The position numbers and the translations under genes were made by a program. From Bacteroidales bacterium (GTDB lineage: Bacteria; Bacteroidota; Bacteroidia; Bacteroidales; UBA932): 64,000 nt of DNA. The stretch is taken from contig JAMPAT010000004.1 in the NCBI GenBank assembly GCA_023667095.1, positions 62,001 through 126,000 of the forward strand, written 5' to 3'. The notes beneath the pieces were generated by a model. That model saw only the letters and a list, made by a program, of their open reading frames with translations, made no database searches and was not told where the DNA came from. This document shows, one piece after another, positions 1 through 64,000 of the stretch (the first letter of the stretch is position 1; every line of letters starts with the position of its first letter).

Positions 1-985
1 CGTTGCCGAACAGCATGCCGGATGCGGCGACTGCCTTTTCGTATTCCTCCCCGCCATGTACCATTGTGGTAATTTCCTTTGCAAGGAGCTTCTGGAGGAC
101 ACGCAGGTGAGGCGCCTGGGCATGCTCTGCTATGGCAGCCTCAATCTCTTCCTTGCCGAGCATTGTGAATATCCTGATATATTTGGCGGCATCATCATCG
201 GAAACATTGAGCCAGAACTGGTAGAACTGGTATGGTGAAGTCCTTTCAGGGTCAAGCCAGATGTTGCCTTTCTCTGTCTTCCCGAATTTTCCGCCGTCTG
301 ACTTGGTGATGAGGGGACAGGTGAGTGCAAATGCCTCCTTGCCGAGAATCCTGCGGATAAGCTCCGAGCCTGTGGTGATGTTGCCCCACTGGTCCGCACC
401 TCCCATCTGGAGCGTGCATCCCTTGTGCTCATATAGATAAAGGAAGTCATATCCCTGGAGAAGCTGGTAAGTGAATTCTGTGAATGACATTCCCTCTCGG
501 GACTCGCTTGAGAGCCTTTTCTTTACTGAATCCTTCGCCATCATGTAGTTGACGGTGATGTGTTTTCCGATGTCACGTGTGAAGTCAAGGAATGTGTAGT
601 TCTTCATCCAGTCATAGTTGTTGACAAGCTCTGCCCTGTTGGGGGCATCAGACTCGAAGTCAAGGAATCTGGAAAGCTGCGCCTTGATGCAGGCCACATT
701 GTGTGCAAGCGTCTCCTCATCAAGGAGATTCCTCTCCTGTGACTTCATGGAAGGGTCGCCTATCATTCCTGTTGCGCCTCCTACAAGGGCGAAAGGCTTG
801 TGCCCGCAGTTCTGGAAATGCTTGAGAATCATCACACTTACAAGATGACCGATATGCAGTGAGTCTGCTGTCGGGTCTATGCCGACGTATGCTCCTGTAG
901 GGCCTTCCATAAGTTTCTCCTCTGTGCCAGGCATGATCTCCTGTATCATGCCTCTCCACTTGAGTTCCTCTACAAAATTCTTCAT
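1..985 (-). CDS. tyrS: Tyrosyl-tRNA synthetase, 3' end cut by window edge
   Basis: Class I aminoacyl-tRNA synthetase that charges tRNA-Tyr in the cytoplasm. About 328 residues are visible from the ATG at 985; the C-terminal part (end of the tRNA-binding S4-like domain) lies outside the window. The nucleotide-binding HIGH signature is at residues 44-47 in the context DSLHIGHL. The conserved [10 protein letters not shown] stretch that binds tyrosine is present, and the KMSKS loop appears as KFGKT, the usual form in bacterial TyrRS. The start is supported by a TACCTTTG promoter box at 1042-1035 on the minus strand, giving a leader of about 40 nt. It diverges from tpiA. Confidence 0.96.
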
Positions 986-1034
986 AATTATAATGTTTTT
1001 ATATTATTCTAAACCGTTATCGTCAGAAAACTGA

Positions 1035-1064
1035 CAAAGGTAATCATATTTTTTCTTAAATTTG
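1035..1064. promoter_or_regulatory. Divergent promoter boxes for tyrS and tpiA
   Basis: On the minus strand TACCTTTG (1042-1035) matches the Bacteroidota -7 box TAnnTTTG and would start tyrS. On the plus strand TAAATTTG (1057-1064) is the same box for tpiA, leaving a leader of about 65 nt. I do not see clear -33 TTTG elements for either. Confidence 0.55.
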
Positions 1065-1133
1065 CGCGCCAAAAGGAATGAAAGTCAAGTTTTGTATCCT
1101 GAAAGTTTAAGAATAAATATAAATCCAAAGATT

Positions 1134-1886
1134 ATGAGAAAAAACATTGTAGCCGGAAACTGGAAAATGAACACCACAGTTCCGGAGGGCGTAGAGCTCG
1201 CAAAGGCAGTAGTTGCAAAGGCAGGTGAGGTTCCTGCATCTGTAAAGCTTATCATTGCACCTCCATTCACTCACCTCGTACCTGTATCTGAGGCAGTAAA
1301 GGGTTCAGTAGTAGGCCTGTCAGCACAGAACTGCGCAGACAAGGTGAACGGAGCATACACTGGAGAGGTTTCTGTAAAGATGCTTGCTTCAGCAGGATGC
1401 GAGTACACTATCCTCGGCCATTCAGAGCGTCGCCAGTACTACGGAGAGACTGATGCAAAGCTTGTTGAGAAGGTAAAGCTTGCAATTGCAGAGGGACTTT
1501 CACCAATCTTCTGTGTAGGTGAGAACCTTGATGAGCGTGAGTCAGGACGTCACTTCGATGTGGTTTCAGAGCAGGTGAAGAATGTACTCTACACCCTTTC
1601 AGCAGAGGAAATGGCAAAGGTAGTTGTAGCATACGAGCCTGTATGGGCTATCGGAACGGGCAAGACTGCGACTGCAGAGCAGGCTCAGGAAATCCACGCA
1701 TGCATCCGCAAGGTGCTTGCAGAGAAGTTCGGTGCACTTGCAGAGGAAATCACTATCCTCTATGGCGGAAGCTGCAAGCCATCAAACGCAAAGGAGCTTT
1801 TTGCATGTCCTGACATCGATGGAGGACTTATCGGAGGAGCAGCCCTCAAGGCTGATGACTTCATCGCAATCGCCCTTTCATTCTAA
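1134..1886 (+). CDS. tpiA: Triosephosphate isomerase
   Basis: Interconverts dihydroxyacetone phosphate and glyceraldehyde 3-phosphate in glycolysis. The protein is 250 residues, the normal length. Asn9 and Lys11 lie in the N-terminal GNWKMN motif. The catalytic His96 is in LGHSERR and the catalytic base Glu168 is in [11 protein letters not shown]; the phosphate-gripping GGS and GGAAL loops are near the C terminus. I chose the ATG at 1134 because [13 protein letters not shown] is the family N terminus; an in-frame upstream ATG at 1062 would add 24 residues unrelated to the family and lies in the promoter box. Codon use is strongly biased, as expected for a highly expressed enzyme. Confidence 0.98.
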
Positions 1887-1982
1887 TTTACTGGAATAAC
1901 GTTTCAGGGGTCTTGCCTTCTGTTTTCCGGTTTTTCCGGGAAGCTGATGCAGGACCTTTTTATTTTTATTCGGACAACAGGT

Positions 1983-3578
1983 ATGAAACGAATTTTTATA
2001 ATGGCTATGGCATTGTCAATGTTTGCAGGATGCAGGGGTACTGAATCCGAAATGCAGAGGAAAGTTGATGAATATGCTGTTTTTGAGGTAAGCTCACCTC
2101 TTATGGACAACCTTTCAGATAAGGACAGGCAGGTCCTTAACCTTTTCCGTCAGGCTGCATATGTGATTGATGACCTCTTCTGGAAGCAGACCTTTGGCGA
2201 CAAGGCACTTATGGAAGAGCTTAAGGACCCTTATCAGAAGGCATACGCAAAGATAAACTATGGTCCATGGGACCGTCTCGATGACAATGCACCGTTTGTT
2301 GAGGGGTACGGGCAGAAGCCTCTCGGTGCAAGATACTATCCTGAGGATATGACAGAGGCTGAGTTTGCGGCCTTTGATGACCCAGACAAGATGAGCCTCT
2401 ATACCGTAATACGCAGGGACGGTGAGGGTAAGCTGAAGACCGTATGGTATCATGACGAGTACAGGGAGGAGCTTGACAAGATCTGCCTGTATCTTGAGGA
2501 GGCCGCCACCCTTGCTGACAACGATGGGCTGCGCAATTATCTCCAGGAAAGGGTAAAGGCCTTCCGTACAGATGACTATTTTGCAAGCGATATGGCCTGG
2601 ATGGACATGAAGGATAGCAAGATAGATATTGTAATCGGACCTATCGAGAATTATGATGACATGCTTAATGAGGCAAAGGCATCATACGAGTGCTATATCC
2701 TCCTGAAAGACGAGGAGAGGAGCGCAAGCCTTGCAAAATATGTCTCCATGCTGCCGGAACTTCAGAGAATGCTGCCTTGTGCCCCTGAGTACAAGACATT
2801 TGTCCCCGGAACTTCATCAGACCTCAATGTCTATGATGCAATCTATTATGCAGGAGACTGCAACGCCGCAAGCAAGACTATCGCCATCAATCTCCCTAAC
2901 GATGACAGGGTGCATGAACTTAAAGGTGCACGCAGGCTGCAGCTCCATAATGCAATGATGGCAAAGTTCGGCAAGATTCTCCTTCCTATCGGGAGGGCAC
3001 TGATTGAGCCTGGGCAGCAGAAGCATCTCCGTTCGGAGGCATTCTTCTGGAATGTCACGTTCCATGAAGTCGCACATGGCCTTGGAGTGAAGCAGACTGT
3101 AAACGGACTTGGCTCAGTTGATGATGCGCTTGGCTCAGAAAAGACAACATGGGAAGAGGCAAAGGCAGACATCCTTGGCCTTTTCATGGTGTGTGAACTT
3201 ATTGACATGGGAGAGATTCCAATTATTACGAAAGAAGATGCGATAACTACATTCATTGCTGGTCTTGTGCGCTCTGTCCGTTTCGGGGCTGCATCATCGC
3301 ATGGACGTGCCAACATGATGTGCTATAACTTCATGAAGGACAATGGCGCGTTCACCCGTAACAAGGATGGTCTCTACCATATTGACTATGACAAGGCCCT
3401 TGAGTCCATTGATGCCTGGGCTGACCTTATCCTTACTACACAGGCGACCGGAAACCATATGTTTGCAAAGGAGTATTCTGCCAACCATGCAAACATCTCA
3501 GAGGCCCTTTCTGCTGATATAGCCCATGTAAACGGTCTTGGAATTCCACGTGATATCACATTTGAATTTGTCTGGTAG
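1983..3578 (+). CDS. M49-family zinc peptidase lipoprotein (HExxHG type)
   Basis: Predicted envelope-anchored zinc aminodipeptidase-like protein of about 531 residues. The N terminus MKRIFIMAMALSMFAGC is a lipoprotein signal with lipid-modified Cys17, which is why I start at 1983 and not at the in-frame ATG at 1947. HEVAHG (residues 361-366) and EEAKAD (391-396) correspond to the two zinc-binding motifs of the dipeptidyl peptidase III superfamily. The classical HExxGH spacing is replaced by HExxHG, as in the shorter M49 branch. Substrate is unknown; dipeptide release from peptides is the family expectation. It lies 96 nt after tpiA and ends before a strong bidirectional terminator. A second M49 protein lies at 17986-19992. 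Confidence 0.85.
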   Translation: MKRIFIMAMALSMFAGCRGTESEMQRKVDEYAVFEVSSPLMDNLSDKDRQVLNLFRQAAYVIDDLFWKQTFGDKALMEELKDPYQKAYAKINYGPWDRLDDNAPFVEGYGQKPLGARYYPEDMTEAEFAAFDDPDKMSLYTVIRRDGEGKLKTVWYHDEYREELDKICLYLEEAATLADNDGLRNYLQERVKAFRTDDYFASDMAWMDMKDSKIDIVIGPIENYDDMLNEAKASYECYILLKDEERSASLAKYVSMLPELQRMLPCAPEYKTFVPGTSSDLNVYDAIYYAGDCNAASKTIAINLPNDDRVHELKGARRLQLHNAMMAKFGKILLPIGRALIEPGQQKHLRSEAFFWNVTFHEVAHGLGVKQTVNGLGSVDDALGSEKTTWEEAKADILGLFMVCELIDMGEIPIITKEDAITTFIAGLVRSVRFGAASSHGRANMMCYNFMKDNGAFTRNKDGLYHIDYDKALESIDAWADLILTTQATGNHMFAKEYSANHANISEALSADIAHVNGLGIPRDITFEFVW

Positions 3579-3602
3579 TTGCCTGACGACATCTGACAAC
3601 AC

Positions 3603-3634
3603 AAAAAATGCTGGCCTTCAAGCCAGCATTTTTT
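3603..3634. terminator. Bidirectional intrinsic terminator
   Basis: The stem ATGCTGGC / GCCAGCAT with a CTTCAA-like loop is flanked by A and T runs on both sides. It would end both the M49 gene (plus) and the small-protein operon (minus). Confidence 0.85.
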
Positions 3635-3639
3635 GCTTT

Positions 3640-3798
3640 TTATTCTTCTGCAAACCAGGACCTTATTGTCCTTATGGCTGCAAGAGCGAACGGAACCCAA
3701 AGTTTTCCTTTTTGGTTTTCAACCTGATATTCAAGCGAATTGCGCGCTTCCTGGAGCTGCTTGAATGTCTTTATATCCTTAAAGTCATTTGTCGCCAT
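3640..3798 (-). CDS. Small hypothetical protein, last gene of YtxH/holin-like module
   Basis: A 52-residue charged protein with a moderately hydrophobic C-terminal part (KLWVPFALAAIRTIRSWFAEE-like end). I place the start at ATG 3798 because it gives a short overlap with the upstream gene, which ends at 3785, typical of translational coupling. An upstream in-frame ATG (3825) would add nine residues and a longer overlap. I do not recognise a family. The arrangement after a YtxH protein and a holin-like membrane protein suggests a small partner of that envelope stress module. Confidence 0.65.
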   Translation of the reverse strand: MATNDFKDIKTFKQLQEARNSLEYQVENQKGKLWVPFALAAIRTIRSWFAEE

Positions 3799-4117
3799 AG
3801 AATATCTGTATGAAAAGTTGTACAAAAGAGTTCAGGAAAAGCTTCTTTCTGAGACATATAAGGACTATCAGCGCAATCAGGAATACTCCTGCAACGATGA
3901 ATGCTCCTGCTGCATAGCTGCCTATAATGTCACCAAGTAGAAGGACTCCTCCGAAAGCAATGGTTACCAATACAATCATCAGGACCATGATGATGACAAA
4001 GAGGCTCAGGAATTTGCTGAAAACCAGTGACAGGCTCTCAGTCGCCTTGAGCTTCAGCCCATCGGCTTTCATTTCCATATAGTCCTTGGTGCTGTCCATA
4101 GGATTTCCGTGTTTCAT
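3785..4117 (-). CDS. Holin-X-like (phage_holin_3_6 type) membrane protein
   Basis: A 110-residue protein with a charged, helical N-terminal third (about residues 1-33), two strong membrane segments (about 36-60 and 67-90) and a basic tail. This layout matches the Actinobacterial Holin-X / DUF1469 type family, which despite its name is a cellular envelope protein commonly encoded next to YtxH proteins. It lies 9 nt after the YtxH gene and overlaps the following small gene, so the three are likely one transcript. Role in envelope stress is inferred from neighbours only. Confidence 0.7.
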   Translation of the reverse strand: MKHGNPMDSTKDYMEMKADGLKLKATESLSLVFSKFLSLFVIIMVLMIVLVTIAFGGVLLLGDIIGSYAAGAFIVAGVFLIALIVLICLRKKLFLNSFVQLFIQIFYGDK

Positions 4118-4126
4118 GTTGCTGTA

Positions 4127-4408
4127 CTATAGGTTTTCAAGTGCTGCTTCCGCTGCATCAAGTCCTTCGACAAGCTTTCCCTTGACAGGCTCGAATTTCT
4201 TCTTTGCGTTGTCCTTTGCCTTGTGTGTAGCTTCCTTTACCTTTTCTCCGGCTTCTTCAGCCTTGGTCTTTACTTTGCCGTATAGCTCTTCTGCTCCTTC
4301 TGCAATTTTCTTGCGTGTGTCTGCAGTCTTTTCAGATGAAAGGAAGTAAGCTGTTGCCGCACCTGCTGCCGCTCCGGCGAGGAATGCGAAAAGTGTTGAT
4401 TTACTCAT
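4127..4408 (-). CDS. YtxH-domain protein
   Basis: About 93 residues: a short N-terminal membrane segment rich in Ala and Gly (FAFLAGAAAGAATAYFLSS), followed by a long Lys/Glu/Ala-rich amphipathic helix. This is the YtxH (general stress protein) pattern. Start at ATG 4408 (MSKSTL) is preferred; an in-frame ATG at 4417 adds three residues and cannot be excluded. First gene of the three-gene module running to 3640. Confidence 0.75.
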   Translation of the reverse strand: MSKSTLFAFLAGAAAGAATAYFLSSEKTADTRKKIAEGAEELYGKVKTKAEEAGEKVKEATHKAKDNAKKKFEPVKGKLVEGLDAAEAALENL

Positions 4409-4428
4409 AATACCCATAAAATTTATGA

Positions 4429-4462
4429 CCTCACGGTCTGTTGATAAAATTTAACCGTGAGG
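4429..4462. terminator. Hairpin between kinase gene and YtxH module
   Basis: CCTCACGGT (4429-4437) pairs with ACCGTGAGG (4454-4462). The kinase gene stops at 4471, so the hairpin is placed to end its transcript. A T run is weak, so this is a probable rather than a classical terminator. Confidence 0.5.
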
Positions 4463-4470
4463 CCATATAG

Positions 4471-5613
4471 CTATTTCTGTGCCAAAGTTACAATTTCCTC
4501 CATTTGGGCAAATTGTTTCTCCATACTGCAAAGCAGGGCATACTGGGCATGTGTCCTTACCAGGTTGTGGTCAGGAGCATTTGTCTTGTAGTACAGGTCG
4601 CCGTCAATGTAGTCCATAAGGAATCTGAGGACCTGTTCGAATGTGATATATCTTGCCGAGAATGCGAGGTATTCAAGTTCGCTTTTGCACAAAGTCCCTT
4701 TCCTTTGGGACAGGTAGCCCTCTGTATATGCCTTGAACATATCTATCGACATGGAAACCTTCGACAGGTCGCGGTCATCCTCGGCACCTGTGTTTGTGTA
4801 GGAGCGGATCGCATCCCCGAAGTCGTTGAGCGAGGTGCTGCTCATGCAGGTGTCCAGGTCAATTACACATAGGACTTCTCCATCCTTGTCGAACAGGATA
4901 TTGCTTATCTTTGTGTCATTGTGGGTCACCCTGGTCGGTATTGTGCCGTCCTCCACAAGGCTCCAGAACTTTAGCATCTCCTCGCGGCGCGACTCAATCC
5001 AGCTGATTTCCTCTGAAAGGTCCTTGACACGTCCTGCCTTGTCGAGCCTGAGTGCCTCGTCCCATTGCTGGAACCTCCACCTTATATTGTGGAATCCCTT
5101 TATCGTTTCTGACAGAGGGGTAGTGAAGTCAGCAAGCTGTGACTGGAATTTGCCTATACCTTCACCTCCCTTGTAGGCAAGGGCAGGTGTGTCTGCCTTC
5201 TCGTATGTGACAGAGCCTTCTATAAACAGGCATACAGCCCAGTAGTTTCCTCTGCTGTCCTTATAATAAAGGTCGCAGTATGGACATGCCTTTTCTGCTT
5301 TTGTAATGGTTTCTGGCTTGCGGTGTGTCACGGTCAGCACTTCACGCTCCGGATCCCCTCCATCCGCTATGACCTTTGCCCTTATGTGGGCAGTTACCAT
5401 TTCTATGTTGTGCATCATTCCTGGCACATCCGGGAAAACGACATGGTTTTTCCTCTGCAGGATGTATTTCGGAGCATTGCCGTTGCTGTCAGCGGCTGTC
5501 TTCACGATGAAAGTGTCGTTGATGAATCCCGGTCCGAGGGCATTTATGCTCTCAATCTCACCGGCAATGTCGAATCTGGAGGCAATCTCCAGCAAGTCTT
5601 CTTTACTGTACAT
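4471..5613 (-). CDS. APH-fold kinase, N-acetylhexosamine 1-kinase-like
   Basis: A 380-residue phosphotransferase of the aminoglycoside/choline kinase fold. The catalytic loop is THNDTKISNILFD (His231, Asp233) and the magnesium-binding segment is VIDLDTCM (Asp252, Asp254). The N-terminal part contains GFINDTFIV in place of a classical glycine-rich loop. The HNDTK form and overall length resemble NahK-type N-acetylhexosamine 1-kinases, which phosphorylate GlcNAc or GalNAc freed from mucin or host glycans; related genes are common in gut Bacteroidales. No other sugar-use genes are adjacent, so the substrate is inferred and another small-molecule kinase is possible. Confidence 0.7.
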   Translation of the reverse strand: MYSKEDLLEIASRFDIAGEIESINALGPGFINDTFIVKTAADSNGNAPKYILQRKNHVVFPDVPGMMHNIEMVTAHIRAKVIADGGDPEREVLTVTHRKPETITKAEKACPYCDLYYKDSRGNYWAVCLFIEGSVTYEKADTPALAYKGGEGIGKFQSQLADFTTPLSETIKGFHNIRWRFQQWDEALRLDKAGRVKDLSEEISWIESRREEMLKFWSLVEDGTIPTRVTHNDTKISNILFDKDGEVLCVIDLDTCMSSTSLNDFGDAIRSYTNTGAEDDRDLSKVSMSIDMFKAYTEGYLSQRKGTLCKSELEYLAFSARYITFEQVLRFLMDYIDGDLYYKTNAPDHNLVRTHAQYALLCSMEKQFAQMEEIVTLAQK

Positions 5614-5652
5614 AATGGTTATTTGTCTTTTAGCTGATTATTTCAAAATCCT

Positions 5653-6078
5653 TTACTGCAGAACCTTTACCACAGCTCCAATCTGCTTGTCCTGGTTCCA
5701 CATCCATATTGTCCTGCCGTTGTCGTCATTGATCTTGGAGACCTTGAATACCCCTTCGTAGCTCACTACATTGTTCCTCAGGTTGGTGTAGACAATGGTA
5801 GCCTGGATATTCTCTCCTGCCTGTGACGGCATGCTTGCGCAGGTCAATACGAAATAATGACTGAACGAGTCGTTGTTTACCCTAAACTCATTTTTGACAT
5901 CGTTGAATCCCAGCTGGTGTGCAGCCGGACTGTATGTGAATATATTCTTGCCCTCTACGGTCAGTGAAATGTCGCTGCTGCCTGCGATGAACTCCTTTTC
6001 CTTGAGGCCGTCATCCACGCAGCTGACAAGTGATGCACATATTGCCAGTGCAATGATATATATGATTGTCCTTTTCAT
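5653..6078 (-). CDS. Small lipoprotein of unknown function
   Basis: 141 residues beginning MKRTIIYIIALAICASLVSC, a lipoprotein signal with Cys20. The mature part looks all-beta, with alternating hydrophobic residues and no catalytic motif I can name. The start codon lies 8 nt after the stop of the M6 protease gene, so the two are probably co-transcribed and this may be an accessory or immunity-like partner of the protease. No family recognised. Confidence 0.7.
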   Translation of the reverse strand: MKRTIIYIIALAICASLVSCVDDGLKEKEFIAGSSDISLTVEGKNIFTYSPAAHQLGFNDVKNEFRVNNDSFSHYFVLTCASMPSQAGENIQATIVYTNLRNNVVSYEGVFKVSKINDDNGRTIWMWNQDKQIGAVVKVLQ

Positions 6079-6086
6079 TCTGTAGA

Positions 6087-8270
6087 CTATTTAACTGTTA
6101 TCTGCCTTATGATTATATCTTTCGCACCGCCATCATAGTTTACGGTAGCTTTCAGGCTGTGTGTGCCCTGTTCTTCAAGATAAAAGTATCCATCTTCCGA
6201 TGGCATGGCTGTCTTGCCGTCAAGTTCCCATCCTATTGAGGCTGCTTCAGAGGCATTGTAGACCCTTAGCGGGATTCTGCTGCCGGCACTGTAGATTCCG
6301 GTTCCGCCTATATGGATATATGGGTAGGATACTGACGGTATACGCTGTGTCATAAAGGTATGCGTCACTGTCTTGCCTTCTTTGCCGCTTTCAGACCTGT
6401 AGCATATCTCCACACTGTATGTTGTCTGTGGCTTGAGTCCTTCAAGAGTGAGTGAATAGCTTTTGCCTGAGTATGGTGCCACTTCTACAACTGTCCTTTC
6501 CTGTGAATTCTTCTCGCTGTATGTTACGTATGCTGTGCTGTTAATGCCGTAGTCGGATTCCCATTGTATGATTGCAGCATCCGGGAATGTCTCTGATACG
6601 ATGTCCTGTGCCTGTGGAATAATGTCATTGTCAGCATTGACCTTGAAGCTGACGCTTCCGTCACCATTGAGTGTGATGTCGCTCAGACTGTATTGAAGTT
6701 CATTCCCGCTCCATGTCCTGAATGAAGGATGTGTAGCGGAAGACAGGACATTGCTTCCCTGAGGGAAAAAGATGCCACTTACGTCAAAAGTATATCTTTT
6801 GTATTGGAAATCACTCATCGTATCAATCCTGTCAGGCCTTTTGTCTGCTTCTATGAGGTCTGCATACTGGTGTGATGCATTGGCATTTACTGAGTTGTAG
6901 CTGGTCCATATCCTGCTGTTTGTCCTGTCTATATGGTACACGAGCAGGCCGCTTCCTGAGTTCGCACTGTATCCTATGTATTTGTCCCATCCGTCATTGC
7001 CCCTGCACTCTATAAGGAAGTATTCCTTGCTGTTTGAAGTAGGAATCTTGAGATATCTGCCATTGATGTTTATCGGCTCAAGGGTATATTCGCCAGGAGC
7101 TATTGTCTCCGGCTCTGAAATTCCGGTCAGCTCCCTGTCAATACAGTTGTAGTATGGAGGTGTGTTGCCGTCATTGTTCATGTTGCCTCCGTCCATCAGG
7201 GCTGTCCAGTGCCATAGGCCTGCCGCCTCGCCGTTTTCGTCATAGTCTGTATCATAGAGGTCGGGAAGCCCGAGAGTGTGGCTGTATTCATGGCAGAATG
7301 TGCCGATGCCTGCGAGTTCGGTCGTGTAACTGTTGTTCGCCGTATAGACACGTGCCAGTTCAGATGTACATGCATATCTGTCGATTGTCACCCCATCCAG
7401 CTTCAGGTTATACCCTCCGTATGTGAGGTACCATGCATGTGACCAGATGCAGTCCTCATCGGCACCGTCAGCCTCATCTTCCCCTGCAAAGAATACGAAG
7501 ACATTGTCTACATATCCGTCCCCGTCATCATCATATCTTGAGAAATCGATGCTGCTGTCCGCAAGCCTGCAGGCATCGTATATCATTTTTGCCGGGTCCT
7601 TGTCATCGCCGCCTTCGTCATTGCCTCCGTATGATTCCCGGTTGCCGGGCAGGGTGACTATGTCGCTGACATCGAATGTGAACTCCACTGTCCCGTGGAA
7701 CTGGTCATTGAAATAGTCCATGGCACATCCGGAACCTTTGTATCCTGATGCATTCAGCAGCTGGTTGAAGTCTTCCTTTGCGTATTTGAACTTGACATCC
7801 TTATACTGGGCGAGTATGGCAATCCCGTGCTTTACGGACGGGGAGTCTGCCTTTGTCGCGATTCCGCCTGATTTTCTCCCTGCTATCCTCCTGAGCAACG
7901 GAACCTCCTCATTCACAGGAGCGGACCGTTTCTCCATGGCTCTCTGTGCAATGGCGGAATATGGAATCTCCCTGCTGGCATCGATAATGCCCTGGGATAC
8001 AGGAAGCCCTACACGTGCCCCGCTGTTCCTTTTGGTGCCGTCTGCTTCATAATATGCATAGCACCACCATCCTCCGGAATCGCGCATGATTGCATTGCCG
8101 CCGTCGCGGGTCTTCAATATTTTGTAGAATTCATCGCCGGTTAGTGTCGCATTGAATGTGTAACCGTTTGGCTGAGTGAGAGTAAGCTCCCTGAATCTGG
8201 CCGGAATTGCAGATGCTGCAGTGCAGATCCCGAGAAAAGCTATAAAGAAAATAATCCGTCTTAATTCCAT
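6087..8270 (-). CDS. Secreted M6-family metalloprotease with Fn3-like C terminus
   Basis: A 727-residue exported protease related to immune inhibitor A and M6-domain proteins. Start at 8270 gives MELRRIIFFIAFLGICTAASA, a cleavable signal peptide; longer in-frame starts lie in the promoter. The zinc site is HEYSHTLGLPD (residues 327-337), the HExxHxxGxxD signature. Asp/Gly-rich stretches before it (DDDGDGYVDN) look like calcium sites. The C-terminal 200 residues look like a fibronectin type III domain followed by another beta sandwich. Substrate unknown; proteins outside the cell are likely. The next gene downstream encodes a small lipoprotein. Confidence 0.88.
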   Translation of the reverse strand: MELRRIIFFIAFLGICTAASAIPARFRELTLTQPNGYTFNATLTGDEFYKILKTRDGGNAIMRDSGGWWCYAYYEADGTKRNSGARVGLPVSQGIIDASREIPYSAIAQRAMEKRSAPVNEEVPLLRRIAGRKSGGIATKADSPSVKHGIAILAQYKDVKFKYAKEDFNQLLNASGYKGSGCAMDYFNDQFHGTVEFTFDVSDIVTLPGNRESYGGNDEGGDDKDPAKMIYDACRLADSSIDFSRYDDDGDGYVDNVFVFFAGEDEADGADEDCIWSHAWYLTYGGYNLKLDGVTIDRYACTSELARVYTANNSYTTELAGIGTFCHEYSHTLGLPDLYDTDYDENGEAAGLWHWTALMDGGNMNNDGNTPPYYNCIDRELTGISEPETIAPGEYTLEPININGRYLKIPTSNSKEYFLIECRGNDGWDKYIGYSANSGSGLLVYHIDRTNSRIWTSYNSVNANASHQYADLIEADKRPDRIDTMSDFQYKRYTFDVSGIFFPQGSNVLSSATHPSFRTWSGNELQYSLSDITLNGDGSVSFKVNADNDIIPQAQDIVSETFPDAAIIQWESDYGINSTAYVTYSEKNSQERTVVEVAPYSGKSYSLTLEGLKPQTTYSVEICYRSESGKEGKTVTHTFMTQRIPSVSYPYIHIGGTGIYSAGSRIPLRVYNASEAASIGWELDGKTAMPSEDGYFYLEEQGTHSLKATVNYDGGAKDIIIRQITVK

Positions 8271-8276
8271 ATTTGT

Positions 8277-8304
8277 TATATTTGTACGAAATTGCACAAA
8301 GATA
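8277..8304. promoter_or_regulatory. Overlapping divergent promoters for M6 protease and PCMD-like gene
   Basis: Only 44 bp separate the two start codons. TATATTTG (8277-8284, plus) and TATCTTTG (8304-8297, minus) are both perfect TAnnTTTG boxes, each with a leader of about 20-25 nt. The two polymerase sites overlap, so the genes may compete or be co-regulated. Confidence 0.65.
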
Positions 8305-8314
8305 TAACATATTT

Positions 8315-9283
8315 ATGAGACGGATAACATTATTTTTAGCCATTGTCACGCTCTTTTGCACGGAAGTGACGGCAGATGCCCAGCAAAGTGTTGTGGACAA
8401 TATAAATGAGTATGGCAAATTTGACCGCTGGTGTGTGAGGGAGGTGAAGGAGTCTGACATAATAGGCGGGAAGATCAAGCTGCTGTATGAGTTTTTCGGA
8501 AACGGGGAAACCATAGCCACACGTGAACCACTGGTCAAGCCTGCAGACTATCTCTGGCGTACCAACAATGTCCTTGCAAATGTCGCCGGGGTATATAAGA
8601 CAAATACTACAGTGTTTCCTGAAAAGAGGGGAGACGGATATTGTGCCAGGATAGAGACACACATCGAGGAGGTTGTTGCGCTTGGTATCAATATGCAGGT
8701 CGTATGCCAGGGGGGGATGCTTATCGGTGACCTTGTGGAACCGATAAGGAATACCAAGGATCCGCTTGCAAAAGTATTGTATGGTGTGAATTTCAGCGGC
8801 CGTCCAAGAGCCCTGGTCTATGACTATAAGGCTGAAGTGGGACACATAGTTGTCAAAGGTACAGGATTCTCGAAGCTTAAGACGCTTGACTATCCTGACT
8901 ATCCTGAAATATGCATCATTCTCCAGAAACGCTGGGAGGACAGGGACGGCAATGTACACGCGCTGAGGGTCGGTACAGGACATGAACGGCTTATGGAGAA
9001 TGTTACCCAATGGGTGAACGGCCATGAACTTGAGGTTAAGTATGGTGACATTACTTCTTCTCCATACTATAAGGAATACATGAGTCTGCAGACGGATCCG
9101 GATACAGCCTACCATGCAATCAATTCAAAAGGAAAGAATGTAGCCGTAGTAGAGGAGGGATGGGCCGGTCCTGGCGTTGAACCGAATTTCCTTATTATAA
9201 AATTCCTTGCAAGCTGCAATGAGGCATTCTATGGCGGAGTAGGCAATATCCTGTGGATTGACAATGTCCGTCTCGAAATGTAG
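8315..9283 (+). CDS. Exported protein with PCMD-like beta-sandwich domain
   Basis: A 322-residue protein starting MRRITLFLAIVTLFCTEVTADAQ, a signal peptide without lipobox. The start at 8315 sits just after the TATATTTG promoter box; a further-upstream in-frame ATG at 8273 lies within the promoter region. The mid region (VNFSGRPRALVYDYKAEVG and FYGGVGNILWIDNVRLEM near the end) resembles the putative carbohydrate metabolism domain (PCMD) found in Bacteroidales surface proteins. A binding role is inferred. It is divergent from the M6 protease. Confidence 0.65.
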   Translation: MRRITLFLAIVTLFCTEVTADAQQSVVDNINEYGKFDRWCVREVKESDIIGGKIKLLYEFFGNGETIATREPLVKPADYLWRTNNVLANVAGVYKTNTTVFPEKRGDGYCARIETHIEEVVALGINMQVVCQGGMLIGDLVEPIRNTKDPLAKVLYGVNFSGRPRALVYDYKAEVGHIVVKGTGFSKLKTLDYPDYPEICIILQKRWEDRDGNVHALRVGTGHERLMENVTQWVNGHELEVKYGDITSSPYYKEYMSLQTDPDTAYHAINSKGKNVAVVEEGWAGPGVEPNFLIIKFLASCNEAFYGGVGNILWIDNVRLEM

Positions 9284-9410
9284 CTGATTGTATGAAAAGC
9301 AGGAATCTTTGCCAGGCCTGAAAATATTTGCAAAAAATATGGAATCTCCTGCAACATTCTTGATATGTCTTGCATCTATATGTCAGGTTTAGGTTTTAGT
9401 ACACATTTAG

Positions 9411-9449
9411 AGAGCCGGTTTACGTAGCAGTTGCCGGTTCTTTATTTTT
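9411..9449 (+). terminator. Intrinsic terminator after PCMD-like gene
   Basis: AGAGCCGG (9411-9418) pairs with CCGGTTCT (9434-9441, one G-T pair), followed by TTATTTTTG. The rest of the 9284-9577 gap shows no gene. Confidence 0.65.
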
Positions 9450-9577
9450 GTACCATGTCCTCTGCTGCAGGAGATGGCCTGATTCAGGGAAACCTGGGAC
9501 GGACTGCCGGGGAATAATAAAATAGCAGCCATATCCCTTGGATACAGCTGCTAATAAGCTTAATTGACAGGCAAGAC

Positions 9578-9751
9578 TTATTTGGTAGCTTCAACAGAAA
9601 CTTTCCTGAAATCTTTCATCAGCTTCATGATGTTCAGGGCTGCTTTACGGGCGCGTGCTCCGGCAGCCTTGTTGCCTTTTTCAACCTGAGCATCAGCATT
9701 CTCAACGAATACTGCATACTCTGCTTTAATCTGGTCTACAAGCTCTTTCAT
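9578..9751 (-). CDS. Histone H1-like small basic protein
   Basis: A 57-codon gene read directly from the sequence: it begins MKELVDQIKAEYAVFVENAD and contains QVEKGNKAAGARARKAAL, ending KVSVEATK. This is the conserved short histone H1-like protein of Bacteroidota, thought to bind or compact DNA. An N-terminal acidic helix is followed by a Lys/Arg/Ala helix with the invariant EKGNKAAGARARKA stretch. Single gene between a terminator and pth, with no obvious partner. Confidence 0.88.
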   Translation of the reverse strand: MKELVDQIKAEYAVFVENADAQVEKGNKAAGARARKAALNIMKLMKDFRKVSVEATK

Positions 9752-9848
9752 CGTAGGTGAAATTTAATAGTTCGTTAAACATTAAGCATCAAAACTTTGT
9801 GCAAGGTAGGGAATAAATCCGTGAAAACCAAATTTAAACCTCAAAATC

Positions 9849-10418
9849 CTATCTGTTTTTGGCATTTACAACATTCATGGCCCTGTCCGGACCCATTAAT
9901 GCGAATGCCTTGATGCCTTCAATGGCCCTTTCACATATTTCCGGCATCTGTTTCTGCTCTTCATCGGACAGCTCCCCAAGTACAAAGTCTATCTGTCCTC
10001 CACGGCTGAAGTCACTGCCGATACCGGCACGCATCCTCGCATATTCCTGGCTTCCTAACATTTCAGTGATGTTGGACAGTCCGTTATGCCCTCCTGCGCT
10101 TCCGTTTTTCCGGAGCCTCAATGTCCCGAAAGGGATGTTGAGGTCATCTGATATTACAAGCAGGTTCTCCAGCGGAAGCTTCATCTCATTCATCCAATAC
10201 CTTACTGCCTTTCCGCTGAGATTCATATAGGTAGACGGCTTGAGCAGGGTGAATCGCTTTCCTTTGAATGAAATTTCTGCTGTATTGCCGTATCTTCCGC
10301 TTTCAAAAACAACATTGGACGCCTTAGCCCAGGCGTCCAATATCATGAATCCCATATTGTGTCTGGTATTGGCATATTCGATACCTATGTTTCCAAGGCC
10401 GACTATCAGATAATTCAT
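9849..10418 (-). CDS. pth: Peptidyl-tRNA hydrolase
   Basis: Releases peptides from peptidyl-tRNA that drops off ribosomes. 189 residues, the normal length. The start MNYLIVGLGNIGIEYANTRHN is the family N terminus with catalytic His20 and Asn21; this selects 10418 over an upstream in-frame ATG at 10451. The conserved VISDDLNIPFGTLRLRKNGS and GGHNGL segments are present. It follows the L25 gene by 36 nt, and the L25-pth pairing is a common bacterial arrangement (ctc-pth). Confidence 0.97.
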   Translation of the reverse strand: MNYLIVGLGNIGIEYANTRHNMGFMILDAWAKASNVVFESGRYGNTAEISFKGKRFTLLKPSTYMNLSGKAVRYWMNEMKLPLENLLVISDDLNIPFGTLRLRKNGSAGGHNGLSNITEMLGSQEYARMRAGIGSDFSRGGQIDFVLGELSDEEQKQMPEICERAIEGIKAFALMGPDRAMNVVNAKNR

Positions 10419-10454
10419 ACCTTTACAATATTGAATATGTGTCTGTGGCAAAGA

Positions 10455-11030
10455 CTACTTAGCCTCCCTTGCAGCCTGGTTTGTGGCACGTGTAGGGCGT
10501 ACTGAGCAGATGATGGTTGCCTTAGGTGAAACGATGTTCACACCCTCAAAGTGGAGGTCTCCTGCAACAATCTGCTTTCCGATCTTGAGGCTTGTTGTAT
10601 CTACCTCGAGGAAGTCTGGAAGCTGCTCCATCTGTGCGCTGATGCGGAGCTTGCGGCTCATGACAAGGAGCTTGCCTCCCATCTTCACACCCTCTGAGTG
10701 TCCTGTGATCTTGACAGGAACGTTGATTGTGACAGGTTTCTCCGGACATACTGCGAGGAAGTCCACGTGAAGCGCCTCATCGGTAACTGGGTGATACTGT
10801 ACCTCGTGGAGGATGGCTGTAAGCCTCTTCTCTCCAAGGTCGAGGTCAACGATGTATGAATTTGGAGTGTAGGTAAGGCTCTTGAGGTCCTTTGCGTCTA
10901 CTGTGAAGAGTACATTCTCCATTCCAAGTCCATAGAGGTTGCATGGAACGAGTCCGCTTCTCCTGATTGCCTTGATGACAGCCTTGTTTCCGACTTCGCG
11001 GATCTGGCCTTTAAGTTCAATGTGTTTCAT
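10455..11030 (-). CDS. rplY: 50S ribosomal protein L25 / Ctc family
   Basis: 191 residues: an N-terminal L25 domain that binds 5S rRNA (about residues 1-95), then the TL5/Ctc beta domain. Recognisable stretches are LKGQIREVGNKAVIKAIRRSG and LHEVQYHPVTDEALHVDFL. This is the long, two-domain form, usual in Bacteroidota. It is followed by pth. The transcript has a structured leader (11031-11137). Confidence 0.95.
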   Translation of the reverse strand: MKHIELKGQIREVGNKAVIKAIRRSGLVPCNLYGLGMENVLFTVDAKDLKSLTYTPNSYIVDLDLGEKRLTAILHEVQYHPVTDEALHVDFLAVCPEKPVTINVPVKITGHSEGVKMGGKLLVMSRKLRISAQMEQLPDFLEVDTTSLKIGKQIVAGDLHFEGVNIVSPKATIICSVRPTRATNQAAREAK

Positions 11031-11137
11031 TGTCTGTAATAAAATTAAAATGTGTTACTCAGTCCTGTGCCGTCACCGGCCCGCAGGACCCCATTGCACC
11101 AAAAAGCACGCTCGCTTTTTATGGGGCTGCAAAGATA
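11031..11137 (-). promoter_or_regulatory. L25 promoter and structured leader
   Basis: TATCTTTG at 11137-11130 (minus) is a perfect -7 box. The roughly 95-nt leader has two stem-loops: AAAAAGC/GCTTTTT (11120-11101), almost at the predicted transcript start and ending in a T run, and GTCCTG/CAGGAC (11089-11062). Such a leader could serve autogenous control of L25 or attenuation; this is inference. Confidence 0.45.
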
Positions 11138-11240
11138 GATATTTTCTTGAAAATAAAAAATTTATTTGCCATCCTCTGCACTTCCATGCCATTTCCGGTT
11201 GTGTCTTCCTCTTATGGACGCTGTAATACGTGAAGTCCGG

Positions 11241-12488
11241 CTATTCGACCAGCCTTGTGGCGAAGTTCCAGTCAAGAGTCCTGTAGTAATTGTCCAGATA
11301 TGCCCCGCCGTTACACGGAAGATACATGCTCATCCCCCCGAAACGCCTTATTGCAAAGCCTGGGTATGGATTGTCCGGATTGTTGGCAAGGAATGTATCG
11401 GTTGCAGCCTTGTATACGACACATCTGTCAAATGCCAGATGGAATCTCTCCAGCTCTGCCTCTGTGCATCCGAGGTTCTCCACAATGTCGCAGAGGTCGT
11501 AGAACCAGTGGTAATTATACGTGTAGTATTGCTGAATGCTGCTGAATGGAAGGCCGTCCAGTGCCTCCCTGTGACCAGCGAAGATGCGGGAGAGCTCTAT
11601 TGCAAGGTTTGCGACAGCAGAAAGGTCTATCAGTGAAATTGTAGCAGACCTGTACGCTCCGCTCTGGACATCATATATGCTGTAGTAGCTCTTGCAAAGT
11701 TCCTCAAGCCTTGTCTGCAAGTTTACGGATGAGAATAGATGCCTGGTCATTTCCCTGTAGTTCATTCCGTCGGAGAGTATCTCTGCCGGTGAGGCCACGA
11801 GGTAGTGTGCCTTGTTGCGAAGCTGGCACGAAACTTCTGCCCCACCCATAAGGCATGCATCGAATATCAGATAGTCAAGCCTGAAAGGAATGGCGTCTGC
11901 AAAATCCCTGATGTCAATCTCGTGCGATTCCCTGAGGTCTGTCTCCTGTCCGATAGACTTCTGTACGCTGCCCAGTCCTGCGCTGTAGCCATTTTCGTAT
12001 CTTGACGAATTTGAATAGTAGTATTCAGGCAGGAAGCCTGTCCCGTGAGACGAGAAGAGAAGTCCATATTCATCTGCCGGGAAATTCTCCTTTGCATATT
12101 CGAGTACATTCCTCAAAGTCTCTGCCGAGGCGGAATGCGTTCCAGCAGGATATGTTACAAGGGTGTCCATTACAACCTTTCCTTTGTTGTGGTATGCCCT
12201 TATTATATAGGATGGTGCCTGGGTCGAACTGCTGTATCTGTTCAGATGAGAGTATATCAGCAATGTGTTGTTGTCTGTGAATGGTGCCTGGACCATGTCC
12301 CTGATGTTTCCTGCAATCGAGCCTGCAAGGTTGTTGCTTCCTGCTGTATAGAATACGAATACCCTCCTGGCTGTGTCCTGCTCCTGCACAACCGGTTTTT
12401 CGCATGAATGCAGCATTGCAAGTGCCATGGCTGCAAGAACCGCCGCCATCCACCTGGCTGATAATATATGTTTTCTATATTTTCGCAT
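11241..12488 (-). CDS. Clostripain-family (C11) cysteine peptidase lipoprotein
   Basis: 415 residues. The N terminus has a basic n-region, a hydrophobic core and LHSC, giving lipidated Cys29. The caspase-fold dyad is visible: His148 in LLFSSHGTGF and Cys212 in LIFDACLMGG. C11 peptidases of gut Bacteroidales cleave after basic residues and some activate toxins. No cognate substrate gene is adjacent. A TATTTTTG box lies at 12500-12493, very close to the ATG at 12488, so the true start could be a later Met (12449), although that would remove the basic n-region. Confidence 0.9.
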   Translation of the reverse strand: MRKYRKHILSARWMAAVLAAMALAMLHSCEKPVVQEQDTARRVFVFYTAGSNNLAGSIAGNIRDMVQAPFTDNNTLLIYSHLNRYSSSTQAPSYIIRAYHNKGKVVMDTLVTYPAGTHSASAETLRNVLEYAKENFPADEYGLLFSSHGTGFLPEYYYSNSSRYENGYSAGLGSVQKSIGQETDLRESHEIDIRDFADAIPFRLDYLIFDACLMGGAEVSCQLRNKAHYLVASPAEILSDGMNYREMTRHLFSSVNLQTRLEELCKSYYSIYDVQSGAYRSATISLIDLSAVANLAIELSRIFAGHREALDGLPFSSIQQYYTYNYHWFYDLCDIVENLGCTEAELERFHLAFDRCVVYKAATDTFLANNPDNPYPGFAIRRFGGMSMYLPCNGGAYLDNYYRTLDWNFATRLVE

Positions 12489-12614
12489 CCTGCAAAAATA
12501 TGAATTAAATTACAGCTGGCAATGGAAAATCCTTTTAATCGGCCAAAAACCGCAGGCGGGCGTGCGGATGTCTGGTCTGGCTGTCTTTAAATGTTTCTAT
12601 TACGTCTGCTATCT

Positions 12615-13490
12615 TCATTTTTCGTCTTTCTTTTTAGGAAGTTTTGCAGAAGTCTTTTCTATCTTCTTTTCATTGGAGGCCACTCTACGCTCCACTTTCT
12701 TAATGTCCTCTGCTGGTGGAAGCTCTTCGGGACGTATGCCTCTTTGACCGAGCATTTGGCGGACACTTTGGTTGTTGTCCATGTGCTCACGTGTTATAGG
12801 CATCTCGCCATGAAGGTCTTTTTGCTCCACGTTATAGTTGGTCATTTCGGTGGCGAGGTTTTTGGCTGCAATAGTCAGTGTCGGCAGGAAGTCGGCCAAT
12901 GGTCGCGTAGACTTTATGCCGAGCCTCTGCTTCATATCCTCTGTGGTATGCCCACCGAACAGGACAGTGTCTCCCTTTGAGCGGATGCGTCCGAAGCCTC
13001 TGTCGTCAACGCCACGTTCGTAGATGTTGCGTGACAGCTGCTTTTCCGATGCCCGCAGCCGGTCGCGGGTCTCAAGGCGCGACAGTTGCTGGAGATGCTC
13101 TGCTATCAGCTCCGCACGGCGCGTCTGCACGGCGAAATATCCTTGTGCAAAGGCAATCTCTTCTTTCTTCGGGTCACCGTTTTGAGCAATCAGATAACAC
13201 GCATAGCGGGTGAGCATGAAGTCTTGAACTTCGCGTTGTCCACCTTTTCCGATAGTTATCATTTTCGTGACCTCACGAAAATGATCATCAACGCTGATAT
13301 TCTGCGTTTTACAGGACTCTACCGCACGGGTTATAGCTACTTGGAAATTTTCCCAACGGCTATAGCCAAGCACGGCTTGCAATTCGCGTGCAAACCATAC
13401 TTCTATTTTGTCGGAACCGTCTTCGCTTTCGATGTATCTGCAAATATCATCGAAAGATTGCTTATGTTGTGTTATTCGTTGCAAATCCAT
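12615..13490 (-). CDS. dinD: DNA damage-inducible protein D (DinD)
   Basis: 291 residues with the DinD/BRO-N-like N-terminal domain (ICRYIESEDGSDKIEVWFAREL, GYSRWENF) and the conserved segment FMLTRYACYLIAQNGDP. The C terminus is a long Lys/Glu-rich tail, KKDEK at the end. In E. coli DinD inhibits RecA filaments. In Bacteroidales, dinD genes are often embedded in type I restriction loci beside hsdS and a tyrosine recombinase, which is the context here. The promoter box TATCTTTG (13519-13512) is enclosed by a 12-bp inverted repeat. Confidence 0.9.
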   Translation of the reverse strand: MDLQRITQHKQSFDDICRYIESEDGSDKIEVWFARELQAVLGYSRWENFQVAITRAVESCKTQNISVDDHFREVTKMITIGKGGQREVQDFMLTRYACYLIAQNGDPKKEEIAFAQGYFAVQTRRAELIAEHLQQLSRLETRDRLRASEKQLSRNIYERGVDDRGFGRIRSKGDTVLFGGHTTEDMKQRLGIKSTRPLADFLPTLTIAAKNLATEMTNYNVEQKDLHGEMPITREHMDNNQSVRQMLGQRGIRPEELPPAEDIKKVERRVASNEKKIEKTSAKLPKKKDEK

Positions 13491-13494
13491 CGTT

Positions 13495-13541
13495 TATCGC
13501 ATTTTGGACTACAAAGATACTTTTTTTTGCAAAATGCGATA
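13495..13541. repeat. 12-bp inverted repeat enclosing the dinD promoter
   Basis: TATCGCATTTTG (13495-13506) and CAAAATGCGATA (13530-13541) are perfect inverted copies separated by 23 bp. The interval contains TATCTTTG (13519-13512, minus), the likely dinD -7 box; the predicted start of transcription falls in or next to the left arm. This could be an operator or a recombination site. Confidence 0.6.
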
Positions 13542-13546
13542 AGATG

Positions 13547-14543
13547 TCACCCTAAATATTTCTTATGGGCGATTTTGACATTATTTTGATTGACTATCGC
13601 ATAATGGAGAGTTGTATCAATGCGAACATGCCCGAGCAGACGCTGCACTTGCTCAATAGGCATTCCCTTGTCAATCGCCATTGTTGCCAATGTGCGACGG
13701 AACTTGTGCGGATGTACTTTGGGAAGATCCAGCCGGCGGCCCATCTTTCGGATACGAACTTCTATACCACCTATTGTCAGCCGGTTGTGCGGAGCAGACA
13801 GAGAAACGAACAAAGCAGGATTTTCATCAGTCCGTTCATTCAGATACTGTTGAAGGTGCAGTTTAGTGCGGGCATTAAAATAAACTATACGTTCCTTATT
13901 TCCTTTGCCGAAGACAATGCATTGCCTTTCATGGAAATCAATATCCGTCCGGTTTAGCTTCACTAGTTCTCCGACACGGATGCCCGTTGATGCAAGAATA
14001 TCAATTATAGCTAAGTCACGCCTATTTGTGCAGTTGTCACGTAGCAGTTCTAGCTGTTCATCGCTCAATACCTCCTTTACAAGGGAATCCGTCTTCACCT
14101 TGTGAATCCTCCGGACAGGGCTTTTAGCTATATAGTCCTCATCTTCCAGCCATGCAAAGAAACTTGAAAATATGCGTCTCATGTTATCAATTGTCACTTT
14201 GCTTGATTTGTGGTTCTCTTGATATTCTGAGAGATAGGTACGGATGTCTGATGTCGTGATATGGCATATATATCGCCAGAGAAAGCGTAAACAGTAGCCG
14301 TTCAATGGTATTGCGATAGTATGTCAATGTCTTGTCTGAGCACCCCTCTATTTTCTTTGCTGATATAAAAGAATTCAGCAGTTGATTATTCTCTTGTGTA
14401 TGCAGAGTTGAACATTCTGCCTTTTCTATGATTTTTACATTCTGCAGTTCTGATGCAAGCACAGCCTTAAGCCGTGCCATTTGTCGGCAGTCTAAGTCAC
14501 ACTGCATTTCCGCAACTATCGCCTGAATGATGTTATCTTTCAT
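13547..14543 (-). pseudogene. Tyrosine recombinase, frameshifted in a TA run
   Basis: Two overlapping frames together make one phage-integrase family protein. The first (14543-14187) carries the N-terminal SAM-like core-binding region up to DKTLTYYRNTIERLL. The second (down to 13547) continues with CHITTSDIRTYLSEYQ and holds the catalytic domain: Arg in STGIRVGELVKL, HKFRRTLATMAIDKG, LLGHVRIDTTLHY with the nucleophile Tyr. Frames switch at an ATATATAT run (14266-14273). One extra TA there would restore a continuous reading frame. The catalytic half is intact. Short recombinases of this type invert hsdS or surface-gene DNA in Bacteroidales. A real slip, phase-variable tract or sequencing error are all possible. 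Confidence 0.8.
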
Positions 14544-14589
14544 AATTCTGGTATTTTTTCATTAATATATGATAAAGGATTAAAGCTGC

Positions 14590-14603
14590 TAAATCAGAAT
14601 TTA
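14590..14603 (+). repeat. Left inverted-repeat arm, candidate recombination site
   Basis: TAAATCAGAATTTA. An exact reverse-complement copy is at 17744-17757, inside the hsdS conserved codons. It lies 46 bp upstream of the recombinase start. Match extends weakly to the left (G[CT]TG[CT]). Confidence 0.65.
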
Positions 14604-14608
14604 CGTGC

Positions 14609-14660
14609 AAGCCGAGCGCAGAGCCAAACGCAGTTTGAGCCATGCCGAGGCGCAGCCGTA
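14609..14660 (+). repeat. Interspersed repeat, copy A
   Basis: Contains GCCGAGCGCAGAG, AAACGCAGTTT and ATGCCGAGGCGCAG in order. A diverged copy in the same orientation occurs at 17918-17965. Immediately right (14663-14688) is a hairpin GCCGGAC...GTCCGGC. The 14544-14905 gap otherwise holds only the left repeat arm and the promoter for the next gene. Confidence 0.6.
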
Positions 14661-14876
14661 AATGCCGGACTGAGGACGAAGTCCGGCAGGACGGAATTTA
14701 ACGCAATATAAACGAGCATGAATACATAATTTTCTCAGTTGAAGTCTGAATGGAATATTTATTACACGAAGGATGAATCGCATGGCTTCACTATAAGTTT
14801 GCGGATCAAGTGAACTTTAGACAAACTTTTAGCGAACTTTTGAAATGATTATGGCTGTTATGTGAAGAATTAATGT

Positions 14877-14884
14877 TATGTTTG
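14877..14884 (+). promoter_or_regulatory. Promoter -7 box of the AlbA-type gene
   Basis: TATGTTTG fits TAnnTTTG and is 22 bp before the ATG at 14906, which supports that start over the ATG at 14873. Confidence 0.5.
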
Positions 14885-14905
14885 CGAAGTCTAAATCACA
14901 AAAGT

Positions 14906-16273
14906 ATGTTGACTGAAAAAGATATAAGGGAGTTGGTACATGGCGGAGAAGGCTTCAATGTAGATTTCAAGCGTAGCGTGCCCTCAAAAGTTCGCGATAT
15001 AGCAGAGGAGGTATGCAGTTTCGCCAACTCTGCCGGAGGATACGTGTTGATTGGCGTGGACAATGGCAATCAGATTATCGGTGCAGAGATAGACAACAAC
15101 AGACGCTCAGCCATTCAGGATGCCATAGGTGAAATTTCACCAATGCTTCATTACGATATGTACCATGTGGAGGTGGATGGTAGGAGAGTCTGGGTAATTG
15201 ATGTCCCATCAGGCAAAAGCAAACCTTATTTCTTTTCGGGTTCGACCTATATACGCGAAGGAGCGAACTGTCAGAAACTGACCAATGTTGATGAAATCCG
15301 TAATGTTTTCCAGAAAAACGACCGTATCTATTTCGACGCGATACCACTTCCGAAAGTGGATTTGGGTAAAGAACTAGACGAAGAAAATTTTCGGGAATTC
15401 CGATATGCTGCCGGTATAGCCATGGACATCGGTGATGGACAGATATTGGAGAACATGCAAATCTATGACGATAATGACAATGTAAAAAGCGGCGGGGTGC
15501 TGTTCTTTGCCAGACATCCCGAAAATATTTATTTCCACGCAGTAATCCGCTGTGTATTGTTCAAAGGCACGGATAAAGTCTACATTTTGGATGACAAGAC
15601 CTTTGGCGGTCCTCTGCTTCAACAGTACAAAAGAGCGGTTGAATGGCTGAAAAGTAAATTGAAGGTCGCATACGAAATGGAGGGGACAGGGCCGAGAAAA
15701 GAGACCTGGGAAATTCCGTTAAGTGTGTTTAAGGAATCTATAATCAATGCGCTGTCACACCGCGATTACTATGAGCAGGGTGCAAGCATTATGATAGAAA
15801 TGTATGATGACCGTATTGAGATTAGCAATCCAGGAGATTTGCTGCCAGTGGTGGCAAAGAATTTCGGTCGTAAAAGTCTTTCCCGTAATCCGCTGATTTT
15901 TGGTTTGTTTACCCGTATGCACCTGGTTGAACATGTCGGTTCAGGTATTCCTCGAATGAAAAAGGATATGCTTGATGCCGGATTGCCTGAACCAATCTTT
16001 GAAACAGAGGGGATGTTTACCGTAATTTTCAAACGTCCTGCTGCAATGCAGGCAATAAAGGAGCAAGCCAAAGACTTTCAACTTACAGAAATACAGCGTG
16101 AAATATTGTCTGCCATCACAGATAAGCCTAACATAACGATGGATGAGCTCGGTGCGATGCTCAATCTTGGACGCTCCTCGATATACAAGAATCTGAAACA
16201 ACTGAAAGAACAAAGTATTTTAATGCGCGAAGGACGTAAAAGAGATGGCAGGTGGGTTATCAAACAGGTTTAG
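14906..16273 (+). CDS. AlbA/schlafen-type putative DNA-binding regulator with GHKL-like domain
   Basis: 455 residues. The N-terminal AlbA_2 (schlafen-like) domain includes EGFNVDFKRSV and SFANSAGGYVLIGVDN (about residues 15-53). The middle has an ATPase-like region, ESIINALSHRDYYEQ followed by DRIEISNPGDLLP and EHVGSGIPRMKKDM. The last 60 residues form a winged helix-turn-helix (ITMDELGAMLNLGRSSIYKNLKQL). This architecture was once annotated as RecG-like; it is common in mobile and restriction loci, role unknown. It lies within the interval bounded by the 14-bp inverted repeats and converges on the DUF2971 gene (9-nt gap). Confidence 0.85.
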   Translation: MLTEKDIRELVHGGEGFNVDFKRSVPSKVRDIAEEVCSFANSAGGYVLIGVDNGNQIIGAEIDNNRRSAIQDAIGEISPMLHYDMYHVEVDGRRVWVIDVPSGKSKPYFFSGSTYIREGANCQKLTNVDEIRNVFQKNDRIYFDAIPLPKVDLGKELDEENFREFRYAAGIAMDIGDGQILENMQIYDDNDNVKSGGVLFFARHPENIYFHAVIRCVLFKGTDKVYILDDKTFGGPLLQQYKRAVEWLKSKLKVAYEMEGTGPRKETWEIPLSVFKESIINALSHRDYYEQGASIMIEMYDDRIEISNPGDLLPVVAKNFGRKSLSRNPLIFGLFTRMHLVEHVGSGIPRMKKDMLDAGLPEPIFETEGMFTVIFKRPAAMQAIKEQAKDFQLTEIQREILSAITDKPNITMDELGAMLNLGRSSIYKNLKQLKEQSILMREGRKRDGRWVIKQV

Positions 16274-16282
16274 ATTGCATTG

Positions 16283-17053
16283 TCAAATAATTGCAGGGAG
16301 TAATCTAAAGGAATTCTCATCTACTGCCATTTGATATAACTTGATTTGCGGATTTAGTTCCTTCCGAACATATTGAATAATTTTTTCTTTTTCAGTTTGT
16401 TCTACATTGATTCCAAAATAGATTGAGTCAAAACTCTCTTTTTTCAGTGGCAAATAATGGTGTATTTCACGCCAATCCCACATCTCCTTATTCTGCTTCG
16501 CTTGTTGAGGAGTAAAGGCTGCATACATAGGACTTGGTTTTGGCATGACTAATCTTACTTCGTGTTCGTATTCCCAATCTTTTGCTTTTGTCCCCCATTG
16601 GTAGCTATATCTGTCATTTACACTATCATATGCGTTTGGACGATCTATTATATCCTGATATTGAACATCAATAATTATCGGTTTATTATATATTGCACCG
16701 AACATCGGTGGAACAGATTCCATTACTTTATCTATGTCAAGGCCAATACAAACACCTTTGTGATTATAGCAATAATGACTCCACATAAGTAATGAATCAT
16801 AAACTTTAGATAAACTACATAGCCAAGTCCCGTTGCGTAAATTGAGAGCATCGTTTTCTTCTTTTTTTATCCACCAGTCCTTTGGTACCCATCCCTGGAG
16901 TTGAGAATCAGGTACATCCGAGTAGTCAATTAATTTAGGATGACAATCGAAAGGATCGTTCAGTTGAGACGCATTGGTGAATTGGAGATTCTGGTTTCCA
17001 ATCATGCACTTTGCGCCAACTATATCTAAATATTTGTAGAGTATGCGAGACAT
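16283..17053 (-). CDS. DUF2971 protein
   Basis: 256 residues. Family hallmarks are LYKYLDIVG at the N terminus, FTNASQLNDPFDCHP and LLMWSHYCYNHKGVCIGLD, with conserved His, Tyr and Cys residues. Function is not known; the family is often found among defence and mobile genes. Base composition is visibly more AT-rich than the surrounding core genes. It starts 3 nt after the hsdS fragment stops, so it would be translated from the same transcript. Confidence 0.8.
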   Translation of the reverse strand: MSRILYKYLDIVGAKCMIGNQNLQFTNASQLNDPFDCHPKLIDYSDVPDSQLQGWVPKDWWIKKEENDALNLRNGTWLCSLSKVYDSLLMWSHYCYNHKGVCIGLDIDKVMESVPPMFGAIYNKPIIIDVQYQDIIDRPNAYDSVNDRYSYQWGTKAKDWEYEHEVRLVMPKPSPMYAAFTPQQAKQNKEMWDWREIHHYLPLKKESFDSIYFGINVEQTEKEKIIQYVRKELNPQIKLYQMAVDENSFRLLPAII

Positions 17054-17056
17054 TTT

Positions 17057-17776
17057 TTATTCTATCGTTATTTGTCCATTCATTAAAAGTGGTAAAAGTT
17101 CGTCACGCTGCTTAGTGAGGTAAGTTATCTCATTTCGATTCGTTACAATCATTGATAGCATTGAATCTAATTCTTCTCTCACCTTTTTTATTGGACAAAC
17201 TAATACATATAGTTCTTTCATATCCTTGTCTGAAAGATGTCCAACAGTTGAACCTTTTGCTCTTATCTCTTTCGCCTTTATATACGGCTCTATGTCATAT
17301 TTTGCTTGAACAATTGACACGTTAGAGTTATTCTTAGCTCGTAGCCTAACACTTCGTTGGTTAAGGTATGATACATTATCTGTCCAGTAGTTTATGTGAA
17401 AATTTCCGTCCATACCAATTAGCAAATCTTGTTTTTGAAGCAAATATCTTTCTTCTACTTTTTCAGTAGTATAAGCAGAAATAGAATTACTAAGAATATC
17501 TCTAATACGAACAACAGGTACAGACGTCACCTGCTCGGCAAACAATTCGGTCGAGAATGGAAAGCCATATTGAAGCTCTATCTCGTCTGCTAATTTTGCA
17601 ACATTCCACCCCTTTGGTATTTCACGTTTCAGTTTTTCACTCCATACCATTTTGTCACCGCTTGACTTATATGGTTTGCCTTCCTCATTCGGAAAGTCAA
17701 ACTGCACAAACCAGTAGTCATATAGCTGTTTCGCCATCGCCTCTAAATTCTGATTTAACAACCATCCCCATCCCAT
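17057..17776 (-). pseudogene. hsdS: Type I restriction specificity subunit, 3' half only
   Basis: The segment begins at the HsdS central conserved region (LNQNLEAMAKQLYDYW, then FVQFDFPNEEGKPY and KLKREIPKGW). It continues through one target-recognition domain (about residues 65-190 of the fragment) and ends with the C-terminal conserved helix (TYLTKQRDELLPLLMNGQI). The N-terminal target-recognition domain is missing: upstream of NQNLE the reading frame no longer resembles HsdS. The homology break coincides with the inverted-repeat arm at 17744-17757. No hsdM or hsdR is in the window. It may be a silent cassette or a relic. An ATG at 17776 could start a 239-residue product. Confidence 0.85.
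17744..17757 (-). repeat. Right inverted-repeat arm inside hsdS conserved region
   Basis: Reverse complement of TAAATCAGAATTTA at 14590-14603. On the coding strand it encodes the L-N-Q-N-L codons at the start of the HsdS central conserved region, the point where this hsdS copy loses homology. Confidence 0.65.
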
Positions 17777-17864
17777 TCTGCAACATGTAATAGGACAGGT
17801 GGCAGGACAGAAATAAATTGGAGCATGAAGCGGGAAAAACAGGACAGGGTATTCTATAAGTTCG

Positions 17865-17872
17865 TATCTTTG
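17865..17872 (+). promoter_or_regulatory. Promoter -7 box upstream of the second M49 gene
   Basis: TATCTTTG, a perfect TAnnTTTG box, giving a leader of about 108 nt that includes repeat copy B. Confidence 0.5.
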
Positions 17873-17917
17873 CACTCCGGAAGAATATGTGAAACAATGA
17901 TTATATAATAAACGATT

Positions 17918-17965
17918 AAGCTGAGGGCAGAGGAAACGTAGTTTTACTATGCCGAGGTGGAGTGA
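17918..17965 (+). repeat. Interspersed repeat, copy B
   Basis: AAGCTGAGGGCAGAG, AAACGTAGTTT, ATGCCGAGGTGGAG in the same order and orientation as copy A (14609-14660), with point differences. It ends 20 bp before the M49 start codon. The two copies bracket the AlbA-DUF2971-hsdS segment. Confidence 0.55.
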
Positions 17966-17985
17966 TTGTAAACGAAGTTTAAAAT

Positions 17986-19992
17986 ATGAAGACGATTGCA
18001 AAAATGCTTGTTTTGGGAAGTACTGCTGCGGCATTGGCCGCGTGCGGCAACGCTCCTGCGGAGCCTGCCGGTGATTTCAGGTATCTGGTCGACGAATTTG
18101 CCGACCTCAAGATAATGCGCTATCAGATCCCTGGCTGGGATTCGCTTACATTGCGCCAGAAAGAATATGTGTACCACCTCGGTGAGGCTGCAAAATATGG
18201 CCGTGACATACTCTGGGCGCAGAACTGCAGGTATAACCTTCCGATAAGGAAGAGCGTAGAGAATATCCTCAATAACTATAAAGGGGACAGGGAGTGCAAG
18301 GATTTCCAGGACTTTACTGTATATGCCAAGAGGCTGTTTTTCAGCAATGGAATCCACCACCATTACGCAGAGGACAAATTCTTCCCTGAGTGTCCGCGTG
18401 AATATTTCCAGTCCCTTATGGAGGCTGTCGGGGATGCAGATGCCTGTGCAGAGCTGCTTCCTGCCATATATGATCCGCAGGTCTATCCGCAGAGGAAGTC
18501 TACCGATGCATCCGCTGATATCGTAGCTGAATCTGCCGTCACATTCTATGAAGGTGTGACACGTGCTGAAGTCGAGGCTTTCTATGACGCCATGATGGAT
18601 CCTTCAGATGAACGGCCTGTATCATACGGGCTCAACAGCAGGGTAGTGAAGGATAGCGACGGGACCATACGTGAGGAAGTCTATAGGGCAGACGGCCTGT
18701 ATGGTGCAGCAATCTCTAAAATTGTCGCGGAGCTGGAAAAGGCGGCGGAATTTGCCGAAAGCGATGAGCAGAGGAGATGCATAGAGCTTCTTGTTGCATA
18801 TTACAGGACAGGTGACCTGAAGCTATGGGATGAATACAATATCGCCTGGGCACAGGAGACTGCAGGAACGGTGGATTTTGTAAACGGATTCATCGAGGAC
18901 TACAATGACCCTCTCGGGCGCAAGGCTTCCTGGGAGTCGCTTGTCAATATCAAGGACCATGAGGCTTCGGAGCGTACCGAGGTGCTCAGCGCGAATGCCC
19001 AGTGGTTCGAGGACCATTCTCCTGTAGACCCCCGTTTCAGGAAAAAGGAGGTGAAGGGAGTTTCTGCAAAGGTGATCAATGCAACGACACTTGGCGGAGA
19101 CTGCTATCCTGCAACCCCGATTGGTGTGAATCTCCCGAATGCGGACTGGATCAGGAAAGAATACGGCTCAAAGTCAGTGACCATTGCCAATATAACGCAT
19201 GCATACGAGCTTGCGGCGCTTGAGTCGCCAAAGAGCATACTCAATGAGTTCGCGTGGGATGAAGAGGAGATTGCAAGGGCAAAGAAATACCTTTCCGTTA
19301 CCGATGAGGTGCACACGGACTTGCACGAATGTCTCGGACATGGCTCCGGACAGCTGCTCCCTGGTGTACCTGCAGGTGCGCTCGGGGAATTCAGCTCGAC
19401 TCTTGAGGAGACCCGTGCCGACCTGTTCGGCCTGTACTACATGGCTGATCCGAAACTTGTCGAACTTGGCATATTGCCTGATGTAGAGGCATACAAGGCA
19501 ATGTATGACAATTACATAAAGAACGGAATCTTTGTCCAGTTCAACCGCGTGGAGCTTGGACGCAAGAATACGGAGGCACACATGCAGAACCGCAAGCTTA
19601 TCGCTGAATGGTGCTATGAGAAAGGCCTTGAGGGCAATGTGATAGAGAAGCGTTCACGCGAGGGAAAGACATATTTCGTTGTGAATGACTACCAGGCTCT
19701 CCGCGGACTTTTCGGTGAACTTCTTGCAGAAATCCAGCGCATCAAGTCTGAAGGTGACTACAAGGCAGGAAAGCAGATTGTAGAGAAATATGCTGTCGAC
19801 ATTGACCAGGACCTGCACCGGGAGGTGAGGGAACGCTATGCGTCCCTCGGGCTTAAGCCATACGGCGGGTTCATCAATCCTGAGATTGTTCCTGTAAAGA
19901 AATTCGGCAGGATAGTGGACTACAGGGTAGAATATCCGTCCGGCTTCCTCGGCCAGATGCTTGAATACGGCAGGAAATATTCCACATTGTAG
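17986..19992 (+). CDS. Dipeptidyl peptidase III-like M49 lipoprotein
   Basis: 668 residues. MKTIAKMLVLGSTAAALAAC is a lipoprotein signal with Cys20. The zinc site is canonical for M49: HECLGH (447-452) and EETRAD (474-479). DPP III enzymes remove dipeptides from the N termini of short peptides. Envelope anchoring suggests peptide use in the periplasm or at the surface. xerD follows 17 nt downstream and is probably co-transcribed. It differs from the M49 protein at 1983 in motif spacing and length, so the two are distant paralogues. Confidence 0.92.
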   Translation: MKTIAKMLVLGSTAAALAACGNAPAEPAGDFRYLVDEFADLKIMRYQIPGWDSLTLRQKEYVYHLGEAAKYGRDILWAQNCRYNLPIRKSVENILNNYKGDRECKDFQDFTVYAKRLFFSNGIHHHYAEDKFFPECPREYFQSLMEAVGDADACAELLPAIYDPQVYPQRKSTDASADIVAESAVTFYEGVTRAEVEAFYDAMMDPSDERPVSYGLNSRVVKDSDGTIREEVYRADGLYGAAISKIVAELEKAAEFAESDEQRRCIELLVAYYRTGDLKLWDEYNIAWAQETAGTVDFVNGFIEDYNDPLGRKASWESLVNIKDHEASERTEVLSANAQWFEDHSPVDPRFRKKEVKGVSAKVINATTLGGDCYPATPIGVNLPNADWIRKEYGSKSVTIANITHAYELAALESPKSILNEFAWDEEEIARAKKYLSVTDEVHTDLHECLGHGSGQLLPGVPAGALGEFSSTLEETRADLFGLYYMADPKLVELGILPDVEAYKAMYDNYIKNGIFVQFNRVELGRKNTEAHMQNRKLIAEWCYEKGLEGNVIEKRSREGKTYFVVNDYQALRGLFGELLAEIQRIKSEGDYKAGKQIVEKYAVDIDQDLHREVRERYASLGLKPYGGFINPEIVPVKKFGRIVDYRVEYPSGFLGQMLEYGRKYSTL

Positions 19993-20009
19993 CTGATGCA
20001 CAGGCTGCC

Positions 20010-20903
20010 ATGGAAGCCATTCTGAAAGACTACAGGTACTATCTGAAGATTGAACGTGCGATGTCACCCAACACTGTGGCATCGTATGTCCGTGATATGG
20101 AGTCATTCATGGCATACCTGGATTTGTCTGGAAAGTCATGTACGGATGTTTCTTCTTCTGACATAGTGGATTATTTTTCCAGCCTGGATAAAGTCTCCAA
20201 GAGATCCCAGACCAGGAAGCTGAGTGCTTTCAGGTCATTCTACACATGGATGATCCAGGAGGGATATGTCAGTGAGAATCCATGTGACGGAGTTGATGCC
20301 CCGAAGCTCGGACGCTATCTGCCGGGCATCCTTTCTGTTGAGGAGGTTGGCGATATAATGGACTCAGTCCCCATGGATTCATGGAAAGGCCTGCGTGACC
20401 GTGCAATATTGGAAATCCTGTATGGCTGCGGGCTGCGTGTCTCGGAAGTGTCGGATCTGCGTATTTCAGGGCTGTTCCTTGATGAGAACTTTGTCAGGAT
20501 TGTCGGGAAAGGCGACAAGGAACGTCTTGTCCCGATAGGGGACATGGCGATAGAGGCCGTGAAGAACTACCTTCCTGTGCGTCCTGTTCCTGCTGACCGG
20601 CAAAGTTCAGATATCCTTTTTCTTAATAGGAACGGGACAAGGCTGAGCCGTATATCCATCTTCAAGATGGTGAAGAGACAGACAGTCGCTGCAGGAATCA
20701 GCAAGGAGATTTCTCCACATACTTTCAGGCATTCATTTGCTACGCACCTTATAGAAAATGGGGCAGATCTGCGGGTAGTGCAGGAGATGCTTGGCCATGA
20801 GAGCATACTTACTACAGAAATATATACTCATATGGAAACCTCTACCTGGCATCAGACGATTCTGGAGCATCATCTTCGGGGAAGTGCAGGAAAAAAGGTT
20901 TAG
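20010..20903 (+). CDS. xerD: Tyrosine recombinase XerD (or XerC)
   Basis: 297 residues, normal for the chromosome-dimer resolution recombinases acting at dif. N-terminal SAM-like domain (about 1-95) and catalytic domain with Arg143 (GCGLRVSEV), Lys167 (VGKGDKER), His237 and Arg240 (HTFRHSFATHL), His263 (LGHESI) and nucleophile Tyr272 (TEIYTHM). The unbroken catalytic set and housekeeping length separate it from the island recombinase at 13547. XerC cannot be excluded. It ends before a bidirectional terminator. Confidence 0.9.
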   Translation: MEAILKDYRYYLKIERAMSPNTVASYVRDMESFMAYLDLSGKSCTDVSSSDIVDYFSSLDKVSKRSQTRKLSAFRSFYTWMIQEGYVSENPCDGVDAPKLGRYLPGILSVEEVGDIMDSVPMDSWKGLRDRAILEILYGCGLRVSEVSDLRISGLFLDENFVRIVGKGDKERLVPIGDMAIEAVKNYLPVRPVPADRQSSDILFLNRNGTRLSRISIFKMVKRQTVAAGISKEISPHTFRHSFATHLIENGADLRVVQEMLGHESILTTEIYTHMETSTWHQTILEHHLRGSAGKKV

Positions 20904-20951
20904 TGCACTGAGTCCAGTCTTGACTTCATGTCCTGGCTGTGGGCAGATGCC

Positions 20952-20999
20952 AAAAAGAACTGGTGACCCAAATTTTAGTTGAGGGCCACCAGCTCTTTT
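20952..20999. terminator. Bidirectional terminator between xerD and envelope operon
   Basis: AAAAAGAACTGGTG (20952-20965) pairs with CACCAGCTCTTTT (20987-20999) with one mismatch; A and T runs on both ends serve both strands. Confidence 0.75.
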
Positions 21000-21012
21000 A
21001 AATATCAGTACA

Positions 21013-21627
21013 TTAGAAGCAGATTCCAAGCTTGAATCCTAAATTGTTGATTCCATTCATGTTGAATGCGGTGTTCCTGTTGGTGGCATAGCTGTAGTAG
21101 ACTGCTGCCTGGAAACCGAAGTCCGTCCTGTTGAACGGATGCCATGTCACTCCGGCCTCAGGGGAAACATAGAATCCCCAGTTGTCAGAAGATGCCCCGA
21201 ATGTTGACATGTACGCATATTCCTTTGAATATTCAGCACCGAGCTTGGCCTGTATGTAAGGCTGGAGCCTTGTCCTTGTGAAACGGTACCTCAGTGTGGC
21301 TCCGAACGGTATCTGGTAGATGGAATAGTCCATGTCAGTTGTGAGGGCGGATCCGTCATTCCATACGTATGTCTTCTTTGGGACATACTCGTTGTTGGTG
21401 TTGACACTTGCAAATCCGCCGACAGCGAACCGTGGTGTAAGGTAGTAGCCTCCTTCAAGATAGGCTCCCCATCCGTTTGCCGATTCAGCGACAGGGTTGT
21501 CTACTGTGGCATTGAATTGCCAGCCTCCGCTGATATAGTATCTCTTGCCCACCTGGGCGTTCATCTGTATTGCAGCAATGAACATAGCCACTGCAGATGC
21601 AATTATATATATGTATGACTTTTTCAT
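21013..21627 (-). CDS. Outer-membrane beta-barrel protein
   Basis: 204 residues with a signal peptide (MKKSYIYIIASAVAMFIAAIQMNA). The mature part alternates polar and hydrophobic residues, is rich in Tyr and Gly and ends in a beta strand with terminal Phe (LGFKLGICF), as for small OmpW/OmpA-like 8-strand barrels. Segments such as GWGAYLEGGYYLTPRFAVGGF are typical strands. Last gene of the DUF4251-DUF4136-barrel operon (49 nt after the preceding gene). Confidence 0.8.
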   Translation of the reverse strand: MKKSYIYIIASAVAMFIAAIQMNAQVGKRYYISGGWQFNATVDNPVAESANGWGAYLEGGYYLTPRFAVGGFASVNTNNEYVPKKTYVWNDGSALTTDMDYSIYQIPFGATLRYRFTRTRLQPYIQAKLGAEYSKEYAYMSTFGASSDNWGFYVSPEAGVTWHPFNRTDFGFQAAVYYSYATNRNTAFNMNGINNLGFKLGICF

Positions 21628-21676
21628 ATAGATAGAAATTTAAATATGGTTAAAACATCCTTGAGTCTTGTGCCGG

Positions 21677-22321
21677 CTACTTTCCGCCATGGTCAAGATA
21701 CTGCGACTGGCTGAATGACTGTCCGATTGCAAGCTTCAGCTTTAGGACATCCGAATGTATGCTTCCTCCCTGGGGACCGCTGATATAGCTTGTCCATATG
21801 ATTGGAAGGGGCTTGTCTGTTCCGTCGCCGGCAGTAAGGTCAACCATCTCTGTAATAAGGGAATTTGTTGAGAAGCTGTATACTACAGGATATCCGTAGT
21901 CCCAGCCGTTCCAGTGTCCTCCCCAATAGCCAGGATGCCAGTACCCTGGATAGTCAAGCCACCAGTAAGGATCTGAAATGTAATTTACATAATTTTCAGT
22001 CTCAATGATATATGTTACCTGTATCCCTATGTCTGCCGTATTCTTGTCTGCTGTATAGACATAGCCGTATGAATCCATCATCTTCTTGTACTGGCCGATA
22101 AGTGCCTGTGCGTATGTTGATTTTGAATATTCAGGCTTTGAAGACTGGCCGACAACCAGTAGGCTGTCAGGGATGTTGTATGTCTTGTATGCCGAGAAGT
22201 CAGTGTTCTCCGCACGTGATGTGTAGACAAGGTATTCACCGTCCCTGTCCTGTGGAGAAGGAGCCTTGTGACATGCTGCTGCGAGCATTGCTATTGCTGA
22301 TAGAAATATAATCTTTTTCAT
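21677..22321 (-). CDS. DUF4136 lipoprotein
   Basis: 214 residues with lipobox AAAC (Cys17). The DUF4136 pattern is seen in NTDFSAYKTYNIPDS, the ADIGIQVTYI strand and the Trp/Tyr/Gly-rich middle (PGYWHPGYWGGHWNGWDYGY). Function unknown; usually an envelope lipoprotein. It sits between a DUF4251 gene (39 nt upstream) and a beta-barrel gene, so a joint envelope role is likely. Confidence 0.82.
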   Translation of the reverse strand: MKKIIFLSAIAMLAAACHKAPSPQDRDGEYLVYTSRAENTDFSAYKTYNIPDSLLVVGQSSKPEYSKSTYAQALIGQYKKMMDSYGYVYTADKNTADIGIQVTYIIETENYVNYISDPYWWLDYPGYWHPGYWGGHWNGWDYGYPVVYSFSTNSLITEMVDLTAGDGTDKPLPIIWTSYISGPQGGSIHSDVLKLKLAIGQSFSQSQYLDHGGK

Positions 22322-22360
22322 ATTCTTGTGTCTTTAATGTTTTACTGATGTTGTGTTGCC

Positions 22361-23080
22361 CTAAAGTGACATGCCTTCGAAAACTGATGCATTTGAATAA
22401 GGGACCAGTGTCCCGTCAAATGATACGGAATTGGAATTGAAGTTAGGCATTACGGTTGCTGTCACCCTGTTGCTTCCAGGATAGATATAGATTTCCACCT
22501 GTGCATTTATCCCGATTCCTGTGACTGACATGCTCAATGTCGTGCGCCCTTTCTTGTCGGTCGTTGTCCTGAGGTCGTTTACCCGTCCCTTGACGGTCAC
22601 TCCTCCTACTCCGTTAGGGCCAGCATAGTATGTGCTTGGCGAAATCTGGACAATGGCCCTGTCACCGTTTACCGAGATGAAGTTTGTACCTGAATTGACT
22701 GATACCCTGCTGCCGTTCTTGAATGTTACATAGTCAGCTTCAAGTACAAATGACATGTTGTGTACTGCTGCCTTTGCCTGTACCCATGCAAGTGAATCCA
22801 CAAGCGAATTTATATGCTTGTCCTCATTGCGCCTTTGCCTGAAATTCTCCATATCCTGCTTCCAGGCTTCCATTTCCTTTTGCATCCTCTGCTTCCTTTC
22901 CTGGCATCTCCGGGCCTTGGCCTTTTTTCTGGCTTCAGCTTTCTGCTGTTTGCCTGGTGAACTGTTGATTTCTGCCGCTTCCATCGGATTGCCCGTTACC
23001 GGGGCCGGAAGCTCTGCCGCCTGTACCGTGAATGACAGGCCGGCCGTAAATACGGCCAAAGTGATAAATATTTTTTTCAT
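22361..23080 (-). CDS. DUF4251 exported protein
   Basis: 239 residues. The signal peptide (MKKIFITLAVFTAGLSFTVQAAE) is followed by a highly charged helical stretch rich in Lys, Arg and Glu (about 45-95). The DUF4251 beta domain then spans about residues 112-235 (SVNSGTNFISVNGDRAIVQI, GGVTVKGRVNDLR). Function unknown. First gene of the three-gene envelope operon. Confidence 0.82.
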   Translation of the reverse strand: MKKIFITLAVFTAGLSFTVQAAELPAPVTGNPMEAAEINSSPGKQQKAEARKKAKARRCQERKQRMQKEMEAWKQDMENFRQRRNEDKHINSLVDSLAWVQAKAAVHNMSFVLEADYVTFKNGSRVSVNSGTNFISVNGDRAIVQISPSTYYAGPNGVGGVTVKGRVNDLRTTTDKKGRTTLSMSVTGIGINAQVEIYIYPGSNRVTATVMPNFNSNSVSFDGTLVPYSNASVFEGMSL

Positions 23081-23130
23081 AACACTACTGATTAATTAAA
23101 CACGGCCGGCTATATGGCAAACGGAATGCC

Positions 23131-23168
23131 AAAAACAGAGACAGCCGGCAACTTGCCGGCTGTCTCTG
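23131..23168 (-). terminator. Strong intrinsic terminator
   Basis: A perfect 14-bp stem (CAGAGACAGCCGGC / GCCGGCTGTCTCTG) with an AACTT/AAGTT loop at 23136-23168, followed on the minus strand by a T run. It ends the large membrane-protein gene. Confidence 0.88.
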
Positions 23169-23194
23169 CTGTTAAAACATTGATGAATATATAC

Positions 23195-25426
23195 TTATTC
23201 TTGGATTTCAATTGTCGCTTCAACTTCCTGCACTGCCTCGGCAGGGACTGCTGCGGATTCTGTAACCTCCTTCTGCCCGAAGATAGGTGATGGAAGCGAT
23301 GCCCACGCAAGCAGGTTGCATAGCCACAGTGCAATTGCTACAGCAGCAATGCATCCTGCCGAGATGCACCATTTTTTCCATGTGGCCATACCTTTCTTTG
23401 CGTATGGGTCCTTGAGCTTAAGCTTAGGGAACTTTACGATGTCTGTCAATGTGGCACCGAACGGAATGCTTATATTTGAAGAGGCGTTTATCGCCCATCC
23501 GTTGGCATTCAGCAGCGGTGCTATGTTGCGTCTGCGCAGCTTCATCCATGCCATTACCATCGAAGGTCCGGATATTATCAGGATTATGCCGATGAATACC
23601 AGTATTGCCTGCCACCAGGTAAGTGTAAGTACACCTTTTGCAAGGCTTGCAAGGAAAGTGCCTATCATGCCAAGTGCCATCCCGAATGCAGCAAATATAC
23701 CTGCGAACTTGGCAATATCGAAAGGAGGCTGGGCTGCGGCATTTGCGTCAGCAGTACCAGGTGCAGGTGCTGCCGTGATCTTCTTGTTTGCCTCTGCCAT
23801 TATCTTTGCATCCTTTTCGGCTGCAGATTTGTTGATGAAGTTCTCCACAGTCTGGGCCATCCTTCTGTATGGAGACCAGAATGCCTGTGAAATGCTGATA
23901 GGGTTTTCAATTATCTTGGTCACTGTGGCATCCCAGTCCAGTCCATTGTTGTCGTAGAATATGGCATTCTTGCCGACTGAAAGGTCACCGATGTCGCCGA
24001 CTGTTACTGCTGCGACAATCTGCTTGACTCCAGGCACTGTCTTGGTGACACAGTCGCAGTACAGGAGATACATCCCGCTTGACGGGGCCATTATTCCATG
24101 CTTGGCGGCATCTGTCACGTTTATGCACAGGCGGCATGCCCTCTGGTCAATTATAAGGGTACCTGCCTGGAATATTGCCCTGACATCCTTGTCCGGATTG
24201 TAGAAGTCCTGGAATGTGACGAAATTCTTGAGCAGGGTATAGAAATCGCGGTATATATGCAGGAACTTGTCCACAAGTTCAATGTTTTCGGCCTCTTCCT
24301 TCAGCTCTATGTCTTTGGCCACGAGGTTGAGCAGTGCCTCCTGCCTGTCCTGCAGGATAAGTTCACGTATCTTGTCGTTGCCAAGCGGTTCGACAGCAGA
24401 GCCGGCCTTTGCGGCTTTCCATGCTGTATATGCAGCGAATTTTTCTCCTATTGCATTCCAGCCGGTTTCAGTCAGGACTGTCATTCCGCTGTCCATTGCT
24501 ATGGACTTCAATGTCTGGAAGTCTGCAGCCCATGCCGGGTTGACAGGGCCGTTGAGGTCAATTTCCGGCCTGCCTGTGATCCGGGCTATCGGATATGAGG
24601 CTATCTCTGCAGTCTTTCCGTTGAGGTCTTCTGCGCTGATGGACTCTATCCTGGATTTCTGGACATCAAGGGCTGATGTGCTGTCCGGTGCAAATGCCGC
24701 CAGGCGCGACCTCATGAAGAAGTCCCTGACCTTGGCATCAAGCGCACTGTAGGCTGCAAGTGCAGCATCTGTCCTTTCCCCGAATGGGGCCTCCGGTGCA
24801 GAGTCTATCCATGCTGCATATTCTGTCAGCGACTTGTAGAATGTCCCGATAATCTCTGCTGTGATCCCTGGTGCCCCGCTGCGGTCTGTTGCCTGGCCTA
24901 CAGTGGCGATGGCAGCAAGTATGGCTGACTTTTCCTCTGTTGTATCTGCCGATGCCTCCGTGATTATGCCGTCACCGTTGAACCTGGTCTTTGCGAATAT
25001 TGCGCTGCTGTCTGCTATGTCTGAAATCGAGATTACATCAGTTTCCTTGCCGAGGTTCTTGAGTATCTGCCTTGCAGAACTGTAGATTTTCTTTCCGGTC
25101 GCATTGCCGGTGTCAAGGTATCGGATGTCAATGGAGGAGTCACCTCTGAGCAGCAGGTCATTGTCCTTCAGTGCACCTGTAATCCACTTTGCGGTATGGA
25201 CAACATCATCGAGATGTATCTTTCCATCCTGCTCCCAATCCATATAGGACAGGCTCCGTTCGTCAATTTCAAGCCCTTTGACAGGACATGAAAGTACAGT
25301 CCACATCTTGCGGTCCAGTTCATGCAGATGCGCAATATCTTCACCTGAGGTAATCTTGACACGTGTCGAGCCTCCGATATTCTCGAATTCCCATTTATAG
25401 CCAGTGTCTTTTTTAAGAATTTTCAT
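23195..25426 (-). CDS. Large membrane protein with EF-hand-like loops, unrecognised
   Basis: About 743 residues. I cannot assign a named family. An EF-hand-type loop DWEQDGKIHLDD (63-74) lies near the N terminus, and a second, degenerate one (NGDGII, 150-155) follows. The middle 400 residues are mostly helical and soluble-looking. Near the C terminus are two close membrane segments (IFAAFGMALGMIGTFLASLA and WWQAILVFIGIILIISGPSMV), a linker and a third (CIAAVAIALWLCNLLAW), then an acidic tail. The TACCTTTG box at 25464-25457 puts the transcript start near 25450, so ATG 25426 is preferred; 25447 or 25459 are possible. Single-gene unit with its own terminator. Confidence 0.75.
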   Translation of the reverse strand: MKILKKDTGYKWEFENIGGSTRVKITSGEDIAHLHELDRKMWTVLSCPVKGLEIDERSLSYMDWEQDGKIHLDDVVHTAKWITGALKDNDLLLRGDSSIDIRYLDTGNATGKKIYSSARQILKNLGKETDVISISDIADSSAIFAKTRFNGDGIITEASADTTEEKSAILAAIATVGQATDRSGAPGITAEIIGTFYKSLTEYAAWIDSAPEAPFGERTDAALAAYSALDAKVRDFFMRSRLAAFAPDSTSALDVQKSRIESISAEDLNGKTAEIASYPIARITGRPEIDLNGPVNPAWAADFQTLKSIAMDSGMTVLTETGWNAIGEKFAAYTAWKAAKAGSAVEPLGNDKIRELILQDRQEALLNLVAKDIELKEEAENIELVDKFLHIYRDFYTLLKNFVTFQDFYNPDKDVRAIFQAGTLIIDQRACRLCINVTDAAKHGIMAPSSGMYLLYCDCVTKTVPGVKQIVAAVTVGDIGDLSVGKNAIFYDNNGLDWDATVTKIIENPISISQAFWSPYRRMAQTVENFINKSAAEKDAKIMAEANKKITAAPAPGTADANAAAQPPFDIAKFAGIFAAFGMALGMIGTFLASLAKGVLTLTWWQAILVFIGIILIISGPSMVMAWMKLRRRNIAPLLNANGWAINASSNISIPFGATLTDIVKFPKLKLKDPYAKKGMATWKKWCISAGCIAAVAIALWLCNLLAWASLPSPIFGQKEVTESAAVPAEAVQEVEATIEIQE

Positions 25427-25456
25427 ATAGTCAAAATTTTTTTTCATATCATTCCG

Positions 25457-25464
25457 CAAAGGTA
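25457..25464 (-). promoter_or_regulatory. Promoter -7 box for the large membrane protein
   Basis: TACCTTTG on the minus strand, matching TAnnTTTG. Confidence 0.5.
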
Positions 25465-25550
25465 AACAATTTCAGATATTTGTGAAATTTTAAGCCAGTG
25501 TGTCGGGAACAGACAAAGATTTCAGCGGAAGGATATTGTCCTTAAGATCA

Positions 25551-26915
25551 CTAAAAGTCCGATGCCTTTTTCATCTTTTCTGCAATCCTGTCGTTGCATA
25601 GGTTGCCTATGCTGCCTATGTGGGTATGGTGCATGCTTCGGGCTGAGAGTTGCGTGTCTTTAAAATTGCCTGCCTTGCTGTCAGTAATGCCATATCCTTC
25701 GGCAACTGCCTGGGGACAGAATCTGAACCTGCCTTCATTTACCTCAATTCCAACACTTTTGTAGGCATCACGGAACGGCATTCCTGCAAGTGTGCGTCGG
25801 TTTACCTCCTCTACAGTGAAAAGATAGTCATAGAGACCGGATTTGAGGATTTCTGCATTTATCCTGATATTTTCAAGCATATACTTCGTCATGTAGAGGC
25901 ATTTGTGCATCAGTTCGAGTGCAGGGAACAGGATGTCCTTCAGGAGCTGGAAGTCCCTGTGGTATCCGTGGGGCATATTGCTGCAGAGGATTGAAATTTC
26001 GTTTTCCGTTGCCATTATACGGTTGCAGTTGCCGCGGATTATTTCCCAGACGTCAGGGTTCTTCTTATGGGGCATTATGCTGGAGCCTGTTGTAAGATTG
26101 TCCGGGAAAGAGATAAAACCATAGTTAGGGCACATGTACATGCAGCAATCAGATGCAAATTTATTGAGAGTCAATGCTATCGTGCCCATTGCTGAGGCTA
26201 CGGACCTTTCTGAACGTCCGCGGCTCAGCTGGGCTGCCACAGCATTGTAGTTGAGGTCACCGAATCCAAGCAGGTCTGTGGTCATCTGCCTGTCGAGCGG
26301 GAATGAACTGCCATATCCGGCAGCTGAGCCGAGTGGATTCTGGTCGACAACCCTATATGCACCGGAAAGCATGAACATATCTTCCGCAAGTGCTTCAGCG
26401 TATGCTCCGAACCACATCCCGAAAGATGAAGGCATTGCAATCTGCCCGTGTGTATATCCTGGAAGCAGCACCTCCTTGTGCTTTTCGCTCAGTTCCTGCA
26501 ACGTGGCAAACAAGTCAAGTACTTCCTGCCTAGTCTGCCTGAGTCCGTCTTTCAGGAAAAGCTTTATATCAACCAGCACCTGGTCATTTCGTGAACGTCC
26601 TGAATGTATCTTTTTGCCTATTTCGCCGAGTCTGCGTGTGAGAAGAAGCTCTACCTGTGAATGGATGTCTTCAACATCATCCTCCAGGACGAACTGACCG
26701 TTTTCAATTTCATTGGCGATATAGTCCAGCCCTTCTGTCAATGCAATAAGTTCGTCTTTTGTGAGAAGCCCGATGCTTTCAAGCATCATTATGTGGGCTT
26801 TCGAACCCATCACGTCATATTTTGCGAGCCTTGCATCAAGAATCCTGTCGTTTCCGACTGTGAAATCCTCCACTGCCTGTGAGGCCTCGGCTCCTTTGCT
26901 CCAAAGTGTTGCCAT
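25551..26915 (-). CDS. argH: Argininosuccinate lyase
   Basis: Splits argininosuccinate into arginine and fumarate, the last step of arginine synthesis. 454 residues, normal length. The superfamily signature GSSIMPHKKNPD (flexible catalytic loop with Ser) is present, as are SGRSRNDQV and the TVEEVNRRTLAG region. Last gene of the arginine operon, 51 nt after argE. A stem-forming AT-rich stretch before it does not look like a terminator. Confidence 0.97.
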   Translation of the reverse strand: MATLWSKGAEASQAVEDFTVGNDRILDARLAKYDVMGSKAHIMMLESIGLLTKDELIALTEGLDYIANEIENGQFVLEDDVEDIHSQVELLLTRRLGEIGKKIHSGRSRNDQVLVDIKLFLKDGLRQTRQEVLDLFATLQELSEKHKEVLLPGYTHGQIAMPSSFGMWFGAYAEALAEDMFMLSGAYRVVDQNPLGSAAGYGSSFPLDRQMTTDLLGFGDLNYNAVAAQLSRGRSERSVASAMGTIALTLNKFASDCCMYMCPNYGFISFPDNLTTGSSIMPHKKNPDVWEIIRGNCNRIMATENEISILCSNMPHGYHRDFQLLKDILFPALELMHKCLYMTKYMLENIRINAEILKSGLYDYLFTVEEVNRRTLAGMPFRDAYKSVGIEVNEGRFRFCPQAVAEGYGITDSKAGNFKDTQLSARSMHHTHIGSIGNLCNDRIAEKMKKASDF

Positions 26916-26966
26916 GTCTGTTCCCTTTTAAGTTTTTCTATACTGTGTGTATATATGAGAATCTGT

Positions 26967-28121
26967 TTAAATTTTATTTGCTATAAATTTAAACAGATTC
27001 TGAAAATGCTGTATAAACTTTATATATGTCCTGATTCCCTCCCTGATTTCATACTCTGTCACAAACTCGTTTTTCCTGTGTGAACGCGCTGAGTCTCCAG
27101 GTCCCATCTTGACTGCATCGCAGCCGATCCGCATCCAGTCTGACGTGGTAGGGGAGACGAATGTCCCTATGCCGGTTGCCTCAGCACATTTTAGAAGGGG
27201 AGAGCCGGCTGGTGTGGCAGAGGAGCGGTTGTTTAGATTTCTTGCCTTCAAAGTGCTTGTGCATCCGGCCTGGAGCATGTCAAGTATCTCCCTGTTGCAG
27301 TATTGTTCTGTCGGCCTGATGTCAACAACGAATGTGCACCTGTCAGGAATTACATTGTGCGCAGTGCCTGCATTTATCTGTGTCACGCTCAGCCTTACAT
27401 CTCCCATAAGCGGTGAATGTCTGCTGAACCTGAAACCACGCAGTTTCTGTATGTCTTCAATAGCGATATACATTGCATTTACTCCTTCTCCACGTGCCGC
27501 ATGTCCGCTGACTCCTTCTGCGCATCCATCGATGACAAGCAGTCCGCGCTCTGCCACTGCAGCCTTCATCCCTGTAGGTTCACCGACTATTGCGTAGTCA
27601 GGGACAGGAAAATCGTGTGCATCATCCGGGGGAGCAGAAATCCCTTTTTCAAGGCTCTCCCATACGAGGCGCATCCCGTCAGTTCCGGAGCGTTCCTCTT
27701 CCGCACTTAGCACAAGAAGCAGGTTGAAAGGCAGTTCCTGTCCGTAAAAATGCCTGAATGCAGCAATCATTGACACTGCAGATGCCCCGTCATCATTTGC
27801 ACCAAGTCCTGGAATAAGTCCATCCGCATAGCCTTGTATTGCCTTTGCTGCCTCATCCATGTCTGGCAGGAATGGGTCAAAATCATATCCGCTGCAAGGT
27901 TCTACAGTATCTATATGGGCACATAGCATCAATGTCTTCTTGTCTGGAGACCAGCTGCGGTTGAGCGCGATGATATTGTTGGCAATGCGCCTGTGGGCAA
28001 TACCGCATTTTTCAAGGAATGACGATATATGCAGGCTTACCTCCTCTTCATGGAATGAAGGGGAGGGGATTGCTATCATTCCCCTCAACAATGCTATTGA
28101 TTCTTCTGCTATTCTCTGCAT
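26967..28121 (-). CDS. argE: M20-family N-acylornithine deacylase
   Basis: About 384 residues of the ArgE/DapE/ACY1 family, removing the N-acyl group to free ornithine or citrulline. Zinc and catalytic residues: His69 and Asp71 in LCAHIDTV, Asp110/Asp111 in GANDDGAS, and Glu141-142 in LSAEEERSG; the lid domain follows. Because the carbamoyltransferase here is the succinylornithine type, the true substrate may be N-acyl-citrulline. The start at 28121 (MQRIAEESIALL) fits the family; an open frame extends to 28262 but its extra 47 residues look non-conserved. Confidence 0.9.
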   Translation of the reverse strand: MQRIAEESIALLRGMIAIPSPSFHEEEVSLHISSFLEKCGIAHRRIANNIIALNRSWSPDKKTLMLCAHIDTVEPCSGYDFDPFLPDMDEAAKAIQGYADGLIPGLGANDDGASAVSMIAAFRHFYGQELPFNLLLVLSAEEERSGTDGMRLVWESLEKGISAPPDDAHDFPVPDYAIVGEPTGMKAAVAERGLLVIDGCAEGVSGHAARGEGVNAMYIAIEDIQKLRGFRFSRHSPLMGDVRLSVTQINAGTAHNVIPDRCTFVVDIRPTEQYCNREILDMLQAGCTSTLKARNLNNRSSATPAGSPLLKCAEATGIGTFVSPTTSDWMRIGCDAVKMGPGDSARSHRKNEFVTEYEIREGIRTYIKFIQHFQNLFKFIANKI

Positions 28122-28303
28122 ATCGTATTCATTGTTATTTCCGTTTCCCTGAATTGTCCAGCCTGTTCCAAAGCTATCTTGGACTGCATTCAATGTTTTT
28201 CTGTATCTTGCCATTCCCTGGATAATTAAAGATGCTGGCGTGACGGGTTTTGAAAAGGGCAAGGATTATCGTTGCTGCGGTGTCCTGTACAATAGGAAAT
28301 ATC

Positions 28304-29254
28304 TCATTTACAGTCAAGATAATGCAGCCGTGTCCCCTTGTCCTTGGACAGGTTACGTGCATGTTTGACTATAACTTCGTCCACTCCTGCCTCCAGTGCC
28401 TTGAATGAATTGTCCAGCTTTGGAACCATTCCTGCCGCAACCTTTCCTTCCGCTTTCAGGGAAGCATAGCTTTCAGGTGTAATTTCAGCAATCAGGCTGC
28501 TGTCATCGTCCTTGTCGTATAGAACTCCGTCTTTCTCGAAGCAATATGTCAGGGATACTTTGTCATGTAGCCCAGTGCAGCATCTGCCCATATCTTTTTT
28601 CAACGACATGGATATTGAGACTGCAACTGATGATGCGATTGTGTCAGCATTGGTGTTCAGAAGGTTGCCTGCCTTGTCATGTGTAATCGCACATATTACA
28701 GGTGTAATGCCTTGTCTGACAAGCCCGAGAAGGAATCCTGAGTTTATCATAGATGGGTCTACATCACCTACAAAGCCATAGTCAATGACCTTGGCCACAT
28801 TGTTGCTGGAGTTGTCCTTTGATATGTTCCATTCATGTGCTGTGCCTTTGCCTGGTCCGGTTCCTCCTTCTGATTTTGCCATGGCTTCAGCCACGGATTC
28901 CGTCATTGGAATTATTACAGGAGGCCTTTTTGTAGCCTGGATGATATTGGCATCGGCTCCGCACAGGCCTATGGCATTGCATCCATGCTTCTGCATCAAT
29001 GCGACAATACTTTTGCTGCACCACCCGGCATAGACCATGGTGACCACTTTCAGTGTCGCTTCATCAGTTACCCTGCGGCCTTCTATCATCATTGGCTGCT
29101 GTCCGAGGGCCTTCTGCATCTGGCTTGCCATTACCCCTCCACCGTGAACAAGTATTTTGGGATCTTCTACTGATGCAAAGTCTGTAATGAACTGCTCCAG
29201 CAGCTCCGGATTGTCGACTACATTGCCTCCTATTTTTATGATTTTGTAGTGCAA
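28304..29254 (-). CDS. argB: N-acylglutamate kinase (ArgB)
   Basis: Phosphorylates N-acetyl- or N-succinylglutamate. Amino-acid kinase fold: IIKIGGNVV (7-13 region), ILVHGGGVMASQM and CGADANII. At 316 residues it is longer than usual. An insert of about 25-30 residues at 110-155 (containing GGTGPGKGTAHEWN) and a further one near DGVLYDKDDD account for this. Both look like lineage features of Bacteroidales ArgB. Its position directly after argF' is as expected for the operon. Confidence 0.93.
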   Translation of the reverse strand: MHYKIIKIGGNVVDNPELLEQFITDFASVEDPKILVHGGGVMASQMQKALGQQPMMIEGRRVTDEATLKVVTMVYAGWCSKSIVALMQKHGCNAIGLCGADANIIQATKRPPVIIPMTESVAEAMAKSEGGTGPGKGTAHEWNISKDNSSNNVAKVIDYGFVGDVDPSMINSGFLLGLVRQGITPVICAITHDKAGNLLNTNADTIASSVAVSISMSLKKDMGRCCTGLHDKVSLTYCFEKDGVLYDKDDDSSLIAEITPESYASLKAEGKVAAGMVPKLDNSFKALEAGVDEVIVKHARNLSKDKGTRLHYLDCK

Positions 29255-29357
29255 AATGTAAAGTATTAATAGTGAGTGTTATACATTGCCATGGGCGCGC
29301 TCCATGGACTACCCGTAAATGTGCAATTGATTTATTTTTAATGAATTGTATTTTGCA

Positions 29358-30314
29358 CTAAAGTGACAGCAGGATTTCTTTCAGGACAGTCTGTGCCGAT
29401 ACTACACGGTTGGCTGCCTCCGGAATGACTATTGACTGAGGGCTTTCAATCACATCATCAGTCACAATCATGTTCCTGCGTACCGGAAGGCAGTGCATGA
29501 AATATGCATTGTTTGTCAATGCCATCTTTCCGCTGTCCACTGTCCAGCTTCTGTCCATGCTGAGGACTTTACCATAATTGTCTCCTGTGTATGCCGACCA
29601 GTTTTTCGCATAGATGAAGTCCGCTCCCTCGAACGCCTTCTTCTGGTCATATTCAACCTTGGCATTTCCGGTAAAGGCCGGATCAAGTTCATATCCCTCC
29701 GGATGTGTTATCACAAATTCGTAGCCAGTGAGGTTTATTCCCTCGGCAAATGAATTCGGTACGGCCTGCGGAAGTGACTTCGGATGCGGAGCCCATGTCA
29801 TTACAATCTTTGGTTTCTCAACTTTCTTGTACTCCTCAATTGTAATCATGTCTGCAAATGTCTGGAGAGGATGCCTTGTCGCAGCCTCCATGCTGAATAC
29901 GGGCTTGCCTGAATATTTTATGAACTGGTTGAGAATCAATTCCTCATAGTCATCTTTCTTGCTCTCGAAACGTGCAAATGAACGTACTCCGATGATGTCG
30001 CAATAGCAGCCCATGACGGGAATGGCCTCAAGCAGGTGCTCAGGCTTGTCGCCGTCCATGATGACTCCGCGCTCTGTCTCGAGTTTCCACGCGCCCTGGT
30101 TGACGTCAAGCACGATTACATTCATGCCGAGGTTCATGGCTGCCTTCTGTGTGCTCAGGCGTGTGCGCAGGCTTGAATTGAAAAATATCATGAGAAGTGT
30201 CCTGTTGTGTCCAAGTTCCTGGTCTGCAAACGGGTTCTCCTTTACGTATCTTGCCTTGGCGAATGCCTCCTCGAGGTTGCCAAGCTGTTTTATTGATGTG
30301 AAATTATTTAGCAT
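29358..30314 (-). CDS. argF': N-succinylornithine carbamoyltransferase (ArgF')
   Basis: 318 residues, matching the Bacteroides enzyme that carbamoylates N-succinylornithine rather than ornithine. The carbamoyl-phosphate site is NSSLRTR (46-52), and FMHCLPVRRN holds the HCLP motif. Pro91 in GDKPEH sits where the B. fragilis enzyme has the proline (Pro90) tied to succinyl over acetyl preference; this comparison is from memory and is the main basis for the call. The operon thus probably runs on succinylated intermediates. Confidence 0.92.
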   Translation of the reverse strand: MLNNFTSIKQLGNLEEAFAKARYVKENPFADQELGHNRTLLMIFFNSSLRTRLSTQKAAMNLGMNVIVLDVNQGAWKLETERGVIMDGDKPEHLLEAIPVMGCYCDIIGVRSFARFESKKDDYEELILNQFIKYSGKPVFSMEAATRHPLQTFADMITIEEYKKVEKPKIVMTWAPHPKSLPQAVPNSFAEGINLTGYEFVITHPEGYELDPAFTGNAKVEYDQKKAFEGADFIYAKNWSAYTGDNYGKVLSMDRSWTVDSGKMALTNNAYFMHCLPVRRNMIVTDDVIESPQSIVIPEAANRVVSAQTVLKEILLSL

Positions 30315-30398
30315 CTCTTAAAGTATTGTTGAGTCAATGCTGCCTGAATATTATTGTCGCATTTCACTTTGACTGAATGTGCTGACGTCATCTGGTGA

Positions 30399-31550
30399 CT
30401 ATATGGTGCCTGAAGTTGAGGTCTGCTTTTTCCATGCAGCCACAAACCTTTCTGCAGTCTCCGGTGAGACAGTCAGGGATGGGAGCAGGCGGATTACATT
30501 TGCTCCTGCTGCACCTGTGAAGAAATGTTCCTCAAACAGCAGCCTGTCGCGCAGGCCAGCATATTCCTCCTTTATCTCCAGTCCTATCATAAGGCCTTTG
30601 CCTCGGTATTCCTTCAATGCCTTGTCAAGACCATCTCCATTGAAGAATGCTTCCCTGAAGTAATTTCCTATTTTTGCGGCGTTCTCTACAAGATGTTCAT
30701 TTTCAATTATATCAAGCACTGCAAGCGCAGCTGTACATGCAAGGTGGTTACCTCCGAATGTCGTCCCGAGCATTCCATATGATGGCTTGATGTCCGGAGA
30801 GATCAGTACGCCTCCGATAGGGAATCCGTTGCCCATGCCCTTGGCTGTGGTGACGATGTCTGCCATGATTCCTGAATACTGGTGCGCAAAGAATTTTCCG
30901 GTCCTGCCATATCCTGACTGGATTTCATCGAGGATGAGCACTGTTCCATATATGTCGCACAGCCTGCGAAGCTCCCTGAGGAAGCCGTCAGCAGGTTCAT
31001 ATATGCCTGCAACACCCTGGATCCCCTCGATTATCACCCCTGCATAGGCACCTGATGAAAGCTCCCTTTCAACAGCTGCAATGTCGTTGAGTGCAACGAA
31101 TGTAACATTTTCCGTAATGTTGAAAGGTGCCCTTATCTTAGGGTTGTCAGTTGCGGATACTGCTCCTGATGTCCTTCCATGGAATGCTTTGCCGAATGCA
31201 AGTATCTTGCTCCTGCCTGTGTGGAACGATGCAAGCTTCATTGCATTCTCGTTGGCCTCGGCTCCTGAATTGCAGAGGAACAGTGACCAGTCATCATAGC
31301 CGGATATTTTTCCCAACCGTTTTGCAAGCTCCTGCTGGAGGGAATTCTGCACTGCGTTCGAGTAGAATCCGAGCTTTGTCAGCTGCTCTGAAAGCAGCTT
31401 CACATAGTGCGGATGGCAATGGCCGACAGATATTACTGCATGGCCTCCATAGAGGTCTGTATATTCCACACCGTCCTTGTCCCACAAGGTGGTGTCAAGT
31501 CCTCTTACGGGCTCAATGTCCCAAAGTTTATATGTCTTGAATAGATCCAT
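30399..31550 (-). CDS. argD: N-acylornithine aminotransferase
   Basis: PLP-dependent class III aminotransferase of 383 residues that makes N-acylornithine from the semialdehyde. FLCNSGAEANENAMKLA is the phosphate-binding region, LILDEIQSGYGRTG carries the PLP-ring Asp, and TTAKGMGNGFPIGG the Schiff-base Lys. It is 84 nt upstream of argF'. Between argC and argD are 115 nt with short hairpins (for example CCGGTC/GACCGG near 31600). Confidence 0.95.
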   Translation of the reverse strand: MDLFKTYKLWDIEPVRGLDTTLWDKDGVEYTDLYGGHAVISVGHCHPHYVKLLSEQLTKLGFYSNAVQNSLQQELAKRLGKISGYDDWSLFLCNSGAEANENAMKLASFHTGRSKILAFGKAFHGRTSGAVSATDNPKIRAPFNITENVTFVALNDIAAVERELSSGAYAGVIIEGIQGVAGIYEPADGFLRELRRLCDIYGTVLILDEIQSGYGRTGKFFAHQYSGIMADIVTTAKGMGNGFPIGGVLISPDIKPSYGMLGTTFGGNHLACTAALAVLDIIENEHLVENAAKIGNYFREAFFNGDGLDKALKEYRGKGLMIGLEIKEEYAGLRDRLLFEEHFFTGAAGANVIRLLPSLTVSPETAERFVAAWKKQTSTSGTI

Positions 31551-31665
31551 TTAATTTTTATATGGGTGAGTCATCCTCAATTATCTTTATCTGAAAAACC
31601 GGTCATCGGGACCGGCTGTCCATGGCTTTTCTGCTCCGGCACGTAAGCCATCATGGCTTCCTGCT

Positions 31666-32703
31666 TTAGAAAGCTGACGGTTTCATCTTAAGCCCTGCCG
31701 TCTCTTCAAGCCCGAGCATGAGGTTCATGTTCTGTACTGCCTGGCCTGCAGCTCCCTTTACAAGGTTGTCAATGACCGAACTTATATGTATATATCCGTC
31801 ATGCATTTCTGCATGCAGCAGCCCCTTGTTGGTATTCACGGCTTCCTTTAGCGAAACCGGTTCACATGAGTGGAATACGAATGGGGAGTCTGCATAATAG
31901 TCATTGAAGAGTTCCTGGTATGCCTTTGTGTCCATTCCGTCTGCTGCACGGGTGTACACACTTGCAAAAATTCCGCGGGTGAAGTCGCCTCTGAAAGGTA
32001 CGAAATTGACTGCAGGCATCTCTGACGGGATGGACCCGATGCCTTGAACCGGCATTTCAGATGTGTGGCAGGCATGTGCACCGGCAGAGGATATCACATT
32101 CCAGATATTCTTGCGTATTTCCCCAAGGTGCTGGTGTGTAAACAGCTTGTATATCGAGAGGTTGTTGTCACGGTAGCTGAAATGCGTGGTCTCTCCGGGT
32201 TTCTTGCCGGCTCCGGTGCTTCCTGTTATTGCTGTGACATGCACTTCATCCATGAGCAGTCCGTTTGCAGCAAGCGGCAGCAGGGCGAGCTGTATTGCTG
32301 TGGCAAAGCAGCCTGGATTGGCTATGTCGTGGGCTTTCAGGATTTCATCCTTTGAGCATTCGCATAGACCGTAGACAAAATTGCGTCCTTTATAGGAGCC
32401 GTCAAGCCTGAAGTCATTGCCGAGGTCTATAACATGACAGTCCGGGGAAATCTCGTGAGTGTCAAGGAATTCCCGTGAAATGCCGTGGCCAAGGCAGAGG
32501 AATATTACATCGGGATCATTCAGTTCTGTCCCGAACTTCAGGTCAGTTTCTCCATAGAGATCCCTGTGTACAGAAGCTACAGGCGTACCCTCAGATGAGG
32601 TCGTAGTCGCTGCAACAATCTGCACTTCAGGATGGTTAAGGAGAATCCTCAGCAATTCTCCTCCGGTGTATCCGGTAGCTCCGGCTATCGCTGCTCTTAT
32701 CAT
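31666..32703 (-). CDS. argC: N-acyl-gamma-glutamyl-phosphate reductase
   Basis: 345 residues. The NADPH-binding start is AAIAGATGYTGGELLRIL; the catalytic Cys132 is in ANPGCFATAIQL, and HQHLGEI supplies a conserved His. Reduces the acyl phosphate made by ArgB. It starts 4 nt after argG ends, so the two are tightly coupled. Confidence 0.96.
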   Translation of the reverse strand: MIRAAIAGATGYTGGELLRILLNHPEVQIVAATTTSSEGTPVASVHRDLYGETDLKFGTELNDPDVIFLCLGHGISREFLDTHEISPDCHVIDLGNDFRLDGSYKGRNFVYGLCECSKDEILKAHDIANPGCFATAIQLALLPLAANGLLMDEVHVTAITGSTGAGKKPGETTHFSYRDNNLSIYKLFTHQHLGEIRKNIWNVISSAGAHACHTSEMPVQGIGSIPSEMPAVNFVPFRGDFTRGIFASVYTRAADGMDTKAYQELFNDYYADSPFVFHSCEPVSLKEAVNTNKGLLHAEMHDGYIHISSVIDNLVKGAAGQAVQNMNLMLGLEETAGLKMKPSAF

Positions 32704-32707
32704 GGTG

Positions 32708-33919
32708 CTATTTGCTTATTACGTCTTCGGCACTTTCACCGTTGACACTGTAGAAAATCTTCAGAGGGTTGGCTGTAACCTTTGTGAAGCCGACAACATC
32801 CTGTCCGGTGTAGGACTTGTTGACTTCACCGTATGAACCGAATTTGGAACTCATAAGGTCGTGTCCGGTTGTACATCCGAGCACAGAGAAATGGTATGGC
32901 ATGAGCGCAACTTCAACTTCTCCTGTCACTTTCTCCTCCATATTCTCAAACATTGCTTCCATGTCCCTCATTACAGGGTCAAGATACATTGCCTCGTGCA
33001 TCTGCTGGCCGTACCAGCTTGCAATCTGGTCTTTCCAGTAGAGCTGTCCCTTGGTGAGGGTATGCTTTTCAAGCAGATGGTGAGACTTGATGATGATAAG
33101 CGGAGCAGCAGCCTCGAATGCGACGCGTCCCTTGATTCCGATTATGGTGTCACCTACATGGATGTCACGCCCTATTCCGTATGGGGCTGCAATCGAATGA
33201 AGCTCCTTTATAAGTTCGACCGGATCCATATCCTTTCCGTTGAGGCTTACCGGCTCGCCTTTCCTGAAACCTATCTTGACGTGTTCTGTGCTGGTTTTTG
33301 TGACCTGTACCGGATAGGCCTCTTCCGGGAGGCAGCCCTCAGAGGACAGGGTCTCCACACCTCCTACGCTTGTACCCCAAAGTCCTTGGTTGATTGAATA
33401 TTTTGCCTTCTCCCATGAAAAGTCGAACCCATGCTGCTGCAGATAGTCGATTTCTGCCTGGCGAGTGATGCATAGCTCGCGGATTGGGGCAAGGATCTTC
33501 ACCTCAGGGGCAAGAATTTCGAATACAATGTCGAAACGTACCTGGTCGTTGCCGGCTCCAGTGCTGCCATGTGCGACGTATGATGCTCCGAGTTCCTTGA
33601 CATGCTTAAGGACCTCAAGTGCTTGAAATACGCGCTCAGAGCTTACTGACAGCGGATATGTGTTGTTTTTCAGGACATTTCCGAAGATAAGGTATTTCAG
33701 ACCTTTCCTGTAATATGTCTGTGAGGCATCTATTGTCTTGTGAGATGCTGCACCGAGGGTGATGGCACGTTCCTCAATCCTTTTTTCCTCTTCTGCAGAG
33801 AAGCCTCCTGTGTTTACCATTACGGTATGGACCTCAAGTCCTTTTTCATTCTTTAGATAAGGGACACAGAATGAAGTGTCCAGTCCGCCGCTGAAGGCGA
33901 GTACAACCCTGTTGTTCAT
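32708..33919 (-). CDS. argG: Argininosuccinate synthase
   Basis: 403 residues. The PP-loop ATP pyrophosphatase motif LAFSGGLDTS is at the N terminus, which fixes the start at 33919; an open frame continuing to 33955 is not conserved. Motifs YVAHGSTGAGNDQVRFD and SINQGLWG bind citrulline and aspartate. Joins citrulline and aspartate. Second gene of the operon, directly upstream of argC. Confidence 0.96.
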   Translation of the reverse strand: MNNRVVLAFSGGLDTSFCVPYLKNEKGLEVHTVMVNTGGFSAEEEKRIEERAITLGAASHKTIDASQTYYRKGLKYLIFGNVLKNNTYPLSVSSERVFQALEVLKHVKELGASYVAHGSTGAGNDQVRFDIVFEILAPEVKILAPIRELCITRQAEIDYLQQHGFDFSWEKAKYSINQGLWGTSVGGVETLSSEGCLPEEAYPVQVTKTSTEHVKIGFRKGEPVSLNGKDMDPVELIKELHSIAAPYGIGRDIHVGDTIIGIKGRVAFEAAAPLIIIKSHHLLEKHTLTKGQLYWKDQIASWYGQQMHEAMYLDPVMRDMEAMFENMEEKVTGEVEVALMPYHFSVLGCTTGHDLMSSKFGSYGEVNKSYTGQDVVGFTKVTANPLKIFYSVNGESAEDVISK

Positions 33920-34002
33920 GATGGTATGTTGTTTTATATTTTTGTGTCTTGTCAATGTACACGGCTATCCCTGCAGGAACCTCACCGCGTTGCCTGCCTA
34001 TG

Positions 34003-34575
34003 TTATCGGGCATTGCTGAATTCTATCGGATGAACCTGTATATGTTCTTTAGGGTCATATAGAAGACCTGTGCATAGGCACATCCTGTAATTGTTCTTTT
34101 CAAGGATAGGGAAGTTCCTGCATCCCTGGCATCCTTTCCAGAATTCAGGATCATCGGTCAGCTCCGAGAACGGGACAGGCCTGAATCCGAATTCATAGTT
34201 CATCTTCATTACGGCTGCACCTGTTGTGATACTGAAAATCTTTGCCTCCGGAAACAGTTTGTGTGAAAGGAGGAAAATCCTTTCCTTTATCCTTTTGGCA
34301 AGGCCCATTCCACGGAATGGATGCGCAACGATAAGTCCGGAGTTGGCAACATACTGCTTTCCTCCCCATGACTCTATATAGGAGAATCCTGCAAAGCGTC
34401 CGTCCTCCGAAATTGCTATGACGGCCTTTCCTGCCTGCATCTTCCCTATAATGTATTCCGGTGTCCTCTTTGCTATGCCTGTACCTCTTTCCTGTGCGGA
34501 AATGTAGACTTCATCGCATATTTCCTGTGCATAGCGATAATGGCTTTCGTCAGCCACCACTACTTCGATTTCCAT
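34003..34575 (-). CDS. GNAT acyltransferase, probable N-succinyl/acetylglutamate synthase
   Basis: 190 residues with a GNAT fold: the acyl-CoA-binding motif is IVAHPFRGMGLAKRI (Arg/Gly loop at 88-91). A C-terminal Cys cluster, C149-x2-C152 and C166-x-C168, could bind a metal. As first gene of a complete arginine operon that otherwise lacks an entry enzyme, it most likely acylates glutamate. A GNAT protein in this position has been implicated as the N-succinylglutamate synthase in Bacteroides thetaiotaomicron. It is not related to the classical kinase-fused ArgA. Confidence 0.72.
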   Translation of the reverse strand: MEIEVVVADESHYRYAQEICDEVYISAQERGTGIAKRTPEYIIGKMQAGKAVIAISEDGRFAGFSYIESWGGKQYVANSGLIVAHPFRGMGLAKRIKERIFLLSHKLFPEAKIFSITTGAAVMKMNYEFGFRPVPFSELTDDPEFWKGCQGCRNFPILEKNNYRMCLCTGLLYDPKEHIQVHPIEFSNAR

Positions 34576-34838
34576 TTCTGAATCTGATGTTGTTTTTAAA
34601 TTGTTTTATGTCCGTGGATATACATAAAATCCCTAACGGCAAGACAAACCTGGATTGTCAATTGCAATCGGAATAATCCTCATTACATTGTATCGAGGGA
34701 GTATGGAGGGGATCCTTTAGTTACCCTCCTAAAGTCGGACGAGTGAATAGGCGAGATCAGCGTGGTGCCTGACGGCCCACATAAAGATACAAGATGCTGA
34801 TATTTTGCCTGTTTTTATCATAATGGCCGCAAAGGTAA
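34576..34838 (-). promoter_or_regulatory. Arginine operon promoter and long structured leader
   Basis: TACCTTTG (34838-34831) is a -7 box, giving a leader of about 250 nt before the first gene. It contains ATCAGC (34801-34796) able to pair with GCTGAT (34762-34757), and GGAGGG (34729-34724) able to pair with CCCTCC (34710-34705), each pair closing an internal loop of tens of bases or fewer. A third stem, GATTG/CAATC, lies at about 34669-34653. No ORF with an arginine-rich leader peptide and no run of U after a stem is apparent. Riboswitch, attenuator or protein-binding leader are all possible. Confidence 0.5.
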
Positions 34839-34922
34839 TCATAAATCTCAATAAATTGCTAACTTTGTCGAAATATTTGAGCCTGGATATTATTTTTATA
34901 TCGGAAACTATTGACAGGCAGT

Positions 34923-35183
34923 GTGGACAGCATAATTAAAAAACATTTAGCTTTGGCCAGGAAAAGAAAATCAGTCCAGGTTGACCCTGAATATCTTAAA
35001 AAGCAGAAAGCCTCCCTTGTGAGGAGGCATCGTCAGGTTATCTACCTTAATGACAGCGAAATGTCTGCAATATCAGAATATTGCAGACGTTTTAATGTCA
35101 AGACCAGGGCGGTGCTTTTCCGTGAAGCTATCATGGAGAAAATACTTTCCGAGCTCAATGACAACCACCCTACATTATTTTAG
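34923..35183 (+). CDS. Small basic protein, possible ribbon-helix-helix-like
   Basis: 86 residues from a GTG at 34923 (a TTG at 34911 would add four). No ATG start is available. The protein is very basic (LARKRKSVQVDPEYLKKQKA, LVRRHRQ) and then contains a helix-turn-helix-like segment (YLNDSEMSAISEYCRRFNVKTRAVLFREAIMEKIL) reminiscent of ribbon-helix-helix proteins. TAACTTTG at 34860-34867 is a fitting promoter box. Function unknown; a DNA-binding role is inferred. It diverges from the arginine operon, so it could act there, but nothing proves this. Confidence 0.6.
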   Translation: MDSIIKKHLALARKRKSVQVDPEYLKKQKASLVRRHRQVIYLNDSEMSAISEYCRRFNVKTRAVLFREAIMEKILSELNDNHPTLF

Positions 35184-35185
35184 TG

Positions 35186-35860
35186 TCAGTTCCTGCGTGA
35201 CGCTATGTTTATATAGTAAAGCAGTGTAGCAAGCGAACCGAGTGCGGCTATCACGTATGTATAGGCCGCCCATTTAAGTGCATCCACTGCCATCGGCTGT
35301 GTCTGCTGTGTTGTGATTCCAGCCTGTGGAAGCCATGCGATGGCACGTCTGCTGGCATTGATCTCCACAGGAAGAGTTATGAAGCTGAACAATGTTGTCG
35401 TTGCAAACAGCGCAATCCCGAACCAGAGCATAGCCGGGAAGGTATAGAACATGATGATTCCGAGCAGAATGATCCACTGTACAATGTTTGATGCGAATGA
35501 TACGACTGGTACAAGGGCTGAACGCATCCTCAGTGGGGCATATCCCTTGGCGTGCTGGACAGCGTGGCCGCATTCGTGTGCTGCTACTGCAGCTGCTGCG
35601 ACAGACCTGCTTGAATAGACACTTTCGCTGAGTGCCACTGTCTTGGTCTGCGGATTGAAATGGTCCGTAAGCCTCCCTCTCGTCGGGATTACCTTTACAT
35701 CGTAAATCCCGTTGTCATGCAGCATCTTCATTGCAACCTCGGCTCCGGACATGCCGTTGGCTGTGGGGACCTTGGAATATTTGTCAAACCTGCTGTTAAG
35801 TGTGCTCTGGACAATCATGCTCAGGAGCATCACTGCGATAAATATAATCCAGATATTCAT
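35186..35860 (-). CDS. YugP-like neutral zinc metallopeptidase
   Basis: 224 residues. Zinc motif HECGHAVQH in the middle; N-terminal membrane segment (IWIIFIAVMLLSMIVQS) and two or three more hydrophobic helices after the motif. This is the integral membrane PF04298/YugP family, function unclear. It converges with the small plus-strand gene: the two stop codons are only 2 nt apart. Confidence 0.9.
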   Translation of the reverse strand: MNIWIIFIAVMLLSMIVQSTLNSRFDKYSKVPTANGMSGAEVAMKMLHDNGIYDVKVIPTRGRLTDHFNPQTKTVALSESVYSSRSVAAAAVAAHECGHAVQHAKGYAPLRMRSALVPVVSFASNIVQWIILLGIIMFYTFPAMLWFGIALFATTTLFSFITLPVEINASRRAIAWLPQAGITTQQTQPMAVDALKWAAYTYVIAALGSLATLLYYINIASRRN

Positions 35861-35998
35861 ATTGTATAAATTTAAAGATTTCCTTCAATGGCTGCAAAGG
35901 GGATTGTTTCAGTCCCTTTTATTGTCAAAGGGACCGGTGTCAGATCAGGCCTATATAATTTCGTGGATAAATTTAAGCCGCTTCTGAATATTTATCGG

Positions 35999-36006
35999 TA
36001 TCTTTG
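35999..36006 (+). promoter_or_regulatory. alr promoter -7 box
   Basis: TATCTTTG, 28 bp before the ATG at 36035, which decides the start of alr against an upstream in-frame ATG at 35888. Confidence 0.6.
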
Positions 36007-36034
36007 CAACCGTTTGTGCAAAGATACAAGAAAG

Positions 36035-37144
36035 ATGCTAAAGGAAAATGATTTTTCAAGACTGGAGATTAAACTGCCAAATTGTCTTGAAAACTATAGA
36101 TATTTCAGAGGAAAACTGGAGCCGGATACAAAGATGCTGGTCCTTGTCAAGGCCAACGCATACGGACATGGAGCAGTGGAGTTTGCATCGATGCTGGAAG
36201 AGGCAGGAGCAGACTACCTTGCAGTGGCATATCCTATAGAGGGAATGGAACTGAGACAGGGCGGCATATCCTCACCGGTAATGGTGTTGACTCCGGGAAC
36301 TGACTATTTTGAGGAGATCGTGGACAACTCCCTGGAGCCGAGTATCCCGAATATGTACACTCTAAGGGCTTTCTGTGAAGTGCTTAGAGCGCGGGGGCGC
36401 GAGGATTATCCTATACATCTCAAGCTGGATACCGGAATGCACCGTCTCGGCTTCATGACATCTGAGCTTGACGAACTGCTTGCATATCTGTCAGACTGCC
36501 GTAATGTCATGGTGAAATCCATATTCTCGCATCTGGCAGCATCCGAAGATCCGCAGAGCGATGAGTTCACACTTGGACAGATCCGGATGTTCAGCCGGAA
36601 TGCGGACCTGATTTCAGAGAGCCTGGGATACAGGCCTATGTATCATATACTCAATTCTGCAGGTATAGAGCGTTTCCCGGAATACCAGTTTGATATGGTA
36701 CGTCTTGGAGTTGGCATCTATGGCATAAGCGCGGTGCCTGGGGTGAAGCTTGCACCGGTTGCATCATTTAAATGCAAGATATTGCAGATTAAGCATCTGT
36801 CTGTTGAGGACGGGACTATCGGATATAACCGCCGTGGACAGATTTCCCCGGATGGGACCATAATCGCAACCATCCCTGTTGGATATGCAGACGGAGTGGA
36901 CCGCAGACTTGGCAACGGCCATTGCTCCTTTATGCTGAATGGACATCGTGTCCCTACAATCGGTAATATCTGCATGGACATGTGTATGCTGGATATAACA
37001 GGAGTGAAGGCCAATGTAGGTGATACTGTCACTGTCTTTGGTGAAGACCCGACAGCATCCGAGATTGCAGAGGCTCTCGGGACAATCCCGTACGAGGTGT
37101 TTACCTCTGTACCGCGCCGGATTGACCGTGTCGTTGTACGGTAG
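36035..37144 (+). CDS. alr: Alanine racemase
   Basis: Makes D-alanine for peptidoglycan. 369 residues. PLP-binding Lys39 in LVKANAYGHG; the second catalytic Tyr lies in IGYNRRGQ; ICMDMCMLDITG is a conserved C-terminal motif. The chosen start MLKENDFSRLEIKL matches the family length and follows a TATCTTTG box by 28 bp. The 156-bp gap after it, up to the DJ-1 gene, shows nothing I can name beyond short direct repeats. Confidence 0.96.
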   Translation: MLKENDFSRLEIKLPNCLENYRYFRGKLEPDTKMLVLVKANAYGHGAVEFASMLEEAGADYLAVAYPIEGMELRQGGISSPVMVLTPGTDYFEEIVDNSLEPSIPNMYTLRAFCEVLRARGREDYPIHLKLDTGMHRLGFMTSELDELLAYLSDCRNVMVKSIFSHLAASEDPQSDEFTLGQIRMFSRNADLISESLGYRPMYHILNSAGIERFPEYQFDMVRLGVGIYGISAVPGVKLAPVASFKCKILQIKHLSVEDGTIGYNRRGQISPDGTIIATIPVGYADGVDRRLGNGHCSFMLNGHRVPTIGNICMDMCMLDITGVKANVGDTVTVFGEDPTASEIAEALGTIPYEVFTSVPRRIDRVVVR

Positions 37145-37300
37145 TGCATCAAAGCCGGCTGACAACAAGGGTTATGACTGAACATGCCAGGTTGGTATAT
37201 TTGATGACCAGCCTGGCACGCCTGTATTTACTATATAAGGCTGTAGGGCATGTGTACGGTGCAGGTTGGTATGCATGCTGGCCAACCAGTACTGCCAATG

Positions 37301-37876
37301 CTACAGCATTATGCTTTTTGCAACTGTATCAGCCGCTGCCTGCCCGTTGATGTGGGCAAGTATCTTAAGCCCGAATGCGACAGTGTGTCCTGCGCCTCTG
37401 CCTGTAATGATCCTTTCATCTTTGGCTACTCCGTCTTTTGTATGGGTGACTCCCTTGTCCTTGAGTGCCGGCTCGAAGCCATCGTAGCATGTCATGGTCT
37501 TGCCTGAGATGCCTGGGAGCTTGCTGAGGACAACGCTCGGTGCTGCACAGATTGCGGCTACACTGCCTCCATCATTATAATGCTGAAGCATGAGTTCCAT
37601 CAGCTTCTCGTTTGAAGCAAGGTTGGTCGAACCTGGCATTCCGCCCGGGAATATCATGAAATCCTTGTCAGTGGTGCCGTCAAGCTGTACTGTTGACAGG
37701 AATTCGCTGAAAGTCATGTCTGTCATGACATGGATCTTGTGGGAACTCTTTGCTGATTTTTCGTCTGTATTTGAGACAATCCTGACATCGATGCCTCCTC
37801 TGCGGAGCATGTCTACTGTTGTGAGGGCCTCGGTCTCTTCGAAACCGTCAGCCAAAAAGATGTAAACCCCTTTCAT
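37301..37876 (-). CDS. DJ-1/YajL-family protein
   Basis: 191 residues. Nucleophile Cys110 in AAICAAPSVVL and Glu15 in GFEETEALT form the DJ-1 reactive pair; IFPGGMPGS is the conserved loop. Members act as glyoxalase/deglycase or redox chaperones. This is the YajL/DJ-1 clade rather than the PfpI protease clade, judging from the GFEE start. Single gene upstream of nothing obvious, with tRNA-Gln 80 bp away. Confidence 0.9.
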   Translation of the reverse strand: MKGVYIFLADGFEETEALTTVDMLRRGGIDVRIVSNTDEKSAKSSHKIHVMTDMTFSEFLSTVQLDGTTDKDFMIFPGGMPGSTNLASNEKLMELMLQHYNDGGSVAAICAAPSVVLSKLPGISGKTMTCYDGFEPALKDKGVTHTKDGVAKDERIITGRGAGHTVAFGLKILAHINGQAAADTVAKSIML

Positions 37877-37957
37877 GGTTTGCTTTTTTAAAACGTCTAA
37901 CTTCTTCTGTAGGCCGGCCCTATGCCGACCTGATTTCTTTTTACACTACTTAACTCG

Positions 37958-38028
37958 TTGAGATAAGAGGATTCGAACCTCTACAAAGAGAACCAAAATC
38001 TCTTGTGCTACCATTACACCATATCTCA
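37958..38028 (-). tRNA. tRNA-Gln (anticodon TTG)
   Basis: 71 nt. Acceptor TGAGATA pairs with TATCTCA, discriminator A. D-arm TGGTGTAATGGTAGCA, anticodon arm AGAGA-TTTTGGT-TCTCT with anticodon TTG, T-arm GAGG-TTCGAAT-CCTC. CCA is not encoded. Confidence 0.95.
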
Positions 38029-38045
38029 GGATATTCTTTAACCCC

Positions 38046-38317
38046 CGCCACTTTGTGGCGACCCCTGTAGGGGTGATTCGGCAATCGCTTTGCTCATGCC
38101 GGTGGCCTTTTCGGCTTTCCGTATTTTTTGCTTTTGCTTCAAAATACCCGCCCCGGCCACGGCGTCTGGTGACGCCAACGGCACTTTGTGCCTTTATTTA
38201 TCCCCCCTGCATCCCCAGGGGGGATTGCGGCATTCACTTCGTTCATGCCGGCGACCTTTTCGGCTTTCAGACTTTTCAAGGAAAAGTCCCGGACCGGCTA
38301 CGGCGTCCGGTGACGCC
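38046..38317. repeat. Two tandem copies of a hairpin-rich repeat unit
   Basis: Unit 1 (38046-38176) and unit 2 (38179-38317) share the same order of parts. Each has a small hairpin ending in CTTTGTG-like loops (CGCCACTTTGTGGCG; GGCACTTTGTGCC) and a run of C with its G complement. A CGGCA...TGCCG hairpin, CCTTTTCGGCTTT and a stem GGCGTC-[TC]GGT-GACGCC follow. The strong palindromes point to a REP-like intergenic repeat. The 38029-38416 gap contains no gene. Confidence 0.7.
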
Positions 38318-38416
38318 TGGGAGGCAATGCGCTTGCAAAGGTAGCATTATTTTGCTTTTTTGCAAAATACATTTCATTCTTGGCTATAATGGCTTGTTCC
38401 CAAATCTCTCAAACGG

Positions 38417-38857
38417 TCAGAACAGCCCGTATATCAGATTCCATGCCAGGAAGCGGGCAAACTTTCCTATGAGGAGAAGTAACATGGTCCATGCAGGACG
38501 TGTCCTGTAGAATCCGAGTGCAATGGATATCAAATCCCCGGCTACAGGAACCCATGCCAGGAGAGCAAGCCATACGCCATATCTGTCAATGATTCCCTTT
38601 TGCCTCTGCAGGGTCTCAGGCTTTACCTTGAACCACTTTTCAATCCATTCCCATCGCCCTATCCAGCCTGTCCAGTAAGTCAGGACGCTTCCGAGCCAGT
38701 TGCCTGCCGTGCCGACAAGCAGACAGCCGGCAGGATTCCCTGTTGCTGCAAGCACAGCCAGATACAGTACATCTGAACTGAACGGAAATATTGTAGCTGC
38801 AAGGAATGTCCCGATGAAAAGGCCCAAAAGGCCAAGGCTTTCAAGTCCGGCCATCAT
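38417..38857 (-). CDS. YqaA-family (DedA-like) membrane protein
   Basis: 146 residues, several membrane segments with the SNARE-associated/VTT-like pattern (GLLGLFIGTFLAATIFPFSSDVLYL, GNWLGSVLTYWTG, LLAWVPVAGDLISIALGFYR). Start ATG at 38857 overlaps the tadA stop (ATGA), so translation is coupled. Possible lipid or small-molecule transport function by family analogy. Confidence 0.88.
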   Translation of the reverse strand: MMAGLESLGLLGLFIGTFLAATIFPFSSDVLYLAVLAATGNPAGCLLVGTAGNWLGSVLTYWTGWIGRWEWIEKWFKVKPETLQRQKGIIDRYGVWLALLAWVPVAGDLISIALGFYRTRPAWTMLLLLIGKFARFLAWNLIYGLF

Positions 38858-39291
38858 TGACGCTTTTTTTGGAAGAAATTGCTTACGATTCCGCTGCATT
38901 CCTCGGTCAGTATCCCTGCAGTTACCTCTGTCCTGGGGTGCATGAGGGAAGGGGAGTACATGGAGAATCCACGTTTGGGGTCGATTGCACCATATACAAG
39001 ACGTCCCATCTGTGACCACGCAATTGCTCCGGCACACATCGGGCACGGCTCGACTGTGACATACAGTGTGCATTCATTGAGGTATTTCCCTCCCATCGCT
39101 TCTGTTGCAGCTGTGATTGCTATCATTTCAGCATGTGCCGTCGGGTCATTCAGCCTTTCGGTCATGTTGTGCCCTTTGGCGATGATGCGTCCCCTGCAGA
39201 CTATGACGGCTCCAATAGGCACTTCATCTTCTTCTGCAGCATAGGTGGCTTCACGCAGGGCCTCCTTCATATATCTTTCGTCAGTCTCCAT
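38854..39291 (-). CDS. tadA: tRNA-specific adenosine deaminase
   Basis: Converts A34 to inosine in tRNA-Arg(ACG). 145 residues from the ATG at 39291. Zinc motif HAE (53-55) and PCPMC (Cys83, Cys86). The KRGF segment near the C terminus (AIDPKRGFSMYSPSLMH) is typical. A TTG start 18 nt upstream would overlap the previous gene. In operon with yceD and yqaA. Confidence 0.93.
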   Translation of the reverse strand: METDERYMKEALREATYAAEEDEVPIGAVIVCRGRIIAKGHNMTERLNDPTAHAEMIAITAATEAMGGKYLNECTLYVTVEPCPMCAGAIAWSQMGRLVYGAIDPKRGFSMYSPSLMHPRTEVTAGILTEECSGIVSNFFQKKRQ

Positions 39292-39298
39292 ACCAGAA

Positions 39299-39820
39299 TC
39301 AGTTTCCAAACATGCCTTTGAGTGCAGTAAACGGATTGTTCTCCATCTGTGCTCCCTGTTCTTCTTCTGTCCGCTTGAGTCCGAGATGCTTTACTGTCTC
39401 CGGGTCACAGGCTCCGTCCTCATGTACCCTCTGTATCGGAAGGGAAAGGCATGCATAATCATATATGGTCTGCGCCATGTCAAGGTCAGTGTCGTTTGCC
39501 GGAAGACATATAACTTCCCTTTCGCCTTCATCCATGCCGTCTGATGCTACCCCGTATTTTATGCTGAGCTTTACAATGGCATCCACAGGACATTCCAGGT
39601 TACCGAGACACCTGTCGCACGGTACCGTAACTGTACCATTGATTTTGCAGTCTATACCGAGGTATTGCCCTGATTTCTCCACATCTGCTTCAACCGAAAG
39701 ATTGGCATCTATTATTTCTGCATTCCCGAATTCCGTGAAAAAGTCTTTTCTGATAGACCATGCAAATCCGGTATGGCCTTGTGCAAGGACGCTTAATGGT
39801 ATGATGAAATTGCTCTCCAT
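39299..39820 (-). CDS. YceD/DUF177 family protein
   Basis: About 173 residues. Cys-containing core VPCDRCLGNLECPVDAIVKLSIKYG and the DLDMAQTIYDYACLSLPIQRVHE segment are typical of YceD (DUF177), linked to 23S rRNA accumulation and usually located directly upstream of rpmF. Here it lies on the other side of rpmF, after tRNA-Arg. Start at 39820 (MESNFIIPL) is chosen; the ATG at 39832 is an alternative. Confidence 0.85.
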   Translation of the reverse strand: MESNFIIPLSVLAQGHTGFAWSIRKDFFTEFGNAEIIDANLSVEADVEKSGQYLGIDCKINGTVTVPCDRCLGNLECPVDAIVKLSIKYGVASDGMDEGEREVICLPANDTDLDMAQTIYDYACLSLPIQRVHEDGACDPETVKHLGLKRTEEEQGAQMENNPFTALKGMFGN

Positions 39821-39856
39821 ATTATTGGTCATTATTGCTGCAACATTACAGGTAAC

Positions 39857-39889
39857 AAAAAATCTCCACAAGACAATGTGGAGATTTTT
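39857..39889. terminator. Intrinsic terminator after tRNA-Arg
   Basis: AAAAAATCTCCACA pairs with TGTGGAGATTTTT across a 6-nt loop; symmetric A/T runs. It separates tRNA-Arg from yceD, so yceD needs read-through or its own promoter. Confidence 0.8.
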
Positions 39890-39890
39890 G

Positions 39891-39962
39891 TAGTCCCGAG
39901 CAGAATCGAACTGCTATCTAAAGTTTAGGAAACTTCCATTCTATCCGTTGAACTACGGGACC
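39891..39962 (-). tRNA. tRNA-Arg (anticodon CCT)
   Basis: 72 nt. Acceptor GGTCCCG / CGGGACT (terminal G-T pair), D-arm GTTCAACGGATAGAAT, anticodon arm GAAGT-TTCCTAA-ACTTT with anticodon CCT, T-arm GCAG-TTCGATTC-TGC. CCA not encoded. Confidence 0.92.
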
Positions 39963-39980
39963 ATTTATCGGAAAAGGTGA

Positions 39981-40163
39981 TTACTCAGCCTTCTTCTCGA
40001 TGATCTGACGACCTCTGTAGTATCCGCACTCCGGACATACCCTGTGGTAAAGTATAGTTGCACCGCAGTTTGAGCAAGTGCCGAGGGTAGGAACTACAGC
40101 AACGTCATGCGTTCTTCTCTTGTCACGTCTCTGTTTGGAGACTTTGTGTTTCGGATGTGCCAT
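39981..40163 (-). CDS. rpmF: 50S ribosomal protein L32
   Basis: 60 residues, MAHPKHKVSKQRRDKRRTHD at the start. The zinc ribbon CSNCG...CPECGYY has all four Cys, so this is the zinc-binding (C+) form. It follows typA and precedes tRNA-Arg; its own promoter lies at 40231-40201. Confidence 0.97.
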   Translation of the reverse strand: MAHPKHKVSKQRRDKRRTHDVAVVPTLGTCSNCGATILYHRVCPECGYYRGRQIIEKKAE

Positions 40164-40200
40164 TGTTCTATATCTTTATTATTATTATCAAATTGGGCTG

Positions 40201-40231
40201 CAAAGGTAAGTAAAATTTTTTAAATATCAAT
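40201..40231 (-). promoter_or_regulatory. rpmF promoter, full -33/-7 match
   Basis: ATTG (40231-40228), a 19-bp spacer, then TACCTTTG (40208-40201): very close to the Bacteroidota consensus TTTG-N19-TAnnTTTG. The -33 element overlaps the typA stop codon. Confidence 0.75.
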
Positions 40232-42032
40232 CTAAATTGTTACTTTTTCTCTTACGTTCTATCTCGTCGAGAATTATTTTCCTGATTCTCATTGACTTAG
40301 GAGTTACCTCTACAAGCTCGTCTTCCTGTATATATTCCAATGCCTCCTCCAGTGAGAATACAATCGGCGGTGGAAGCATGACCTTGTCGTCACTTCCTGA
40401 CGCACGCATGTTGGTAAGCTTCTTGGTCTTGCAGATATTTATATTCAGGTCTTTCTCGCGGATATGCTCACCGACTACCTGTCCGGCATAGATCTCGTCA
40501 CCCGGGTTGACAAAGAAACGTCCCCTGTCCTGGAGCTTGTCCATTGAATAAGCTACTGCCGGGCCTGTCTCAAGGGATACGAGAGAGCCGTTTGTACGCC
40601 TTTCGATATCTCCCTTGTATGGCTCATATCCCTTGAACCTGTGTGCTACCACAGCTTCTCCCTGTGTCGCTGTAAGGAGGTTGCTGCGCAGCCCCATAAG
40701 TCCACGTGCCGGTATATCGAAGTCCAGGTGTGTCCTGTCTCCCTTTGTGTCCATGTGGATGAGCGCACCTTTGCGGCGTGTGGAGATTTCGATTGCCTTT
40801 CCTACGAATTCCTCCGGAACCTCAATTGTCAGGTTCTCGATCGGTTCGCAGCGTTCCCCGTTGATTGTCTTGTCAAGTACCTTTGGCTGGCCGACCTGGA
40901 GCTCGAAGCCCTCGCGGCGCATGGTCTCGATAAGGACAGAAAGATGGAGCACACCACGTCCATATACCATAAATGAGTCTGCATTGGCACCTGGCTTTAC
41001 CCTGAGTGCAAGGTTTTTCTCCAGTTCCTTTTCAAGGCGTTCCTTAAGATGGCGTGATGTCACAAACTTGCCCTCGCGTCCGAAGAACGGTGAGTTGTTG
41101 ATTGTGAAGAGCATGCTCATTGTCGGTTCGTCAACTGAGATAGGAGGGAGTGCCTCCGGATTCTCGAAGTCTGCAACAGTATCGCCGATTTCAAATCCCT
41201 CAAGCCCTACTACAGCACATAGGTCACCGCACTGTACGTTCTCGACCTTGGTCTTTCCGAGACCGTCGAATACCATCAGCTCCTTGATCTTCTGCTTCTG
41301 TATTATGTCGTACCTTTTGCAGAGGCTTATGTTCATTCCTGCCTTCAGCTCACCGCGGGTTACCCTGCCGATGGCTACACGGCCTACGTATGGAGAATAT
41401 TCAAGTGATGAAATAAGCATCTGAGGGGTTCCCTCCACGTTTTCCGGAGCCGGAATGACGTCCAGAATTGTGTCAAGAAGTGCAGTGATGTCATTGGCCG
41501 GCTTCTTCCAGTCAAGTGACATCCAACCCTGCTTTGCACTTCCGTATACTGTGCGGAAGTCAAGCTGGTCCTCAGTTGCATTCAGTGAGAACATAAGGTC
41601 AAAGACCTCTTCCTGTACCTCGTCCGGGCGGCAGTTCTGCTTGTCTACCTTGTTGATTACGACAATCGGCTTCTTGCCCATCTCGATGGCTTTCTGCAGC
41701 ACGAACCTTGTCTGCGGCATACAGCCTTCGAATGCATCTACAAGGAGCAATACGCCGTCAGCCATGTTGAGGACGCGCTCTACCTCACCTCCGAAATCAC
41801 TATGGCCCGGAGTGTCTATAATGTTAATCTTGACTCCTTTATATGGTACAGATACGTTCTTTGCCAGAATTGTAATGCCCCTTTCCCTTTCGAGGTCGTT
41901 GTTGTCGAGGATGAGCTCTCCAAGTTTTTCCTGCTCCCTTGCCTGTCTCGCCTGATAGATCATCCTGTCCACGAGAGTTGTCTTTCCGTGGTCGACATGT
42001 GCGATAATCGCGATGTTCCTTATATCCTGCAT
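40227..42032 (-). CDS. typA: Ribosome-associated GTPase TypA/BipA
   Basis: 601 residues of the translation GTPase family. G1 motif AHVDHGKTT, G3 DTPGHSDFG, G4 NKVDK, followed by domains II, III and the BipA-specific C-terminal domain. Binds the 70S ribosome and aids 50S assembly and stress adaptation. Start ATG 42032 (MQDIRNIAIIAHVDHGK). A TATTTTTG box lies at 42092-42085. Confidence 0.97.
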   Translation of the reverse strand: MQDIRNIAIIAHVDHGKTTLVDRMIYQARQAREQEKLGELILDNNDLERERGITILAKNVSVPYKGVKINIIDTPGHSDFGGEVERVLNMADGVLLLVDAFEGCMPQTRFVLQKAIEMGKKPIVVINKVDKQNCRPDEVQEEVFDLMFSLNATEDQLDFRTVYGSAKQGWMSLDWKKPANDITALLDTILDVIPAPENVEGTPQMLISSLEYSPYVGRVAIGRVTRGELKAGMNISLCKRYDIIQKQKIKELMVFDGLGKTKVENVQCGDLCAVVGLEGFEIGDTVADFENPEALPPISVDEPTMSMLFTINNSPFFGREGKFVTSRHLKERLEKELEKNLALRVKPGANADSFMVYGRGVLHLSVLIETMRREGFELQVGQPKVLDKTINGERCEPIENLTIEVPEEFVGKAIEISTRRKGALIHMDTKGDRTHLDFDIPARGLMGLRSNLLTATQGEAVVAHRFKGYEPYKGDIERRTNGSLVSLETGPAVAYSMDKLQDRGRFFVNPGDEIYAGQVVGEHIREKDLNINICKTKKLTNMRASGSDDKVMLPPPIVFSLEEALEYIQEDELVEVTPKSMRIRKIILDEIERKRKSNNLD

Positions 42033-42084
42033 ATTCAAAATGTTAAATCCGTCCTGTAGCTGACATCAGCTCAAAATCGGGCTG

Positions 42085-42143
42085 CAAAAATAATAATTAT
42101 ATTAGAAGCTGTTTTAATTTTCTTGAAAAATATGATATATTTG
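42085..42143. promoter_or_regulatory. Divergent promoters for typA and guaA
   Basis: Minus strand TATTTTTG (42092-42085) for typA; plus strand TATATTTG (42136-42143) for guaA, 19 bp before its ATG. Confidence 0.6.
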
Positions 42144-42161
42144 CCGTCAAAATTTTTGACC

Positions 42162-43781
42162 ATGACGGAAAAAATCATCATTCTTGATTTCGGATCCCAG
42201 GTTACGCAGCTTATCGGAAGGCGTTTGCGTGAATTGAATGTCTATTGTGAAATCTACCCTTATAATAAGGTACCGGAAATTGACGGGAGTGTCAAGGGCG
42301 TAATACTGAGCGGAAGCCCATGCTCGGTGCGTGATGCCAATGCCCCGCAGGTTGACCTTTCAGGAATAAAGGGAAAGATGCCTCTGCTGGGGATATGTTA
42401 CGGTGCGCAGTATCTTGCACATCGATTCGGTGGAGAGGTAAATGCCTCTATCGCAAGGGAATATGGCCGGGCAATGCTGAATGTTGCCGGCAATTCCCCT
42501 CTTATGGAGGGTGTATCCGCCCGTACACAGGTCTGGATGTCGCATGGGGATACCATTGCACGTCTTCCAGAAGGTGCAGAGATAATTGCCTCTACAGATG
42601 ATGTGGAGAATGCAGCCTATCATATAAAAGGTGAGGATACGTATGCTGTGCAGTTCCATCCTGAAGTGTATCACACTGCGGAGGGCACAAGGATGCTTGC
42701 GAACTTTGTCCTTGATATATGCGGATGCCATGGGGACTGGACTCCAGCTTCGTTTGTGGACACTGCAATAGAGGAACTCCGTGCAAAGATAGGGGAGGAC
42801 AAGGTTATCCTCGGGCTTAGCGGTGGAGTTGACTCGACTGTCGCTGCAGTGCTTCTCAACAGGGCTATCGGCCATCAGCTTACGTGTATATTCGTGAATA
42901 ACGGTCTTCTCAGGAAGAATGAATTCGAGGATGTGATGGCTTCATACAAGGATATGGGACTAAATGTAATAGGGGCGGATGCATCGAAGGAGTTCCTGGC
43001 TGAGCTTGCAGGGGTATCGGAACCTGAAAAGAAGAGAAAGATAATAGGACGTCTTTTTGTCGAGACATTCGACAAATATGCGCAGACTATAGAAAATGCC
43101 CGCTGGCTGGCGCAGGGAACCATATATCCCGATGTAATCGAGTCGGCTTCAGTGAACGGTACCGCTTCGGTAATCAAGTCGCATCACAATGTCGGAGGTC
43201 TTCCGGAGAAGATGAACCTGAAGATTGTCGAGCCTCTGCGCTCGCTTTTCAAGGACGAGGTAAGGCGTGTCGGGCGTGCGCTCGGGATAAAGGATGAGCT
43301 TATCGGACGCCATCCTTTCCCTGGACCATCGCTTGCAATCAGGATTATCGGAGATGTGGATGAGGAGAAGCTCCGTATACTCAGGGATGCAGATGATATA
43401 TTCATACGTGGGCTGAGGGAATACAGGCTTGACGGGAACCGTTCCGCAATCGAGGCCCTTGCAGGTCCGGGGGTAGAGTATGTACGTTCGGCATCTGACC
43501 CTTCAATTGAGGCGAGGACACTGTATGATGCCATCTGGCAGGCAGGAGTGATACTTCTGCCAGTACAGAGTGTCGGTGTGATGGGTGATGAGAGGACCTA
43601 CGAGAGGACAGTCGCCCTGCGTGCAGTGATTTCAACTGACGGCATGACAGCTGACTGGGTGCACCTTCCGTACGACTTCATGGCAAAGGTCAGCAATGAT
43701 ATAATAAACAAGGTACGCGGAGTAAACCGCGTGGTCTATGACATCAGTTCAAAACCGCCTGCAACTATCGAGTGGGAATAG
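42162..43781 (+). CDS. guaA: GMP synthase (glutamine-hydrolysing)
   Basis: 539 residues converting XMP to GMP. Class I amidotransferase domain: Cys79 in [11 protein letters not shown] and His in [12 protein letters not shown]-pyrophosphatase motif [13 protein letters not shown], then the dimerisation domain ending [10 protein letters not shown]. Start at 42162 ([13 protein letters not shown]) is the family N terminus; the open frame reaches back to 42123 but that part overlaps the promoter box. Confidence 0.97.
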
Positions 43782-43784
43782 GAC

Positions 43785-43852
43785 AATCCACGGTTAACTG
43801 TCCCGGTGTCAGGCAAGGTGACCAGGGCCTATAACCGTGGATTACTGTTTTT
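43785..43852. terminator. Stem-loop between convergent guaA and permease gene
   Basis: AATCCACGGTTA (43785-43796) pairs perfectly with TAACCGTGGATT (43832-43843), followed by ACTGTTTTT. Confidence 0.7.
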
Positions 43853-43875
43853 GCACGTTTACCGTCACATCATTC

Positions 43876-46284
43876 CTACTCACGCTGAAGTGTCTGTATC
43901 GGCCTGGCATGTATGACGTCCAATGTCTGATGCAGCGTTGTCATGAGGATTGCAGACACCAGCAACGCAAATGTGAATATATAGGTCCAGTATCCCAAGT
44001 CTATGTGAAATGCATACGAAGACAGCCATTTTTCCATGAGTATGATGGAGATAGGCGTGCCTATGGCTGATGCTGCGAGAGCCAGTTTCAACTGCCCGGC
44101 TGTCATGGCCAGGTACAGTCTGCCGTTGCCGGCACCGAGAATCTTGCGTATTGCTACTTCCTTCTTTATTGACATTGTGGAAAAGAATGTCATTGCCCAA
44201 AGTCCAAGGCTTGCAACAAAGACAGCAAGTATGGCTGCCCAAGAGAACACGGTTCCGAAATTCCTGTCAGCTTGATATATGGTATTGTGCAATTCCTTTA
44301 GAGAGAAATATGAATATATTGATTCCTGGAAATACCTGTTGTATATTTCCCCGACAATGGCAATGGACTGCGGATTTACATTATTGGCCATGCGTATGGA
44401 GATGTATGGAGTATGTATGAAAGATATCCTGTCCTTAAGGAAAAAGATTATAGGCTTGTATCCGGTTTCAAGCGATTGCTGGTGGTAATTCCTGACAACA
44501 CCGACAATTTCCAATGTGGTCTCGAGGACTTCGGTCCGGACAAGTTTTCCCAATGCGGATTCTGCAGAACTATATCCGAGAATATCAGCAGTTTCCTCAT
44601 TAATGATTATCTTGTCTATCTCACTGTCTGGTGAAGAATCTGAAAAATATCTTCCGCATACCAGTTCTGGCCGATATGTCTGCATGTATTGTTCATCGAC
44701 AGGGAACATCTGTATAAGGCACCTTTGGGAACTGTCTCCCATATATGGCTGATTCATAAACCAGTTTGCTACTTCAGTCCCAGGTACGGCCCCTGAAATG
44801 GTGACATTCTCTACGTTTGCCAGCTGCTTGAGTTCAGTGATGAAGCTTTCGATATGGATATCCATGTCCTTTGTGAGTGACGGATATTTGACTATAAGCA
44901 TCTTGCCGTCAACTTCTGACGATGTCTCTTCCTGCATATATCTGACTTGCCGGAATACTGTAAAGGTCCCTGATATAAGTATGAATGATATTATGAACTG
45001 TGACAATGTCAATGCTTTCCTGACAGTATTTCCGCGTTTGCTATGCAACGGTTTGCCACGCATTGCTTCTGTTGGGTTGATACCTGAAATTGAAAGTGCC
45101 GGATATAGGCCAGTTACAAATGTTCCGATAAGCGTAATTGAGGCTACTATTGCCCAAAATGCAGGTTTATGGAAAAATTCTGACCAGAAATCATGTCCGA
45201 TATGGCGTATCAGGAAATACAGGATTACGCGAATCCATATAAAGGCTATCAATGCTGAAATTATATTTATGATTCCTGACTCGGCCAGCCCTTTGACGAC
45301 AATGGTTTCTCTTGATTCCCCGAGTACTTTTCTCAGGCATAGTTCCTGTCCACGTTCAAGGAATTTCGCCTTTGTCAGATTGAGTGAATTTGCCCATCCT
45401 GTTATAAGGATTGTCATAGACATTATTATGAGGATATATACTGCTGTACGGCTGCCTTTCTTTTCTTTCTCGTAGGCTTTTTGTGGTGTCAGATGTATTT
45501 TTGTAAGAGGAATCAGCTCTATGCCCCATGTCTTGTCGCTTAGTGCATCTGTCCTGTATTTATCTGAAATCTTCAAAAACTCCTCCTCCACTTCCTTGGG
45601 TGATTTCCCCGGATTGAGCTTGACGTAAGTGTAGACTCCATGGATATACCATATGTCCTGCTGCCATTGTGGTATTGTGCTGTAGGACAACAGGAAATCA
45701 TAATGAAGATGGGAACGTACAGGCATGTCTTCCATTACTCCTGTGACCTCAAAGTATTGTCTGGAGGAATATGTGCTGAATTCCATTGTCTTGCCGATGG
45801 GATCTTCAGCCCCGAAATACTTTTCTGCAGCTGTCTGTGTTATTACAGCTGTTCCAGGTCTTTCCAATTGTCCGTGCTTTTCTCCATTGATTATCGGAAA
45901 TTCAAACATTTCAAGGAATGCCGGTTCTGTGTAGCAATATCTGGATTCAGAGAATATTTTATCCCCATATCTTACAGTCTGTTCCTTGTCTTGTGATGTT
46001 ACCCTTACATATTGCCCGATACCTGGTATTTCATCGAACATGGCTGGACCATGTCCATATGTGGTTGAAGCCCAATTGTCTGTGAGGATGTCCCCTTTGT
46101 ATAGCCGGCTTTCTGCACGATATATGTATTCACTTTTATGGAAAGTGTCATAGGTCAGTTCTGACCAGACATAGATAGACAGGATGACGGATACCGCAAG
46201 GCAGATAGACAGTCCAAGAATATTGATTACTGTCAGATATTTCTTGATATACGGGCTTTTATTGCCTTTACTTAATGAACTCAT
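43876..46284 (-). CDS. FtsX/MacB-type ABC permease
   Basis: 802 residues with two repeats of a permease plus periplasmic (MacB-PCD) layout: N-terminal membrane helix (LTVINILGLSICLAVSVILSI), a large periplasmic domain, three helices around 285-430 (including SINSLNLTKAKFLERGQELCLRKVLG-like FtsX signature region), then a second unit ending in three helices. Such double-FtsX permeases in Bacteroidales are presumed to export or sense peptides or lipids. Works with the ATPase at 51980 and the adaptor/TolC just upstream. Last gene of the sigma-54-type operon. Confidence 0.88.
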   Translation of the reverse strand: MSSLSKGNKSPYIKKYLTVINILGLSICLAVSVILSIYVWSELTYDTFHKSEYIYRAESRLYKGDILTDNWASTTYGHGPAMFDEIPGIGQYVRVTSQDKEQTVRYGDKIFSESRYCYTEPAFLEMFEFPIINGEKHGQLERPGTAVITQTAAEKYFGAEDPIGKTMEFSTYSSRQYFEVTGVMEDMPVRSHLHYDFLLSYSTIPQWQQDIWYIHGVYTYVKLNPGKSPKEVEEEFLKISDKYRTDALSDKTWGIELIPLTKIHLTPQKAYEKEKKGSRTAVYILIIMSMTILITGWANSLNLTKAKFLERGQELCLRKVLGESRETIVVKGLAESGIINIISALIAFIWIRVILYFLIRHIGHDFWSEFFHKPAFWAIVASITLIGTFVTGLYPALSISGINPTEAMRGKPLHSKRGNTVRKALTLSQFIISFILISGTFTVFRQVRYMQEETSSEVDGKMLIVKYPSLTKDMDIHIESFITELKQLANVENVTISGAVPGTEVANWFMNQPYMGDSSQRCLIQMFPVDEQYMQTYRPELVCGRYFSDSSPDSEIDKIIINEETADILGYSSAESALGKLVRTEVLETTLEIVGVVRNYHQQSLETGYKPIIFFLKDRISFIHTPYISIRMANNVNPQSIAIVGEIYNRYFQESIYSYFSLKELHNTIYQADRNFGTVFSWAAILAVFVASLGLWAMTFFSTMSIKKEVAIRKILGAGNGRLYLAMTAGQLKLALAASAIGTPISIILMEKWLSSYAFHIDLGYWTYIFTFALLVSAILMTTLHQTLDVIHARPIQTLQRE

Positions 46285-46322
46285 ATGCTTTAGTCTCTTG
46301 ATGTTGCTGTCCTTTTGCAGAT

Positions 46323-47582
46323 TTATCTTAAAATAAGTATTTCATTGTCGCCGTATGAGTCGTAACTGGAGACTATTACTTTCTCTCCTTCACTGAGCCC
46401 GTCAAGTACTTCGTAGTATTGAGGATTCTGCCGCCCGATATGTATATTCCGCCTCGTTGCAGTCCTTCCGTCAGCAGAGAGCACGTATATCCATTTCCCT
46501 CCGCTCTTCCGGTAGAAAGTTCCGCGCGGGACAATGATTCCTTCTTCCGGCTGTCCAAGCTGGAGATTGAGGTAATATGTCTGTCCAAATCGTATATTCG
46601 CAGGTATGTCTCTAGAGAATTTGAAGTCTGCCTTGAATTTTCCGTCACGGACTTCCGGATATACTTTGCACAATGTTGCCTTAAATGAAGAATCCTGCCT
46701 TTCTATTATTGCATCAAGGCCAGGTGTAACCTTGTCTATATAGTGTTCGTCTATCTGTACCTCAATCTTGTAACTCGACATATCGCTTATCTGTCCTATT
46801 TTTCTCCCGGCAGTGATACTTTCACCGAGGACAGCATCCAGCAGCCCAAGCTGCCCGTCTATAGGTGCCTTTATAGTGAGATTATCCTTGCGCTTGCGTA
46901 TCATCTTCATGTTCTTCTGCATATTGTCAAGGCTTTCCTCCATCCTTTCTATCTGTACGGAACGGTACAGGCTGTCCTGGATTTCCTTCTCACGCACAAG
47001 CCCGAGCTGTTCCAGGGCAAGTTCATAGTCTTCCTTGGTCTGGAGATATTCCTCATGCGCAATCAGCTGCTCATTGTAGAGGACTTTATTTTGTTCATGG
47101 CTCCTTTTCAGCCTGCGTACATTTACCTGCAGACCGGCACGTGACTGCTTTAATGAAAGCCTGTCCTGTTCCATCTGTATCTGTGTGTTCCTTAGTATAT
47201 TTTCCTTTTCTGCCAATTCTGCCTCGGAATTGAGTATCTGAAGGTCAAGATTGTCATTTGAAAGGAGAAGTATCTCATCACCTTTATGGACATGGCTTCC
47301 TTCCTCTATCATTATTTCCTGCACTATCCCGCCTTCAATCGGACTTATCTGTATGATAGTCAATGGCTGTACCTGGCCATTGAGCCTTATGTAGTCATTG
47401 AATTCCCCAAACTTTACCTCTGCAATGGAGATGGTGCCCGAATCAACACTCAATGTGCTGGAGCTGTCCTTGAGCATGAACCAGCACATAAGGGCGACTG
47501 CAGATGCACCTCCTATATACGCGAGTGATTTCTTTGTGAATATTGCTTTCCAGCCTTTAGGCTTTTCTATCTGTCTGTCCAT
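46323..47582 (-). CDS. Membrane-fusion adaptor (HlyD/MacA family)
   Basis: 419 residues. One N-terminal membrane helix (SLAYIGGASAVALMCWFML), a biotinyl-lipoyl half (MIEEGSHVHKGDEILLLSN), a long coiled coil (about residues 115-215, rich in Glu/Gln/Lys), the second lipoyl half (LTIKAPIDGQLGLLDA) and beta-barrel domains. It connects the inner-membrane ABC permease to the TolC channel. Twelve nt after tolC; start is ATG 47582. Confidence 0.92.
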   Translation of the reverse strand: MDRQIEKPKGWKAIFTKKSLAYIGGASAVALMCWFMLKDSSSTLSVDSGTISIAEVKFGEFNDYIRLNGQVQPLTIIQISPIEGGIVQEIMIEEGSHVHKGDEILLLSNDNLDLQILNSEAELAEKENILRNTQIQMEQDRLSLKQSRAGLQVNVRRLKRSHEQNKVLYNEQLIAHEEYLQTKEDYELALEQLGLVREKEIQDSLYRSVQIERMEESLDNMQKNMKMIRKRKDNLTIKAPIDGQLGLLDAVLGESITAGRKIGQISDMSSYKIEVQIDEHYIDKVTPGLDAIIERQDSSFKATLCKVYPEVRDGKFKADFKFSRDIPANIRFGQTYYLNLQLGQPEEGIIVPRGTFYRKSGGKWIYVLSADGRTATRRNIHIGRQNPQYYEVLDGLSEGEKVIVSSYDSYGDNEILILR

Positions 47583-47594
47583 GTTCCTTATGTT

Positions 47595-49007
47595 TTATAG
47601 CTGCTGTTCTATGTATGATGTACCGTTGTAATATTTTACGATGCTGTCTTTCATGCGTAGCTGGAGGAAGCTGTTCAGGAGCTCTGCCTGTGCATTGAGG
47701 TAGTTGTCGGAAGCTGTCCTGAATTCTATAGGGGATATAAGCCCCTGCTCCAGTTTCCTGGAATTGAGATGGAAGGCTTCTTCTTGCGCATCCAGCCGCC
47801 TCCCTGCCTGGAAATAAGCCTTGGCTGCACCGTCACGGTCATTTATTGCCCTTATTACCTCTGCCTCTATCTCCTTGACTGTCTTGTAGTATCCAGCCTG
47901 TGCCCTTTCCATGTCGTTTTTCCTTTTTCTGATGTTGGCCTGGCGGCTTAACCTTGAATATATCGGTATGTTGAGTGACAGCTGGATATATTCTCCCATA
48001 TTGGTCCTGAACTGGTTGCGGAACGAAGTAGCAATGTGGTCTGGCTCATTTGGGTATGTGTAGTAAGTAGTTGACCATCCTCCATAGAGGCCCAGTGACG
48101 GTGCCATCTGCCATCTGGCTGTGCTGAGCCTCATCCTTGCCTGTTCGAGTGTGCCTCTGGCAATCGCAGTGGAGGGATGCCGGGTTATTGCATGGCTGAT
48201 CATTTCAGCTGTGTCCACGATGTCCTGCATGATCCGGATTTCCGGTGATGTAAACCTGGTATCTATCAAAAGTTCTTCATCCATAGGCCATAGCATCAGC
48301 GATTGAAGAGTGGTCATTGCATCCTTGTAGTTGTTCTGTATATTCACAAGCTGGAATTCCCTGTCTGCGAGATCTGCTTTCATCTGGACTACATCCGCAT
48401 GGCCTTTCAGCCCAAGCTCTTCCTGTCTGATTGCAAGCTTCAGTGAATTTTCTGCGGTCTTGACCTGTGAACTCACGTTTTCTATCATCTTTCCATAATA
48501 CGCTGCATTATAATATGCTTCCATCACTGCGAGGCATATCATGTCTTTGGCCAGCTGCTCTTCGCTGAGTCCCAATGCAATTGCTGTCTTTGTGATTTTC
48601 ATGTTGTTGACCGCATTGAAACCGTTGAAAAGATCTATCCCTGCGCTGGCGGAATATCCGTTGTGGAATGATGTTACACTCCTGTAGGTGTTTGTCTCCG
48701 GGTCAATTGAACGTCCGAAATTGGAATATGCGTATGTCTGTCCGCTGATTTCAGGTGTGAATGCGGAGAGAATGGCTGTTCTCCTGTCAACACGTCTGTC
48801 GCTGTTGTCGGCTGCATGGATTGCAATGTCTGGTGAATGCGTGATTGCATATTGCATGCATTCCTTTATTCCCATGATGGGCATTTCTCCTGCTTTGACA
48901 TTTCTGTTGATATTGCTTTGCTGTGCACCTGCCCTGCATACAGATGCCATCACTGCTGAAACAGTGATATAAATGAGTATCTTATGAATAATCATGCTCT
49001 TTCCCAT
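47595..49007 (-). CDS. TolC-family outer-membrane efflux channel
   Basis: 470 residues with a signal peptide and two repeats of the outer-membrane efflux domain, each containing long coiled-coil helices (for example AKDMICLAVMEAYYNAAYYGK and QAEL-rich parts). Recognisable repeat motif ...LGLKGHADVVQMKADLADRE. First gene of an operon with adaptor and permease. A sigma-54-like promoter and paired palindromes lie just upstream. The protein could start at 49007 or 48995. Confidence 0.92.
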   Translation of the reverse strand: MGKSMIIHKILIYITVSAVMASVCRAGAQQSNINRNVKAGEMPIMGIKECMQYAITHSPDIAIHAADNSDRRVDRRTAILSAFTPEISGQTYAYSNFGRSIDPETNTYRSVTSFHNGYSASAGIDLFNGFNAVNNMKITKTAIALGLSEEQLAKDMICLAVMEAYYNAAYYGKMIENVSSQVKTAENSLKLAIRQEELGLKGHADVVQMKADLADREFQLVNIQNNYKDAMTTLQSLMLWPMDEELLIDTRFTSPEIRIMQDIVDTAEMISHAITRHPSTAIARGTLEQARMRLSTARWQMAPSLGLYGGWSTTYYTYPNEPDHIATSFRNQFRTNMGEYIQLSLNIPIYSRLSRQANIRKRKNDMERAQAGYYKTVKEIEAEVIRAINDRDGAAKAYFQAGRRLDAQEEAFHLNSRKLEQGLISPIEFRTASDNYLNAQAELLNSFLQLRMKDSIVKYYNGTSYIEQQL

Positions 49008-49035
49008 GTGTTTCTGAAATATCCGGCATAGGAAA

Positions 49036-49052
49036 AAGCTATTAATATGCCA
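49036..49052 (-). promoter_or_regulatory. Putative sigma-54 promoter of the tolC operon
   Basis: TGGCATATTAATAGCT: GG and GC separated by exactly 10 bp, with TGGCA at -24. The predicted start would be about 20 nt before the tolC ATG. It sits downstream of the palindrome pair at 49107-49158. Confidence 0.6.
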
Positions 49053-49106
49053 TTGGACTCAAAATGTTGCAGGACAGCTTGTTGATTGATGCACTCTGTT
49101 TTATGT

Positions 49107-49158
49107 GATGTAAAGAACATTTACATCTGTAGCTTTTCGTGTAAAGTTTTTTTACATC
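49107..49158. promoter_or_regulatory. Paired palindromes, candidate activator sites upstream of tolC
   Basis: GATGTAAA-GAACA-TTTACATC (49107-49127), a perfect palindrome, and GTGTAAA-GTTTT-TTTACATC (49139-49158). Centres are about 31 bp apart (three helical turns). The same motif pair lies at 52876-52926. Confidence 0.65.
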
Positions 49159-49189
49159 TTTTCCCTTATATGTCTGCCTCTGTCGCGAC

Positions 49190-50464
49190 TTACCTGAATG
49201 TGAGGACAAAGGCTGTTGATTTTGAGTCGCTCCTGGAGAGACGTAGACTTCCGTTATGCAGACGCATTATCTGTCGCGATATGCTGAGGCCGATTCCTGT
49301 ACCTTCCGGCTTGGTTGTGTAGAAAGGGACAAAGATTTGCTGCCGGCTTTCATTGCTGATAGGCTGGCCATTGTTGGAGACATATATGTTGACACACTGC
49401 ATGGAGTCTAGACCTGCCGTTATGTTGACTTCTGTTGCACCGGCCTGCAGGGCGTTTACTGCAAGATTTATGAGTATCCTTGAGATCTGGCTGCCGTCTG
49501 CATATATAAGGACATCTTCTGACAATTCAGCAAATGATGCAGAAGCACCTGCCGAGGAGAACTTCTCCTTTGTGAGTTCAATGATACTGTTCACGATGTC
49601 CCTGACAAACAGGGGCTTTTTGACAGGTGTCGGGATGCGTGTAAGATTCCGGTATGACTCTACAAACCTTATCAGGTTGCGTGAGGAACCTGAAATCGTG
49701 TCAAGACCGTTCTTCAGGTCCTCTAAGCTGATTTCAGGTGTGATGCCATCCTTGGCCACTGGTATATAGCCGGTATTTCCTCCCTGTGAACTTTGTACTA
49801 TTGCTCCGGAAAGGGCTTCGCTCAGGGCAGCAACAGGAGTTACTGTATTCATGATTTCATGTGTCAGTACCCTTATGAGCTTTGTCCAGGACTGAACCTC
49901 ATTCTCCTCTATGCTGCCGCTGATGTCGTTGAAAGCCAGTATCTTTACCCTTATACCCCTTATTATGGCTGACGAAGCAGACAATGCAATTGTCTTCTGC
50001 TCAAAGTCAGTGGAGAACTTTACCTCGGCCTCCTCACTGTCATGGATATTTTCAAAGGCTTCTGCCAGTGGCTTGCTGATATTGCGCAGCTGACGTATAT
50101 TCAAAAGCTGTACAGTACCTATTTCTGCGAGAGCCTGTGCATTTGTGTACAGGACCTGTCCAGTGGCGCAGTTGACTGCAACGATTCCAGTCTGGACATT
50201 GTCAAGCATTACCCCGAAATACCGTTCCTGTTCCTTGATCTCTTCCACCTTTCGGTCATAGAGCCTTTTCATCCTGTTCAGAGTCCGGTTGAACGAACCT
50301 CGTATCAGCTGTTCGTGGAATCTGAAATTAGTCTCACCATCCTCCAGGGCATCCAGCATATATTTGACTTTCTTCTCTGCACGGTGAGTAAATACAATAT
50401 AGCAGAACCCGGCAGTAAGGACAACTGCTGCAGAGACAACCGATATTATATATGGTAATGCCAT
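49190..50464 (-). CDS. Sensor histidine kinase (NtrB-like)
   Basis: 424 residues. N-terminal membrane helix (ISVVSAAVVLTAGFCYIVF), a HAMP-free linker, a PAS-like domain (about 80-190), phospho-acceptor His202 in LTHEIMNTVTP, and an ATP-binding domain with N box (ILINLAVNALQ), G1/G2 (EGTGIGLSIS). No large periplasmic sensing domain, so the signal is probably internal or membrane-borne. It follows the response-regulator gene by 28 nt; together they would drive the sigma-54-type promoters. Confidence 0.93.
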   Translation of the reverse strand: MALPYIISVVSAAVVLTAGFCYIVFTHRAEKKVKYMLDALEDGETNFRFHEQLIRGSFNRTLNRMKRLYDRKVEEIKEQERYFGVMLDNVQTGIVAVNCATGQVLYTNAQALAEIGTVQLLNIRQLRNISKPLAEAFENIHDSEEAEVKFSTDFEQKTIALSASSAIIRGIRVKILAFNDISGSIEENEVQSWTKLIRVLTHEIMNTVTPVAALSEALSGAIVQSSQGGNTGYIPVAKDGITPEISLEDLKNGLDTISGSSRNLIRFVESYRNLTRIPTPVKKPLFVRDIVNSIIELTKEKFSSAGASASFAELSEDVLIYADGSQISRILINLAVNALQAGATEVNITAGLDSMQCVNIYVSNNGQPISNESRQQIFVPFYTTKPEGTGIGLSISRQIMRLHNGSLRLSRSDSKSTAFVLTFR

Positions 50465-50492
50465 GTGTGTATTCTTGTGTATGGCCTGCCGG

Positions 50493-51854
50493 CTATATAT
50501 TATATTTTTTCAGTTTGCTGTACAGGGTTGGACGGCTGATGTCCAATGCCTTTGCAACGAGAGTCAGATTGTCTCCATATCTACCCATTGCAGCTCTTAT
50601 AGCGCGTACCTCTGCAGCCTCCAGGGATTCGCCCCCGTCTTCTACCATGTCTGATGCAGTGCGCCGTGACATGATTTCAGCTGGATTTATGTCAAGGTCA
50701 TCCCGTTCCAGCATATCCTTGTCGGACATTATGACGGCCCTTTCCACCGTGTTCTGCAGCTCCCTTATGTTCCCTGGCCAGGAACAGGATGCCAGGAGGG
50801 CGGCAGCCTCAGCTGTCACTCCTTTGACATTGCGCCTGTATTTCACTGAATATTTCCTTATGAATATTTCGGTAAGGGTACATATTTCATCATGACGTTC
50901 CCTCAGTGGGGGCAATTTTATTGAGACCGTGTTCAGTCTATAGAAAAGGTCCTCCCTGAACAGGCCTTCTGCTACCATCTTTTCCAGGTTCATATTGGTT
51001 GCGCATACAAGCCGTATGTCGACCTTGCGTGCCTTTGTCTCGCCGATCCTGGTCACAGTCCTGCCCTGCAGGACACGGAGCAGCTTTGCCTGGAGGTGCA
51101 GCGGTATGTTCCCTATTTCGTCAAGGAAAAGGGTGCTTCCGTCCGCTGCCTCAAATTTTCCTGCCTTGTCGGTATGGGCGTCTGTAAATGCCCCTTTGGC
51201 ATATCCGAAAAGCTCGCTTTCGAACAGGGACTCAGGTATCGCACCGGCATCTACGCTTACCATTTCTTTTCCGCTTCTGGCGGATAGACGGTGTATCTCC
51301 CTGGCCATGACATCTTTGCCAGTTCCATTCTCTCCTGTGATAAGGACACTGGCATCTGTATCCGCGATTTTTCGTATGGTTTTTCTTATAGCCAGCATAG
51401 CTTCGCTTTGCCCCCATACCATTTCTTCTGCAGATTCTGCCTTGGCCGTTTTTGTTGGCTGTTTGCAGGAGACTTCTATGGCTGATTTCAGTGTAGATAT
51501 AAGCCTGTCATTCTCCCATGGCTTTACTATGAAGTCGAATGCTCCACGCTTCATTCCTTCTACTGCCAGGGATATGTCTGCATAGGCAGTGAACAGCACT
51601 ACCTGTATCCCGGGGAAAAGCATCCTTAGTTCGCAGAGCCAGTAAAGCCCTTCATTGCCGGTATTGGTGCCGGTATGGAAATTCATGTCAAGCAGGATTG
51701 CATCCGGCTTGAATGTGGCGACCTTGGTCATAAGGACGTTAGGGGAGGGAATTATCTCCACTTCCGCAAAATGCATCGGAAGCAGTATCTTCAGTGTGGA
51801 TCTGATTCCTGCGTTGTCGTCTACCACGAGTATTTTCCCTGTCTTTTTCATCAT
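50493..51854 (-). CDS. NtrC-family sigma-54 activator response regulator
   Basis: 453 residues. Receiver domain: acidic pair Asp12/Asp13 and phospho-acceptor Asp56 in LLDMNFH. AAA+ domain: Walker A GENGTGKD (174-181), sigma-54-contacting loop as GAFTDA (221-226; classical form GAFTGA), Walker B LFLDEI (242-247). Fis-type helix-turn-helix at the end (NLTLVAKALDISRPTLYSKL). It would bind the palindromes upstream of tolC and of the ABC ATPase gene and activate sigma-54. Own TATTTTTG box at 51883-51876. Confidence 0.95.
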   Translation of the reverse strand: MMKKTGKILVVDDNAGIRSTLKILLPMHFAEVEIIPSPNVLMTKVATFKPDAILLDMNFHTGTNTGNEGLYWLCELRMLFPGIQVVLFTAYADISLAVEGMKRGAFDFIVKPWENDRLISTLKSAIEVSCKQPTKTAKAESAEEMVWGQSEAMLAIRKTIRKIADTDASVLITGENGTGKDVMAREIHRLSARSGKEMVSVDAGAIPESLFESELFGYAKGAFTDAHTDKAGKFEAADGSTLFLDEIGNIPLHLQAKLLRVLQGRTVTRIGETKARKVDIRLVCATNMNLEKMVAEGLFREDLFYRLNTVSIKLPPLRERHDEICTLTEIFIRKYSVKYRRNVKGVTAEAAALLASCSWPGNIRELQNTVERAVIMSDKDMLERDDLDINPAEIMSRRTASDMVEDGGESLEAAEVRAIRAAMGRYGDNLTLVAKALDISRPTLYSKLKKYNI

Positions 51855-51875
51855 CTGCTTTTAAGTTCAGCACTG

Positions 51876-51883
51876 CAAAAATA
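51876..51883 (-). promoter_or_regulatory. Housekeeping promoter box of the regulator-kinase pair
   Basis: TATTTTTG (51883-51876), giving a leader of about 15 nt. It means the regulator can be made without sigma-54. Confidence 0.45.
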
Positions 51884-51979
51884 CTGAGAATCTGTAAATA
51901 ATCCTTATCAAGGTTCCCTGAAATCAAGGAACTGTCGTGAACTGACTTTTGGCATAGATTATATCTGAAGGCTGTCAGG

Positions 51980-52660
51980 CTAAAGTTCAGTCTTGACATC
52001 TGTGACGATATGCCCGTCGAAGAGGTCTATTACCCTCTGTGCCACTGACGCATCCCTCCTGGAGTGGGTAACCATTACTATTGTCGTCCCTTCTGCATTG
52101 AGTTCTGAGAGCAGGTCCATGACTTCCTTTCCGTTTCTTGAGTCAAGGTTGCCTGTCGGTTCATCGGCGAGTATCAAACTTGGCCCAGCTACGACAGCAC
52201 GTGCAATTGCAACCCTCTGCTGCTGCCCTCCTGACAGCTGTTGAGGGAAATGCTTTGCCCTGTGGAATATGTTCATCCGCTTCATTATTGCATTGACTTT
52301 TCCTTTCCTTTCGGAAGCAGGGATATTGAGATACCTTAAGGGGAGCTCGATGTTGTCATATACATTAAGTTCATCTATGAGGTTGAAGCTCTGGAACACG
52401 AATCCGATGTTTCCCTTGCGTAACTTTGTGCGCTCCCTTTCCTTGAGGCTGCCGATCTCTGCGCCGAGGAACATATAGCTTCCAGATGTTGGATTGTCCA
52501 GGAGTCCGAGGATATTCAGCAAGGTGGACTTGCCGCATCCGGACGGACCCATTATCGCAACGAATTCCCCCTCCTTTATTTCAAAGGAAATCCTGTCAAG
52601 GGCAGTTGTCTCGATCTCTTCTGTCCTGAATACTTTTGAAAGGTCTGTTACTTTAATCAT
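51980..52660 (-). CDS. ABC transporter ATPase (LolD/MacB type)
   Basis: 226 residues. Walker A GPSGCGKS (38-45), signature [14 protein letters not shown], Walker [12 protein letters not shown]. The LolD/MacB-like family pairs with FtsX-type permeases, so it likely powers the permease at 43876. Encoded apart from it, on a first transcription unit with its own sigma-54-like promoter and palindrome pair; 125 nt separates it from the regulator gene. Confidence 0.93.
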
Positions 52661-52804
52661 AGTTCAGTTATTTTATCATTATTATGCTTTCAGGACATCT
52701 GCATTATTGCAGCTTCCTGCCGTTTGAGGCAGACGGCAAGTGCAACGTATTGCATCGTTTGAAGTACAGAAGTCCGGGTGCATCCCATGGACATTCCAGA
52801 ATAG

Positions 52805-52821
52805 GAGCGAAACTTGTACCA
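52805..52821 (-). promoter_or_regulatory. Putative sigma-54 promoter of the ABC ATPase gene
   Basis: TGGTACAAGTTTCGCT: GG-N10-GC, at the same distance below its palindrome pair as the tolC promoter. The leader would be about 135 nt. The 52661-53064 gap contains this promoter and the palindromes, and no gene. Confidence 0.55.
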
Positions 52822-52875
52822 TTGAACTTATGTCATTGATATGTCCGGATTTATATTTTTGTGTTTTAGGCTCTT

Positions 52876-52926
52876 ATGTAAAATTACTTTACAGCTTTGA
52901 GCCGCTGGTGTAAAGAATTTTTACAT
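52876..52926. promoter_or_regulatory. Paired palindromes, candidate activator sites upstream of the ATPase gene
   Basis: ATGTAAA-ATTAC-TTTACA (52876-52893) and GTGTAAA-GAATT-TTTACAT (52908-52926). Centres about 32 bp apart. Both match TGTAAA-N5-TTTACA as at 49107-49158. Confidence 0.65.
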
Positions 52927-53064
52927 TTTACGGGCAATGGTTGCGCATTGAATCCAGGTCATATCAGCAGCGGACATAGATATACAGGACATCATTTTGG
53001 CAATTTAAGCGATTATTTGTAATTTGGCGCGCTTATTTTGAAGAGCCATAAAACAGATTAGGAC

Positions 53065-54582
53065 ATGAAAGGGATATATTATATGTTGGTATCAGGCATA
53101 TTGCTTCTGGCAGGGACGGTTGCGGCGGCAGAAGCTGGAAGGGAACGTATGCGCCTGGACGGGAAATGGCACAGCACATTCGGGGACTGCAGTCTTCCTG
53201 GGATTCCGGAGAAGGCCGCAGGGCAGCATCACAGGAGGGGGAGGCAATGGATAATGTACCACAGGACTGTAAATGTGCCGTCTTCATTTGCCGGACGCCG
53301 TCTCCGTCTTGTCCTTGAACGTGCAGGGGAGACTACCCTCTGGGTAGATGGGGACAGTATCGGGAGTTTCAGCCATCCTGCATTGCCACATATATATGAA
53401 CTGCCTCCTCTGGCCGGGAACAAGGCTGAGGTTTCCCTGAAGGCGAGTGACGGAATATATGGAAATATGTATCTTGAAGCATATGATTCCACATATATTT
53501 CCGATGTTGTTGTCGAGCCTGATGCAGAGTCATGCTATGCCGATGTAAAGGTCTCTGTCGAATCCGTGCGTGCAGGCAAGGCGCATCTTCGTCTCTGTGT
53601 AAATCCTGCAGGGACAGGCGACAGGGATGCAAAGGGAAGTGTACAGTATGAAGTAAGCCTGGCCAAGGGCAGCAATGAGTTCAGATACAGGATGGAAGTC
53701 GCAGATCCAGTCTCACTGTGGAGCGAATTCCATCCTGACATGTACCGTCTTGATGCAAGCCTGACGGCAATGGACTGCTCTGACAGGGCTGAATGTGTTT
53801 TTGCAGTCAGGGATTTGACAGTTGAAAACGGCTACATGTCTGTGAACGGCAACCGTGTGTTCCTGCGTGGTGTAAAATATGCCGGAGCAGCGGGAGAGGG
53901 ACGGAGACAGATGAAGGAATGGTGGTGGAGGATGCTTTTCTCCAGAGCTGCTGAAAAAGGTATAAATTATTGGCAGGTATGTTCATATAGCCTGCCTGAA
54001 GAAGCTTTTGCCGCTGCAGATGCCGAGGGTGTATTTATCAGTTCAGATGATGCTTCCATCGGGCACAGGCATCCATCGTATATAGGCTGCATGGACGGTA
54101 TAGAGCTCGTCTGGATAGGAAGAAAGGACAATGCTGAAAACTATATGGAGGATATTGATGCCGCAATGGGTGAGGACTGCGGAGGCTTTCTGCTTCCTGA
54201 CGCTGAGTCTTGTACATCGGAGATAGCTGCATTGAAGCCGATTGCATATTATGGGAAACAGCTGCTGACACAGGGGGATACCCTTAATGTAAAGGTCTGT
54301 GTCGCCAACTATACCGAGACTGACTGGAGCGGCCAGGTTGAGTGGTCAGTTGCCGCGGATGAACTGCTGCCGGCCACAAAGGAAACCCTGCCTGTTTTCA
54401 GCGGACGCATTGACAGTACTGTTCCACAAGGGCATACAGAACAGGCAGGACGTGTATTCCTGCCTGTTTCAATGCTTGGACTCAAGGAGGGTGAAACCTG
54501 CCGCCTGACGCTCACGCTTTCTATCGGTGAGCATAAGTCCATATATGTCTTCCGTGCCGGAAGCCAGCCTCATTTCCTATAA
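53065..54582 (+). CDS. Exported GH2-like protein with reduced barrel region
   Basis: 505 residues with a signal peptide (MLVSGILLLAGTVAAAEA). The order of parts resembles a glycoside hydrolase family 2 enzyme: jelly-roll sugar-binding domain (RQWIMYHRTVNVPSSFAGRR, TTLWVDGDSIGSF), immunoglobulin-like domain (to about 245), and the barrel opening GYMSVNGNRVFLRGVKYAG. The barrel then is only about 110 residues and I see no acid/base NE or nucleophile Glu in the expected places. An extra beta domain closes the protein. Likely a catalytically inactive or divergent carbohydrate-binding protein. Its stop codon overlaps that of the convergent nuclease gene. Confidence 0.75.
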   Translation: MKGIYYMLVSGILLLAGTVAAAEAGRERMRLDGKWHSTFGDCSLPGIPEKAAGQHHRRGRQWIMYHRTVNVPSSFAGRRLRLVLERAGETTLWVDGDSIGSFSHPALPHIYELPPLAGNKAEVSLKASDGIYGNMYLEAYDSTYISDVVVEPDAESCYADVKVSVESVRAGKAHLRLCVNPAGTGDRDAKGSVQYEVSLAKGSNEFRYRMEVADPVSLWSEFHPDMYRLDASLTAMDCSDRAECVFAVRDLTVENGYMSVNGNRVFLRGVKYAGAAGEGRRQMKEWWWRMLFSRAAEKGINYWQVCSYSLPEEAFAAADAEGVFISSDDASIGHRHPSYIGCMDGIELVWIGRKDNAENYMEDIDAAMGEDCGGFLLPDAESCTSEIAALKPIAYYGKQLLTQGDTLNVKVCVANYTETDWSGQVEWSVAADELLPATKETLPVFSGRIDSTVPQGHTEQAGRVFLPVSMLGLKEGETCRLTLTLSIGEHKSIYVFRAGSQPHFL

Positions 54583-56217
54583 CCCCCAGTCAGAGGCATT
54601 GTAGCTGTCTTTAGGGGCTTGCGGTACATTTGCGAAATATGTGAACCCAGTAATCTTTTCAAGGTCTGACACAGACATCAGGTCCTGTGAACTTACGGAT
54701 ACCTTTGTCGGCGTGTTGTGGCTCCTGACGAATGCTGCGCACTTGATTTCCGATGCTGAGCATTTGGACAGGGGCTTTCCGCTGTTGCCGGACTTGGTCC
54801 TCATCAGGATATAGTAGAACATTGTCGGCCTTGAGACATCGCTGCGTCCTCCGAATGAAATCTTTGCCGGGCTGTCGGAATATCCACGTCTGTCAGTGTA
54901 CTGGTCGAAATACGTCCCGACGACAACGTACAGGGTATCAGAGCATACCTGTCCGTCAACCCAGTCTTCAAGGGTGTTCCATCCACCTCCTCCGGTATTG
55001 AATGTGGATGATCTCTGTGGAGCAATATTGCTGTAGTAGAATACCTGTCTGTTGGTCCCATCTGAACAGATGCGCTCGGCAGAACCGAGCATGTGCCCCT
55101 TGTTGCATCCTCCTCCTGTGGATTTGCTGCTGTACTGTATTGATGACGGGATTTCAGGGTCAGCCTTGTAGGCATCTGTCCTGTTGCAGCCCTTTGTCTC
55201 ATACATCTTATGCCTCGGGGCTGCAACCCATACCGGACAATGGTGCTTTGCGCTGAAGCAGACAGTGTAGTTGCGGGCCGGCTTTCCGTTAGGGCCTTTC
55301 TCGGGGCCTGCGCATATATGGTGCGCGAAATAGATGTCCGGATCTGAGCTGTCCGTAGTGTATTTCCCGTTGCTGCTTACATTCATTATAGGAAGCTCGT
55401 ACCATCCATATTTCGCATTGTTCGGAAGCGGCTCGTAGTCTCCTGGCCCATCAGGATCAGGCTTGTCCGGGTCAACAGGATCAACAGGGTCAACGGGATC
55501 GGTCGGGTCCACAGGGCCAGGGTTGTCTGGGCCTGTCCCGCTGCCAGGCTTGCCGTCAGATACGCTTCTTCTGTACAGTGTCAGGACTTTCTGTGATGAC
55601 GTGTAGCAGGCGAACCTTGGAGCAGATGCGTTCCATTGCAGTTCCCTGCCAGTTGAAGACATCGGACTCAGGCTTGCGTGTGTGCCGTATGATATCTCCC
55701 AATGGAACTCCTTGTCAGAGACAGACGGCGCTTCATCGCTCCTGCTCAATGAGTTCTTGCTTCCCGAATATCCTATATAGCCTACATTGGAGACATAGAT
55801 TGTATATCCTGTTCCGTCTTGTGAGAATATAGCCTTGCATTTGTCACCCTCTTCAGACGGGATGCCTTCCTCTGTCATGGCCGGCATGAGGTCTGTACGG
55901 CTCTGTCCATATTTTGAATCGTCCCAGGAATCGAATGCCGTTATGCCGGATGATGATGTATATGCTATGATGTAGTCCCCCTCCCAGCTTTCCGGCTGTG
56001 ACGTGACTTCCATGTAATAAAATGTTTTCTGAGTGGCCCCCCCTGGATTGTCGGGATCCGGATTTTCCGGGTTGTCTGGATCTGGCTTGTCAGGATTCTC
56101 CGGGTCAGGATTCTCTATTTCTCCCTTGTTGTCTTCCGGAAGTTCCGGCCCTGCTTCTTCACATCCTGCAATCATTGCCAATGAGGCCATGATTGATAGA
56201 AAATAATTGAATCTCAT
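54577..56217 (-). CDS. DNA/RNA non-specific endonuclease (NUC1 family) lipoprotein
   Basis: 546 residues from ATG 56217. Lipobox MIAGC (Cys19). Then a Pro/Asp/Asn-rich linker (about 30-60), a beta domain, a second linker of repeated VDP/DPD units (about 225-260), and the nuclease domain. Its catalytic stretch is NKGHMLGSAER, where the classic DRGH has Asn-Lys; the His is kept. FYYSNIAPQ with the metal-binding Asn, and WNTLEDWV follow. Envelope-tethered nuclease for nutrient DNA or defence; both linkers probably space the domain from the membrane. Longer in-frame starts precede the promoter. Confidence 0.87.
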   Translation of the reverse strand: MRFNYFLSIMASLAMIAGCEEAGPELPEDNKGEIENPDPENPDKPDPDNPENPDPDNPGGATQKTFYYMEVTSQPESWEGDYIIAYTSSSGITAFDSWDDSKYGQSRTDLMPAMTEEGIPSEEGDKCKAIFSQDGTGYTIYVSNVGYIGYSGSKNSLSRSDEAPSVSDKEFHWEISYGTHASLSPMSSTGRELQWNASAPRFACYTSSQKVLTLYRRSVSDGKPGSGTGPDNPGPVDPTDPVDPVDPVDPDKPDPDGPGDYEPLPNNAKYGWYELPIMNVSSNGKYTTDSSDPDIYFAHHICAGPEKGPNGKPARNYTVCFSAKHHCPVWVAAPRHKMYETKGCNRTDAYKADPEIPSSIQYSSKSTGGGCNKGHMLGSAERICSDGTNRQVFYYSNIAPQRSSTFNTGGGGWNTLEDWVDGQVCSDTLYVVVGTYFDQYTDRRGYSDSPAKISFGGRSDVSRPTMFYYILMRTKSGNSGKPLSKCSASEIKCAAFVRSHNTPTKVSVSSQDLMSVSDLEKITGFTYFANVPQAPKDSYNASDWGL

Positions 56218-56260
56218 GCTTTTTCTTGTTATTATCTCTTCAATAATATTCTTCGGGAAA

Positions 56261-56292
56261 CAAAAATACAAAATTATCATTATCTTTGCAAA
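56261..56292. promoter_or_regulatory. Overlapping divergent promoters for the nuclease and ridA
   Basis: Minus strand: TTTG (56292-56289), 20-bp spacer, TATTTTTG (56268-56261), a near-complete promoter for the nuclease gene. Plus strand: TATCTTTG (56281-56288) for ridA. The elements interlock. Confidence 0.65.
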
Positions 56293-56369
56293 ATTGTGCG
56301 CCTGCTCCTGGAACGTTCCGGACGGCCTGGGAGATGCCAGGACATATTGTACCACCTAAATTTTAGAAG

Positions 56370-56744
56370 ATGAAAAAGATAATCGCTACCGAAAATGCAC
56401 CTAAGGCCGTAGGGCCATATTCACAGGCTGTAGAAGTCAATGGAACACTCTATGTGTCAGGGCAGATCCCTGTCGTACCGGCTGACGGGAGCATCCCAGG
56501 GACCATTGAGGAGCAGACACACCAGTCATTGAAGAATATAGGTGCCATCCTTTCAGAGGCTGGACTTTCCTATGGCAGCATCGTGAAGACTACAGTGCTT
56601 CTTGATGATATTGCAAATTTCAAGGCCATGAATGAGGTCTATGCGGAGTATTTTACCGGTGACAAGCCTGCAAGGGCATGCTACCAGGTTGCAGCACTTC
56701 CACTTGGCGTAAAAGTCGAGATCGAAGCTGTAGCTGTCAGGTAG
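56370..56744 (+). CDS. ridA: RidA family enamine/imine deaminase
   Basis: 124 residues, MKKIIATENAPKAVGPYSQA at the start. The invariant Arg lies in PARACYQVAALPLGVKVEIEAVA. Hydrolyses reactive 2-aminoacrylate made by PLP enzymes. First gene of a plus-strand run; the next gene begins 6 nt later. Confidence 0.95.
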   Translation: MKKIIATENAPKAVGPYSQAVEVNGTLYVSGQIPVVPADGSIPGTIEEQTHQSLKNIGAILSEAGLSYGSIVKTTVLLDDIANFKAMNEVYAEYFTGDKPARACYQVAALPLGVKVEIEAVAVR

Positions 56745-56750
56745 CCTGTC

Positions 56751-59036
56751 ATGGACAGAAAGACAATCTCCGTCCTTATTTCTGCCATATTTATTCTTGC
56801 AACAGGGGTAGGCGTGGCAGTATATTTCCTGTATTCCGGTATCCCTGCAGGAAAGTCTGGGACGGAAAACATGGAGGTCGTGTCAAGCAGCCGCGGAGGG
56901 CTTTTCTGTGCGGTGCCTGCAGATGCCTCTTCTGTAATGTATTTTAATGAGCTGCAGACTCTTGCCCAGACTTTGTCCGGAGAAGGGTCTGCAGTCGGCT
57001 TTTTTGATGACGGAGTGTTCGGGAGGTTCCTTGATTCCCTCTGCCTTAAGATTGCGTCAGGGGAGATGCCCTCAATGAAAGATGCCAGGTCTGTTGTCTC
57101 ATGGCATTATGACGGGAAACTGTCCCCGCTTCTGGTTATAGATGCTGCCAAGGCAGGGAGTACCTTGCCTGAAGATTTCTATGCAGTGAGGAAAGTTGCG
57201 GAGCAGGCAGGGCTGTTCTCTTCCGCCCTGGACTGCTCGAAGCTTGCAGAGAAGGGGACTTATCTTGAGAGGCGCAATATACTTCTTGTCTCCACTTCGG
57301 ATGTTATACTGAAGTCTTCCGGGAGACATATTTCGCAAGGCATATCAGTGCTTGACCAGAAAGGTTTCTGCGAGGCACAGGCTGCTGTCCGTGGCGGGAA
57401 AGGGCAGCTGTATATATTGAACGGCAGCATGTCAAAGCTGTTCGCAGCCGTCATGAATCCTGAATACCGGAAATATGCTGAATTTTTCCGCAGGCTCTCC
57501 ACATGGATGGCCTTCTCTTTCGACAATGTTGGCCTGGAGCATCTGTTCATGTCCGGGACATCAGTATATGGCAGAGGGAATGAAGAGTTCATGAATGTAC
57601 TGGGTGAAGTTCCGTCAGCTTCATCCACCGTAGCCTGTGTACTTCCGTCATATACAGTTTCAGCATTTTCGCTCCCTGTTTCCTGCATTTCCGCATCTGT
57701 GGCTGCGTATGAGAAATTTGCCGACACGGGAATCGGCAAGGCAAAGTATGATGCAATTGCTGACGCACTTTGCAAAAGGACCGGCATTTCACCTGTAAAA
57801 TGGGCTGAACTTATTGACTTGAAAGAGGTTGCTGTCGCATCTTTCCGTGTCGGCCAGTCATTGGAGAATGTGCTGCTGATAAAGACTGGCAAGCCGGATC
57901 CGGGCATACTTTTCAAAGGTATGGACATCGCACTGGACAAGAATTATGTGCCTGCTGTACATGATTTTGAGTACCAGGGCTTTGCTTCATCCCTTTTCGG
58001 CTCGCTTTTTTCAGTCCCGGATGAATCGGAATTTACATTCATCGATGGATGGATTATTGCCGGAAGCCAGGCGGCAATCAGGGAGTATGTGAACGGGCAT
58101 GTGCTTGAAAGGCGTCTTTCCGAATATATGTCAGATGTCTCATTGGCCGGCAGAATTGACGGAAAAAACATTAATTTCCTTGCATATATCTCAATGACAG
58201 AGGAACCGGGACTTCTGGACAGGGTCTTCCGCAGACAATATGCGGAGAAGCTCAAGACTTCATTCGGGCCTGTGGCATTTGCCCCTGCTGTCTTTAAGGC
58301 AGGATATTCAAAAGGGACGTCCTGGCTTTCGTTCACACTTGACAGGAGCTCCGTTGCAATGGACGAGGCCCATGTGGCTGAGATTGACGATATGGTCAAT
58401 ATACCGAAGGGACCATTCAGCGTGAAGAATTCAGGGACAGGGAAGATGAACACTTTCAGCCAGCAGGATGACATGTCGCTCTGCCTTGCCGATGAAAGCG
58501 GAAAGGCACTCTGGACGGTGGCATTCAAGACACCTTTGTGCGGAAATGCCTCGACTATAGACTATTTTGCAAACGGCAAGCTTCAGATCCTGTTCGCATC
58601 AGGCTCGAGTCTCTATCTGATAGACCGTCTCGGGCGTTTTGTGAAGCCTTTTCCTGTCAATCTTGGCAAGGATATCCTTTTGGGGCCGGATGTATATGAT
58701 TTCAACGGGACAGGGAAATACAATGCAATGGTACTGCATAAGGACAATACAGTCGATATGTATAATCTCCAGGGCAGGAAGCCTGCAAGCTGGAAAGGCA
58801 TTTCATGCAAGGAGAGCATAAAGGGTCTTCCGGAGATGATCAAGGTTTCAGGCAAGACATATTGGGTGGTCAGGACATCGTTGCAGACCCTGCTGTATCC
58901 GTTCTATGGAGGTGTCCCCCTTACCTTGTATGAAGGGGACAGGAGAATCCGTCCTGACAGTGCCGTCAAGCCTGTGCAGGGTGGTGTGGAAGTTACAAGA
59001 TACGATGGAAAGAAAACAACAATAGATTTAAAATAA
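56751..59036 (+). CDS. Membrane-anchored protein with PQQ-like propeller C terminus, unrecognised
   Basis: 761 residues. One N-terminal membrane anchor (ISVLISAIFILATGVGVAVYFL) and a large periplasmic part. Residues about 50-500 contain no motif I recognise. The last 200 residues have propeller-like repeats (SGKALWTVAFKTPL, GSSLYLIDRLGRFV, DFNGTGKYNAMVLHKDN, DMYNLQGRKPA). Six nt after ridA and 16 nt before the acyl-CoA synthetase, so co-transcribed. A scaffold or sensor role is guesswork. Confidence 0.75.
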   Translation: MDRKTISVLISAIFILATGVGVAVYFLYSGIPAGKSGTENMEVVSSSRGGLFCAVPADASSVMYFNELQTLAQTLSGEGSAVGFFDDGVFGRFLDSLCLKIASGEMPSMKDARSVVSWHYDGKLSPLLVIDAAKAGSTLPEDFYAVRKVAEQAGLFSSALDCSKLAEKGTYLERRNILLVSTSDVILKSSGRHISQGISVLDQKGFCEAQAAVRGGKGQLYILNGSMSKLFAAVMNPEYRKYAEFFRRLSTWMAFSFDNVGLEHLFMSGTSVYGRGNEEFMNVLGEVPSASSTVACVLPSYTVSAFSLPVSCISASVAAYEKFADTGIGKAKYDAIADALCKRTGISPVKWAELIDLKEVAVASFRVGQSLENVLLIKTGKPDPGILFKGMDIALDKNYVPAVHDFEYQGFASSLFGSLFSVPDESEFTFIDGWIIAGSQAAIREYVNGHVLERRLSEYMSDVSLAGRIDGKNINFLAYISMTEEPGLLDRVFRRQYAEKLKTSFGPVAFAPAVFKAGYSKGTSWLSFTLDRSSVAMDEAHVAEIDDMVNIPKGPFSVKNSGTGKMNTFSQQDDMSLCLADESGKALWTVAFKTPLCGNASTIDYFANGKLQILFASGSSLYLIDRLGRFVKPFPVNLGKDILLGPDVYDFNGTGKYNAMVLHKDNTVDMYNLQGRKPASWKGISCKESIKGLPEMIKVSGKTYWVVRTSLQTLLYPFYGGVPLTLYEGDRRIRPDSAVKPVQGGVEVTRYDGKKTTIDLK

Positions 59037-59052
59037 GATTTTTAGCAATACT

Positions 59053-60711
59053 ATGGAATTTCAGTCAGTTAATAAGCTTTATGAAAAAAGCATCAGGGAG
59101 AATTGGGACCGTCCGGCCCTCTCCAATTACCAGGGGGTGACACTGCATTACAGGGATGTTGCCCGCAGGATAGCAAAAATGCATATAATATATGAACATT
59201 GCGGCATAGTAAAAGGTGACAAGATTGCCATCTGTTCACGCAACCAGGCAAACTGGGGGGTGTCATTCCTGTCTGCTTTGACATACGGGGCTGTCCCAGT
59301 GCCGATCCTGCATGAATTCAAGCCGGGAAACGTGCATCACCTTGTCAATCATTCGGAGGCAAAGATCCTTTTTGTTGATGATGTTGTCTGGGAGGGACTT
59401 ACAGAGAATGAAATGCCTAACCTGAGTGCTGTCGTCCAGATAAATACATTCTCTCTCCTGTATGCCAGGACTGAGGAAATCAGGACAGTGAGGGAGCATC
59501 TGAATGAACTTTTCGGAAAGAAATACCCGATGAACTTCACTCCTGATTGCCTTGACTATTATGAGGATACAGCTGATGAACTTGCTCTTATAAACTACAC
59601 TTCCGGTACTTCAGGATTCTCAAAGGGAGTCATGATTCCATACAGGGCCCTGTGGTCAAACATCATGTTTGCAAAGGAAGTGCTCCCTATGCTGAACAAT
59701 ACCTCAAATGTGGTCGCGATGCTTCCTTCTGCACACATGTACGGAATGATGTTCGAACTTCTGTTTGAACTCACCATAGGTACGCATGTGCATTTCCTCA
59801 CAAGGGTTCCAAGCCCTAAGATTATAATGCAGGCACTTGCGGAGGTCAAGCCGGATATCGTCATTGCTGTTCCTCTCATCATAGAGAAAGTCTACAAGAG
59901 CAAGCTGAAACCGGTACTTGAGAAGAACGGTATCAAGTTCATGATGAAGCTTCCGCTTCTTGACCAGGTGATACAGAAAAAGATTTTGAATGAGCTGGTT
60001 GCTGCATTTGGAGGCAGATTTGAGGAGGTCATAATCGGAGGTGCTGCGTTTAACCGTGAGGTGGAGTCGTTCTTCAAGAAAATAAATTTCCCTTATACTG
60101 TTGGCTACGGCATGACAGAATGTGCCCCTATCCTTGCGTATGATGACTGGAAGACTACAAAGGAGTTCTCATGCGGAAAGGCAGCTCCGAGGATGGAAAT
60201 CAAGATAGATTCTGAAGATCCGGTGAATGTACCTGGTGAGGTCCTTGTCAAGGGTGCCAATGTGTTCCTTGGATATTACAAGAACGAGGAGGCTACCAAT
60301 GCTGTCTTTACTGAAGATGGCTGGTTCCGTACAGGTGACATGGGAGTGATTGACGAGGATGGCTATCTATTCCTGCGCGGACGCTCAAAATGCATGATTC
60401 TCGGCCCTTCAGGCCAGAACATATATCCGGAGGAAATAGAATGTGTCACCAATAATATGCCATACGTTATTGATTCACTTGTGATTGAGGACGAAGGGGC
60501 ATTGACTGCGCTCATCTATCCTGATTTCCACCAGGGAGAAGTTGACGGGCTTGACCGTGATGCGCTTGAAAAACATCTGGCCAACTCTCTTGTCGAAGCA
60601 AATAAGGAACTTCCAAACTATGCAAGAATCAAGAAGATAGAAATTCTTCCTGAAGATTTCGAGAGGACCCCGAAGAGGAGTATCAAGCGTTATCTGTACC
60701 AGAGGAACTAA
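59053..60711 (+). CDS. AMP-forming acyl-CoA synthetase (long-chain type)
   Basis: 552 residues of the ANL superfamily. The P-loop is NYTSGTSGFSKGVMIP, then GYGMTECAP and the hinge region FRTGDMG; the C-terminal catalytic Lys lies in RTPKRSIKRYLY-type tail. It activates fatty acids for lipid synthesis or breakdown; the length suits long-chain fatty acid ligases of Bacteroidales. Start is ATG 59053 (MEFQSVNKLYEKS). Confidence 0.92.
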   Translation: MEFQSVNKLYEKSIRENWDRPALSNYQGVTLHYRDVARRIAKMHIIYEHCGIVKGDKIAICSRNQANWGVSFLSALTYGAVPVPILHEFKPGNVHHLVNHSEAKILFVDDVVWEGLTENEMPNLSAVVQINTFSLLYARTEEIRTVREHLNELFGKKYPMNFTPDCLDYYEDTADELALINYTSGTSGFSKGVMIPYRALWSNIMFAKEVLPMLNNTSNVVAMLPSAHMYGMMFELLFELTIGTHVHFLTRVPSPKIIMQALAEVKPDIVIAVPLIIEKVYKSKLKPVLEKNGIKFMMKLPLLDQVIQKKILNELVAAFGGRFEEVIIGGAAFNREVESFFKKINFPYTVGYGMTECAPILAYDDWKTTKEFSCGKAAPRMEIKIDSEDPVNVPGEVLVKGANVFLGYYKNEEATNAVFTEDGWFRTGDMGVIDEDGYLFLRGRSKCMILGPSGQNIYPEEIECVTNNMPYVIDSLVIEDEGALTALIYPDFHQGEVDGLDRDALEKHLANSLVEANKELPNYARIKKIEILPEDFERTPKRSIKRYLYQRN

Positions 60712-60772
60712 GAATATGTCCAGGGCTTGATGATTTGACACAAACTTGATTTCAGGATAGCTATTATATATT

Positions 60773-61177
60773 ATGGAAAAGTTTGACCACAGCTACATGG
60801 ATATGGCTGCAATATGGGCAAGGAATTCATATTGCAGGAGACGCCAGGTCGGTGCACTCATAGTCAAGGACAGGATGATTATTTCTGACGGCTACAATGG
60901 TACGCCGTCCGGATTTGAGAATATCTGCGAGGATGAGAATGGGATTACCAAACCGTATGTCCTGCATGCCGAGGCAAATGCCATCACAAAAGTGGCCCAG
61001 TCCGGCAACAGCAGCAAGGATTCGACCTTGTATGTTACCGCGGCTCCGTGCATAGAATGTTCCAAACTTATAATCCAGGCCGGGATAAAGCGGGTGGTCT
61101 ACAGGGATGAATACCGTCTTACTGACGGTGTAGACCTGCTGCGCAAGGCAGGCATAGAAGTAGAAAAGGAAGATTAG
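60773..61177 (+). CDS. dCMP deaminase family protein (ComEB-like)
   Basis: 134 residues. Zinc motif HAEAN (His65, Glu67) and APCIEC (Cys93, Cys96). RRRQVGALIVKD and GYNGTPSGFENICED are typical of deoxycytidylate deaminases that supply dUMP for thymidylate synthesis. The stop codon is only 2 nt before the start of the protease gene. About 60 nt separate it from the synthetase. Confidence 0.93.
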   Translation: MEKFDHSYMDMAAIWARNSYCRRRQVGALIVKDRMIISDGYNGTPSGFENICEDENGITKPYVLHAEANAITKVAQSGNSSKDSTLYVTAAPCIECSKLIIQAGIKRVVYRDEYRLTDGVDLLRKAGIEVEKED

Positions 61178-61179
61178 AC

Positions 61180-62763
61180 ATGAAAAAGGAGAATAGTGCA
61201 TTGTGGGCTGCAATCCTTGGGGTTGCAATCGGTGTCCTGGTGGCATCGCTGGCATTCAGCCTGAAGGGCAGCAGGAAACTTGACGGAGACTACAGCAGCT
61301 GGCGTAAACTGAACCTGATTCTGCAGGAGATCGAAAAGAACTATGTTGATACGATTGACATCAAGGGAATGACAGATGCAGCTGTCGAAGCTGCCCTTGA
61401 GAAACTGGATCCGCATTCCATATATCTGCCTCCTGTCCAGCTTGAGGCATCGGAGACTGAACTTGCCGGCAATTTCGAAGGGATCGGGATACAGTTCAAT
61501 GTACCGAATGACACCGCAGTTGTACTCAGTGTCATACCTGGAGGACCGTCAGAAAGGGCGGGCCTGAAGTCAGGAGACCGTATAATCAAGGTAGATGACA
61601 GGAATATAGCAGGTGTAAAGACTCCGCAGGATTCAATGGTAAGGCTGATGAAAGGCCCTTCCGGTTCAAAGGTCGGCGTTACCGTCCTGAGACAGTCTTC
61701 CATCATCCCCTTTGAGATAATACGTGACAAGATTCCTGTGAACAGCGTTGATGCGGCATTCATGGTAAATGATACTACAGGGTATATCCGGCTGACAAAA
61801 TTCTCCCGCACCACATACCAGGAATTTGTAAAATCATATAGGAAGCTGCAGGATGACGGCATGAAGCGTCTCATCTTTGATCTCCGTGACAATAACGGTG
61901 GATATCTGGACCAGGCCTTGCTCCTTTGCAATGAGTTTCTTGAGAAAGGTGACCTGATTGTCTATATGGAAGGGCTGCACCGTAAGAGGGAGGAGTTCCG
62001 TGCCGATGGAAGGGGGGCCCTGAAAGATATAGGGTTGTCGGTCCTGATAGGTGAGTCTTCTGCATCTTCAAGCGAGATATTCGCGGGTGCAATGCAGGAC
62101 AATGACAGGGGAGTGATAGTCGGACGCCGCTCATTCGGCAAAGGCCTTGTACAGGAGCCTGTAAACTTTACAGACGGTTCCGGCATAAGGATTACAGTGG
62201 CACGTTTCTACACTCCTGCGGGACGCTGTATCCAGAAGCCTTATTCACCTGACTATGCATACGATATATATGAGAGATATGCGCATGGAGAAATGACTGA
62301 GGCGGACAGTATCCGGATTGACAGGAGCGTGGAATACAATACTGCAGGAGGCAGGAAAGTCTATGGCGGAGGAGGAATCGTACCTGACATGTTTGTGCCT
62401 ATAGATACTACCAGGGCCACGAGGTTCTTCATTGACTGCAACAAGAAGGCAATCCAGATGAGGTTTGCTTCGTGGGCTTTCGACAAATACGGCTACAGGC
62501 TCTCACAGATTGATGACTTCTCACGTCTGGAGGCATATTTCAGGGAAATAGGGCTGGAGGCAAGGTTCCTTGACTTTGCGAAGTCAGAGGGCATAGTTCC
62601 AAAGGATGGGGAATGGATGGAGACTGCCCCATATATGATGCCGCAGGTGAATGCCCTGGTAGGACGCTATTCGAAGCTTGGGGACGAGGCTTTCTATCGT
62701 TTCTATCTTGATATTGACGAGACAATCAAGGCTGCGCTTGCTGCACCTTCTGTTGTTGAATGA
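61180..62763 (+). CDS. C-terminal processing protease (CtpA, S41)
   Basis: 527 residues. Membrane anchor (ALWAAILGVAIGVLVASLAF), then a PDZ domain (about 90-180, GIGIQFNV, GLKSGDRIIKVDD). Catalytic Ser296 (SSASSSEI) and Lys321 (FGKGLVQEP), 25 residues apart as in Prc. A C-terminal extension of about 150 residues follows. Cleaves exported proteins at their C terminus in the periplasm. Ends in a perfect terminator. Confidence 0.94.
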   Translation: MKKENSALWAAILGVAIGVLVASLAFSLKGSRKLDGDYSSWRKLNLILQEIEKNYVDTIDIKGMTDAAVEAALEKLDPHSIYLPPVQLEASETELAGNFEGIGIQFNVPNDTAVVLSVIPGGPSERAGLKSGDRIIKVDDRNIAGVKTPQDSMVRLMKGPSGSKVGVTVLRQSSIIPFEIIRDKIPVNSVDAAFMVNDTTGYIRLTKFSRTTYQEFVKSYRKLQDDGMKRLIFDLRDNNGGYLDQALLLCNEFLEKGDLIVYMEGLHRKREEFRADGRGALKDIGLSVLIGESSASSSEIFAGAMQDNDRGVIVGRRSFGKGLVQEPVNFTDGSGIRITVARFYTPAGRCIQKPYSPDYAYDIYERYAHGEMTEADSIRIDRSVEYNTAGGRKVYGGGGIVPDMFVPIDTTRATRFFIDCNKKAIQMRFASWAFDKYGYRLSQIDDFSRLEAYFREIGLEARFLDFAKSEGIVPKDGEWMETAPYMMPQVNALVGRYSKLGDEAFYRFYLDIDETIKAALAAPSVVE

Positions 62764-62768
62764 TTTTT

Positions 62769-62808
62769 TATATCCCGGCAAAATATTTTGCCGGGATATA
62801 TGTGTTTT
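62769..62808 (+). terminator. Strong terminator after the S41 protease gene
   Basis: TATCCCGGCAAAATA pairs with TATTTTGCCGGGATA (perfect), followed by T-rich sequence. Confidence 0.85.
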
Positions 62809-62823
62809 TAAATAAAAAAGAAT

Positions 62824-62831
62824 TATATTTG
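62824..62831 (+). promoter_or_regulatory. tRNA-Gly promoter -7 box
   Basis: TATATTTG, 56 bp before the tRNA. Confidence 0.45.
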
Positions 62832-62887
62832 CAGTCCTGTTCAGGTTTTACAGGCTTTGATTGACGGTCTTGTGCAATCATAGATTT

Positions 62888-62960
62888 GCGGAAATAGCTC
62901 AGTTGGTAGAGCATCAGCTTCCCAAGCTGAGGGCCGCGGGTTCGAATCCCGTTTTCCGCT
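62888..62960 (+). tRNA. tRNA-Gly (anticodon CCC)
   Basis: 73 nt. Acceptor GCGGAAA / TTTCCGC, discriminator T. D-arm GCTCAGTTGGTAGAGC, anticodon arm TCAGC-TTCCCAA-GCTGA with anticodon CCC, T-arm GCGGG-TTCGAAT-CCCGT. CCA not encoded. Confidence 0.95.
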
Positions 62961-62961
62961 C

Positions 62962-63007
62962 AAATCGGTAACTTTCTAAGTTATAGGAAGTTACCGATTT
63001 TGTTTTT
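62962..63007 (+). terminator. Terminator after tRNA-Gly
   Basis: AAATCGGTAACTT pairs with AAGTTACCGATTT, followed by TGTTTTTG. Confidence 0.8.
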
Positions 63008-63025
63008 GTGGTTTCGACAATGATT

Positions 63026-63211
63026 TTAACTCTTTTTTGACGAAATTCTTGCTTTTTTAGTGACTTTTGGGGACATTTGAAACTTCATCTTGATACGGTC
63101 TATCAATTTGAGTCCATTTTGAATAAATTTTTGGGCTTCTTCATCAGTTTGTGCGATGCCAATTGTTGTCAACTCTGAATATCTTCCTGAGCTCTTTTCT
63201 GCAATGTACAT
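63026..63211 (-). CDS. Short ORF beside tRNA-Gly, possible gene remnant
   Basis: 61 codons, MYIAEKSSGRYSELTTIGIA at the start, ending in a Lys/Ser-rich tail. The frame stays open upstream for about 12 codons without a start, then hits a stop, so this may be the 3' remnant of a longer gene. I do not recognise a family. The rest of the 62961-63314 gap holds the tRNA terminator and nothing else visible. Confidence 0.35.
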   Translation of the reverse strand: MYIAEKSSGRYSELTTIGIAQTDEEAQKFIQNGLKLIDRIKMKFQMSPKVTKKARISSKKS

Positions 63212-63314
63212 GAACGGTTCTTTTTTTCCTGCAACTGCTTTATTGCCTTATAATGAAAGTCTCTGCTTTAAGGCACGAGATATCATATTCTTGAGATTGA
63301 GGAGGCTCTTATTG

Positions 63315-64000
63315 TCAGAAATTGAAATACCTGTCTGCATTGTTGTATGAAATGTCCTTGACCATCTGGTGGATGAATTCCATCTCACTTTTAGGCAGCC
63401 GTCCCTTTTCAATGTCCTCTCCAAGCATGCAGCACAGGATACGCCTGAAATACTCATGTCTCGGGTAGGAGATGAAGCTTCTCGAATCGGTGAGCATGCC
63501 GACAAATCGGCTCAGCAGTCCCAGTGATGACAGGGCATTCATCTGTTTGCGCATGCCGTCTTCCTGGTCAAGGAACCACCAGCCGGAGCCAAGCTGAATC
63601 TTGCCGGGTGTACTCCCGTCGTTGAATGTATATGCCATTGTTGCAAGCACTTCATTGTCTTTAGGATTGAGATTGTACAGTATGGTCTTGGCAAGCTTGT
63701 CTTCCATGGCCAGCCTGTCAAGGAACCTGTGTCCTGCTGCAGCGCACTGGATATCATTTATTGCATCATATCCGGTATCCGGCCCTATGCTGCGGAACAT
63801 CCTTGTGTTGTTGTCGCGTATTGCCCCGATATGGAACTGCTGTACCCAGTCTTTCCTGTGGTCCATTTTTGCAAAGTCCAGCAGAATTGCGCTACGGAAC
63901 CTGGCAATTTCCTCCATGGATGGCTGAACTCCTTTCAATGTGTTGCGGAATATTCTGTCAACATCTTCAATTTCAAAGTCTTCTGCATAGAATGTATCAA
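63315..64000 (-). CDS. uxaC: Glucuronate isomerase, 5' end cut by window edge
   Basis: The visible 228 residues are the C-terminal half of UxaC, which converts glucuronate or galacturonate to the keto sugar acids. Recognisable are DWVQQFHIGAIRDNNTRMF (metal-binding His), GWWFLDQEDGMRKQ and FVGMLTDSRSFISYPRHEYF. The reading frame is open to the window edge, so the N-terminal part lies outside. Confidence 0.95.
   Translation of the reverse strand, partial: DTFYAEDFEIEDVDRIFRNTLKGVQPSMEEIARFRSAILLDFAKMDHRKDWVQQFHIGAIRDNNTRMFRSIGPDTGYDAINDIQCAAAGHRFLDRLAMEDKLAKTILYNLNPKDNEVLATMAYTFNDGSTPGKIQLGSGWWFLDQEDGMRKQMNALSSLGLLSRFVGMLTDSRSFISYPRHEYFRRILCCMLGEDIEKGRLPKSEMEFIHQMVKDISYNNADRYFNF

Follow-up and report, generated by a model that had tools for sequence, protein, structure and literature searches.

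Gene content of the locus

The locus lies in a 64-kb window, by which we refer to the whole stretch of DNA that was analysed, and comprises a Bro-N gene, a tyrosine recombinase gene and a cassette with one half of an hsdS gene, the cassette being bounded by two exact 14-bp inverted repeats designated sites a and b (Table 1). Exact-match searching placed TAAATCAGAATTTA and its reverse complement at the positions given in the preliminary description of this DNA, and returned no third exact copy in the 64-kb window or in the 3.33 Mb genome. Site b is separated from the recombinase ATG at 14543 by the 46 bp claimed there, and site a lies, again as described, at codons of the central conserved region of HsdS, LNQNLEAMAKQLYDYWFVQFDFP, in which it encodes L-N-Q-N-L; relatives hold the site at the same codons. 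The pair can be extended to 17 nt at 94%. The segment from a to b is 3168 bp in length and carries, according to Pfam, an AlbA-type gene, a DUF2971 gene and the C-terminal half (C-half) of hsdS, consistent with the 3.17 kb and three genes reported before. The C-half was listed as part of an ORF at 17057-18034, of which the upstream extension is artificial.

Table 1 Coordinates of the features of the hsdS cassette locus in the window
Feature	Position	Strand	Composition or matches
Bro-N (DinD-like) accessory gene	12615..13490	-	Pfam Bro-N; PADLOC candidate PDC-S13
Tyrosine recombinase gene, hsdS-invertase family, frameshifted	13547..14543	-	Phage_integrase PF00589 (Pfam, at 13547-14305)
Site b, recombinase-proximal crossover site	14590..14603	+	TAAATCAGAATTTA (TAAAT / CAGA / ATTTA); exact match
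AlbA_2 / ATPase / winged-helix gene	14873..16273	+	Pfam SLFN_AlbA_2, HATPase_c_4, HTH_24
DUF2971 gene	16283..17053	-	Pfam PF11185; PADLOC candidate PDC-S31
hsdS C-half (central conserved region, TRD2, tail LLMNGQITIE)	17057..17757	-	Methylase_S
Site a, distal crossover site	17744..17757	-	Codons LNQNL; reverse complement of TAAATCAGAATTTA, exact match

A homologous recombinase indeed lies beside site b, as the preliminary description had it, but its frame is split by a 4-bp insertion that had been overlooked. The N part (14187-14543) and the C part (13547-14305) are in two frames, and DNA alignment with five relatives located the 4 extra bases around 14266-14274, within an AT run. The C part, which is catalytic, is an open frame of 252 aa with 90% aa identity to the recombinases of two related loci, L040 and L041, to which the N part is 76-79% identical. 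Judged from these alignments, the recombinase was probably broken recently, barring an assembly error. No second close recombinase was found in this genome. The Bro-N gene has a homologue with 87% aa identity directly after the recombinase of another related locus, L207.

Two related intergenic elements with a common AAACGNAGTTT...ATGCCGAGG core were observed at 14604-14690 and 17905-17988, upstream of the AlbA-type gene and of an M49 peptidase gene, respectively. The first folds far better than shuffled sequences (z -4.9). Comparable stretches are found repeatedly across the genus, and G000:C9:75340-75663 contains several of them; neither element matched an Rfam family, the Rfam matches in the window being tRNAs only. 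At sites a and b themselves, no signal of a folded RNA was detected beyond the shuffled controls.

Conservation of the repeats as crossover sites

The 14-bp length of the repeats is by itself weak evidence and not significant. In local Markov simulations, exact 14-bp inverted pairs within 6 kb numbered 2.6 on average per 64-kb window, and about 4.5% of the simulations of the 3.5-kb region contained one or more such pairs. Two more long-distance 14-bp inverted pairs are present in the window. Such a background would suit a functionless, AT-rich repeat arisen by chance, but the position, orientation and sequence of both copies are conserved in relatives, together with the flank on the recombinase side. 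The probability of coincidence is practically negligible, and this explanation was dismissed on the strength of that conservation. We regard a and b as real crossover sites because homologous loci keep them, not because of their length.

GTDB genomes were scanned with the recombinase of the window, giving 80 loci with a total of 1.28 Mb, in which the pattern TAAAT-N4-ATTTA was found at 170 sites against 8.8 expected. The same spacer recurs in at least two sites in 43 of the 44 loci with two or more sites, and a site lies no more than 400 bp upstream of the recombinase in 24 loci. In six loci among the closest (L039-L041 and L043-L045), between two and six copies of the identical 14-mer are present, located next to the start of the recombinase and at the hsdS (I/L)NQNLE codons; other loci keep the arms TAAAT and ATTTA and have a different spacer. 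Conservation beside recombinases and within hsdS of relatives, on which the preliminary description had made its reading depend, was thus found, either as the identical 14-mer or as the general pattern. Taken alone, the 14-mer occurs at least once in 92 of 393 Bacteroidales genomes, mostly unpaired, a count that is uninformative. No copy of the whole locus was returned by DNA search among 200 congeners, viral contigs gave no match to the 19-nt C-half site pattern, and plasmids gave only partial recombinase or hsdS matches.

The usual layout consists of four alternating inverted sites in the order a, a C-half of ~700 bp, b, the recombinase and an N-half, c, another C-half of ~700 bp, and d. Intact relatives possess the four sites, the recombinase, two N-halves, two C-halves, hsdM and hsdR. 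In these loci the tyrosine recombinase would act at four 14-bp sites, with arms TAAAT/ATTTA and a locus-specific 4-nt spacer, and flipping of the C-half cassettes would swap the target recognition domains (TRDs) of the expressed hsdS.

Tandem hsdS loci with two spacer classes were also observed (L027, L057, L059, L060, L081, L086, L090, L095 and L114), with a TCTC or TCCC spacer at the hsdS starts, where it overlaps the ATG, and GATA, CATA or CGCA at the centres. In these loci the spacer may serve as an address that holds N- and C-halves in register. For the pneumococcal tvr locus, too, direct repeats of two types have been described (PMC6265443).

Orientation of the cassette relative to relatives

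Alignment with L041 from Parabacteroides distasonis placed window positions 13551-14603, from the recombinase through the final base of the 14-mer, on the opposite strand, versus the same strand for 16287-17113 (DUF2971 and the hsdS tail, 84%) and 17625-17760 (the hsdS central region). Site b and the recombinase-side flank are collinear with L041, L204 and L207, and blastn homology stops at site b; at site a, it is the homology of the hsdS conserved region to relatives that stops. By this comparison, the 14590-17757 segment and its counterparts in L041 and L204 are inverted with respect to each other, the breakpoints lying at the 14-mers. The cassette of the window reads toward the recombinase, and in L041 and L204 it reads the other way. 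Over window positions 12633 to 14604, through Bro-N, the recombinase and the site, L207 is collinear, and its C-half is oriented as in the window. The claim that the arrangement has the geometry of an hsdS inversion system, with a crossover site inside the conserved region, is therefore borne out by the sites of the relatives and by the relative inversion.

The outer flank beyond site a is common to L041, L204, L207 and L040, so that one kind of element occurs with its cassette in both orientations. Both orientations of the segment were seen between species, the comparison including one strain of the species of the window. In L040, L041 and L207 the shared outer flank adjoins mobilization-type genes, suggesting a mobilizable element as the vehicle of the inversion system.

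TRDs and cargo behind the shared outer flank differ among L041, L204 and L207, and vary likewise when L040 is included, indicating that cassettes move between backgrounds, and so the orientation in the window could be an imported one. According to this alternative, no inversion ever took place in this lineage, and the cassette arrived as it now stands, by transfer or by homologous exchange between related loci. Against it, the breakpoints fall at the recombination sites, and relatives commonly show either orientation, with 11 loci having the a-b C-half directed away from the recombinase and 9 having it directed toward the recombinase. We consider import unlikely on balance; inversion, on the preferred reading, would have been made by the recombinase of the window.

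Missing parts and present activity

Sites a and b, the frameshifted recombinase gene, the Bro-N gene and one C-half cassette remain in the window. Short inverted sites, one of them built into the hsdS conserved region, are thus in place, and absent from the locus are the N-half, the c-d cassette, the third and fourth sites, a full hsdS, hsdM and hsdR. HsdS switching calls for at least two N- or C-halves, and a single C-half is present. The genome contains no separate HsdM, its N6_Mtase matches being confined to a fused N6_Mtase and Methylase_S protein of 847 aa on contig C5 (G000:C5:32713-36213, L002), which is also the only other Methylase_S protein in the genome. Nor does it contain a full HsdR, HSDR_N being represented by one weak, partial match on C4.

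In L207, Bro-N is followed by a silent N-half ending at the third site, versus a chromosomal gene at 11241-12488 in the window. In related species (L160-L162), this gene lies immediately next to the M49 peptidase gene (17986-19992), so the DNA from Bro-N through the hsdS half is extra sequence in the window. The missing parts presumably once belonged to the locus, and both their loss here and their never having arrived are compatible with the data.

The preliminary description had implied a working system, namely live hsdS phase variation in which 14590-17757 still flips and switches HsdS specificity. Sites a and b are intact and identical, and the catalytic part of the recombinase is open over 252 aa, as such a system would need. 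However, the recombinase carries the 4-bp frameshift and has no close second copy to replace it, the HsdM and HsdR complement is lacking, and, with an N-half at neither end, neither orientation of the segment is predicted to yield a complete hsdS. An active system is highly improbable and was rejected for want of an intact recombinase, hsdM and an N-half; the implication also failed on the silent N-half, full hsdS, hsdR and third and fourth sites. The system is probably dead here because of the recombinase frameshift, the absence of matching hsdM and hsdR, and the absence of a full hsdS in either orientation, and flipping would no longer occur.

Cargo of the cassette

The unusual part of the locus is a candidate defence gene carried within a flipping hsdS cassette. 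The a-b cassette measures 570-760 bp in most intact loci and 1496 bp in L041 and L204, where the additional length is due to a DUF2971 gene after the C-half. The DUF2971 gene of the window likewise follows the hsdS half directly, and its homologue in L041 and L204 has 78% aa identity and the same place. The AlbA-type gene is extra cargo, absent from the cassettes of L041 and L204. In a separate locus, L205:8276-10345, a DUF2971 gene (73%) comes immediately after a full hsdS with a site variant, TAAATCGGAATTTA, and hsdM lies upstream of this hsdS; no recombinase was found within the 18 kb examined. Phage DUF2971 proteins were distant relatives only.

Coupling of DUF2971 expression to hsdS orientation would be plausible. 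That invertible hsdS C-half cassettes can carry other defence genes, with DUF2971 expression being switched together with HsdS specificity, is a tentative proposal that we hold with considerable doubt. A different proposal is that the cassette switches the DUF2971 and AlbA-type cargo on and off, rather than hsdS. The position of DUF2971 inside the cassette, directly after the C-half in the window, L041 and L204, and the defence-type domains of both cargo genes are in line with this. However, the recombinase of the window is broken, no outside promoter reading into either cassette end was identified in the window, and the AlbA-type gene has a long upstream region of its own inside the cassette, making a cargo switch very unlikely.

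Comparison with known systems and interpretation

A close described counterpart is SsuCC20p of Streptococcus suis, with two identical sets of 14-bp repeats, TAAATCATCATTTA/TAAATGATGATTTA; there, xerD deletion fixes the hsdS allele, so that shuffling needs the recombinase of the locus (PMC10790761). The recombinase of S. suis 10581 (L097) shares 73% aa identity with that of the window, its 14-bp sites are of the same form, and the locus has the four-site layout. The two differ in the spacer, CATC versus CAGA in the window. SsuCC20p possesses hsdM and hsdR together with four TRDs and a functional XerD, compared to a single TRD, two sites and a recombinase that is broken in the window. L041 (P. 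distasonis NM39_I3) and L204 resemble the locus in sequence, with the identical 14-mer, 90% aa identity in the recombinase C part and a cassette of C-half and DUF2971 (78% aa), and differ in the opposite cassette orientation, the intact recombinase and the lack of an AlbA-type gene. L041 has all four sites, an N-half, a full hsdS, hsdM and hsdR, unlike the window.

Two other systems resemble the locus in mechanism. In pneumococcus, PsrA inverts a segment between 15-bp hsdS repeats (PMC4948785); the cod/SpnIII locus is similar in that a tyrosine recombinase inverts DNA between short repeats in hsdS, and it differs in having long repeats as well (85 and 298 bp) and a complete restriction-modification (RM) locus (PMC4948785). 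The shufflons of Bacteroides fragilis, also in Bacteroidales, rearrange hsdS and have inverted repeats and a neighbouring tyrosine integrase, but the quoted repeat is 38 bp long and of another sequence, and several HsdS combinations are encoded (PMC3090145).

Taken together, the locus is likely a decayed remnant, probably frozen, of an SsuCC20p-type (PsrA/XerD-type) type I RM locus that shuffled hsdS by inversion. A once-active locus of this type would have been reduced to the present remnant, leaving the a-b cassette in one orientation. Against this interpretation, the frameshift could be an assembly error, and the differing TRDs and cargo behind one outer flank would also suit import of the cassette. 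The mechanism and the form of the sites are already published, and the window is a new, degenerate member; what is added is how widely the site pattern occurs, and the cassette with cargo, neither of which was found in the limited literature examined.

The repeat, insignificant by its length, was proved real through homology, and the comparison provides a sequence rule for such loci in Bacteroidota and Firmicutes, TAAAT-N4-ATTTA, in which every locus has a spacer of its own. The locus would show the decay of an hsdS-shuffling system whose remaining sites still record orientation and, if the proposed coupling is true, a candidate defence gene borne on the cassette would tie its own expression to methylation specificity.

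Follow-up and report, generated by a model that had tools for sequence, protein, structure and literature searches.

The efflux gene cluster studied here, from a gut-type Bacteroidales bacterium, contains two operons that are each preceded by a pair of matching palindromes and by a sequence resembling a sigma-54 promoter. This arrangement raises the question of whether the cluster is switched on by the regulator encoded within it. We analyzed the window, that is, the 64,000 nucleotides taken from contig JAMPAT010000004.1, together with the complete genome and the genomes of relatives.

Genes of the cluster and features of the regulator

The genes of the cluster all lie on the minus strand, and their Pfam domains agreed with the preliminary description, which had placed an NtrC-type regulator and its sensor kinase between two operons. 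The gene at 51980-52660 encodes an ABC ATPase of 226 aa that resembles MacB, LolD and DarD (PF00005, 2.3e-35). It is followed by the regulator (50493-51854; PF00072, PF00158 and PF02954) and by a histidine kinase with the H-box HEIMN (49190-50464; PF02518). The second operon encodes a TolC-type outer membrane channel (47595-49007; PF02321, 2.2e-41), whose true start may be the in-frame ATG at 48995, a periplasmic adaptor of the HlyD/MacA/DarC type (46323-47582; PF13437 and PF16576), and a duplicated MacB_PCD/FtsX permease of 802 aa that lacks an ATPase domain of its own (43876-46284; PF12704 and PF02687, twice each).

The regulator showed the features of an NtrC-type activator, namely a receiver domain with a phosphoacceptor Asp, a sigma-54 AAA+ domain and a C-terminal Fis-type HTH, and it matched NtrC1 (4l4u) over its full length (3.9e-84). 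Residue D56 is invariant among the aligned orthologues. The sigma-54 contact loop reads GAFTDA instead of GAFTGA, both in the window and in nearly all aligned orthologues, so that the second G is replaced and the T is kept. The recognition helix of the HTH is ISRPTLYSKLKKY. In terms of hydropathy, the kinase has one N-terminal membrane helix and no periplasmic sensor domain; accordingly, the cue may reach it by way of the membrane or be supplied by the exporter.

Palindromes and sigma-54 elements at the two promoters

The exact palindrome TGTAAA-N5-TTTACA, to which no strand is assigned, occurs four times in the window, forming two pairs. The tolC promoter carries the proximal site TGTAAAGAACATTTACA (49109-49125) and the distal site TGTAAAGTTTTTTTACA (49140-49156), and the ABC promoter carries TGTAAAATTACTTTACA (52877-52893) and TGTAAAGAATTTTTACA (52909-52925), respectively. 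Counted from the transcript starts predicted from the sequence (49026 for tolC and 52795 for the ABC gene), the centers are located at -91 and -122 for tolC and at -90 and -122 for the ABC gene. The centers within a pair are thus 31 bp (tolC) and 32 bp (ABC) apart, as had been proposed, and the pairs themselves are real, with boundaries 1-2 bp narrower than first given. The proximal tolC palindrome is longer than the core, extending to GATGTAAA-N5-TTTACATC at 49107-49127. The flanks and spacers around the palindromes differ between the two promoters.

Both promoters have an element on the minus strand that fits the sigma-54 rule, with GG at -24, GC at -12 and ten bases between them. The tolC element, TGGCATATTAATAGCT (49037-49052), is a zero-mismatch match and the top of its intergenic region, scoring 11.5 against -3.6 for the next candidate in the scoring used. 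The ABC element, TGGTACAAGTTTCGCT (52806-52821), is also the highest in its region (10.2 against 4.1), and it is weak outside the GG and GC (TGGT, TCGC). The elements lie on the downstream side of the nearer palindrome at a distance of 56 bp (tolC) and 55 bp (ABC), matching the earlier estimate of about 55 bp. The genome carries rpoN as a single copy.

Pattern searches of the whole 3.33-Mb genome returned the exact palindrome four times, always at this locus, and the reversed control pattern not at all. The random genome-wide occurrence that had been named as evidence against a regulon was therefore not found. When up to two mismatches were allowed, the genome gave 254 matches against 335 for the control, indicating that only the strict form is special and ruling out a large regulon of degenerate sites. 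The regulon of this genome is accordingly tiny, consisting of these two promoters only. A single TGTC-type match elsewhere in the genome (C11:158859) has no exporter gene downstream and was taken as chance. We also considered an RNA or terminator role of the palindromes and rejected it, since Rfam gave no match and no terminator-like site was found on the minus strand of the region.

Conservation in relatives and alternative explanations

The exact two-site pattern at the window spacing was absent from 392 other genomes of the order. A lineage restriction, first suggested by this result, was rejected, since the spacings and letters differ in relatives. When inverted repeats (4096 arms and 13 gaps) were counted without bias at 110 non-redundant loci of regulator orthologues, TGTAAA-N5-TTTACA ranked first. 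A composite pattern of the site, a fixed gap and TGGCA gave 55 matches against 3 for the control in 250 genomes of the family, and exporter operons (TolC, HlyD, MacB-like or ABC) were directly downstream in 42 of the 46 matches that were re-read. Equal geometry precedes TolC-HlyD-MacB and MacB-ABC operons, and up to eight promoters may use the layout in one genome (G105). Composite promoters were present in 18 of 63 genomes with the regulator vs 4 of 87 without it (p = 9e-5). Within the stretch read, an exact TGTAAA palindrome was missing from about half of the loci whose regulator has the helix RPTLY, and P. vulgatus likewise had no clear sites in the part covered.

The spacing is also conserved. 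The near site is centered at -90 or -91 in 75 of 98 non-redundant promoters, and a second site is present in 72 of the 98, where 5.4 would be expected. In a scan reaching about 200 bp to each side of the site clusters, the site fell at -87 to -92 for 29 of the 42 best sigma-54 elements (score of at least 8). Pair distances cluster at helical multiples of approximately 21, 32 and 41 bp, corresponding to two, three and four turns, and six permuted control motifs showed no such clustering. The usual layout is 21-22 bp, so the 31-32 bp of the window represents the rarer three-turn form. In all, the window shows the layout of an NtrC-like enhancer, with two palindromes separated by whole turns upstream of a promoter. 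These genome-unique sites, their fixed distance from the sigma-54 elements and the recurrence of the geometry at exporters in relatives support, at the level of sequence, the enhancer and regulon that had been proposed for the locus. In addition, the cluster encodes a regulator whose HTH belongs to the fitting family.

Where an orthologue carries RQTLY in place of the helix RPTLY, the equivalent position is occupied by TGTC-type sites, with some exceptions. Among 44 labelled loci, the count of site type against helix was 33:0:0:11. We did not accept this covariation as statistical proof despite the perfect 33/11 split, since it reflects a single evolutionary switch, and the correspondence is therefore treated as suggestive. 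It hints indirectly that the regulator may bind the paired sites. The P or Q of the recognition helix would be a candidate specificity residue for how sigma-54 activators read DNA. TGTTCC and TGTGCC arms in some RPTLY loci were considered as a second code and set aside, as they appear to be overlapping or intragenic matches.

Palindromes that are short and AT-rich would fit many dimeric regulators, and the sites might instead belong to another DNA-binding protein, such as a repressor of the exporter genes, while the NtrC-type regulator acts elsewhere or binds weakly. In line with this, 4 of the 22 genomes bearing composite promoters have no close regulator, and three genomes (G497, G508 and G519) carry TGTAAA promoters although the regulator of the cluster has the RQTLY helix. 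However, sites with a constant position of -90 relative to sigma-54 elements and with pair distances of whole helical turns resemble an enhancer and not an operator overlapping a promoter; the sites concentrate in the cluster of the regulator itself, and the site type tracks the helix in all labelled loci. We therefore consider this explanation unlikely.

The degenerate ABC element could also mean that the regulator binds the sites while transcription starts from sigma-A type promoters and the -24/-12 elements are not functional. This is very improbable, considering that many relatives have strong TGGCACG-N4-WTGCW elements at this place, that the regulator retains its sigma-54 AAA+ domain and the GAFTDA loop, and that sigma-70-like matches in the region are only at the background level. 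Both promoters sit in one cluster and share the unusual spacing of three turns, so that the palindromes could also be ascribed to chance or to a local duplication of a single promoter region. We find this hardly credible: the two promoters differ around their sites, and the genome counts, control counts and conservation exclude chance. Local duplication, if it occurred, would leave the function unchanged.

Proposed switch and comparison with known systems

Based on these results, the locus very probably forms a self-contained switch by which sigma-54 turns on a tripartite ABC exporter, and in which the NtrC-type regulator would act on paired sites in a layout conserved across Bacteroidales. 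The membrane-anchored kinase would phosphorylate the regulator on a membrane or cytoplasmic cue. Dimers of the regulator may then occupy the two palindromes from the same face of the DNA, three helical turns apart, and the AAA+ ring would assemble, contact sigma-54 RNA polymerase at a promoter some 90 bp away from the nearer palindrome and open this promoter. One promoter would drive tolC-hlyD-permease, and the other the ABC ATPase; read-through from the latter would probably also express the regulator and kinase, giving positive autoregulation. Counting against this proposal, the ABC gene and the regulator are separated by a hairpin that lacks a T-run. MacB/FtsX-type exporters of Bacteroidales may share one code, with the nearest site at -90, a second site two, three or four turns further upstream, and a site sequence that changes together with the recognition helix. 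We lean towards regarding this as an undescribed, rigid enhancer code of NtrC-type regulators across the order, with palindromes at -90 plus whole turns and letters tracking the helix.

Sigma-54 control has hardly been charted in Bacteroidales, including what the activators recognize. Any Bacteroidales genome can be searched for the motif, the strict geometry and the target class, multi-part ABC exporters of which one genome often has several, and the predictions are testable in tractable laboratory species. Spacings of two, three and four turns also provide a natural series for work on DNA recognition by sigma-54 activators.

Mechanism and components alike belong to a known type. The E. coli promoter glnAp2 with its NtrC sites is an example of the NtrC/ZraR-type sigma-54 enhancer system. 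Such systems share with this locus an activator with receiver, AAA+ and Fis-type HTH domains, a partner kinase, and paired palindromes about three turns apart, approximately 100 bp upstream of a -24/-12 promoter. In contrast, the site sequence differs, the nearest site is fixed here at -90 over many promoters, and the targets here are ABC exporters.

MacAB-TolC and the darobactin exporter DarBCD provide the closest named components (the DarD, DarC, DarB and MacB models), all scoring under the curated cut-offs. MacB unites ATPase and permease in one chain, whereas the permease here is duplicated and the 226-aa ATPase is separate; the permease scored 19.4 bits against PRK10535 (cut-off 966). Against the NCBIfam equivalog cut-offs, DarD reached 278.6 of 375, DarC 198.9 of 450 and DarB 76.9 of 700 bits. 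ADOP (TIGR03434) has the duplicated architecture in common with the permease, which scored 213.8 bits and thus stayed below the curated cut-off of 622.3.

Literature searches for the motif itself returned unrelated sequence matches only. According to the predictions of a 2025 survey (PMC12316311), FtsX/MacB-type permeases (COG0577) of Bacteroidia are under sigma-54 control, in agreement with the target gene class and sigma factor found here; the survey relied on promoter matrices only, and the passages considered give no activator, enhancer motif or spacing for these genes. The Flavobacterium psychrophilum sigma-54 regulon (PMC9723704) includes experimentally supported -24/-12 promoters in Bacteroidota. 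Unlike the present locus, that regulon covers chaperone, protein quality-control and surface genes, with activators unassigned and no exporter enhancer code given in the passages considered. Compared with these systems, the motif, its geometry and an order-wide exporter regulon appear to be undescribed.

Paired palindromes and sigma-54 elements in the exporter cluster

The exporter genes form one minus-strand series (43876-52660), which consists of an ABC ATPase (52660-51980), an NtrC-type regulator (51854-50493), a histidine kinase (50464-49190), TolC (49007-47595), an HlyD adaptor (47582-46323), and a duplicated MacB_PCD/FtsX permease of 802 aa (46284-43876). The exporter components are similar to those of the darobactin exporter and MacAB, yet they fall under the curated cut-offs of those models. 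The two TGTAAA-N5-TTTACA pairs of the preliminary description were recovered as four exact palindromes upstream of tolC and the ATPase gene, at centre-to-centre distances of 31 and 32 bp. These four are the only exact copies in the 3.33-Mb genome, where a reversed control pattern gave none; when up to two mismatches were permitted in the palindrome, no excess was seen. The promoter-like elements proposed about 55 bp from each pair correspond to sigma-54-like elements 56 and 55 bp below, the best of each region being TGGCATATTAATAGCT and TGGTACAAGTTTCGCT. With the C of the -12 GC placed at -12, the predicted transcription starts are 49026 and 52795, and the site centres would lie at -91/-122 and -90/-122. 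The genome encodes a single rpoN.

Between the ATPase and regulator genes there is a hairpin without a T-run, and a search of the minus strand there found no terminator-like site; accordingly, the ATPase promoter probably also feeds the regulator and kinase. Divergent from the ATPase promoter region, the plus strand (53065-54582) encodes a protein of 505 aa whose middle domain is of glycoside hydrolase family 2; it is far shorter than the galactosidases matching it. The minus strand at 54577-56355 encodes a protein of 592 aa. It has a long linker rich in Asp and Pro and a C-terminal part that resembles, by eye, a DNA/RNA non-specific endonuclease; NCBIfam models did not match it.

Promoter layout in relatives

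Regulator orthologues (45-64% identity along their entire length) occur in many family genomes and adjoin the same exporter genes. We took 110 non-redundant loci, 1.65 Mb in total, from family genomes and named Bacteroidales records and, presupposing no motif, asked which perfect 6-bp inverted repeat (gap 0-12) occurs in the largest number of them. TGTAAA-N5-TTTACA ranked first (29 loci), followed by its N4 form and sub-strings. The centres of paired sites in relatives were 18-23, 32-33, or 41 bp apart, with a 10-bp overlapping three-half-site form also represented, while no pair at all was obtained with any of six permuted control motifs. Near TolC-type operons we observed a second layout of three half-sites in 10-bp phasing, AAGTGTAAAG-N3-TGTAAAG-N3-TTTACACTT, in which the central half-site can face either way (loci L045:5051, L048:10282, L051:10284, L058:13303, L126:11323, and others).

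A sigma-54 matrix was run over roughly 200 bp to either side of each of 70 site clusters; of the 42 best elements with scores of 8 or more, 29 put the centre of the nearest site between -87 and -92. The composite pattern site-N52..59-TGGCA, applied without protein information to 250 family genomes, gave 55 matches in 39 genomes vs 3 for the control. Among 46 re-read matches, the gap was 55 or 56 in 35, and 42 lay directly upstream of exporter operons (TolC-HlyD-MacB, MacB-ABC-MacB, ABC-MacB, or MacB-regulator-kinase). The near site was at -90/-91 in 75 of 98 non-redundant promoters, a distribution bounded by the gap limits of 52-59, a bound that did not apply to the 70-cluster scan. A second upstream site was present in 72 of the 98 (5.4 expected from shuffles), at a spacing of 19-23 bp in 58, 31-33 in seven, 41-44 in five, and 51 or 56 in two; thus the window pairs are the less common three-turn form.

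Across 295 genomes of the order, a TGTC form of the pattern gave 42 matches vs 11 for the control. Of the 22 matches in the stretches of the best genomes that were re-read, 19 precede exporter genes, and nearly all are accompanied by another palindrome some two turns further up. The layout therefore reaches outside the family with altered letters. The distant Bacteroidales genomes G105 (loci L267-L272) and G205 (L275-L278) carry up to eight TGTC-type pairs upstream of exporter operons, positioned at about -90 relative to sigma-54 elements, with eight such promoters in G105, which suggests large exporter regulons.

The regulator as candidate activator

In keeping with the NtrC-type assignment of the preliminary description, the regulator has the usual receiver-AAA+-HTH build of such activators; its closest solved structure is NtrC1. 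In the window protein and nearly all aligned orthologues, the sigma-54 contact loop is GAFTDA, not GAFTGA. The kinase carries a single N-terminal membrane helix and lacks a periplasmic domain, so it is predicted not to sense a periplasmic ligand through a domain of its own; the cue could come from the membrane, the cytoplasm, or the exporter.

The window recognition helix is ISRPTLYSKLKKY. Among loci readable for both, the P/Q position of (S/T)R(P/Q)T is P in each of the 33 that carry TGTAAA sites at -90, and Q in each of the 11 that carry TGTC-type sites. Site type thus tracks the recognition helix, but because the tree gives a single switch, this correspondence is suggestive and is not proof of a link. 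In three exceptions (genomes G497, G508, and G519), TGTAAA promoters accompany a cluster regulator with the RQTLY helix. Composite promoters were more frequent in family genomes with a close regulator (18/63 vs 4/87, p = 9e-5), and the four genomes with promoters and no close regulator may reflect incomplete assemblies or a different activator. Two further sigma-54 activators were found in the window's own genome; since one (L231) lacks an HTH and the other has a different helix, ISERTLYRK, we consider the window regulator the natural candidate for the palindromes. L231 (G000:C33:60161-61282) is a receiver-AAA+ protein adjoining a membrane histidine kinase, and its homologues of about 390 aa are widespread across the family; this type is apparently an activator without its own DNA-binding domain.

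Relation to known sigma-54 systems

An NtrC-type activator acting with paired enhancer sites and sigma-54 is a classical kind of system. In the open-access literature searched, we found no description of the motif, of the -90 rule and helical spacings, or of the exporter regulon, which does not prove novelty. Sigma-54 and RpoN terms are absent from the main text of two B. thetaiotaomicron transcriptome papers (PMC12596196, PMC10994844), and a Flavobacterium promoter map reports -24/-12 promoters for other genes (PMC9723704). A 2025 survey, which in the sections consulted does not name an activator site for COG0577 permeases, predicts sigma-54 control of these permeases in Bacteroidia and calls the link the first of its kind (PMC12316311).
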